In this document: one piece after another, positions 1 through 29,267 of the stretch
How the letters are laid out: each line of letters starts with the position of its first letter
Numbering within the stretch: the first letter of the stretch is position 1
DNA from: a virus
Direction: 5' to 3' (one strand)
Length of the DNA: 29,267 nucleotides
IMG/VR virus record: IMGVR_UViG_3300021961_000445
Location: 1 to 29,267 of that record
The notes under the pieces: generated by a model
Database searches by the model: none
What the model was told of the DNA's origin: nothing
What the model saw: the letters and a program-made list of their open reading frames with translations, nothing else
Translations under genes and position numbers: made by a program

Positions 1-248
1 TCCTCCATTTGTTGGATTCCCTGTGCAGCCACGATCTTTTCAAAGATCTCAGTGCGCAGTCTTGCATACTCTGAAAGAGTAAGAACCTTGTCAGATTCAA
101 TCACCAAACGTGTGGCGATGTACTGCAAAGCCTCGTTTAGTGTGTTCACTTTTGCGATTGTCTGTCCTGATGGACTTTCAACTTTCAGGCCCTGGAAATC
201 CTCCAGAACCGAGTACCCTCCAAGGGACTCATCTACGATTTTAACCAT
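1..248 (-). CDS. Partial hypothetical protein, C-terminus cut by window edge
   Basis: An open frame of 82 complete codons begins with ATG at 248 (MVKIVDESLGGYSVLEDF...) and runs off the left edge without a stop. The start overlaps the stop of the preceding gene by 8 nt (ATGGTTAA), the same tight coupling seen along this strand, which supports the start. The visible part is mixed alpha/beta, with an amphipathic stretch around residues 40-75 rich in Leu, Ile and Glu. I recognise no family and see no membrane segment or Cys motif. Function unknown. Confidence 0.7.
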   Translation of the reverse strand, partial: MVKIVDESLGGYSVLEDFQGLKVESPSGQTIAKVNTLNEALQYIATRLVIESDKVLTLSEYARLRTEIFEKIVAAQGIQQME

Positions 249-549
249 TCTGTTTATTGTTTAATTTGTTAGCAATCTGTAAGTGTATGAGATACCCAAT
301 GAGATCATCGACAGTATCCTCAGTCTTGTCATTCAATCCAACTTGCTTTATCCTGTTGAGCTTGTCGTTTATACGCGCCTTTATTCCAGTCGCGGCATCC
401 ATGTCAAACAGAATTGGTTGGATATGCAGTGAATCATTATAGTCCCTGTTCTTCTTCAAGAGCAAGGTTTTCAAACGATCACATTCGAACTCTATGAGTT
501 CATTTGTCGTCTTTGGGGTTGAGTTTGAAGCTTTCTTTGACTTTATCAT
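241..549 (-). CDS. DUF1599-like (nucleotide modification associated domain 1) protein
   Basis: 102 aa, all-alpha. The spacing of three motifs matches what I know of the DUF1599/Nmad1 family: KNRDYNDS near residues 33-40, RINDKLNRIKQV near 59-70, and the acidic TEDTVDDLIGYLIH near 76-89. Members are found mostly in phages and Bacteroidetes and resemble the MazG/dUTPase-type all-alpha NTP pyrophosphatases. The E/D-rich second half would fit metal binding. A role in nucleotide pool handling or modified-base metabolism is therefore plausible but not shown. The N-terminus (about 14 residues, Lys/Ser/Thr rich) is probably disordered. It overlaps the upstream gene by 50 nt and the downstream one by 8 nt, so it is probably translated from the same operon as the DnaB-like helicase. 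The motif match is from memory of the family, not from a search. Confidence 0.65.
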   Translation of the reverse strand: MIKSKKASNSTPKTTNELIEFECDRLKTLLLKKNRDYNDSLHIQPILFDMDAATGIKARINDKLNRIKQVGLNDKTEDTVDDLIGYLIHLQIANKLNNKQNG

Positions 550-1021
550 ATGACAGTGTTGTTATTCTTGACATGTACAAAGATATCAAATCAAGGTTTG
601 TAGAGTACAACAACATCAAACCTTTTTCATCAAGAGTCACCACTTTGCATAATATCAGGTAATATGTCTTTGATGAATCCTCAGCCATGCTGCTCACAAA
701 GAACAACGCCTTGTCTGAAATCTCTTTTTCCTTGTTCAATGAAGCCAGTACTTGTTCCTTCAGTTTGGGAGGAAACTCATTCAAGAAATCAAGGATCTTG
801 TCAATGTCTTGCTCAACTTCAACAGTGTCATTGACGGAGAATTCAATCACGTCATACTCCATATCCATGGCATGATCAGTTGTTCTTTTTGGAAGCCTCT
901 TCCTTTTCTTTTTAGGAGTAGGTTTACCTGGCTTTCTTGTTCGTGGCTTCGATGCCTTTGTAATGCTCTTCTTTGATTTCTCCGGGAAGAGGAAGTTCTT
1001 TAAAAAAGTTAACAGCCCCAT
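500..1021 (-). CDS. Hypothetical protein with basic N-terminal linker
   Basis: 173 aa. It begins MGLLTFLKNFLFPEK, followed by a very basic low-complexity segment (Lys/Arg/Pro, residues 16-47), then an acidic alpha/beta domain from about residue 52 to the end. The first 98 nt lie inside the end of the DnaB-like helicase gene in another frame. An alternative start at Met52 (868) would remove the overlap and leave only the folded domain. I kept the long start because the hydrophobic first residues read like a natural phage N-terminus, but the choice is uncertain. No family recognised. The basic arm suggests nucleic-acid contact or interaction with the neighbouring helicase; this is inference only. 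Confidence 0.6.
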   Translation of the reverse strand: MGLLTFLKNFLFPEKSKKSITKASKPRTRKPGKPTPKKKRKRLPKRTTDHAMDMEYDVIEFSVNDTVEVEQDIDKILDFLNEFPPKLKEQVLASLNKEKEISDKALFFVSSMAEDSSKTYYLILCKVVTLDEKGLMLLYSTNLDLISLYMSRITTLSYDKVKESFKLNPKDDK

Positions 1022-2069
1022 TGAAGTATAAATCTATGTTTGTGAATCCCGAACCGCTCCTGTTCAACATCACAAGGAATTCCCTGTAGTTATCCCCGAG
1101 CCTGTCAATGTCATACCCTTCGTAATTCTCAATCTTGTAACGATGCGGAGCGAACAGTCCGAACATCACATTCACATCACGCTGGGTAAGTTTGCAATCC
1201 GCAAGACCGTCGGGACTTGGTCTCAGTTTTGCAACTATGCTGTCACCTTTGAAGGTGAATTGCTGTTTCTCCTGGTCCGCTGCCTGCTGCTGGATGACCA
1301 CTGGAATATATCTCCACCTGTCACGCATAGCAAGACAATACTTGCTGCTGAAGGAGAAGATGGTGCTCCATAGGTCAGCGCCCCTTTCGGGATGCAGAAG
1401 ACTCAGGTGATCCACGACAACCACCACATACTCATTCGGATCATGCGGCTCATACCTGTGTATGGACAGATTCGCCCTGTCTCTCACCTTGGTATCATCA
1501 CTCATGAGCTCGGACAAAGGTATGGCGTTTCCATTCACGTCATAATGAGTACCGTTCTTGAACGCATGATTCCTCACGTGTTTGTAGATACCATATGGAT
1601 TCTTCACATTGTCTATGAATTCAACCATTGACTCAAAACGTTCCATCTCCTTGTCATATCCATCAATCAATGTCTCAATCTCATCCTCAAGGATGTAATC
1701 CTCAAACCTTGACTTCAGTTTCTCAGGGGATATCACTATCCCATGATCCTTGTACAACCTGTAACTGTAATACTGGCTTATCTTCTCTTCCTTGCTGACC
1801 TCCAATGAGAAGTAGAATATCTTGACCTTTATGTCAGATTCATACTTCGTGGCGAACTCATAAGGATTGTACACAAACAGGAAGTCGGCAAGCTTTGTCT
1901 TACCCACTTTACTGTTAGCAGTCACAAGATAATACTTCTCCTGTTCTATACCGGGAACTATCTTGCCAAGCTTAGGCAAAAGCACAAACGGAATACATGT
2001 GTATCCACCGTCCAGACGGACTTGTTTGTTCTTTTTTATTTCGTTTTTTACGTTCTTGAATATGCTCAT
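924..2069 (-). CDS. dnaB: DnaB-type replicative helicase (RecA-fold ATPase)
   Basis: 381 aa. A P-loop is visible at residues 51-58 (ANSKVGKT). The DnaB motif H1a follows as FSLEVS (87-92), with the catalytic Glu at 90. Walker B is VVVVVDHLSLL (D220). A sensor-like stretch IPVVIQQQA lies at 255-263, and a C-terminal LNRSGSG carries the arginine expected to act in trans. This order is that of the DnaB/RepA/KaiC-type hexameric helicase core. The protein is shorter than bacterial DnaB (about 470 aa) and lacks an obvious N-terminal primase-interaction domain, as is common in phage versions. It would unwind the phage fork 5'-3'. It starts with ATG overlapping the previous stop (ATGA), so it is translationally coupled to the 182-aa gene upstream. 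A family name is clear; the exact subfamily is not. Confidence 0.85.
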   Translation of the reverse strand: MSIFKNVKNEIKKNKQVRLDGGYTCIPFVLLPKLGKIVPGIEQEKYYLVTANSKVGKTKLADFLFVYNPYEFATKYESDIKVKIFYFSLEVSKEEKISQYYSYRLYKDHGIVISPEKLKSRFEDYILEDEIETLIDGYDKEMERFESMVEFIDNVKNPYGIYKHVRNHAFKNGTHYDVNGNAIPLSELMSDDTKVRDRANLSIHRYEPHDPNEYVVVVVDHLSLLHPERGADLWSTIFSFSSKYCLAMRDRWRYIPVVIQQQAADQEKQQFTFKGDSIVAKLRPSPDGLADCKLTQRDVNVMFGLFAPHRYKIENYEGYDIDRLGDNYREFLVMLNRSGSGFTNIDLYFNGAVNFFKELPLPGEIKEEHYKGIEATNKKAR

Positions 2070-2614
2070 ATTCTTTTCTCTCCGGTACTTAGGATGTTTG
2101 AAGTCTTGTTGTCAAAGTCCTCACACAGTGAAGCCAGCTTTGAACCTCCAGCCTTCTGGATGAAGTAATCAGCCTGTGTCATGTATGCATAGCCGTTCCT
2201 CCTCATCTGCTCAACATAAAGTTTCGTGGCTTCCAATATGGTACGCTTTGAAAACTCCGGATATGTCATCAGGAACCATGTGAGTTTCTTTACAATACCA
2301 TTCTTATCGCCGCGTATCGGAGTTCCATTTCCAGACTTGACTCCTTTGGGAAACAACGCGCGGTACTCATCTACAAACTGCATGAAATCATCAGGCTTCT
2401 CAAACAATGAAAGTCCTGTGCCAGTAAGGCTATAGACTCCTTCAATATCAGGATTCTCCCTTATGTACTTCTCCTCCACAAGACTGTTGTAAGCTTCCTT
2501 GTTGGAGATATATTCCATAGGATCCGCTCTTTTGTAGATACAATGCAGTATGCAATATTCATCAGGCGTAAGGCCTTCTTTCTTCAACCTTTCAAGGTCT
2601 ACATTTACATTCAT
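2066..2614 (-). CDS. Hypothetical helicase-adjacent protein (possible loader)
   Basis: 182 aa from the ATG at 2614, which overlaps the upstream stop as TGATG; a GTG three bases earlier is less likely. Residues 1-70 look like a winged-helix domain: LTPDEYCILHCIYKR, a helix-rich middle, then an EGVYSLTGTGLSLF wing. The C-terminal half is helical and contains the stretch KRTILEATKLYVEQMRRNGY. It lies directly upstream of and coupled to the DnaB-like helicase. A helix-rich protein with a winged helix in this position would fit a helicase loader or primosomal protein, but I recognise no diagnostic motif. Function inferred only from position. Confidence 0.75.
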   Translation of the reverse strand: MNVNVDLERLKKEGLTPDEYCILHCIYKRADPMEYISNKEAYNSLVEEKYIRENPDIEGVYSLTGTGLSLFEKPDDFMQFVDEYRALFPKGVKSGNGTPIRGDKNGIVKKLTWFLMTYPEFSKRTILEATKLYVEQMRRNGYAYMTQADYFIQKAGGSKLASLCEDFDNKTSNILSTGEKRI

Positions 2615-2805
2615 CACTCCTCCTCTTTGAAACTGTCAAGGTCATCCTTTAATTGCTTGAGCCATTTCTTATTGGCTTTTATAAGATCCTCGTTTGAGAG
2701 TTTACCTCCTTTGCAGACAGGGCAAGGTACGAAGAGCCTACCATTGCTGGTAAGCTCTTCAGCACCAAAGCAGTACTGACATTCAATATGGCGGCTCTCC
2801 TCCAT
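2614..2805 (-). CDS. Small zinc-ribbon protein
   Basis: 63 aa from ATG 2805 (MEESRHIECQYCFG...). Two CxxC knuckles, CQYC (residues 9-12) and CPVC (about 28-31), are separated by about 15 residues, each followed by Gly-rich turns (CFG, CKGGK). This is a treble-clef/rubredoxin-like or DnaJ-type zinc knuckle pair. A Lys-rich helical tail follows. A longer frame to 2883 exists, but it would run through the coding region of the upstream 63-aa gene, so the ATG at 2805 with a 23-nt overlap is preferred. Likely nucleic-acid or protein binding; no specific role can be given. Confidence 0.65.
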   Translation of the reverse strand: MEESRHIECQYCFGAEELTSNGRLFVPCPVCKGGKLSNEDLIKANKKWLKQLKDDLDSFKEEE

Positions 2806-2974
2806 CAAGCGGAATGATCCTATAACATTTAGTAACCTTACACCAGTGATCATTGTTCCAGTAATATTTAGGATAGACAACATATAAGTATATACCGTTT
2901 ATCTGCCTACTGAAGGCAATCCGTACTCCGGAACAAAGGTAAGCCAATAAAGATACTACAATAATCTCAAACAT
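2783..2974 (-). CDS. Small hypothetical protein with hydrophobic N-terminus
   Basis: 63 aa starting MFEIIVVSLLAYLCSGVRIAF, a hydrophobic stretch of about 13-15 residues that could be a membrane anchor or a buried strand-helix. An aromatic segment (YLYVVYPKYYWNNDHW) and two Cys follow. Start and stop overlap both neighbours by 8 and 23 nt, consistent with the packed operon. No family recognised. It could alternatively be a small beta protein rather than a membrane protein. Confidence 0.5.
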   Translation of the reverse strand: MFEIIVVSLLAYLCSGVRIAFSRQINGIYLYVVYPKYYWNNDHWCKVTKCYRIIPLDGGEPPY

Positions 2975-3131
2975 AACCTAGGTTTTTATAAATTAAATAT
3001 CTGTCCATCATCTCGATACGAATATCTTTACTCAACTTGTTCTTTTTCAACATCTTACTGTGTTGTTTGACAAGCTTCTTGTTCAGATTTGATGAGGGCT
3101 TGGTACTTTTTGATGCAGTCTTCCGTGCCAT
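2967..3131 (-). CDS. Small basic hypothetical protein
   Basis: 54 aa from the ATG at 3131 (MARKTASKSTKPSSN...); an in-frame ATG also lies at 3149. Lys-rich and Ser-rich for the first 40 residues, then a short amphipathic helix. The stop overlaps the next start by 8 nt, which supports the reading frame. The first 77 nt lie inside the 3' end of the SF2 helicase gene in another frame. A third ATG at 3053, immediately after the helicase stop, would give only 28 aa. Probably nucleic-acid binding by charge; no family known. Confidence 0.45.
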   Translation of the reverse strand: MARKTASKSTKPSSNLNKKLVKQHSKMLKKNKLSKDIRIEMMDRYLIYKNLGYV

Positions 3132-4284
3132 TGCAATAGATTTCTTCATAGTTAGTGATGTTTTCCATGGCCTTCTTGTACCACTTCGCTTCCTGGGTAC
3201 CCAAGGTCATGTAGATGAATACATTACCTGTCTGGTCACTCACCCTCTGACGTCCTATCGCCTGGATCATGTCAAGCTCCTTGCTGTAATAAGACATTAG
3301 AATAGTGTTGTCCAGATCCTTCAGGTTCGCACCCTGTTTGAGCATCTTGAATGAACCGACTGTGTTTATCACACCATTGTCAAAGTCCTCACGGATCTTC
3401 TGATTCTGTTTGTCAGTTTTCTTGTTGCTTATCACATTGGGTGTTACCTGTGTCAATGCGTCAATGCTGTTTCCAAACACGAGTGTCTTGCCTTCCAGGA
3501 CCTTCAACAATTCCTGTACGGCGGTTATCTTGCTTGGTAGGTTATACAACACCTTCGCACGTCCCGCGGATGTCATCCTTATGCGGAACAGTTTCTTCTG
3601 TCCTTCAGGCAGGAACAATGTCTTTCTGAATTCAGAATCCCAGTAATCATAGGAAGCCTTCTCTGTCGTCATGAAGGGATTCGCCTTTGTGCCTGCGGGG
3701 ACATTCTTGTGCACATCATCAAGCTGATGATAGATTATGAACATCCGCAGTTTCTTGGCAGTCCCGTCACTCACAGCCTCATTCAAGGTGTATTTGAAAC
3801 AGACAGGTGCGATGGAATCAACCATCATCCCCTTGTCCACTTCCTGTTCGTCAACCACGTAGGTGGTTCCACGGTCTATCGTTGCTGACAGACCGAGGAG
3901 CGCACCATACTGGTTTTGATTGTAAAACATTCCATATACAGGAGTAAGTGAGCTGTGTATCTCGTCAGCACATACCAGATCCCATTGGGTGTTCTGCCAC
4001 TTGCATGCGGATTGATAACAGCTGAACGTCAGGCTATGTTCCTGCAGAAGATTCCAGCTATAGACCTTCTCAAAGAACTGTATGTCCTTCATCAAGTCAA
4101 ATTCACGTTGGGTTGTCTCTGCAAGGAACAATACCTTGGAGCCTTTCGGCAGAAGCCGACAAGCCTTGAGAAAACAGAAAGTCTTCCCAATACCAGTACT
4201 GAGGTTAACAGTACCTTTCTTGCCGGCCTCCACCCAGGCTTCCACCGCTTTATCTTGTATTTCAGCCCTTTTGGCGTCTAACAT
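3055..4284 (-). CDS. Superfamily 2 DEAD/DEAH-type helicase
   Basis: 409 aa. The SF2 motifs appear in order: motif I STGIGKT (29-35), motif Ia region VLFLAETTQ (51-59), motif II DEIH (107-110), motif III LSAT (132-135), motif V region SFKMLKQGANL (311-321) and motif VI QAIGRQR (341-347). The short N-terminus and absence of an extra C-terminal domain make it a minimal UvsW/RecG-like or ResIII-type phage helicase. It would use ATP hydrolysis to translocate on or remodel branched DNA during replication or repair. It lies between the rIIB gene and the DnaB-like gene in the replication operon. The 10 nt between the rIIB stop and its ATG imply co-translation. The family is secure; the substrate is unknown. 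Confidence 0.88.
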   Translation of the reverse strand: MLDAKRAEIQDKAVEAWVEAGKKGTVNLSTGIGKTFCFLKACRLLPKGSKVLFLAETTQREFDLMKDIQFFEKVYSWNLLQEHSLTFSCYQSACKWQNTQWDLVCADEIHSSLTPVYGMFYNQNQYGALLGLSATIDRGTTYVVDEQEVDKGMMVDSIAPVCFKYTLNEAVSDGTAKKLRMFIIYHQLDDVHKNVPAGTKANPFMTTEKASYDYWDSEFRKTLFLPEGQKKLFRIRMTSAGRAKVLYNLPSKITAVQELLKVLEGKTLVFGNSIDALTQVTPNVISNKKTDKQNQKIREDFDNGVINTVGSFKMLKQGANLKDLDNTILMSYYSKELDMIQAIGRQRVSDQTGNVFIYMTLGTQEAKWYKKAMENITNYEEIYCNGTEDCIKKYQALIKSEQEACQTTQ

Positions 4285-4293
4285 AAGTTAAGG

Positions 4294-5616
4294 TTAAAAT
4301 GAGTGTTCTTCACAATGGTTTCCATCGGCACAATCATCACAGTAATCATCATCCTCATCACCGTGATAATCGTTGTAATCAGCTTCCTCCTGCTCCCAAA
4401 TGAAGTTCAGACGGTTTTTCACGACTGACTCGGCATTGGCAAGATTATGGAAGATTGAACTGAATGCTGCGGAACTTGACACGCCAAGGATGTGATTCAC
4501 ATTCAATTCATAGACAGAACTGCCTGCAACCATCTCCTTCAACATCACAACCTGATCAGCGAAGTGATCAAGAAGAATGTCAGAACCATCAAAGTCGGAG
4601 GACTCCAACAATGAGTTCTCATCATTGTCATCAAGCACTGCGATTGGAGTGAATGCAGAGGTACGCAACTTGCCATCCTCACCTTGAGGAACTGCAAGCA
4701 CATCCATTGGATTCACAACTACGAGGATCGGTGTATCGCCGAAGCCTGAGTAATCATAGGCTTTACTTGCCACATGCAATCCGCGTGAGCAACTCACCTG
4801 ATTGGATTGATTACCTTCGTGACGCTCAATGCGAGCCTCCACACCAATGCGATAATCCATGCTACGGGTGTGATTGTCGGTGAATTGTTGTTCCTGGTTG
4901 GACAACTCCTCATACAACTTGTCAAGCTTACCCACGGCATCACCGTCAAGGACAGGAGCTATGTGATACTGCCCATTCTTGGATATCACATAATAGTTCG
5001 CAGGATCCATGCGCCAGATGGTCTTCACCTTCACATAGGAATTTGATACAAACTCTATCAAGTCTTTAGCAGCTGTGCGGTTCAAGGATACGACACGACG
5101 ATAGGCGAGGAACATGCCCTGCGAAGTGATAGGCATGCCATGATGCTTCAAGAAGCGGAACAAATCCTCACGACTCGCGGGATTGGGATTCAACGCGCAC
5201 CACATCCAGAAGTTGTCAAGGGACTTGAACGCCTTGAAACCCTCAAGACCTTCAAAAGCAAAGTCTTGTTTCTTGAATGCATTGTACGCCTGTACATATT
5301 CAATGGCAAGATCCTCAGGAATGCTCAGCTCTATGCCTGTGCGGTAAAGGGCTGTGCCATTCACTTTGAATAGACTTGGATACTCGGATGCAAGGTCATT
5401 GATGGTAGCTACCATTTCCTTCTTGGCGGCGAAACGTGCCTCTTCATTACTCAATTCAGGGACAAGAAGCCTCTTGATGCTTTCAATGTCGCCTTGCTCA
5501 TACAAGGAATGAACCCTTTGAAAGAGTTCATCCGTGCAGTTGTTTGTCGTGATGATCGAACCATCATCAGTCATTACGGTAAGATTATTACCGATTTTCA
5601 GAAGTTTCATCTTCAT
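4294..5616 (-). CDS. rIIB: rIIB-like protein
   Basis: 440 aa. The rIIB signature is visible as CSRGLHVAS at 276-284, followed by GFGDTPILVVVNPMDVLAVP (291-310), the conserved GLHV...NPxDVxxVP pattern. A second family hallmark, FLKHHGMPITSQGMFLAYR, lies at 155-173. T4 rIIB is 312 aa; this one is longer, with an extended N-terminus and a C-terminal tail that is strongly acidic and Cys/His rich (about residues 415-440). It sits two genes downstream of rIIA on the same strand. In T4 the two act together at the membrane to regulate lysis and exclude other phages; the same partnership is inferred here. Two in-frame ATGs, 5616 and 5610, are equally possible starts. Confidence 0.85.
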   Translation of the reverse strand: MKMKLLKIGNNLTVMTDDGSIITTNNCTDELFQRVHSLYEQGDIESIKRLLVPELSNEEARFAAKKEMVATINDLASEYPSLFKVNGTALYRTGIELSIPEDLAIEYVQAYNAFKKQDFAFEGLEGFKAFKSLDNFWMWCALNPNPASREDLFRFLKHHGMPITSQGMFLAYRRVVSLNRTAAKDLIEFVSNSYVKVKTIWRMDPANYYVISKNGQYHIAPVLDGDAVGKLDKLYEELSNQEQQFTDNHTRSMDYRIGVEARIERHEGNQSNQVSCSRGLHVASKAYDYSGFGDTPILVVVNPMDVLAVPQGEDGKLRTSAFTPIAVLDDNDENSLLESSDFDGSDILLDHFADQVVMLKEMVAGSSVYELNVNHILGVSSSAAFSSIFHNLANAESVVKNRLNFIWEQEEADYNDYHGDEDDDYCDDCADGNHCEEHSF

Positions 5617-5944
5617 GGTTTATTAGGTTTAAAGCGGTTAAATTAATGATGTAAGGTACTGAATCTCCAGAAGTCCTCCAATGGGCAAGTCCAAGACTTC
5701 TTGACTCTGTCTGTTTCTCAAGGTCCTTTATGCCTTCTTCAAGACTTTCATGACCTCTGGTTTTAAGGTATTTTTTGTCACGATTGCCCCATTTGCTCTG
5801 GCCATACTCTGCCGTGACAGTCAGACTTTTTTCGTTTATACGCAACACTTTACCTACGCGGATACCTATTTGTCCGCACTCTGCAATCACATCACCCACT
5901 GTTATCGGGTGGTTCATAAAATCAACAAGGTTCCTCTGATTCAT
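5588..5944 (-). CDS. Hypothetical protein between rIIA and rIIB
   Basis: 118 aa from ATG 5944 (MNQRNLVDFMNHPITVGD...). A TTG 12 nt upstream is the only other early start; an internal ATG at 5917 would avoid the overlap with rIIA. Residues 13-45 read as a small beta-barrel: VGDVIAECGQIGIRVGKVLRI, with alternating hydrophobics and Gly turns like a KOW/SH3-type motif. The C-terminal part is polar. It overlaps both rIIA (23 nt) and rIIB (29 nt), so the three genes are one translational unit. Function unknown. Confidence 0.65.
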   Translation of the reverse strand: MNQRNLVDFMNHPITVGDVIAECGQIGIRVGKVLRINEKSLTVTAEYGQSKWGNRDKKYLKTRGHESLEEGIKDLEKQTESRSLGLAHWRTSGDSVPYIINLTALNLINHEDETSENR

Positions 5945-8309
5945 CTGATTTTTCAATTATTTGAGGTGTTTGATAATGTGCTAACGCCAAACGTATCTTC
6001 CTACGCTTAGCCGTGTCAATTGTGAATTTCACAGTCTCAGGACCGAATGTATTGTAATACACCGATCCTCCATTCCAACTGTAATCCCTGTTACTGCCCG
6101 CGGTCCTGATGAATTGGAGAAACTCATAATCAGCATGAATCTTATTGAACTTGCTGAGTAAGGCAAGCAATTCAAAATCCCACATGTTGGTCTCCTTCAC
6201 CTTGTCAATCATGACCCCGTGCAATGCCTGGGCTTTCTTGAATCCATGTTGTGCATTCAAGGTCCTGTGCATTCCAGTCTGCAGTTTGATTATCTTGTCG
6301 ACAATCTCACTGGCTGCAGGATCCAATATACTAAGGAGCTTATTGTTTCCAAACCATCTGTAATAAGGGGAAACCTCACCATACACGAACGCCAAGGTAC
6401 TCAATTTTGCAAACAGTTTGCACTTGCCTTTCAACAATTCGTTTATCTCGATGAAGTTTGTCAAGTCTGTGAAATACTTGTGATGGGTCTTTGCGACCAT
6501 CCATGTCTCCATGTTGACTCCCTCATGATAATACCCGAAAGTATGCATTTGTGCAAGCAGTTCCTTGTCATCCTCCGTGCCATACACAATCCATTTGCGG
6601 ATACTGGGAAGTTCTGAAAGCCTCTTGTCTTTGTTCTGGAATGATGCCGTAGCATTGTAAACAGCGGGAGTATTGGCAACCTTGACAAGTATCTTGCCGT
6701 TGGATTTGCGCAACGCGTTGACCCCACTTCCAGAGTTTGGAACAAGGGCCCTTTGTGCGGCAAGCCAATCCTTGGTTGGATTCATGTCATCATACTTCAG
6801 GACTTGCCTTGACATGATGAAATTCCTTTGGAACTCCTGGAAAGCCTTGATCCTCTCACGCCATTTGGCACGAGGAAGATTAGCCAATCCAAGGATGTAA
6901 TAATAGGAATGCTGGTCATCATATCTGTACACGGACTTTTTAGAGAACAATGGAGTGCCTATCTTCTTGATGCATGACCAGTCATTTGTTGAATGGGTTT
7001 CACACATGAACTTGGTGCGTTTAGGATCAAGCGTGTGTGTCTCCATCAACAGGACTTTGATGTTGCTCCATCCACCATTCAATGTCTCAAGAAAACTGTG
7101 ACTAAGCGCATAATAACGCGTATTACCATTGTCATCTTTGGCTTGTTTTGATTTCTTGCCTCCTTGAATAGTGGCATATCCCATGTAATTCGAAAGGATC
7201 AGACGCCAGTCATTTACATTCAAATGATATGGAAAGCCTTTCAACCTCACAGGTTTTGTGACCTGGGCGCTTTGACTGGGAGTGAGATAATACATCTGAT
7301 TACTTATCTTCACGCATTTGTTCCTAAGCATCTTGACAAAATCCTCAAGATCTTCAACCTCCGTGTTCTTGGCGTCATACAATGCCACAATCTCCTTGTC
7401 AAATTCTTCAAGTCTTTTCTGGACATTCTCAACAGTCTTCTTGTTGTAAAGGATTGACTCACGGTTTGGAGTGATTGCAAGTTCACCTATGCTGAAGTTC
7501 AGAGCAAGATCCCCATAACTCTCATTTCCACTTCTATACTTGGCGGAAATATTTGAATCGAGCTTGGACCAATCCAAAGGATAACTTACAGGACCCAGCT
7601 TGATGCGCAAAGGCCTGTCCGAAAGCTCGGAATATGTGAATGACTTGCCCTTGATCATCTTGTAGTTGTTCATCTGTGCCTCCTCGTCAATGTTGAAATA
7701 CACATTCTCAAAGAAACAAAGTTGTTGCTTGGTGGCTTTGATGAAGTCACGCTTGTCATTCCAACCATTGATGAACACCTTGATTGTAGTGCCGCTTGGA
7801 AGATCACTCGGACTGATGCCAAGCATGTCGATCTGTGGAAGACCATCCGCCTTGTGCATGATGTACTGATACTGCATGCCGTTGTGACGGGTGGTGATGT
7901 AGATCTGGTCAGTGTAACTCAAACCTGCGAACTTACCAAGACCCATCATGCCGATGGCTTCATTTGATTCACGTTTTGTGGACTTACCGAACTTACGGTA
8001 AACCTTCTCAATCCTTTCAGGCGATATGCCTGGGCCAAGATCAGTCACATACCAATATGATCCCTGATCCTTGTCAGTCTGTATGCCCACCTCGATGGGT
8101 TTGTCCCTGTTACCTGACTCGACATTCGCGTCCCACGCGTTTGAACTGTACTCCCGTACAAGTGAACCGATGGGATCTGAATACAGATTGCTTGATAAGA
8201 TCTGGAGTATCCACCCCAGATCCTCTGCGTCAATCTCAGCTTTGTGAGATTGGATTTCACCTACTATGGTTACATCCTGCAGGTTTGAATTAAGAATGTC
8301 CTGTTTCAT
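5922..8309 (-). CDS. rIIA: rIIA-like protein with GHKL ATPase domain
   Basis: 795 aa. The N-terminal GHKL (Bergerat) ATP-binding fold is clear: N-box VREYSSNAWDAN (51-62, with E53, N57 and D60), G1 box TDLGPGIS (89-96) and G2 box GMMGLGKFAG (120-129), with a later GTTIKV strand. The remaining roughly 550 residues are mixed and carry no motif I recognise. Length and domain layout match phage rIIA proteins (T4 rIIA is 725 aa). In T4, rIIA with rIIB controls lysis timing and exclusion at the inner membrane. Pairing with an rIIB-like gene downstream supports the name. The start is the ATG at 8309, 15 nt after the upstream gene ends. Confidence 0.88.
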   Translation of the reverse strand: MKQDILNSNLQDVTIVGEIQSHKAEIDAEDLGWILQILSSNLYSDPIGSLVREYSSNAWDANVESGNRDKPIEVGIQTDKDQGSYWYVTDLGPGISPERIEKVYRKFGKSTKRESNEAIGMMGLGKFAGLSYTDQIYITTRHNGMQYQYIMHKADGLPQIDMLGISPSDLPSGTTIKVFINGWNDKRDFIKATKQQLCFFENVYFNIDEEAQMNNYKMIKGKSFTYSELSDRPLRIKLGPVSYPLDWSKLDSNISAKYRSGNESYGDLALNFSIGELAITPNRESILYNKKTVENVQKRLEEFDKEIVALYDAKNTEVEDLEDFVKMLRNKCVKISNQMYYLTPSQSAQVTKPVRLKGFPYHLNVNDWRLILSNYMGYATIQGGKKSKQAKDDNGNTRYYALSHSFLETLNGGWSNIKVLLMETHTLDPKRTKFMCETHSTNDWSCIKKIGTPLFSKKSVYRYDDQHSYYYILGLANLPRAKWRERIKAFQEFQRNFIMSRQVLKYDDMNPTKDWLAAQRALVPNSGSGVNALRKSNGKILVKVANTPAVYNATASFQNKDKRLSELPSIRKWIVYGTEDDKELLAQMHTFGYYHEGVNMETWMVAKTHHKYFTDLTNFIEINELLKGKCKLFAKLSTLAFVYGEVSPYYRWFGNNKLLSILDPAASEIVDKIIKLQTGMHRTLNAQHGFKKAQALHGVMIDKVKETNMWDFELLALLSKFNKIHADYEFLQFIRTAGSNRDYSWNGGSVYYNTFGPETVKFTIDTAKRRKIRLALAHYQTPQIIEKSDESEEPC

Positions 8310-8324
8310 TTGATGCTGAATTGT

Positions 8325-8609
8325 TTAGTTGGTTTTGTCTAAATAGATGAATAATCCTTCCTGTTCGAAAGGGTATTGTAAGTCATTGAATATGAACGAA
8401 GTCCAATCAAAATACTTTTTTCTGATTGACTCGTCCTTTACTCTCCAATATGCATTGTTCACATACTGCAACACAGAGTTGCGCATATGTATCTTTCTGA
8501 ATACCTCTGATTCCGTAGAGGCTGTAATTGTTTCTGCAGCCTGTAAGACAGGCAAGTTCCCTTTTCCAGGAACAGGACAATAAAACTCCACTTCAATGGT
8601 TACTTCCAT
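8325..8609 (-). CDS. Hypothetical protein
   Basis: 94 aa starting MEVTIEVEFYCPVPGKG. Alternating hydrophobic residues at the N-terminus suggest a beta-strand pair, followed by a helical, aromatic C-terminal half (KKYFDWTSFIFNDLQYPF). No Cys motif, no membrane span, no recognised family. It sits between a 31-aa gene and rIIA on the same strand with short gaps, so it is probably in the same operon. Confidence 0.7.
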   Translation of the reverse strand: MEVTIEVEFYCPVPGKGNLPVLQAAETITASTESEVFRKIHMRNSVLQYVNNAYWRVKDESIRKKYFDWTSFIFNDLQYPFEQEGLFIYLDKTN

Positions 8610-8614
8610 ATTGT

Positions 8615-8710
8615 TTAGAATCTGATTATCATTTTATAATGTTCCAGGGCTTCTTCATATGTATAAGCCCAAATCCTGTATCCGTCAATTACAAATAACT
8701 TTTTTTCCAT
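8615..8710 (-). CDS. 31-aa microprotein
   Basis: ATG at 8710, TAA at 8615: a 31-residue frame reading MEKKLFVIDGYRIWAYTYEE and ten further residues. The IWA-x-TYEEAL-type core with a short beta strand and helix is a pattern I associate with small proteins of Bacteroidales phages and mobile elements, but this is from memory only. The ATG lies 11 nt after the polymerase stop region and the stop 6 nt before the next ATG, so it fits the operon exactly. Function unknown. Confidence 0.6.
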   Translation of the reverse strand: MEKKLFVIDGYRIWAYTYEEALEHYKMIIRF

Positions 8711-8721
8711 AATGGTTGTGT

Positions 8722-10605
8722 TTATTTGGTCCATGAATCACTGATTGTTATGTCACTTAATACTGGTATTGTCTTGATCATTTCCATGCCTGCCTCCTGC
8801 ATCAATCTCTGTTGAATCAGAGACCACTCTTCCGCAAAGTCCGCCTGTACCTCACAATCGATTTGATCATGAACAGTCATCACAATGTGGACTTTATCAT
8901 TCATTGAGTGGTCTTTTATGTATTTACGAATGAGATATAATGCACGCTTGACCATTTGAGCGCCCGAAGCTTGGATGGGAGTGTTCATTGAGGCACGCTC
9001 AATCTCTCCGACCATCTTGAAGTCATCCCTTTCCTTAAGGGATTCCCATTTTGGGAACCATCTGATGATTGAGTATGGCTTGAATGATCTGATGAATCCC
9101 TTGCTCATGCCATACTTGCGACATTTAGAGAGATACGCGTTGAGATTGGCTGTCGCCTTGAAATAATCCTTGATGATCTTGTCCGCATCCTTGACTTCAA
9201 TGCTCAATGTATCAGCCAGTTTGAACTTGGACATGCCATAGATAAGACCGAAGTTCACAGTCTTCGCAGCGTCACGATAGGACTTGCCACGAAGAAACTC
9301 AGGTTTGTCCCTGACTTGATCCATCGGTACATTGAACACCATTGACGCCACCTTGGAATGCAGGTCCTCACCATTGTTGAACGCGTCAACCCATAGTGGT
9401 TCCTGACTGCCCTCGGCGCATAGTCTCAACTCCTGGCCACTGAAGTCACAACTCACCATCTTGAATCCAGGTCTCGCAGTGAAGCAATTCCTATATTCAA
9501 TTTTTGCAGGAATGTTCTGCATGTTGGGAGCACGCTCCTCTTTTGAACCTGAAGTCACACGACTTGTCTCCGCCATTTGCCAGAACGAGGTGTGTATCCT
9601 GCCTGTGTTTGGATTGACGTGGTCCATGAAATCCAGACCATAGGTTGTCACAAGCTTCTGTTGTTTCTTGTAATCAATGAATGTCTTGATCAACGGATAC
9701 TTGTATTGATACTTGACAAGAAACCTTTCACTCGTGCTTTCCAAGTCAAGACCCAATGCTTTGAAGACTCTGTCGACCTGGCTTGGACTGGACCATAGGA
9801 TGTTGACTGGACTTTCATGTTCAAATCCATCCTCAATGCCTGCGAACATGTTTGCCTGCACCATGGGCTTTACAAACCTTTCAAGCTTTGGTTCCTCAAG
9901 GACAAGCCTGTTGAGTTCCTCTTCATACTTGATTTCACTCTCCTGTGCCTTGGACGCCAATTCAATCCATGCTTCACGGCTGAATCCCATGCCGTTGTAC
10001 TCAATGTCCGCAAGGGCGAGACAAGCGTTGAACTCATTCTCAACCCATGGTAGGATGTCAAGCTCTTCAAGTTTCTTAAGCTGCGCTTCCTTGATCTGGG
10101 TGAGACATGTCACATCTCCTACGCCATACATTATCTGCTGCTCAGTGAATGGTTGTCCCTGGATGTCAGAGAACTGTCCACGCACGGCTTTGTTCAGCTT
10201 TATGCCACAATACTTGTCGGCTAAATGAGCAAGACCCAGGGATCTTGTTTCATAGCCATTGGTAATGCAGCATTCCGCAAGCATGGTATCATAGATATTC
10301 TCCAATGTGATACCATGGAATTTCAAATACTTGTAATCAAACTTCAGGTTCTGGCCTGTGACCTTGATTTGCTCCAACCTTTTCAACACACTGATGTCCG
10401 TGTACCTGACGTCAATGACATATGTCACATCAGCCCAGTTCATCTGAAGCATCAATATCTTGTTCTTGTGGTTGAAATGTCCCTCAGTCTCAGTATCCAG
10501 ATTGACCTCATCAAGACCAGAAAGCCAGTCAATGCATTCCTGCAGACTGGCCTTTTGATACAGATCGCTTTGAAGCAATCCGTCATTGCCTATGAAATAC
10601 ACCAT
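8722..10605 (-). CDS. polA: DNA polymerase I (family A) with 3'-5' exonuclease domain
   Basis: 627 aa. The DEDDy exonuclease domain comes first: Exo I LDTET (D37, E39), Exo II QNLKFDY (N86, D90), Exo III YGVGD (Y160, D164). The family A polymerase follows: motif A SCDFSGQELRL (D387), O-helix motif B RDAAKTVNFGLIYG (444-457, with Phe452 at the position that disfavours dideoxynucleotides being accepted), and motif C TVHDQID (H579, D580). All catalytic residues are present. No 5'-3' nuclease domain exists, so it is a T7/crAss-type replicative polymerase, not a bacterial Pol I. It is the probable fork polymerase working with the DnaB-like helicase encoded downstream. The ATG at 10605 follows the previous stop by 2 nt. 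Confidence 0.95.
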   Translation of the reverse strand: MVYFIGNDGLLQSDLYQKASLQECIDWLSGLDEVNLDTETEGHFNHKNKILMLQMNWADVTYVIDVRYTDISVLKRLEQIKVTGQNLKFDYKYLKFHGITLENIYDTMLAECCITNGYETRSLGLAHLADKYCGIKLNKAVRGQFSDIQGQPFTEQQIMYGVGDVTCLTQIKEAQLKKLEELDILPWVENEFNACLALADIEYNGMGFSREAWIELASKAQESEIKYEEELNRLVLEEPKLERFVKPMVQANMFAGIEDGFEHESPVNILWSSPSQVDRVFKALGLDLESTSERFLVKYQYKYPLIKTFIDYKKQQKLVTTYGLDFMDHVNPNTGRIHTSFWQMAETSRVTSGSKEERAPNMQNIPAKIEYRNCFTARPGFKMVSCDFSGQELRLCAEGSQEPLWVDAFNNGEDLHSKVASMVFNVPMDQVRDKPEFLRGKSYRDAAKTVNFGLIYGMSKFKLADTLSIEVKDADKIIKDYFKATANLNAYLSKCRKYGMSKGFIRSFKPYSIIRWFPKWESLKERDDFKMVGEIERASMNTPIQASGAQMVKRALYLIRKYIKDHSMNDKVHIVMTVHDQIDCEVQADFAEEWSLIQQRLMQEAGMEMIKTIPVLSDITISDSWTK

Positions 10606-10607
10606 GT

Positions 10608-10850
10608 CTATTCCTTTTTATATGTTTCATTGTAATATAATTCCGCTTGGTCCGTGGTCCATTGCGTATGTTGATAATTATCAAATACTCTTTGACCTTC
10701 TATGTGAGCATCCATAATCTGCTCCTTCTCCACTATAAGCAACTCTTCAGCCTTGTCTATGGCTTCATAGAAGCTCAATGTCTTGGCAGGATGGTCACCA
10801 ATCATTTGGTTCCCCCATTCAATGAACTGTTGTAGTGCGGTTTGATTCAT
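10608..10850 (-). CDS. Small hypothetical phage protein
   Basis: 80 aa, mostly helical: TALQQFIEWGNQMIG, then a long helix EAIDKAEELLIVEKEQIMDA and a C-terminal QAELYYNETY. The pattern (short W-containing helix, then a K/E-rich helix ending in EKEQIMDAHxxG) resembles a family of small proteins I know from Bacteroidales phages and mobile elements, with no known function. It lies directly upstream of the polymerase, separated by 2 nt. Confidence 0.7.
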   Translation of the reverse strand: MNQTALQQFIEWGNQMIGDHPAKTLSFYEAIDKAEELLIVEKEQIMDAHIEGQRVFDNYQHTQWTTDQAELYYNETYKKE

Positions 10851-10916
10851 AATGTGTCATTTAGTACCCAAAAGGGTGTGTTTTTGTCCGTTTTATCACT
10901 CATTATACCCGATTTG

Positions 10917-10978
10917 ATGCACATGAGGGACTCGAACCCCCTACTTGTCAGTGTTACCATGTTACAACCAATGTGCAT
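10917..10978 (-). ncRNA. tRNA-like element without an anticodon arm
   Basis: Read on the minus strand, an 8-nt acceptor-like arm ATGCACAT (10978-10971) pairs perfectly with ATGTGCAT (10924-10917). Next to it is a canonical T arm: GGGGG, loop TTCGAGT, CCCTC (10941-10925), directly abutting the acceptor strand as in a real tRNA. After the 5' arm a D-like stem GTTG/TAAC (10968-10965 with 10956-10953) has an 8-nt loop ending in GG. Only 11 nt (10952-10942) then remain before the T arm, too few for a 17-nt anticodon arm plus variable loop, and no 5-bp/7-nt anticodon hairpin can be found anywhere in the element. Total about 62 nt. It could be a tRNA remnant or a deliberate tRNA mimic. No encoded CCA. 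Confidence 0.55.
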
Positions 10979-11139
10979 GCCTTATTACCGTCTTTCCGGC
11001 TGTCACCTTGCTCCGCAGGTATGAGCCCGCATTGCCCTTGGTTGGGTTATAACTTGACTTACTGTGTGTGTTTGTCAAGTTAATGCTTTACTTTATGCGG
11101 AGAATATAAGGCATAATCTCCGCTTCCCTCATGGATTAC
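10979..11139. other. Non-coding spacer with hairpins
   Basis: No credible frame on either strand. Two structures are visible: AACTTGAC (11051-11058) pairs with GTCAAGTT (11074-11081), an 8-bp stem with a 15-nt loop. On the minus strand GCGGG/CCTGC (11030-11015) forms a 5-bp stem with a 6-nt CTCATA loop. The first could terminate the 56-aa gene upstream. With the tRNA-like element this makes a non-coding block of about 290 nt ahead of the polymerase unit. Confidence 0.45.
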
Positions 11140-11310
11140 TTATTTTGTTTCATTATGAATGCGTTCCATGGCGTTTTGAGCTTCTTCAAGTGATGAATAT
11201 TTCCCAGCGGAAACTGTGTATTCATCGAAGTCCTCATAAGTTTCATTTCCATCATCGTCAATTGTGCATTCTTCAATGACCATCCAGATTTTATATGTCT
11301 TTTCTACCAT
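11140..11310 (-). CDS. Small acidic hypothetical protein (56 aa)
   Basis: ATG at 11310, TAA at 11140. It reads MVEKTYKIWMVIEEC, then an acidic loop (TIDDDGNETYEDFDEY), a strand TVSAGKYSS and a final helix LEEAQNAMERIHNE. The beta-hairpin plus single helix layout, with the helix starting just after SSLEEA, is regular and protein-like, and there is no competing frame. It resembles the 79-aa neighbour in acidity. Function unknown. Confidence 0.65.
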   Translation of the reverse strand: MVEKTYKIWMVIEECTIDDDGNETYEDFDEYTVSAGKYSSLEEAQNAMERIHNETK

Positions 11311-11367
11311 AATTTAAGGATTGCTTATTTCGCACCATTCAAGGTGCAGTAAATGAAGTATTATTAA

Positions 11368-11607
11368 TCAACTATGTCTTTCAAACAACTCTGATTCAAT
11401 CGTGGCTATGTCAAGCCATGATGGGTTTTTAGGAAGCTTGCCTCCATCTTCGTCGTAATAACCAATCACTTTCCATCCTTCATTGATGGTATGGGCTCCA
11501 TAATCATCAGTACCATCATGATATTTATCGGTTATTTCAACACAGACTGTGCACAATACATCATCTGGCCCGATGAACTCGAGCTCATATTCAAATGTTT
11601 CTGTCAT
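11368..11607 (-). CDS. Acidic hypothetical protein (79 aa)
   Basis: Begins MTETFEYELEFIGPDDV, alternating strands for the first 30 residues, then EITDKYHDGTDDYGAH and a WLDIATIESELFERH helix. Net charge strongly negative. No motif known. The start follows the upstream stop by 4 nt. Small acidic proteins of this kind in phage early regions sometimes act as host-protein inhibitors or DNA mimics, but nothing here proves that. Confidence 0.65.
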   Translation of the reverse strand: MTETFEYELEFIGPDDVLCTVCVEITDKYHDGTDDYGAHTINEGWKVIGYYDEDGGKLPKNPSWLDIATIESELFERHS

Positions 11608-11611
11608 TGGA

Positions 11612-11797
11612 TTAATGTTTTTTGATGAAACCCATCAGGGTCTTAATGTCCTTTGCCTTCAGAATCTCAGTCCTCGGTTTTTCACCATTGAAGTACGCTT
11701 CCTTGTCTTCACGTTTGAACGCACTCCATAATTGAGTATGAGGATTGTAATGGAAGAGATAATCATACAATGGGTTTTCTCCTGGATCGTTGCTCAT
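11612..11797 (-). CDS. Small hypothetical protein (61 aa)
   Basis: Contains an aromatic core YDYLFHYNPHTQLWSAFKRE (residues 11-30), then YFNGEK and a C-terminal helix. The HYNP-x4-WSAF pattern reads like a small conserved Bacteroidales phage protein. It overlaps the upstream gene as ATGA, which fixes the start at 11797. Function unknown. Confidence 0.65.
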   Translation of the reverse strand: MSNDPGENPLYDYLFHYNPHTQLWSAFKREDKEAYFNGEKPRTEILKAKDIKTLMGFIKKH

Positions 11798-12042
11798 AGT
11801 TCCTCCTCTGTTTTTTGTAATTCATTCTTCACATTGACCCAGAAGTCATATGTTGGATTGGGAGTATCACCAAGCAGTCCACCATTGAATATCTTCTTGG
11901 GCACTGTCTCAAGTATTCCATCAATGACAGTCTGGGATACTGATATTGCAGTCCTGAAATCCATCTTACGATGTTGTTTATACACTTTCAAATAGATCTT
12001 TTTGGCTGTATCCTTTGCTTGTTTAGCCTGTTTGTCTATCAT
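11794..12042 (-). CDS. Hypothetical protein (82 aa)
   Basis: A Lys/Gln-rich helical N-terminus (KQAKQAKDTAKKIYLKVYKQ) is followed by RTAISVSQTVIDGILE and a final helix FWVNVKNELQKTEEE. Starts with an ATGA overlap on the M15 peptidase gene and ends with an ATGA overlap on the next gene, so it is translationally coupled on both sides. No family recognised. Confidence 0.65.
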   Translation of the reverse strand: MIDKQAKQAKDTAKKIYLKVYKQHRKMDFRTAISVSQTVIDGILETVPKKIFNGGLLGDTPNPTYDFWVNVKNELQKTEEEL

Positions 12043-12470
12043 GATATCCTCAATTCCTGTTTACGGTTCTTACCTGGTCCTACATATGACACATGAACCC
12101 ATGCTGGATTCTTGTCATCACCGTATTCCCATATCAACTGATCAAAATCAACATTCTTCTTCAACCAATTGTAGATCTGTGCATTGGTCAAACCATTTTT
12201 GAATATGTCAGCATCAATGTCAATCGCTTGACCCAGCATATGTTGTGATTTGGGTGAACCATTCACAGCCTTGTTGAGGGGTTTGCTTCTGAAGAAACTT
12301 GATATTCCAATAGGTTTGCCATGCCATTCACGCAATGGTTCAAAGCAGTTTTTTGCCACGGCTTTCATTGCCCTGACTTGCTCATCATTAGGAGCATTGT
12401 CAATTCCTTTTCTTACAGCAGTCTGGCTTTTGATTGCCTCCGCCAATGTGATGTTGTCACTTATCTTCAT
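12039..12470 (-). CDS. M15-family zinc peptidase (putative endolysin)
   Basis: 143 aa. The M15 (D-Ala-D-Ala carboxypeptidase / L-Ala-D-Glu endopeptidase) zinc site is visible: SQHMLGQAIDID gives H77 and D84, and WVHVSY gives H126. The candidate catalytic acid is E115 in LIWEYG. The upstream SSFFRSKPLNKAV is the usual substrate-side segment of the Peptidase_M15_3 type. It should cleave peptide crosslinks or stems in peptidoglycan, so it is a probable lysis enzyme. No signal peptide is present, so export would need a holin; several small membrane proteins lie further upstream on this strand. Unusually, it is among early-type genes and not in the plus-strand structural module. Confidence 0.82.
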   Translation of the reverse strand: MKISDNITLAEAIKSQTAVRKGIDNAPNDEQVRAMKAVAKNCFEPLREWHGKPIGISSFFRSKPLNKAVNGSPKSQHMLGQAIDIDADIFKNGLTNAQIYNWLKKNVDFDQLIWEYGDDKNPAWVHVSYVGPGKNRKQELRIS

Positions 12471-12663
12471 TCTTGTCTGGTTTTAAGATTAGATTTGAAT
12501 CATAGTAATCCTCAGGCCAATACTCACTGCACTTTCCTTTTTTCTTATCATAAGGAAGTTCTGTGAAATATGATTGCCAAAATTCATCGGGTTTAGCATT
12601 CACCCTGTAGCAGTTGTGGCGCAAAGGACAATTTGTTCCCTTGCACATTGTGATATCAGCCAT
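12457..12663 (-). CDS. Small Cys-rich protein (68 aa)
   Basis: Four Cys in the pattern C7-x4-C12-x5-C18-x26-C45 (MCKGTNCPLRHNCYR ... KGKCSEYW). The segment DEFWQSYF between them is aromatic. The Cys set could bind Zn or an Fe-S cluster. The layout matches a small family I recall in crAss-like and other Bacteroidales phages, unnamed. It overlaps the peptidase gene by 14 nt. Confidence 0.7.
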   Translation of the reverse strand: MADITMCKGTNCPLRHNCYRVNAKPDEFWQSYFTELPYDKKKGKCSEYWPEDYYDSNLILKPDKNEDK

Positions 12664-12674
12664 TGGTTTAATGT

Positions 12675-13079
12675 TTAAGACAATAGAAATTTAGAGAATC
12701 TTCTTGGAAGAAACACATTCTCAAGTTCAAGAGCTGGCTTGAACATTGGAGCTATGTCCTCCACTCTGTTGCCTGCCAATCCACAGCCAATCTCCGTTAC
12801 AAGAAAGTCATATTGCACATTCTGATATGCAAAATCGATGAATCTATGCACATAATCACAAATGTGATGTAATGGCAATTTGTCGATTCTGTAGTCTTTT
12901 GTGGGGATTGCATATGATTGTCCGTACAATCCCTCACCCTTTCCATACTCAGCGCCAAACATGAAGTAAGCCTGATGCGCGGCACCTGCTCCATGTATTC
13001 CCGCTTCATTGGAACCAAAGACAAATATCTCATTGTCGTACAGTTGGTAGATCTTACCTTCGGATACCCTGGCTATCAT
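12675..13079 (-). CDS. Macro-domain-like protein
   Basis: 134 aa. A glycine-rich nucleotide-binding segment, FVFGSNEAGIHGAGAAHQA (residues 19-37), is followed by GKGEGLYGQSYAIPTKD and, near residue 95, TEIGCGLAGNRVEDIAPMF. This FGSN-x-xGxHGxGAA ... YAIPT ... GCGLAG pattern is the one found in macro-like (ADP-ribose or related ligand binding) phage and bacterial proteins. Some databases label this family as a tail sheath protein, which the sequence gives no reason to believe. Possible roles are ADP-ribose or NAD-derivative binding or ADP-ribosyl removal, as a counter to host defence or for metabolism. The start overlaps the previous stop as ATGA. Confidence 0.7.
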   Translation of the reverse strand: MIARVSEGKIYQLYDNEIFVFGSNEAGIHGAGAAHQAYFMFGAEYGKGEGLYGQSYAIPTKDYRIDKLPLHHICDYVHRFIDFAYQNVQYDFLVTEIGCGLAGNRVEDIAPMFKPALELENVFLPRRFSKFLLS

Positions 13080-13231
13080 TGGAATCTTTGTTGTTTTAGC
13101 ATTTTACGTGATTCCTTGGTGACTGCTGGATGATACCATGATCCAGGATACCTGACTTCCTTGTTATAACGTTTCTTGTGTTGGAAACACCACAGTTTCT
13201 TCTGACGTGTGTTCGCACATGAGCACATCAT
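13076..13231 (-). CDS. Small Cys/His-containing basic protein (51 aa)
   Basis: ATG ATG at 13231/13228, TGA overlapping the next start (ATGA). It reads MMCSCANTRQKKLWCFQHKK, then YPGSWYHPAVTKESRKML. Three Cys and two His in the first 40 residues could bind zinc. The frame continues upstream, but those codons read like a shadow of the DnaA-like gene, so the late start (68-nt overlap) is chosen. The conserved-looking WYHPA-type tail and the coupled stop support a real gene. Function unknown. Confidence 0.5.
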   Translation of the reverse strand: MMCSCANTRQKKLWCFQHKKRYNKEVRYPGSWYHPAVTKESRKMLKQQRFQ

Positions 13232-13706
13232 TATCATTGACATGAATGCCATCAGCAATGTCCCTGTCTTTTTGCTTGTCTGCATAAGAGTTAAGTAAGT
13301 TGTAATAGGTTTTAATGAATTCCTTGTCTTTTGTGTCGAGTAACATGTTGGCACTTTTGATGGAGTGTATGATGGTGCAACGGTCCAGTTCAAGATAGTT
13401 CTTTATCTTGTTCTTAGCCAGTCCATTGTCAAAACACATTTTGCAGAACGCGTGTCTCAAATACACCAAGTCACGTAATCTACGTTTAGTCTTTAATCCT
13501 TGAGGAAATGCATAACCTTTTTCAGTCAACAGTTCCCTTGCTACAATCAGAAGTAATTCCGGATCAATGCTTTGCAGTCTTTCCGGAATTACTTCGATTT
13601 TCATATTGAACCTCTTTCTACAGGTTCTTGTGAATTCAGCGACAAAGTCGTTGAATGCCCTTATTTCGTGAGCTGTATTATTATCCATGTCCAGAATATC
13701 ACACAT
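13164..13706 (-). CDS. DnaA domain IV-like DNA-binding protein
   Basis: 180 aa from ATG 13706 (MCDILDMDNNTAHEI...); the in-frame TTG at 13727 is a less likely start. Residues 76-124 have the layout of the DnaA C-terminal duplex-DNA-binding domain: a helix RDLVYLRHAFCKMCFDNGL, then KNKIKNYLELDRCTIIHSIKSA, the last part equivalent to the DnaA signature helix (GGRDHTTVLHA), with RCTIIHS in its place. No AAA+ domain is present, so it is not a full initiator. It may bind origin-like sites, recruit host DnaA, or act as a repressor. A TATATTTG box precedes it. The similarity is motif-level and moderate. Confidence 0.6.
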   Translation of the reverse strand: MCDILDMDNNTAHEIRAFNDFVAEFTRTCRKRFNMKIEVIPERLQSIDPELLLIVARELLTEKGYAFPQGLKTKRRLRDLVYLRHAFCKMCFDNGLAKNKIKNYLELDRCTIIHSIKSANMLLDTKDKEFIKTYYNLLNSYADKQKDRDIADGIHVNDNDVLMCEHTSEETVVFPTQETL

Positions 13707-13724
13707 GTTGATAAGATTATAGCC

Positions 13725-13732
13725 CAAATATA
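13725..13732 (-). promoter_or_regulatory. Candidate Bacteroides-type -7 box
   Basis: Minus strand TATATTTG fits the TAnnTTTG consensus of Bacteroides primary sigma factor promoters and lies 19 nt upstream of the ATG at 13706. No good TTTG element is found at the expected -33 position, so the call is weak. Confidence 0.35.
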
Positions 13733-13764
13733 AGGCATAAAATTGTCATTTTCATCTTTTTTCA

Positions 13765-14256
13765 TCACCAAGATGATTGATATTTGTACGAAATATTGAT
13801 ATTATAAGGTTCATCAAGAATAGCCTTGAGACACTCGTGAGTCTTTATCACTTCATTCCAATACCATTCATTAATGTCATAGGTACCAAAGAAGAAACCT
13901 TGTTGTGGAGGTAATAACTTCATTGCCAGATTGTTGCGCTCATCACCTTCAGGAACGCGTAGCAATTCATCGCATACTTGAAACAGTTCCTCAAGTGTTG
14001 AACGAAACACGTGATATTCTTCACAATCATCTTTTCCATTCTGTACATTGTCTACAAACCATTTATGTATGTGATTGGCTTTGCGCCAGTACAACACATG
14101 CTCGGTTATTGATACGACCTTGTGAAATACAATGTCAATCTTTTCTCTTTCGTCATTATCACCTTTACAAGTCAAATTTATAGTGCCCTGCACATCACGG
14201 TATTCGTGCTGTGCTCCAACATAAGTCTCCTTATGTAAATACATGTCCAAGCCCAT
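13765..14256 (-). CDS. MGLDMYL-family phage hypothetical protein
   Basis: 163 aa starting MGLDMYLHKETYVG. The internal signature YWRKANHIHKWFVDNVQNG (about 56-74) and later GFFFGTYDINEWYW (120-133) are characteristic of a protein family widespread in tailed phages and their hosts, with no established function. Conserved Trp, His and Tyr residues suggest a compact enzyme-like fold. It is coupled to the upstream gene by a TGATG junction. The family match is from memory. Confidence 0.75.
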   Translation of the reverse strand: MGLDMYLHKETYVGAQHEYRDVQGTINLTCKGDNDEREKIDIVFHKVVSITEHVLYWRKANHIHKWFVDNVQNGKDDCEEYHVFRSTLEELFQVCDELLRVPEGDERNNLAMKLLPPQQGFFFGTYDINEWYWNEVIKTHECLKAILDEPYNINISYKYQSSW

Positions 14257-14453
14257 CAGTTATAGGTTTTTAAGTGTTCAACAATTGCTTCGTTTATGCT
14301 GTTTTCGCAAAGGTTCATCTCATTGTACATGGACTCGCCATTCTCAATCTCATCAATGCACATTTGATAGTATTCTGCGATTTGATCTTCGAGTTGTGGG
14401 TATTTATGGATCGCGTTCTTTACGAAATTCTGTAATTGTGATAATGTAGTCAT
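14256..14453 (-). CDS. Small helical hypothetical protein (65 aa)
   Basis: Three predicted helices: TLSQLQNFVKNAIHKY, QLEDQIAEYYQMCIDEIE and SINEAIVEHLKTY. Acidic, no Cys motif other than two isolated Cys. The QxFYQxCxDEIExG-like core recurs in small Bacteroidales phage proteins as I recall. It starts after a TTTAATGGTTAG leader motif (see 18875) and ends in TGATG with the next gene. Confidence 0.68.
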   Translation of the reverse strand: MTTLSQLQNFVKNAIHKYPQLEDQIAEYYQMCIDEIENGESMYNEMNLCENSINEAIVEHLKTYN

Positions 14454-14471
14454 TGTTTTACAATTTAATGG

Positions 14472-15350
14472 TTAGAATATGTAACGTATTGTGTTCCAAG
14501 GTATGATTTGATCGTGTAATTCAATGAATTGTTCTATGAATTGACGCTTCAGATTGTGCTCATACCTTATGTTCTTACCTCCGTATTGCGAGGTTTTCTC
14601 TTCCTGCATATGAGGTTGCCATAACAGGTCTTCACCTGAAAGTCTGTTTACGACATTATAATGATGCTTGTTCTCATTATGTGTCAAGAAGATGACTTCC
14701 GCTTTGACTTGATCATTGTAATAGGCATCTCCGACATAATGATTTACAAGAGTGAACAAGTCACGATACTTGTCAAGCCAGCCTGGATATACAATTACAG
14801 GACTGAAATTCAGATGTACTTCATAACCAGCTTCATGGAAGGATTCTATTGCTTCAAGACGTTCCTCTATGGTGCTTGTGTTAGGTTCAAGCAATGTGGA
14901 ATAATCCTGTGGCATCAAACTGAAGCGTATCCTGATCTTGTTTTCATAATTCTCATTTTCGGCTTTATAATCAAGAAGATCTTTGTTTACGTACTTTGTT
15001 GCAAATGAAGCCATTGCAGTAGGATGATCTTTGAAGAAATCAAATATCCTGCGCCAATCGTGATGTTTGGCGTGCAATGCGAAGTCCTCGTTACAGGAGA
15101 TGTCGTATGTAATGAATTGCTCGTGTGTCTGATTGGGCTTCTGCACATCAGCCAACCATGAATGGATGTTTATGGCATTCAGTATGTCAACTGTGTTCTT
15201 TGCAACGTCAAGTCCTTCAGGTTTATGACGTTTCATGTAGCAATATGTACAGTTATACAGACAACCATATCCAAAGCTTGGACTTATAAAGTCTGTTGAT
15301 CTGCCTGATTCCCTGATCAAGAGGGATTTACGTTTTACTTCTTCTAACAT
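14472..15350 (-). CDS. Spore photoproduct lyase-like radical SAM protein
   Basis: 292 aa. The radical SAM cluster motif CLYNCTYC gives C30-x3-C34-x2-C37, set in SPSFGYGC...YCYMKRH, the form typical of spore photoproduct lyases (SplB family). Tyr38 follows the third Cys as in SPL. A second SPL-like element, YDISCNEDFAL (82-92), puts Cys86 where SPL has its hydrogen-donating cysteine. The middle holds the TIM-barrel strands (IRIRFSLMPQ, EVHLNFSPVIV). SPL reverses the 5-thyminyl-5,6-dihydrothymine dimer by S-adenosylmethionine radical chemistry; the phage enzyme may repair DNA or act on another substrate. It is slightly shorter than Bacillus SplB (about 340 aa). It overlaps the 35-aa membrane gene by 7 nt. 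Confidence 0.75.
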   Translation of the reverse strand: MLEEVKRKSLLIRESGRSTDFISPSFGYGCLYNCTYCYMKRHKPEGLDVAKNTVDILNAINIHSWLADVQKPNQTHEQFITYDISCNEDFALHAKHHDWRRIFDFFKDHPTAMASFATKYVNKDLLDYKAENENYENKIRIRFSLMPQDYSTLLEPNTSTIEERLEAIESFHEAGYEVHLNFSPVIVYPGWLDKYRDLFTLVNHYVGDAYYNDQVKAEVIFLTHNENKHHYNVVNRLSGEDLLWQPHMQEEKTSQYGGKNIRYEHNLKRQFIEQFIELHDQIIPWNTIRYIF

Positions 15351-15451
15351 AAGAGTAGTATTAGTATTATTGCTGTTGCTGATAGTATTCCTATTGCTAT
15401 ATTGGCCTGGAATATGAAGTCATCCCAGTATTCTGTCTTCTTTTTTGGCAT
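15344..15451 (-). CDS. 35-aa single-pass membrane microprotein
   Basis: ATG at 15451, TAG at 15344. A charged, aromatic N-terminus MPKKKTEYWDD is followed by an 18-20-residue hydrophobic segment made of Ile, Leu and Ala to the C-terminus (ending LILLLC). The codons of the segment are almost all ATA/CTA. The stop overlaps the radical SAM start (ATGTTAG). It could be a holin-like or membrane regulatory peptide; nothing specific can be shown. Confidence 0.55.
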   Translation of the reverse strand: MPKKKTEYWDDFIFQANIAIGILSATAIILILLLC

Positions 15452-15478
15452 GGTTCGTTGTATTGAAGATTGAAAAGC

Positions 15479-15503
15479 GGGGAGATACTTTATATATCTC
15501 CCC
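15479..15503 (-). terminator. Rho-independent terminator
   Basis: A 9-bp perfect stem, GGGGAGATA/TATCTCCCC with a 7-nt loop, followed on the minus strand by GC and TTTT. It lies 19 nt past the stop of the 152-aa gene and separates it from the radical SAM unit. Confidence 0.8.
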
Positions 15504-15521
15504 GATTCTAACCCGAATTAA

Positions 15522-15980
15522 TTACTTGATATTGATGTCATTGTTAGCCATCATTCTGCTTGCAGCAGATAATACATTATCATGCTTGATAACCACATCC
15601 AAAGCATTCATGTCAAGCGTGAATTCAGTTTGACGATAGATAGGTTCTCCATCTGTGTGAAGAACTTCACCGTCTTTACCTGCACGCTTTGGCTCCTGTC
15701 CTTCATAGAAAGGGAGAGTCTGCTCCTTGATTATGATCTTACCAGGCAACTCACTGCCAACCTTGATGCCATTGGCTTTAACCCATGATGTCAAATCAGC
15801 AAGTTTGCCTTTGATTAGAGTGGTTCTACGGTTGGTGTTGATCCAACCACCCGCACCTATTTGTGCGATATCAGCGGATTCAATACGGATAAAACCATAG
15901 TCACTGTTGTTTGGAGAAATACCGATAAGATCAGTTGATTCGTTACGGCAGGTTGTTACTTTTACTTTTGAAGTGCTCAT
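15522..15980 (-). CDS. Hypothetical protein, possible single-stranded-DNA-binding-like
   Basis: 152 aa. Mostly beta: GFIRIESADIAQIGAGGW, NRRTTLIKGKLADLTSWV, GKIIIKEQTLPF, then IYRQTEFTLDMNALDVVIKH. It has its own terminator and a long leader without overlap, suggesting a separately and perhaps strongly expressed gene. The beta content, size and separate transcription would fit an OB-fold ssDNA-binding protein, but I see no signature residues and no acidic tail, so this is a guess. Otherwise an unknown conserved phage protein. Confidence 0.7.
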   Translation of the reverse strand: MSTSKVKVTTCRNESTDLIGISPNNSDYGFIRIESADIAQIGAGGWINTNRRTTLIKGKLADLTSWVKANGIKVGSELPGKIIIKEQTLPFYEGQEPKRAGKDGEVLHTDGEPIYRQTEFTLDMNALDVVIKHDNVLSAASRMMANNDINIK

Positions 15981-16038
15981 TTTACTTAAGTTTTAGAAGT
16001 TAATAATTAATTGATGGTTGATTATGCTTTACTTTGAT

Positions 16039-16344
16039 TCAGGGATTCACAATGTTCAGTGCACGGCATATACCATCGAACAGTTTATATGTGGCCCTTT
16101 GTAATTCAAACTCTTTGCGTCTACGCATTTGTATCAGTTCATGCGCAGCCTTGATATTGTTTTCACGACATTCCTTTTCCGCGTCCTCTTTGAATTTGAA
16201 CGCAGCCCGCCATTGTTCCGCGGTATAGCCATACCAGATCTTGCGTTTGGGTAAAGTCGCGATGATCTTGCTTTTGTAAGTGTTGTTAATCTTCGCCAAT
16301 GGAACGTTGTTCCATCGCATTGTCAGGAATTGATTTGGTGTCAT
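16039..16344 (-). CDS. Basic hypothetical protein (101 aa)
   Basis: A basic N-terminal half with LPKRKIWYGYTAEQWRAAFKF, then a Glu/Arg/Lys helical segment likely to form a coiled coil (KEDAEKECRENNIKAAHELI, residues 53-72), then a Phe/Ile-rich end. Positive overall. It starts behind a TTTAAGGGTTAG leader motif. No family recognised. Confidence 0.62.
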   Translation of the reverse strand: MTPNQFLTMRWNNVPLAKINNTYKSKIIATLPKRKIWYGYTAEQWRAAFKFKEDAEKECRENNIKAAHELIQMRRRKEFELQRATYKLFDGICRALNIVNP

Positions 16345-16362
16345 GGTTCGTCTTTTTAAGGG

Positions 16363-16635
16363 TTAGAATATCAATTGTATCCCTTTAAGACTGATGGTGA
16401 TGGCCTTCACTTTGCCCTGTACAGGAAGAAACGTTGATTTCCCTGTGCTTACCAGTTTCTTGTTCATACGCTTGTCGGTCTTTCTTTGCAGAAGATAATA
16501 GCGTTGTGCGCAACTGGTCGCAGTGCGCTTCAGTTTCCTTGAAGCAGAGCGTATGCCCTTGCTAGTTGTTGATGATTTGCTGACAGTTTGAATCAGGATT
16601 TCCTCCTGATCCTTGTTCCATCTTGAGTTTTTCAT
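16363..16635 (-). CDS. Myb/SANT-like helix-turn-helix protein
   Basis: 90 aa. Residues 4-52 have the three-helix Myb/SANT layout: RWNKDQEEILIQTVSK with the first-helix Trp, then KGIRSASRKLKRTATSCAQRYYLLQRK with the recognition-helix basic residues and terminal aromatic pair. A basic C-terminal beta segment follows. Such small Myb-like proteins occur in phages as DNA-binding or transcription factors. The stop TAA is part of the leader motif of the next gene. Confidence 0.6.
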   Translation of the reverse strand: MKNSRWNKDQEEILIQTVSKSSTTSKGIRSASRKLKRTATSCAQRYYLLQRKTDKRMNKKLVSTGKSTFLPVQGKVKAITISLKGIQLIF

Positions 16636-16667
16636 GCTGGATTTGAATTAGTTGATTTTAGTTTTTA

Positions 16668-16793
16668 TTAGTTAAGGTAAATGTAAAACAATGGTAGTTT
16701 CGCTATGCCTATTATTTCGACAAGCGGTTCTCCGTTTTCAGTCTTTGGCGCTTCAGACGCCATTTTGACGAGTTCAAGAAACCTGTTATTCAT
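16668..16793 (-). CDS. 41-aa hypothetical microprotein
   Basis: ATG at 16793, TAA at 16668: MNNRFLELVKMASEAPKTEN, then a short beta segment ending in PLFYIYLN. Its start overlaps the stop of the membrane gene upstream by 8 nt (ATGAATAA), the same junction type used elsewhere on this strand, which supports translation. Function unknown. Confidence 0.5.
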   Translation of the reverse strand: MNNRFLELVKMASEAPKTENGEPLVEIIGIAKLPLFYIYLN

Positions 16794-17025
16794 TTGAATC
16801 AGATTTTATGAGGTTCATTTGTTTGGCATATATCAATGAGAACATTGTCGACACTATTCCTGCTATTCCAGCAAAGGATTTGTATGACTCTGCCATCACT
16901 TCAATGTGGCTAACCCCGGCTATCCCTGTGATCACCGCACTAACCACGGTGATACACAGGAACAACACAAGGAACGAACCAAACCATGCAAGCACTACAA
17001 TTGCAAATGCACTCGCGGTTTTCAT
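16786..17025 (-). CDS. Small membrane protein with two predicted spans (79 aa)
   Basis: A long hydrophobic segment at residues 7-37 (FAIVVLAWFGSFLVLFLCIT, continuing VVSAVITGIAGV) and a weaker one at 51-67. The C-terminus is charged. Start overlaps the next upstream stop as ATGA. The size and topology would fit a holin or superinfection-exclusion protein; unproven. Confidence 0.6.
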   Translation of the reverse strand: MKTASAFAIVVLAWFGSFLVLFLCITVVSAVITGIAGVSHIEVMAESYKSFAGIAGIVSTMFSLIYAKQMNLIKSDSNE

Positions 17026-17339
17026 GGTTTGGTCGTAGAATACAGTATATTTACAAGGGAATCAAACTCATAGGATGTCATCGCATCAAGCGCGAATGTA
17101 TCCCCTTGTTGTACAAACACCGCGTTATACAATGAGTCCTCGTCTATACGGAGTTTGATCACTCCGTCTGTTCCAGGATCAAGGCTGTAACACAATGATT
17201 CTATTTCAATGATTTCAGGTTCAGGGTATTGATGTGCCATCTTACCTGCATAATAGGAGGTCATGCCTATGGCTAATCCTGACAACAGGATTGCCAATAC
17301 AAGAGCCGTCATTGACGACCAGTCGTTAAAGTTTTTCAT
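17022..17339 (-). CDS. Membrane-anchored hypothetical protein (105 aa)
   Basis: One clear N-terminal transmembrane segment (residues 10-31, MTALVLAILLSGLAIGMTSYY), no cleavage site typical of a lipoprotein, then an acidic beta-rich domain (IIEIESLCYSLDPG ... IKLRIDEDSLYNAVFVQQGD) that would face the periplasm if the short N-terminus is cytoplasmic. A spanin-like or exclusion role is possible given the membrane cluster; no motif supports one. Confidence 0.6.
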   Translation of the reverse strand: MKNFNDWSSMTALVLAILLSGLAIGMTSYYAGKMAHQYPEPEIIEIESLCYSLDPGTDGVIKLRIDEDSLYNAVFVQQGDTFALDAMTSYEFDSLVNILYSTTKP

Positions 17340-17490
17340 TTTGCTTTTTCTTCGTTTTTACAAATTGTTCGAATTTTGTTTTTCCAGGTGTCACAACACC
17401 CATTCCGCTGATTTGACCTTGTTTCTTGGATTCCTGATATTCAGCGTCCATCAGGATATCTTTGATTGCTGTTAATTTTGCTGAGTTCAC
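17326..17490 (-). CDS. 54-aa basic hypothetical protein, GTG start
   Basis: Frame from GTG 17490 to TAA 17326, overlapping the next ATG by 14 nt. It reads VNSAKLTAIKDILMDAEYQE, then KKQGQISGMGVVTPGKTKF and a Lys-rich end. An internal ATG at 17451 would give 41 aa. The amphipathic helix and coupled stop make it likely real; the start is uncertain. Function unknown. Confidence 0.45.
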   Translation of the reverse strand: MNSAKLTAIKDILMDAEYQESKKQGQISGMGVVTPGKTKFEQFVKTKKKQNEKL

Positions 17491-17522
17491 GAGTTTAGTG
17501 ATTTAGGATTAGAAGGTATGAA

Positions 17523-17546
17523 GGGAGTGTCTAACGTGACACTCCC
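17523..17546 (-). terminator. Hairpin at end of the membrane gene pair
   Basis: GGGAGTGTC/GACACTCCC, a 9-bp perfect stem with a 6-nt loop. It overlaps the last codons of the 73-aa gene. The downstream tract on the minus strand (TTCATACCTTC) is only moderately T-rich, so termination may be partial. Confidence 0.55.
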
Positions 17547-17752
17547 GTATTTGATTTCATCATATTGTCGTAATCATCCAATACAAGGATTGGAGGCCAC
17601 CAATAGATAAACATTGCGAAGAATACCTGTATAGGGTGACGTAACGCAGTGACATAATCCATCTCACCGAAGAATGCGATGAATACAGTCAGGAAGAGCC
17701 AAACAACCATTAATGTGACAATGATAATCAACATGTAGATTAGGTTTTTCAT
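17531..17752 (-). CDS. Small membrane protein (73 aa)
   Basis: A strong hydrophobic segment at residues 4-28 (LIYMLIIIVTLMVVWLFLTV...) and a second aromatic one at about 42-58 (QVFFAMFIYWWPPILVL), then a polar tail. Start overlaps the 63-aa gene's stop as ATGA, so the two membrane proteins are co-translated and may work together. Function unknown. Confidence 0.6.
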   Translation of the reverse strand: MKNLIYMLIIIVTLMVVWLFLTVFIAFFGEMDYVTALRHPIQVFFAMFIYWWPPILVLDDYDNMMKSNTGVSR

Positions 17753-17940
17753 TGTTTATCCTCCTTGTTTTTAGTTGCGTTATATGCTGCGATGTCAAGC
17801 AATACGCTTGCCATGGCCACCATGCCTATTATCCCAAAGACTGTTGCAGTCTTGAAATTGTCCGCATCCAATGCGAACATGGCCAATGATAGGGATATCA
17901 TCCCTATCAAGGCTTCAGTTTTGCTGAATTCTTTTTTCAT
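17749..17940 (-). CDS. Small membrane protein with two spans (63 aa)
   Basis: Short basic N-terminus MKKEFSKTEA, hydrophobic segment 10-24 (LIGMISLSLAMFALD), then a second at 32-52 (ATVFGIIGMVAMASVLLDIAA), charged C-terminus. A hairpin-topology holin-like layout. It is preceded by a TTTTTAAGGTTAT variant of the leader motif. Confidence 0.6.
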   Translation of the reverse strand: MKKEFSKTEALIGMISLSLAMFALDADNFKTATVFGIIGMVAMASVLLDIAAYNATKNKEDKQ

Positions 17941-17964
17941 TTTTGGTTCGTTTTTAAGGTTATG

Positions 17965-18216
17965 TTATGGTATCAAATCATCTGTAAGGTCAACGTATGA
18001 CCATTTGTTTGATCCTTCGAGCTTGAAATTAAATTTACAGCCCGAGCCATCTTCATACTCGATGGCGATGATTTTTTTCTGGATGCGTAGTTCCAGTAAT
18101 AGAATTGCTTTGATTAAATCCACGGTTTTGAGTTTTTTAGTATTTGTTAATGTTAAATTGAAACGGTTTGTAAGAGGGTCAGCACCCCCAGGACTGATGA
18201 TGTGTTTCATCACCAT
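17965..18216 (-). CDS. Hypothetical protein (83 aa)
   Basis: In-frame ATGs at 18216 and 18210 both overlap the 147-aa gene (38 or 32 nt). The body is beta-rich: KKIIAIEYEDGSGCKFNFKL and WSYVDL. A helix KTVDLIKAILLLELRIQKK precedes it. No membrane or Cys motif, no family recognised. Confidence 0.5.
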   Translation of the reverse strand: MVMKHIISPGGADPLTNRFNLTLTNTKKLKTVDLIKAILLLELRIQKKIIAIEYEDGSGCKFNFKLEGSNKWSYVDLTDDLIP

Positions 18217-18622
18217 CCCAGGAGTCTGCTAAGGAAGGACGGTCATCATTGACCTGAACAAAGTGGACTTTGCTGACAAGATCAAGTTGTTCATCAGTGA
18301 GCCCGCGACGGAGATCAGACATATTCAGCGTGATAAAGGTGTGCTGAATACACTCCCTACCATCATACTCATGGATCTCATAAGAAGCACCATCAGGTAT
18401 CATCTCAACATAGAGATCGGCAAACCTACCAGATGCCTTATCAAGACCAAACTCAATGGCTTCATCCGCAATCAAACCACTGCGGAAGTCAAACCAAGGA
18501 GAATCACCAGTATAACATAACTCGTCATCAAACAAGTCAGGATACTTGGTACGCAGGTGGGTTTCAAACTCCTCAGAGAAACCAAATCCACCATAACAGT
18601 TGTTCACTAATATTTTCCTCAT
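18179..18622 (-). CDS. NNCYGGFG-family phage protein (147 aa)
   Basis: Starts MRKILVNNCYGGFGFSEEFE. This N-terminal K-x-x-VNNCYGGFGxS motif, with a later beta segment (about 72-85, FADLYVEMIPDGASYEIHEY, ending in a YDG turn), identifies a family common in tailed phages and in a few bacterial genomes, function unknown. The C-terminal half is acidic with a helix LTDEQLDLVSKV. Preceded by TTTAAAGGGTTAG 12 nt upstream. Confidence 0.75.
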   Translation of the reverse strand: MRKILVNNCYGGFGFSEEFETHLRTKYPDLFDDELCYTGDSPWFDFRSGLIADEAIEFGLDKASGRFADLYVEMIPDGASYEIHEYDGRECIQHTFITLNMSDLRRGLTDEQLDLVSKVHFVQVNDDRPSLADSWDGDETHHQSWGC

Positions 18623-18657
18623 AGCTATATGGGTTTAAAGGGTTAGTAATCACTTAT

Positions 18658-18861
18658 TTATTCATTAGCAAATTGCGGTGGAGATCCGAAATGATCAATA
18701 TGAACCGCTACATAGCACTCCTTCTGATTTGCAAAGAACTTTACATTTCTCGGCAAATCATCCTCAGAACACTCAAGTGTTCCGTGAATAGGTGCTGATC
18801 CAGCATAAGGTACATAATAGAATCCCACAAGTTCACGGTCAATGACATAGAAATGTTCCAT
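18658..18861 (-). CDS. Hypothetical protein (67 aa)
   Basis: MEHFYVIDRELVGFYYVPYA, then a polar middle and a C-terminal beta strand CYVAVHIDHFG. Compact beta-rich protein; no motif recognised. It follows the structured non-coding region and the leader motif at 18875-18886, so it may be translated from a transcript carrying that RNA as its 5' leader. Confidence 0.6.
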   Translation of the reverse strand: MEHFYVIDRELVGFYYVPYAGSAPIHGTLECSEDDLPRNVKFFANQKECYVAVHIDHFGSPPQFANE

Positions 18862-18874
18862 TTTCCAGTATATG

Positions 18875-18886
18875 TTTAAGGGTTAG
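18875..18886 (-). promoter_or_regulatory. Recurrent leader motif (CTAACCCTTAAA)
   Basis: On the minus strand CTAACCCTTAAA stands 14 nt upstream of the ATG at 18861. Near copies precede other minus-strand starts: 16355-16366 (exact, before 16344), 18634-18646 (one extra T, before 18622), 14464-14475 (CTAACCATTAAA, before 14453), 17951-17964 (ATAACCTTAAAAA, before 17940) and, weaker, before 5616 and 4284. It could be a translation enhancer replacing the Shine-Dalgarno sequence, or part of a phage promoter. In two cases it includes the upstream gene's stop codon. Confidence 0.45.
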
Positions 18887-18900
18887 AGTCAAATGAAAAT

Positions 18901-19034
18901 GCACTTAGTTGTGATACGAGGAGCTTTTGTGGAACAGGTCAAGCTTTAGCTTATCTCGCCTGTTTGATCCACCATTTTAATCGGCAGGACTCCAATTCTG
19001 CTTTCGAGTTTTATTTGTATCACAACTGAAGTGC
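18901..19034. repeat. Tandem inverted-repeat unit 1
   Basis: GCACTTAGTTGTGATAC (18901-18917) pairs with GTATCACAACTGAAGTGC (19017-19034): 17 bp with one bulged G. Inside are GTGGA/TCCAC plus ACAGG/CCTGT (18929-18938 with 18959-18972) capped by AAGC/GCTT with a tetraloop, and GCAG/CTGC (18984 and 18998). GGGTTA (18880) may extend the stem by pairing with TAACCC (19040). Confidence 0.75.
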
Positions 19035-19049
19035 ATTATTAACCCCTCT

Positions 19050-19194
19050 GCACTCAGTTGTAATACTGTTGTTTTTGTTTATTTGTATGCCTACAAATCT
19101 CCTGTCAACAAGTATTATTTCTAATACAAAACTGCCCGTTAGGCAGAAATTATTAGTATTACAACTGCTCACCCTTGGGAAGTGAGAATAGTGC
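19050..19194. repeat. Tandem inverted-repeat unit 2
   Basis: GCACTCAGTTGTAATAC (19050-19066), 15 of 17 bases identical to the arm of unit 1. AGTTGTAATAC pairs with GTATTACAACT (19156-19166), and GCACT with AGTGC (19190-19194), with an extra CTCAC/GTGAG hairpin where unit 1 has a bulge. Inside: TGTTG/CAACA enclosing ATTTGTA/TACAAAT, then GTATTA/TAATAC, then CTGCC/GGCAG, a multibranched fold. Confidence 0.75.
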
Positions 19195-19566
19195 ATTGGG
19201 TTACTAATGCCTCTTAGCATCATCAGAAGGTTGTTTTTACATTACGCACCATGACCTACAAGCGGTGCAACCTTTTCCAAGGAAGTTAGAGTGTGTTTCA
19301 TATGACAGTCTTAATTTATTACACGCAAGTCACTAGCGTGGAATCAACAACCTACCTAGTATAGGATTACCTGTATATCAGTACAAGTTTTACCTGTGAG
19401 GTTATAACTAGGATGTCTAGAGATTAAAGGCAGGCTGACATATAACCTGTTGTTCCCTATGTGTTTACCAATATGTCTAGTGTGGCCATAGAGTCAAACG
19501 AACTCTATACATCCCTATCTGCAGATAGTTACCCCCTGTACCACTTGGGTTTGTTGGCTTATCATA

Positions 19567-19803
19567 CTATAAATCATCAAGCTGATGTGTATATTTACGG
19601 AAATTGTACCGGTCCTTAACAAACCAGTGATCCCTATCAAAAGATAACTCCTCTCGAATTTGACATTCCACACACTCAGGATACGGAGTACACGAGGGAT
19701 GGCATATGAAATGATCCACAACCTTGAACTCCTTACACGTACAACACTTGTAGGTAGTCACCACTACAGGCAACTCAATCCTACCAATTACTTTTACACT
19801 CAT
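19567..19803 (-). CDS. Small zinc-finger protein (78 aa)
   Basis: Cys-rich core from residue 19: CCTC, then C34, C38, and ECVEC (about 44-48), i.e. two CxxC pairs with two additional Cys between them. The flanks are a beta-like N-terminus MSVKVIGRIELPVVVTTY and an aromatic helical tail. The arrangement resembles the zinc knuckle part of HNH or treble-clef proteins, without the HNH catalytic motif. It lies directly ahead of the structured non-coding region, so it might bind that nucleic acid; this is speculation. Confidence 0.65.
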   Translation of the reverse strand: MSVKVIGRIELPVVVTTYKCCTCKEFKVVDHFICHPSCTPYPECVECQIREELSFDRDHWFVKDRYNFRKYTHQLDDL

Positions 19804-19910
19804 CTTGTTTAGTTTTTTAAACTGTTATACACAGGCACTTTTGCTAGATATGCTATATAATAGAAACAGCAGATAATAAGCTGGTTATATACATAGTATC
19901 AAAAGAGAAA

Positions 19911-19928
19911 GAGAGACTATTGTCTCTC
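19911..19928 (-). terminator. Rho-independent terminator
   Basis: GAGAGAC, loop of 4, GTCTCTC: a 7-bp stem followed on the minus strand by TTTCTCTTTT. It lies 12 nt past the stop of the 108-aa gene and would end its transcript. Confidence 0.7.
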
Positions 19929-19940
19929 CTTCTCACTGGC

Positions 19941-20267
19941 TTAAGAATTAAGCCATAGCAATTGCTTACCGTCAGGAAGCTTCTGCGCACCGAAAGTTAC
20001 GTCAGTAAGTTTCAAGTCCTTCAACAGTTCTTTCGTAAAGAACTTGAAGACTTGATTCTTACCTGTGCTATCTTTGATAGCCATGGCGTAAGAATAGGAG
20101 CCCTTCGCAGATGGGCCTCCAATAAGGCGGGCAGTTCCAGTTACTGGAGCTGACTTGCCTGACACCTCGAGTGAATCTTGAAGTTCAATATTAACTTCAT
20201 TCACGACGAGCATTGAGTCCAAGGCCTGCTCTAGGTCTTGGAAGAGATTTGATTTTGGCTTAGCCAT
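19941..20267 (-). CDS. Hypothetical protein (108 aa)
   Basis: A helical N-terminus (FQDLEQALDSMLVVNEV) is followed by a beta-rich domain with alternating hydrophobics: VTGTARLIGGPSAKGSYSYA and QVFKFFTKELLKDLKL, then a final strand KQLLWLNS. First minus-strand gene at the divergent region and closed by its own terminator, so it is a single-gene unit that is probably transcribed strongly and early. No family recognised. Possibly a small nucleic-acid-binding or regulatory protein, by position only. Confidence 0.7.
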   Translation of the reverse strand: MAKPKSNLFQDLEQALDSMLVVNEVNIELQDSLEVSGKSAPVTGTARLIGGPSAKGSYSYAMAIKDSTGKNQVFKFFTKELLKDLKLTDVTFGAQKLPDGKQLLWLNS

Positions 20268-20404
20268 AATTAAATTAAATTAGGTTCGTTTCGGACCGAA
20301 TTTCTTTCTGGCGGGGGTCCGTTTCCCGCCAAGATTTAGGTGGGGTGCTTTGATAAGTAGGGTAACCCTCACACTTTTTTAAAAAAAATTTTTATTTTTG
20401 TAGG
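20268..20404. promoter_or_regulatory. Divergent promoter region
   Basis: Transcription direction switches here. It holds a 7-bp hairpin TGGCGGG/CCCGCCA (20309-20315 with 20325-20331), a TTCGG-A-CCGAA dyad at 20291-20301, and an A/T tract (20375-20399). The GC-rich hairpin could be a leader structure or an operator. No full -33/-7 promoter pair is convincing on the minus side. Confidence 0.5.
20393..20400 (+). promoter_or_regulatory. Candidate Bacteroides-type -7 box
   Basis: TATTTTTG fits TAnnTTTG. If used, transcription would begin about 20407, which excludes the ATG at 20405 and favours the in-frame ATG at 20426. No TTTG at the expected -33 spacing. Confidence 0.35.
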
Positions 20405-20425
20405 ATGGTGTTGCAATTAAATCCC

Positions 20426-20632
20426 ATGATTCCCGTGTATTCCATTGAGCATCAAATGGAAGGGTATGCTTTTCTGGTTATTGACTATAGCCAGGAGCAT
20501 GACCTCCTGTTCACAGTTGCTTTGGATAATGGGGAGATCTGGACATTGAATAATAAGGACTTGCGGTTTTGTAAGAATGTCAGTATGGACCGTAAGGAAG
20601 TGGGAAAATGCTATAGGCCTGATAAGAATTAA
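20426..20632 (+). CDS. Small conserved phage protein (68 aa)
   Basis: MIPVYSIEHQMEGYAFLVID, then YSQEHDLLFTVALDNGEIWT and a basic end with LRFCKN. An all-beta fold is likely. The EGYALxVIDYSQEHDLLFxVAxDxxGEIWTLxNKxLRFCKN pattern is one I recall from Bacteroidales phage genomes, function unknown. An in-frame ATG at 20405 would add seven residues; I prefer 20426 because a -7 box ends at 20400. First gene of the plus-strand module. Confidence 0.7.
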   Translation: MIPVYSIEHQMEGYAFLVIDYSQEHDLLFTVALDNGEIWTLNNKDLRFCKNVSMDRKEVGKCYRPDKN

Positions 20633-20648
20633 ATGGTCGTTGGTATTG

Positions 20649-20675
20649 TTTGTGATATTCTTTGTATTATATTTG
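20649..20675 (+). promoter_or_regulatory. Candidate promoter ahead of structured RNA
   Basis: TTTG (20649-20652) and TATATTTG (20668-20675) match the Bacteroides -33 and -7 elements, though the 15-nt spacing is shorter than usual. Start predicted near 20682, just before the first hairpin of the non-coding region. Confidence 0.45.
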
Positions 20676-20717
20676 CACCATAAGACGTGCTTTAAAAAGT
20701 CCTCGGACTTTAGCATC

Positions 20718-20743
20718 AAAATGAAGCCCGTAAGCTTCATTTT
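20718..20743 (+). terminator. Strong 10-bp hairpin, possible terminator
   Basis: AAAATGAAGC and GCTTCATTTT with a 6-nt loop, then TATAAAAT. It could end the transcript of the 68-aa gene or be the second helix of the structured RNA. Confidence 0.45.
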
Positions 20744-20967
20744 ATAAAATATGGGACTTGTCTGCTTACCACATTGGCACTTGATGTATAGGGGCAGATT
20801 CTCCCAGGGGTGATAGCCCTCGAATAGAGGTAACTACCCCCAGTGGTCATACCACTTCTTGACTGGGTAAAAGGCTAAGGGTTGATAGAGATGCCTCCAG
20901 TATGACGGTAAAACCAGGAAACTGGTCAGACGACTTGAAGGAAAACCGCTGGAATTGAGTAGGTTAA

Positions 20968-20988
20968 AGAAAAATGAAATATTTTTCT
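20968..20988 (+). terminator. A/U-rich 8-bp hairpin
   Basis: AGAAAAAT and ATTTTTCT with a 5-nt loop. It has the A/U-rich, U-tract-containing form of a weak bidirectional terminator and closes the structured stretch. Confidence 0.4.
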
Positions 20989-21081
20989 AAGGGCCTAAGT
21001 GTATCTAATTCAATCTAAACCAATACTTTATACATATCGCTTGATTCAGATTAGTCTGGATAAGCCAAGATGTGTGTAAAA

Positions 21082-21111
21082 TTTGTTATTTGAAATAATA
21101 TATTATCTTTG
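21082..21111 (+). promoter_or_regulatory. Bacteroides-type promoter of the structural operon
   Basis: TTTG (21082-21085), an 18-nt spacer, then TATCTTTG (21104-21111), close to the ideal -33/-7 pair. Start expected near 21118, 10 nt before the ATG at 21128. The best promoter match in the window. Confidence 0.65.
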
Positions 21112-21127
21112 TGGAAAACAAAGTATA

Positions 21128-21478
21128 ATGCTGGTTGTCAAGACTCCAAGAAACAGGTTCTTTCACACGTACCTTGCGTGGTTGAACCCATTGCTCATGT
21201 TAAGCAAAGGTGAGTTGGATATACTTGCCGCTTTATTGACCTTGCATTATAACCACAGGAACTACCCGAAGGATACACTTGATGCCTTGCTTACGTCTCC
21301 CGAGACCTTGGAAGCGGTAAGGAAGAAGATCAAGATAAACACCAGGATGTTCAATAAGTTGCTTTCCAGCCTGAAAGAGAAGGAGTTGATCCTTGAGAAG
21401 GGACTGAATACCAGTCTTACAAAGTATCCCAAGGATAACAAGTTCAAATTGTATGTCAGCTTTGTTCCTGAGAAATGA
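21128..21478 (+). CDS. Winged-helix-like protein (116 aa)
   Basis: Start ATG 21128; an in-frame TTG at 21083 lies upstream of the predicted transcription start and is rejected. Residues 28-95 show a helix-turn-helix with wing: SKGELDILAALLTLHYNH, a Lys-rich helix EAVRKKIKINTRMFNKLLSS, LKEKELILEKG and a final beta pair KFKLYVSFV. MarR/replication-protein-like winged helices have this form. It is the first gene of the structural operon and could regulate it, or may act in replication or packaging. It ends in an ATGA overlap with the IHF/HU-like gene. Confidence 0.65.
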   Translation: MLVVKTPRNRFFHTYLAWLNPLLMLSKGELDILAALLTLHYNHRNYPKDTLDALLTSPETLEAVRKKIKINTRMFNKLLSSLKEKELILEKGLNTSLTKYPKDNKFKLYVSFVPEK

Positions 21479-21705
21479 AGGTTGATATAGATAAGGTTCT
21501 GTTGGAAGTAGCTGTGAAACACGGTATTACAAAGTTTCATGCCGAAATGATATATAAAAGTATCTTTGAAATGGTGGCTGAGACGATGCGTGAAGGCGAC
21601 ATAGATAATATATTGTTGCCTAAGTTTGGTAAATTCATAGTACCCAGGAAGAAGCTCATGTTGATGAACCCTGGTAAATACGATAAAAAATATGGCACTG
21701 AATAA
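21475..21705 (+). CDS. IHF/HU-like DNA-bending protein (76 aa)
   Basis: MKVDIDKVLLEVAVKHGITK, then a helix AEMIYKSIFEMVAETMREGD and the family signature LPKFGKFIVPRKKL (about 48-61), corresponding to the GFG-x-F-x-V-x-x-R region of HU/IHF. It is shorter than host HU (about 90 aa); the DNA-binding beta arm is reduced. Such proteins sit near the structural genes of crAss-like phages. Probable role in genome architecture or packaging. Overlaps both neighbours by 4 and 14 nt. Confidence 0.75.
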   Translation: MKVDIDKVLLEVAVKHGITKFHAEMIYKSIFEMVAETMREGDIDNILLPKFGKFIVPRKKLMLMNPGKYDKKYGTE

Positions 21706-22780
21706 AAGATTTAATGATATACAAAAGCTTTATGACAAGCTTGGATGGAACAACGCCGACACATTGAAGAATGCAATGGCCAAGTCTCCCGATTACATGT
21801 ATATCGCATTCCTTACACAAACGGGCACTGATGCTCCTGTCGAGAATGTTTTGTATAATGACCTTGTTTCCGCGAGTCCCGTTTACTTCAGTTATGAGGG
21901 AATAGGTATTTACCGGATACATTGCAACCTGTTCAAACCAGGTTACATGGAGGTTGAGATCCAGAATGCGCAAGGAAACACCTTTGTTGACAATACCATT
22001 ACAGCCACTGTTTATACAGGATATGTTGAATTGATGGTCAATGACAGTGGATCTCCGGCTGATTCCATATTGAGGAACACTCCGATAAAGATAAGGGTTT
22101 GGAACAATGCTTCCGTTTCTGTGTTAACTCCGGCGTTACCAACAACTTGCCTGTATATTTCTTATGTTGACTTTGGAGCAGTTATGTCAAATGATTTGTT
22201 TTTTGATGATGCATTGACGCAACCATTGTTTATAAACAACATTGGTGATGGAGCATTGAGAACAATGATGCAAACCAATGGTGGTGAATTATATGGTATT
22301 TGGAATGATGCTGGAAACTTTATTTTTAGTGGTTGCAATTTATATTATTACGGAACTTCAGGAATGAACATTGATGTATATGATCTTGGTGGATTAGTGA
22401 TGACAATTGAATTCAATCCAATGTCAGCATTTGCCTTGCCTTGTCAAGCATTACAATGTTATTCTGTTACCATTGATGGTTTTTATACTTATCTATATGT
22501 CATAGATTATAATACCCCACTTGTGACTTCTAACATCAATGTGCTTTCTAATCCACCATATGGTAGTCAAATTGATTTGACTGATGAAATATCAGCTGGA
22601 TTGTTCTTTAGGCAATTGTATGGACAAGATGCAGTTTACAGTTTGGTTGTCAATCCAGATACTTCTTATACCATAACATTGAATAACGCCATTAACTGGT
22701 TTAATGATAGTTCACCTATATCATTGTATTTAGATGATAATTTTAGTGGATTGATTCAATATGATATGACACCTTGTTGA
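21692..22780 (+). CDS. Two-part structural-module protein (362 aa)
   Basis: Residues 1-145 are homologous to the following 139-aa gene: YIAFLTQTGTDAPVENVLYN here and YMAYLTQSGSDAPVPQVLFS there, with a shared ending (TPIKIRVW / TLIKLEIW). The C-terminal 215 residues have no counterpart. They are all-beta with many Asn, Tyr, Asp and Gly (DLGGLVMTIEFNPMSAFALP; NPDTSYTITLNNAINW), as in a receptor-binding or head-fibre domain, and their DNA is visibly richer in A/T-ending codons than the first part. The duplicated N-domain probably anchors to a virion part. No named family recognised. It overlaps the IHF/HU-like gene by 14 nt. Confidence 0.72.
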   Translation: MALNKRFNDIQKLYDKLGWNNADTLKNAMAKSPDYMYIAFLTQTGTDAPVENVLYNDLVSASPVYFSYEGIGIYRIHCNLFKPGYMEVEIQNAQGNTFVDNTITATVYTGYVELMVNDSGSPADSILRNTPIKIRVWNNASVSVLTPALPTTCLYISYVDFGAVMSNDLFFDDALTQPLFINNIGDGALRTMMQTNGGELYGIWNDAGNFIFSGCNLYYYGTSGMNIDVYDLGGLVMTIEFNPMSAFALPCQALQCYSVTIDGFYTYLYVIDYNTPLVTSNINVLSNPPYGSQIDLTDEISAGLFFRQLYGQDAVYSLVVNPDTSYTITLNNAINWFNDSSPISLYLDDNFSGLIQYDMTPC

Positions 22781-22812
22781 AATTAAATTAACTCACACTT
22801 TAAATTTTTAAA

Positions 22813-23232
22813 ATGTTCACATATCCAAAAATGCTAAATAACCTACATAGACTTTCAGTCTTCTTCGGGATTTCCTATGGGAAGGAATTTGAGAAGATAA
22901 TCGCACGTGAGCCTTTGTTCACATACATGGCTTACCTGACCCAGTCAGGCAGTGACGCTCCTGTTCCACAGGTGTTGTTCAGCAATCTTGAAGCCAGCCC
23001 TACATTTGTCTACAATGCAACAGGCGTTTATGAGATGTTTCATCCTTTGATCAATTCGACAAAGAGCATTGTAACCATATCTTCCGGACAGGTTGCCGCC
23101 CCTGACAGTTATTGTGCCGTAGCGTATATAAGAAGTTTAGGCAGCATAGGTATAAACACCATTGATTACACAAGCAATCCTTCTGATGACCAGTTGTTGA
23201 ACACATTGATCAAGTTAGAGATTTGGTTATGA
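22813..23232 (+). CDS. Paralogue of the N-terminal domain of the 362-aa protein (139 aa)
   Basis: MFTYPKMLNNLHRLSVFFGI, then FTYMAYLTQSGSDAPVPQVLFSN (in part shared with the gene upstream), GVYEMFHPLINST and a final TLIKLEIWL. It corresponds to only the first domain, so this is probably the ancestral form and the upstream gene an extended one. Beta-rich. Because it lies in the virion module, a minor structural or head-decoration role is likely but unproven. Ends as ATGA with the next gene. Confidence 0.72.
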   Translation: MFTYPKMLNNLHRLSVFFGISYGKEFEKIIAREPLFTYMAYLTQSGSDAPVPQVLFSNLEASPTFVYNATGVYEMFHPLINSTKSIVTISSGQVAAPDSYCAVAYIRSLGSIGINTIDYTSNPSDDQLLNTLIKLEIWL

Positions 23233-23465
23233 GGTTCATAATTGATACCGAGAAGAAACTGATAACCGTGTACGGCAATTCCGGATTGAAAGAGATGGCC
23301 AATACACTGGTTGAACTGTCTGAAAAAGGATTTGACGGATATTCATTGCATGCCATTCCACTTTTGGATTTTCCAAAACAAAATGGTACCTTTGGATATG
23401 TGAGTACTGATACACTTACTGTAGATAAACCGAATGAGCCTGTTATCCCTCCAATTTATCTCTAA
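23229..23465 (+). CDS. Small hypothetical protein (78 aa)
   Basis: From ATG 23229 (MRFIIDTEKKLITVYGNSGL): two strands, a helix KEMANTLVELSEKG, then a Thr/Pro-rich end (VDKPNEPVIPPIYL). The ATGA junction fixes the start. A small family of this form occurs in crAss-like structural modules as I recall; function unknown. Confidence 0.68.
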   Translation: MRFIIDTEKKLITVYGNSGLKEMANTLVELSEKGFDGYSLHAIPLLDFPKQNGTFGYVSTDTLTVDKPNEPVIPPIYL

Positions 23466-23697
23466 GTTTCCCGAAATTGTCAACGGGTGGAAGAACATGA
23501 TTTTTCCTAATGACAAGGTGGAGGCGCTTGCTTACAAGCGTCTTGAGGAGTGCATATCGTGTGACCAGAATTCCACGCCTAAAACGGTGGATTTCAAATC
23601 ATATTGCAAAAACTGCGGATGTCTTCTTGCCGCAAAAGCAAGAAGTATGGAATCAAAATGCCCGCTTAACAAATGGCAATCCTCGGAACAGACTTAG
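23434..23697 (+). CDS. Cys-rich zinc-binding-like phage protein (87 aa)
   Basis: Pattern CISC (40-43), then YCKNCGC (57-63) and KCPLNKW (75-81): two CxxC pairs plus two further Cys, with the tail CPLNKW. This form (RLxxCxxC ... CxxCGCxLxAKxR ... CPLxKW) recurs in Bacteroidales phages and is probably a zinc ribbon. The start at 23434 overlaps the previous gene by 32 nt; a start at 23497 is possible. Function unknown. Confidence 0.7.
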   Translation: MSLLSLQFISKFPEIVNGWKNMIFPNDKVEALAYKRLEECISCDQNSTPKTVDFKSYCKNCGCLLAAKARSMESKCPLNKWQSSEQT

Positions 23698-24008
23698 ACT
23701 CGATAGAGGTTACTTACAAAACCCCTTTGGTAAGCGTCAAAGGAAGGGTTTTGAAAAAGACCGTATCAAGGAAGAGCGTGATACACCTTTCACGTATCCT
23801 CATAATAGACGAGGATTACGATTCAAAAGGGAATCTGAGTCCGGATACCTGCAGAATATATTATGAGAACCTTGGATGGCTTGTGTTGGAAGAGTCTTAC
23901 GGGGAACTGGCCAAATACAAGATCGGATTTGTTAACAAGACAATAGGATTTCAACAACAAGAAACAAAAAAATATGGATCAAAAGGAAATTCACGAAAAA
24001 ATGCGTAA
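23673..24008 (+). CDS. Hypothetical protein (111 aa)
   Basis: Beta-rich: SIEVTYKTPLVSVKGRVLKK, VIHLSRILIID, then TCRIYYENLGWLVLEESYGE and a Lys/Gln-rich end. Overlaps the neighbouring genes by 25 and 35 nt. A competing frame at 23510-23866 on the same strand is highly basic and not protein-like. No family recognised. Confidence 0.65.
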   Translation: MAILGTDLDSIEVTYKTPLVSVKGRVLKKTVSRKSVIHLSRILIIDEDYDSKGNLSPDTCRIYYENLGWLVLEESYGELAKYKIGFVNKTIGFQQQETKKYGSKGNSRKNA

Positions 24009-24312
24009 GCATTTAACGCCAATGAACGGGCACATTATCGTAGAGTATGTGCGTAATTTAAAGACTTCAGGAGGAATCTATCTTCCTGAGAAATCAGAAC
24101 ACACCAAGAGCATCGCCCATCCGGTGGTAGCCGCTGGTCCGCAGACCGACATCAAGGTAGGCGAATGGGTTGCCCTGCGTCCCATGCAGGTTGACGTGTT
24201 CAAGATGTATGACCGAGAGTTCGCCATCCTCCGTGACTTTGACGTGATGATGAAGGTCGATATGAACTACCTCAAGGATGAGGCCGACTTCAAATCCAAA
24301 ATAAACGACTAA
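23974..24312 (+). CDS. GroES-like co-chaperonin (112 aa)
   Basis: Cpn10 features: P-x-NGHIIVEYV at 17-26, then the mobile-loop-like TSGGIYLPEKS (31-41), VVAAGP (51-56) and KVGEWVALRP (61-70). T4 gp31-like phage co-chaperonins have this order. It would cap the host GroEL to help fold the capsid protein. The length (112 aa) is a little above bacterial GroES (about 97). The C-terminal 20 residues are acidic-basic extension. It sits among virion genes, as expected. The sequence here is richer in G/C than the preceding genes. Confidence 0.75.
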   Translation: MDQKEIHEKMRKHLTPMNGHIIVEYVRNLKTSGGIYLPEKSEHTKSIAHPVVAAGPQTDIKVGEWVALRPMQVDVFKMYDREFAILRDFDVMMKVDMNYLKDEADFKSKIND

Positions 24313-24316
24313 TAAA

Positions 24317-24745
24317 ATGGCTAAATTACCAAGCGTTCCCACTGGGATGAAATCAATGATGAAATCCTCTACCAATAAAGAAGGTGAATTCATCACCAAA
24401 CTTCTGCACTGTGCCGCGCAGATCCACATCTATCACCTGATCTGCAAGGGCCCTGGTTCATTTGCAATGCACAAGGCATTGAATGAATTGTATGATGCTC
24501 TTCCTGATCTGGCTGATGGTCTTGCCGAGTCAGTTCAAGGCAAATACGGCATCCTCAACTACGCCATGGGCGGAGTGAGTTACGACAGCACCCTTTCAAA
24601 AGCGGTTCCTTATGTGAAGGAAGTCTTGAATTATGTGAAGGCTACCCGCAAGGACATCTGTCAGGAAAGCAATTTCCAGAACCAGATCGATGAGATTGAG
24701 ACATTGCTTTATAGTACTATTTATAAACTTGAGAACCTGAATTGA
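24317..24745 (+). CDS. DUF5856-like helical protein (142 aa)
   Basis: All-helical: FITKLLHCAAQIHIYHLICK, then FAMHKALNELYDALPDLADGLAESVQGKYG. The H-x-x-x-x-x-IYHL...HKAL-x-E-x-YDxL-x-DxADxLAE layout resembles a four-helix ferritin/Dps-type fold and the DUF5856 family found in crAss-like phages. If metal-binding residues are retained (His, Glu, Asp in the first two helices) it could bind iron; unproven. Starts 4 nt after the GroES-like gene. Confidence 0.65.
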   Translation: MAKLPSVPTGMKSMMKSSTNKEGEFITKLLHCAAQIHIYHLICKGPGSFAMHKALNELYDALPDLADGLAESVQGKYGILNYAMGGVSYDSTLSKAVPYVKEVLNYVKATRKDICQESNFQNQIDEIETLLYSTIYKLENLN

Positions 24746-24751
24746 TAACCT

Positions 24752-25276
24752 ATGAAAGTCATCGAATCCTGGGACATCAGTGCCAACTTTTGGGAAATCA
24801 ACCCCCAACTCAGGGTTCCTGAGCCTTTCAAGGAATTATATACACAGGACAAGTCAAAAGGCAAGTCCCACTCAAGTCGATTGATGTGGGCACTTGCCTT
24901 TTTTGCTGACTTTGATTCAAAATACCGTGCCCTTTCAGACAATGAAAGGAAGAAATTAATAGCGGAAGATATCCTGAAGGAACCTGGGTTTGACTGGACA
25001 ACGACTGAAAAGTATGTAAAGGCCTGGGACATGTTCAAGTCCGTGCCCATGAAGCAGATGGCTGAATGGGAAAGGCTGATGAATGAGAAAACGGAGTACA
25101 TGCGTACTTTGAAATACAACGCCGAGACGGCTGACGAGATTGAAAAACGACTCTTGTCAAACACTAAGTTATATTCGGAGTATGAAGAGATCATGTCCCG
25201 CCTTGTCCAAGAGGGTGAGGGTGGAACCATGATAGGCGGTGGGATGGAAAGTCTCACTGAGAAAGGAGAGATCTGA
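24752..25276 (+). CDS. Terminase-adjacent protein, candidate small terminase (174 aa)
   Basis: Helical protein: SSRLMWALAFFADFDSKYRA, a helix SDNERKKLIAEDIL, an acidic-basic C-terminal coiled coil (DEIEKRLLSNTKLYSEYEEI) and a Gly-rich end (GGTMIGGGMESLTEKG). It directly precedes the large terminase (TGATG junction). Position and helix content fit a small terminase subunit, but no helix-turn-helix signature is obvious. crAss-like phages carry a protein of this kind at this place. Confidence 0.6.
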   Translation: MKVIESWDISANFWEINPQLRVPEPFKELYTQDKSKGKSHSSRLMWALAFFADFDSKYRALSDNERKKLIAEDILKEPGFDWTTTEKYVKAWDMFKSVPMKQMAEWERLMNEKTEYMRTLKYNAETADEIEKRLLSNTKLYSEYEEIMSRLVQEGEGGTMIGGGMESLTEKGEI

Positions 25277-27339
25277 TGTGGAACGACAGGAGGGACTTTA
25301 CACTAGCGGAAATCCCAAAACTACATCCCATGAGTCATGGGTATCTGGATTTCTGGCGCGGTGAAAAGAAGAAAGTTATTGAAGGGGTGTGGATAAACGG
25401 AGTGTGGTGTCCGCCACAACTCTACCATTACCTTAATTACGCGACAATAATCCTTGGTGAAAAGAAGACAAGGAAAAAGGACAGGCCGTGGGATCTTGAT
25501 TATGTATGGGACATGGCTTATTATTGGATAGAGGCACGTGGAATCTCAGGTTTTGAAAAAGTCGGAGACGTGGATGACATCCGTTCATTTTTAAGACAAC
25601 GACATGGAGAAGACCTCGGAAAACCATTATACAACAGCCAAGCAAGGAACCTGCTTGTTATGGGCCCTCGTGGTTGGGGGAAGTCTTATTGGGCTGCTAA
25701 TATCGCTGCTCATGAGTATCTTACAGACGGACAACGGGAATATGTACCAGGAGAAATTCCAAAAGAAACGGCCGAGATCATGCTCAGCGCCTACAATGCC
25801 CCCTACGTCAATGACCTCATTACAAAAATACAGGACGTCCTGAACAATTATCCCGGTGGCATGGAAGTCAACGGGATTTATTATCCACCCCCTTTTGCAA
25901 AAACCCTGTCTGGACAATGGACGATAGGTAAGAAGGTGGAGAATTACTATAAAAAGAAAGTCGGAGGAAAGTGGCAATTTGTCGGGACAAGGTCCTGCTT
26001 CAAGCCGCGCGTCTATAAAGACAAACCACTAGCGGGTGTCGGAGGCCGTAACACCTTGAAGATAGGTGAAGAGATCGGAGTTTGGGAAAATCTAATTGAA
26101 TCACATTTTGCTGATGAAAACACACAACGCCTTAACAACTATAAGTTCGGATCCACAATGTACATCGGTACAGGTGGTGATATGGTCGGAGGAGGTACTC
26201 TCGCAGCTCAGAAAATGTTTTACGATCCAGACACGTATGACTGCCTTGTGTTTGACGACATTTACGAAAACCGTGGAAAGATCGCTTTGTTTTTTCCATC
26301 CACATACACCAAGATAAACTACAAGGATCCGTTGGGTAACACCAATCATGAACTTGCCGCATTAGGCGAGGAAGAGGAGCGTGAAAAGAAGAAGAAAGCC
26401 AAAGATGCAAGTGCCTATGATGAATACGTTGTATATAACCCGCTGGTTCCCAGTGAGGTCTTCCTGTCAAAGACTAATAATATTTTCCCTCTTAAGGATC
26501 TTCAGTACACTCTGGCTAACATTGAAACTAGTAAACTAGTTGATGCTGAATGGGTTGGAGACTTGACAATGTCTCCGGAAGGAGAAGTTGAATGGGTTAA
26601 CAATGCCAAGAACAGGCCTATCCATGATTTTCCTTTGAAGGCCGAGGCAAACACTGAAGGGTCAGTGGTTATTTATGAGCACCCTAAAAAGGATGAGGAT
26701 CATGTCATACCGTGGGGACGTTACATAGGAGGGATTGACCCTTATGACCACGACAAGTCAAACTCAGGATCCCTTGGGTCCATGATTGTATTGGACAATT
26801 TGACAAACAGGATTGTGGCTGAATACTCAGGACGTCCTGAAACTGCAAATGATTTTTATGAGATATGCCGCCGTCTTGCAGTGTATTTCAATGCAATCAC
26901 TCTTTATGAGAATGAGAAAAAAGGAGTGTTTACTTACTTTGAAGCCTCAGGATCACTACATTATCTTGCACGTCAACCTAAACTTATCAAGGATGTAGTG
27001 CAAGGTTCGACTGTTGATCGAGGTTATGGTATGCACATGCCCTTGGAAATCAAGAGATACGGTGAAGGATTGATAAACAGTTGGCTTAGAAGGACTTATG
27101 AAGGTGACGTAAAGGTTTGTCACAAGATACGATGTATACCCTTGTTGAAGGAGTTGATCATGTACAACACGGATGGCAACTTTGACCGTGTAATGGCCTT
27201 GATGTTAGCACTTTACCAAAAGGAGGAGCTTCGTAAATACCAAGTAAACGCAGAAGAAAAGGTAAAGACGTTCCTTGAACAGGATTTCTTTAAAACAGGA
27301 TTTGTCAAAGGTTCCAAACCTAGGGCGTTTTTTTCCTAA
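25276..27339 (+). CDS. terL: Terminase large subunit
   Basis: 687 aa. ATPase domain: Walker A GPRGWGKS (130-137), a Walker B-like LKIGEEIG (261-268) with Glu pair, and coupling motif YIGTGGD (296-302). RNase H-like nuclease domain: GGIDPYDHD (485-493) with D488, a second acidic residue at about E545 (LYENEKKG), and D637 in GNFDRVMALMLAL. These are the expected ATP-driven packaging motor and headful nuclease. An aromatic N-terminal region (WCPPQLYHYLNYATIIL) precedes the ATPase. The length is in the range known for crAss-like TerL. Followed by a strong terminator, so transcription of the portal is separate. Confidence 0.93.
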   Translation: MWNDRRDFTLAEIPKLHPMSHGYLDFWRGEKKKVIEGVWINGVWCPPQLYHYLNYATIILGEKKTRKKDRPWDLDYVWDMAYYWIEARGISGFEKVGDVDDIRSFLRQRHGEDLGKPLYNSQARNLLVMGPRGWGKSYWAANIAAHEYLTDGQREYVPGEIPKETAEIMLSAYNAPYVNDLITKIQDVLNNYPGGMEVNGIYYPPPFAKTLSGQWTIGKKVENYYKKKVGGKWQFVGTRSCFKPRVYKDKPLAGVGGRNTLKIGEEIGVWENLIESHFADENTQRLNNYKFGSTMYIGTGGDMVGGGTLAAQKMFYDPDTYDCLVFDDIYENRGKIALFFPSTYTKINYKDPLGNTNHELAALGEEEEREKKKKAKDASAYDEYVVYNPLVPSEVFLSKTNNIFPLKDLQYTLANIETSKLVDAEWVGDLTMSPEGEVEWVNNAKNRPIHDFPLKAEANTEGSVVIYEHPKKDEDHVIPWGRYIGGIDPYDHDKSNSGSLGSMIVLDNLTNRIVAEYSGRPETANDFYEICRRLAVYFNAITLYENEKKGVFTYFEASGSLHYLARQPKLIKDVVQGSTVDRGYGMHMPLEIKRYGEGLINSWLRRTYEGDVKVCHKIRCIPLLKELIMYNTDGNFDRVMALMLALYQKEELRKYQVNAEEKVKTFLEQDFFKTGFVKGSKPRAFFS

Positions 27340-27340
27340 T

Positions 27341-27378
27341 ATGCTATAGGACAATAGTTAATTTGTCTCCTATAGCAT
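27341..27378 (+). terminator. Strong terminator after terL
   Basis: ATGCTATAGGA pairs perfectly with TCCTATAGCAT (11 bp, 16-nt loop that can pair further) followed by TTTAT. It starts 2 nt after the terL stop. Confidence 0.8.
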
Positions 27379-27399
27379 TTTATGGCTGCGTATCTTAAT

Positions 27400-27407
27400 T
27401 AAATTTG
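27400..27407 (+). promoter_or_regulatory. Candidate -7 box ahead of the portal gene
   Basis: TAAATTTG fits TAnnTTTG and lies 24 nt before the ATG at 27431, just after the terL terminator. No TTTG at a usual -33 distance. Confidence 0.4.
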
Positions 27408-27430
27408 TAAATTCCCCTAATTAGAGATTG

Positions 27431-29267
27431 ATGGAAATATACTACACAAATAAAGCACTGATGCCGAGACAGAAGGTCTCGCGTACAGTGAAGGAAACCA
27501 CAAAGTGGAAGTACGATTGTGTAAATGCCGTAATAGCTACTACCAAACTTAAGGATACTAAACGTCGAAGAACGATAAGTGAAAGGAAAAGAAACTATGA
27601 CCTTTTCAATAACAAGATTGACGAGGCGCATTTCAGACACATTACTAATCCTTTCAATATCAGCCGTGAGGGTGCTAATACTTTCAAGTTACCTGCTACT
27701 CTTCAGCCTTATGATATTCTTTATCCTATTTTCAACGTGCTTTTTGGTGAAGAGCATAAGCGCTTTTTCAATCCTGTTGTACGAGTTGTCAATGACTCTG
27801 CTGTAAAAGACAAAGAGGATCTTACTAAACAGACAATACTCAGCGCATTACAGGATTTCCTGTTGCGTAATGTACAACCTGACCCCAATAATCCTGATGC
27901 TCCACCTCCTACTCCTGAGGAAGTTCTGAAGAACGCCCATAAAAGCGTAAAGGACATGAGGGAGGAAACGGCAAATTTGTTCCTACAGTATTATAAGAAG
28001 AAGTACCGCTTGAAGGATGAGTTTGCAAAAGGTTGGAAGGACTGGTTGCTTTGCGGCGAAGAGTTCTATTCCATAGAACAGATTGCAAATGAAGTGTCAT
28101 TTCGACGTGTGAATCCTTTACAGGTTTATTTCTTCATTCCTGAAAACGTGGACACGGTTGATGAGGCTTCCCAGATACTTGAACAAAACTACATGACCGT
28201 CAATCAATTGATTGATGAGTTTTATGAATACCTTACTCCACAACAGATCGATGAGTTGGAGATGTATTACGCCAATTACTTTCCTGGTAATGAGATCATC
28301 AATCCGATGACCATCAAGACAGTTGAAAGTATTTATAACTTTGAGGGTGAGGAATATGCGCTTGACAGGATTCCTGTTTTCAGGGTTCGTTGGAAATCCT
28401 TCCGCAAAGTCGGAAACTTCTATTACATAGATCCACAGACAGGCGAGGAACAGCAGATCCTTGTTGATGAGTCATGGCAATGGGACAAGCAGGATCCCAC
28501 ACAAAGAATCGAGTGGTTCTGGATTTCTGAATACTGGGAAGGCATCCGCATAGGTGCGGACATGTACATTGATGAGATGATACGCCGCCGTCCACAGCAG
28601 TTCAGGTCCATAGACAATCTATCCAAATGCAAGTCAGGTTATGTTGGGCGTATATGCTCGGCGATAAACTCACAGTCCACTTCATTGATGGACCGCATAG
28701 TTCCATGGTTGTACCTTTATTTCATTATCTGGTATGATACTGAACTTGCACTTGCCACCAACATAGGTAAGATTGCGGTGATTGACGTATCCACCATTCC
28801 TGACGGATGGGATGTTGAGAAATGGTTCTATTACGCACGCGCGATGCGAGTCGGGTTTGTAAACTCCATGAACGAGGGTAACAAACGCATGGGTATCAAC
28901 CAGAACATGTCGACCTTGAACAAGGAATTGAATCTTGAAATGGGTAACTACATCCAGTTCAACATCCAGTTGCTTCAGGAGATTGAAAGAAAAATACAGA
29001 ATACAGCGGGTGTTCCTCCACAACGTCTTGGTGCGATTACCAACCAGGAACTTGTAGGTAATGTGGAACGAAGCCTAGTACAGTCAAGTCTTGTGACTGA
29101 GGATCTTTTCAGAATGCACACACTTACAAAACTTGACGCATGCACTGCAATTTTAGAGGTTGCTAAAGACGTGTACAAGAACGGGTCAAAAACCTTGCAG
29201 TTTGTAACAGATGATCTTCAGGACATTCTTTTCCAGATAGACGGAGAATCATTCAACAATGCGGATT
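27431..29267 (+). CDS. Portal protein, partial (C-terminus beyond window)
   Basis: 612 codons are visible from ATG 27431 (MEIYYTNKALMPRQKV...) and no stop occurs before the window end. It directly follows terL, the usual place of the portal. The content fits: helical N-terminal stem-like part (KRFFNPVVRVVNDSAVKD), a long alpha/beta middle, EWFWISEYWEGIRIGADMY, and a later PPQRLGAITNQELVGNVERS (about 528-547) preceding helices, as in portal crown/wing domains. crAss-like portals are about 800 aa, so perhaps 190 residues are missing. It would form the dodecameric ring at the head vertex through which DNA is packaged. Confidence 0.82.
   Translation, partial: MEIYYTNKALMPRQKVSRTVKETTKWKYDCVNAVIATTKLKDTKRRRTISERKRNYDLFNNKIDEAHFRHITNPFNISREGANTFKLPATLQPYDILYPIFNVLFGEEHKRFFNPVVRVVNDSAVKDKEDLTKQTILSALQDFLLRNVQPDPNNPDAPPPTPEEVLKNAHKSVKDMREETANLFLQYYKKKYRLKDEFAKGWKDWLLCGEEFYSIEQIANEVSFRRVNPLQVYFFIPENVDTVDEASQILEQNYMTVNQLIDEFYEYLTPQQIDELEMYYANYFPGNEIINPMTIKTVESIYNFEGEEYALDRIPVFRVRWKSFRKVGNFYYIDPQTGEEQQILVDESWQWDKQDPTQRIEWFWISEYWEGIRIGADMYIDEMIRRRPQQFRSIDNLSKCKSGYVGRICSAINSQSTSLMDRIVPWLYLYFIIWYDTELALATNIGKIAVIDVSTIPDGWDVEKWFYYARAMRVGFVNSMNEGNKRMGINQNMSTLNKELNLEMGNYIQFNIQLLQEIERKIQNTAGVPPQRLGAITNQELVGNVERSLVQSSLVTEDLFRMHTLTKLDACTAILEVAKDVYKNGSKTLQFVTDDLQDILFQIDGESFNNAD

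What the first reader, a model, noticed from the sequence alone, without database searches (positions are those of the whole stretch)
18880..19560. 680-nt gene-free block packed with stem-loops: possible new large phage RNA
Between two small minus-strand genes lies a stretch with no plausible frame yet more than twelve perfect helices, several nested (AAGGTT/AACCTT around GCACC/GGTGC; CCTAGT/ACTAGG around ACCT/AGGT) or multibranched. Coding-dense phages rarely tolerate this much non-coding DNA without a function. Size, hairpin density and phage context resemble the ornate RNAs GOLLD and ROOL, but no motif of theirs was recognised, so it may be a new class. A GAAA loop readable only on the minus strand suggests orientation. 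Alternatives are a replication origin or a recombination site.
Basis: partly seen in the sequence, partly recalled or inferred. Interest (0 to 1): 0.8.

Follow-up and report, generated by a model that had tools for sequence, protein, structure and literature searches.

The report
Array of unknown shuffling phage RNAs
The gene-free stretch of this crAss-like virus of bacteria is not one large RNA but a row of four or five separate small folded RNAs of unrecognised families, which occur one by one and in other orders in related environmental viruses; one family, found in about 170 virus contigs, has a knotted core that carries an exchangeable hypervariable hairpin.

Summary
In detail: block 18880-19560 has no conserved reading frame and is unusually rich in helices. 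It lies in an environmental Crassvirales phage. It is not one large RNA. It is a gapless row of separable modules: H1 (18898-19038), H2 (19043-19199), C (about 19200-19421, two domains) and D (about 19422-19562). Each recurs without the others, or in another order, in other phage contigs. Compensatory changes support helices in H2, C and D. G-U/A-C asymmetry (18:1 in H2's P2 stem) puts the RNA on the minus strand, that of the flanking genes.

H2 is the best-defined family: a compact three-way junction with invariant loop UUCCCAAGG, a covarying loop-to-tail pseudoknot, a 5-bp stem in about 18 sequences, and a hypervariable hairpin exchanged between phages and between RNA frames. It occurs in about 170 virus contigs (lower bound) and matches no Rfam family. 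Two further frame-plus-variable-hairpin families (V2, V5) occur in the same phages.

Best reading: an array of small structured RNAs in the early operon, probably processed and stable like phage tRNAs, acting in trans. Function is inferred; transcript data are missing.

The parts
18898..19038 (-). Module H1: long hairpin; 9-bp outer stem AAUGCACUU/AAGUGCAUU, then CAGUUGUGAUAC/GUAUCACAAC, structured interior
   Evidence: 94% identical copy at a different place relative to C/D in L012, 97.7% copy in L028; outer stem change GTGATAC/GTATCAC to GTAATAC/GTATTAC is compensatory; five H1-type copies in a 1.5-kb stretch of the 87-kb relative
19043..19199 (-). Module H2: pseudoknotted three-way-junction RNA with hypervariable P2 hairpin
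   Evidence: about 170 contigs carry the frame; covariation
19191..19195 (-). H2 P1, 5' strand UGCAC (pairs with 19049-19053)
   Evidence: UGCAC/GUGCA, UGUAC/GUACA, UGCGU/ACGCA, UGCAU/AUGCA across relatives
19168..19186 (-). H2 P3: CUCAC-UUCCCAAGG-GUGAG, 5-bp stem with invariant 9-nt loop
   Evidence: loop flanked by a perfect 5-bp stem in 137 of 139 occurrences; 53 of 59 in loci from a scan that left the stem free, about 18 stem sequences in all
19055..19167 (-). H2 P2: exchangeable hypervariable hairpin, arms CAGUUGUAAUAC/GUAUUACAACUG
   Evidence: 122 different P2 domains under 80% alike, arms paired, G-U 18 against A-C 1 on the minus strand; same P2 sequence found in other frames
19044..19053 (-). 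H2 3' end: P1' GUGCA (19049-19053) and tail GAGGG (GGG 19044-19046 pairs with loop CCC 19175-19177)
   Evidence: loop TTCACAAGG goes with tail GAGTG in 3 of 3 cases, TTCCCAAGG with GAGGG in nearly all others
19205..19290 (-). Module C, domain C-b: nested AAGGTT/AACCTT and GCACC/GGTGC
   Evidence: 4 pairs changed on both sides, covariation score 0.381 against 0.211 shuffled; a diverged copy without domain C-a in L125
19294..19414 (-). Module C, domain C-a: three helices CCTAGT/ACTAGG, ACTTGTA/TACAGGT, CACGC/GCGTG (RNA strand)
   Evidence: 5 pairs changed on both sides, 0 of 500 shuffles as high, no double changes in slid controls; found without C-b in L116 and L076
19422..19562 (-). Module D: GUGGU/GGCCAC domain, CUAUC/GAUAG hairpin, and a hairpin AGGUU/AGCCU whose loop AUAUGUC (19437-19443) pairs with GACAUAU (19471-19477)
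   Evidence: double changes in helices; both halves of the pseudoknot kept in diverged copy L125; occurs without C in L028
18658..18861 (-). flanking gene downstream of the block (67 aa, unknown)
   Evidence: 98.5% identical in L028 next to H1; no PHROG
19567..19803 (-). flanking gene upstream of the block (78 aa, several Cys, unknown)
   Evidence: no homologue found in the relatives that carry C and D

Best explanation
The block is an array of at least four small structured RNAs, laid end to end on the minus strand between two early genes of an environmental crAss-like phage (shown by comparison of sequences and by covariation). They are transcribed with the early operon (inferred), fold independently (shown for helices in H2, C and D), and are probably trimmed out as stable small RNAs in the way phage tRNAs are (inferred). 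H2 has a compact core: P1, a 5-bp P3 with loop UUCCCAAGG whose CCC pairs with the GGG of the 3' tail, and a P2 helix that serves as a socket for a hypervariable hairpin. The invariant core most likely binds one conserved partner (a phage or host protein or RNA), and the swapped P2 hairpin gives each copy its own identity or target; the RNAs would then act in trans during infection. Modules and P2 hairpins move between phages by recombination at the conserved arms (swapping shown; mechanism inferred).
For: Modules recur separately and in different orders. Covariation: H2 97.2% of cells paired against 80.2% shuffled, 17 of 23 pairs with double changes; P3 loop always on an exactly 5-bp stem with many sequences; pseudoknot compensation C-G to A-U in 3 of 3 variant loops; C and D. 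RNA strand: G-U against A-C 18:1 in P2. Single perfect copy of the main H2 type in each of 15 long phage contigs. Contig paralogues carry different P3 stems. Arrays sit in ORF-free gaps (median 788 nt) whose downstream ORF is on the RNA strand in 79 of 83 cases; nearby tRNA genes share that strand. No conserved gene neighbour: 68 clusters among 109 downstream proteins, 71 among 106 upstream. Same P2 hairpin in H2 and in other frames.
Against: No transcript data. No promoter or processing site was identified around the block. H2 often lies directly upstream of a gene (25th percentile of distance to the next ORF 46 nt), which would also fit a leader element. Trans action and partner binding are inference only. 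C and D rest on 5-9 sequences each.
Confidence: 0.6

Rival explanations
1. Cis-acting RNA elements: H2 and the other modules are processing sites, 5'-stability elements (exonuclease-resistant folds) or ligand-sensing leaders of the gene that follows. The loop-to-tail pseudoknot beside P1 could block a 5'-3' nuclease or gate expression.
For: H2 frequently ends 30-60 nt before a same-strand start codon; flanking ORFs are on the RNA strand; a compact pseudoknotted junction with a variable peripheral helix is typical of riboswitches and ribozymes (established knowledge).
Against: Downstream genes are not conserved (68 clusters of 109); several different modules stand in a row, some far from any start codon; in the long contigs searched the main type is single-copy, not in front of many genes.
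Confidence: 0.25
2. DNA-level elements: mobile hairpins or recombination/replication sites (like miniature inverted-repeat elements or T4 PeSL cassettes) whose inverted arms are recognised as DNA; the interior is passenger sequence.
For: Inverted arms, exchange of interiors, five H1-type copies in one genome.
Against: G-U/A-C asymmetry 18:1, the loop-tail pseudoknot with compensatory change, the fixed 5-bp P3 and the constant orientation relative to flanking genes are signatures of single-stranded RNA; the main H2 type is single-copy. H1 alone could still be of this kind.
Confidence: 0.1
3. One large ornate RNA of about 680 nt, that happens to be recombined often.
For: Modules abut with almost no spacing; the whole block folds well (z -4.4).
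Against: H1, H2, C-a, C-b and D each occur without the others; order differs between L060, L080, L012 and the window; no Rfam ornate RNA matches.
Confidence: 0.05

Closest known systems
GOLLD and ROOL RNAs (Rfam), large ornate RNAs of phages near tRNA islands (PMC12286853)
   Same: Elaborate structured phage RNAs of unknown function, pseudoknots, tRNA genes sometimes nearby on the same strand
   Different: No match to their models; here several independent units of roughly 60-220 nt, a different fold, and a swapped hairpin domain
PeSLs, promoter early stem-loops of T4-type phages (Arbiol et al. 2010, Comeau et al. 2014, as cited in PMC4503421)
   Same: Intergenic stem-loop modules that take part in shuffling between phage genomes
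   Different: PeSLs are promoter-terminator motifs; here no promoter was found in the modules, and the elements are compact pseudoknotted RNAs with covarying stems
Phage tRNA arrays and tmRNA genes of crAss-like phages
   Same: Small stable RNA genes in the early region, same strand; the cultured relative phi14:2 has a tmRNA-like gene in its gene-free block
   Different: H2, C and D are not tRNA or tmRNA
Three-way-junction RNAs with loop-tail pseudoknots (for example exonuclease-resistant RNAs, some riboswitches and ribozymes; from general knowledge)
   Same: Same general topology: three-way junction, one hairpin loop paired to a tail next to P1
   Different: Order of helices and conserved nucleotides are not those of a known class; no Rfam match

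Membership tests
GOLLD / ROOL / OLE / HEARO (Rfam) | match to the covariance model | tested here: not met
   no match at gathering score in the window, none up to E = 10 in 18860-19940
GOLLD / ROOL / OLE / HEARO (Rfam) | single RNA of several hundred nt conserved as a unit | tested here: not met
   modules occur separately and in other orders
tRNA / tmRNA | ARAGORN or Rfam RF00005/RF00023 match | tested here: not met
T4 PeSL cassettes | early promoter joined to a stem-loop terminator | tested here: inconclusive
   sigma-70-like sites at chance level (5 found, 4.6 expected) and three terminator-like sites, two of them inside modules; promoters of Bacteroidota phages are not covered well (one search found none of the TTTG/TAnnTTTG type near the block)
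New RNA family H2 (this work) | P1, P2, P3, loop UUCCCAAGG, tail GAGGG with pseudoknot | tested here: met
   window copy 19043-19199 has all of them
Integron attC sites | RYYYAAC at the 5' end and GTTRRRY at the 3' end | tested here: not met
   arms are GTTGTAA...TTACAAC, reversed order and wrong consensus, by reading
Crassvirales phage (host genome) | crAss-like terminase, portal and polymerase | tested here: met
   TerL 33% to Cellulophaga phage phi14:2 over the whole protein, next best crAss-like phages cr115_1 and others; DNA polymerase with crAss-like phages among the best hits

The most novel reading that the evidence does not exclude
Environmental crAss-like phages carry a combinatorial RNA system: several conserved RNA frames (H2, V2, V5 and others), each a socket for an exchangeable hypervariable hairpin that acts as a specificity domain, shuffled between phages under diversifying selection and used in trans against hosts or rival phages.
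Probability: 0.25. Interest if true: 0.93.

Novelty: categorically new. Interest (0 to 1): 0.8.

Why it matters
crAss-like phages are among the most abundant viruses known, and I found no description of structured RNA arrays in them in the papers searched. If the modules are what the comparisons suggest, these phages encode a set of unnamed RNA families, one of them in about 170 contigs in a capped search, with a pseudoknotted core conserved among phages whose terminases are only 25-36% identical to the window's. Exchange of a hypervariable hairpin between different RNA frames is a form of RNA domain shuffling that I do not know from described families. The core motif is short and clear enough to be searched for, expressed and solved.

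Tried and rejected
Single large RNA: rejected because the modules separate. Rfam families: no match (in 12 relatives only tRNAs). Coding: no frame survives in relatives. Integron attC: wrong consensus and order. Type II-C CRISPR-repeat mimicry (GTTGTGA...TCACAAC ends): considered, not tested, disfavoured because the interior is variable and the arms are replaced in some copies. Shine-Dalgarno sequestration by the GGG tail: the distance to the start codon is too long in the copies read (about 21-57 nt). Simple multi-copy mobile element: the main H2 type is single-copy in the 15 long contigs that have it. BLAST of the block or of H2's 3' motif against cultured phages: no match. Cultured relative phi14:2: no H2 or C hit in the first 50 kb, and the tested part of its gene-free block (2905-3700) does not fold better than shuffles (z -0.5); the block holds a tmRNA-like gene instead. 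The second half of phi14:2 was not searched. Literature on RNA arrays in crAss-like phages: nothing found in the open-access library; subscription papers were not covered.

Full report
What the window is. The window is a 29,267-base IMG/VR virus record. Its terminase is closest among isolates to Cellulophaga phage phi14:2 (33% over the whole protein) and then to crAss-like phages; its DNA polymerase has crAss-like phages among its best hits. It is therefore an environmental Crassvirales phage, presumably of a Bacteroidota host (inferred). Genes run on the minus strand to about 19.9 kb and on the plus strand from 20.4 kb.

Observation. The block has no conserved frame and is rich in helices beyond chance: 12 perfect stems of 7 bp or more against 4.0 +/- 1.9 in shuffles, and more than any other tile of the window; folding z about -4.4 to -4.8. 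Rfam finds nothing.

The block is composite. An 87-kb relative (IMGVR_UViG_3300005805_000001) has neighbouring genes at 79-94% DNA identity, but in the block it keeps one 377-nt stretch at 93% and one 141-nt stretch at 94%, in a different order and without the part between them. Further contigs split the 377 nt again: C alone in L060 (93%), L080 (73%) and L132; C-a alone in L116 and L076; a diverged C-b in L125; D without C in L028. In L060 module C precedes H2 on the plus strand, in the window and L080 it follows; in L012 the H1 copy lies on the other side of D. Genes flanking the window's block are mostly not shared by these contigs.

H2, a widespread RNA family. In 15 of 16 contigs of 58-117 kb it is present once and without mismatch, although three mismatches were allowed. 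In 117 of 121 hits the conserved 5' partner CTCTGCACTCAGTT lies a short way upstream, with a hypervariable interior between. A second scan that left the P3 stem free removed most of the selection for one stem sequence. Together with a frame search, 185 copies in 170 contigs are in hand; some contigs are near-duplicates, and the scans were capped.

Structure of H2 (RNA = minus strand): AAUG-P1(UGCAC)-CA-N2-3-P3(5 bp, loop UUCCCAAGG)-P2(CAGUU...AACUG)-A-P1'(GUGCA)-GA-GGG. The loop sits on a perfect stem of exactly 5 bp in 137 of 139 occurrences, with seven stem sequences; in the second set 53 of 59, about 18 stem sequences in all. The same unsupervised scan also recovers tRNA T-arms, a positive control. 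In an alignment of 25 diverse copies 97.2% of cells pair against 80.2% in shuffles, 17 of 23 pairs have double changes, and slid controls collapse. Copies entered that alignment only if at least 4 of 5 P3 pairs formed, so P3 should be judged rather than. The pseudoknot of loop CCC with tail GGG is invariant in that set, but three variant loops TTCACAAGG all go with tail GAGTG. P2 can be cut down to CAGUUAUCUG (L137) or have its arms fully replaced (L052).

Strand. Within P2 stems G-U on the minus strand outnumber A-C 18 to 1 over 122 domains that are less than 80% alike (p = 8e-5). The few wobbles in P3 are all U-G on the minus strand. The next downstream ORF is on the RNA strand in 79 of 83 cases. 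tRNA genes near H2 are on that strand in the contigs read.

Other modules. C-a, C-b and D show compensatory changes above shuffles and slid controls, from 5-9 sequences each. D contains a hairpin whose 7-nt loop pairs with an upstream strand; both helices are kept in the diverged copy L125. H1 is a P1-P2 hairpin without P3; five copies stand in 1.5 kb of the 87-kb relative.

Other families in the same phages. V2 (TACTCTCATCCAAGCAGG...TTGCAACCTTGTGAGAGTA, 42 copies in 39 contigs; stem changes TCTCA/TGAGA to TCTTG/CAAGA) and V5 (TTGAGGACACCAGTTTCTTTGA...TCAAAGTTTTAGGTGTAAAAC, 18 copies in 18 contigs; closing stems TTTGA/TCAAA, TTTAA/TTAAA, TTTCA/TGAAA, TTTAC/GTAAA) have the same design: a conserved frame around a hypervariable interior. 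One interior of about 105 nt occurs at 89% identity in an H2 frame (L096) and in a V5 frame (L054, L110). This is exchange of a hairpin domain between different RNA frames.

How it most likely works. Shown: separate RNA-like modules with covarying structure, minus strand, module shuffling, hairpin exchange. Inferred: co-transcription with the early operon, trimming into stable small RNAs, binding of a conserved partner by the H2 core, specificity or identity in P2, action in trans. The lack of a conserved gene neighbour (68 clusters of 109 downstream, 71 of 106 upstream) favours trans action over control of one gene; a general-purpose cis element (processing or 5' stability) remains the main rival because H2 often lies just before a start codon.

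Limits. The label "categorically new" refers to the RNA families and their hairpin exchange, for which no known class fitted; if they prove to be one more set of stable phage small RNAs, "new member of a known kind" would be the fair label.

Noticed in passing
L038-L147, for example L059:6791, L041:886 (RNA-strand coordinates): Family V2: TACTCTCATCCAAGCAGG [hypervariable] AAGGGTTGCAACCTTGTGAGAGTA, 42 copies in 39 contigs, compensatory change in the outer stem.
   Followed up: partly
L011, L012, L054, L058, L162 and 13 other loci: Family V5: TTGAGGACACCAGTTTCTTTGA [variable] TCAAAGTTTTAGGTGTAAAAC, one per contig, closing stem covaries; shares an interior with an H2 copy.
   Followed up: partly
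loops TTCCTTTAACC and TAACCAATAAT in about ten loci each: Two more hairpins with invariant loop and changing 5-bp stem, likely further RNA families.
   Followed up: no
L071:887-1274; L214 (phi14:2) 4031-4502: Phage-encoded tmRNA or tmRNA-like genes in crAss-like phages; the one of phi14:2 scores 46 bits against a gathering score of 47 and is not annotated in the record.
   Followed up: partly
window 19905-19934, minus strand: Strong intrinsic-terminator-like hairpin after gene 19941-20267, so transcription across the block may start between it and gene 19567-19803.
   Followed up: no
L152 (RFNS01000086.1, MAG labelled Alphaproteobacteria): The only H2 motif match in the genome collection; probably a phage contig binned with the MAG.
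   Followed up: no
window 14472-15350, minus strand: 292-aa protein with a CTYCYMKRH radical-SAM-like motif (spore photoproduct lyase type by appearance), conserved at 55-70% identity next to the RNA arrays in many of these phages.
   Followed up: no
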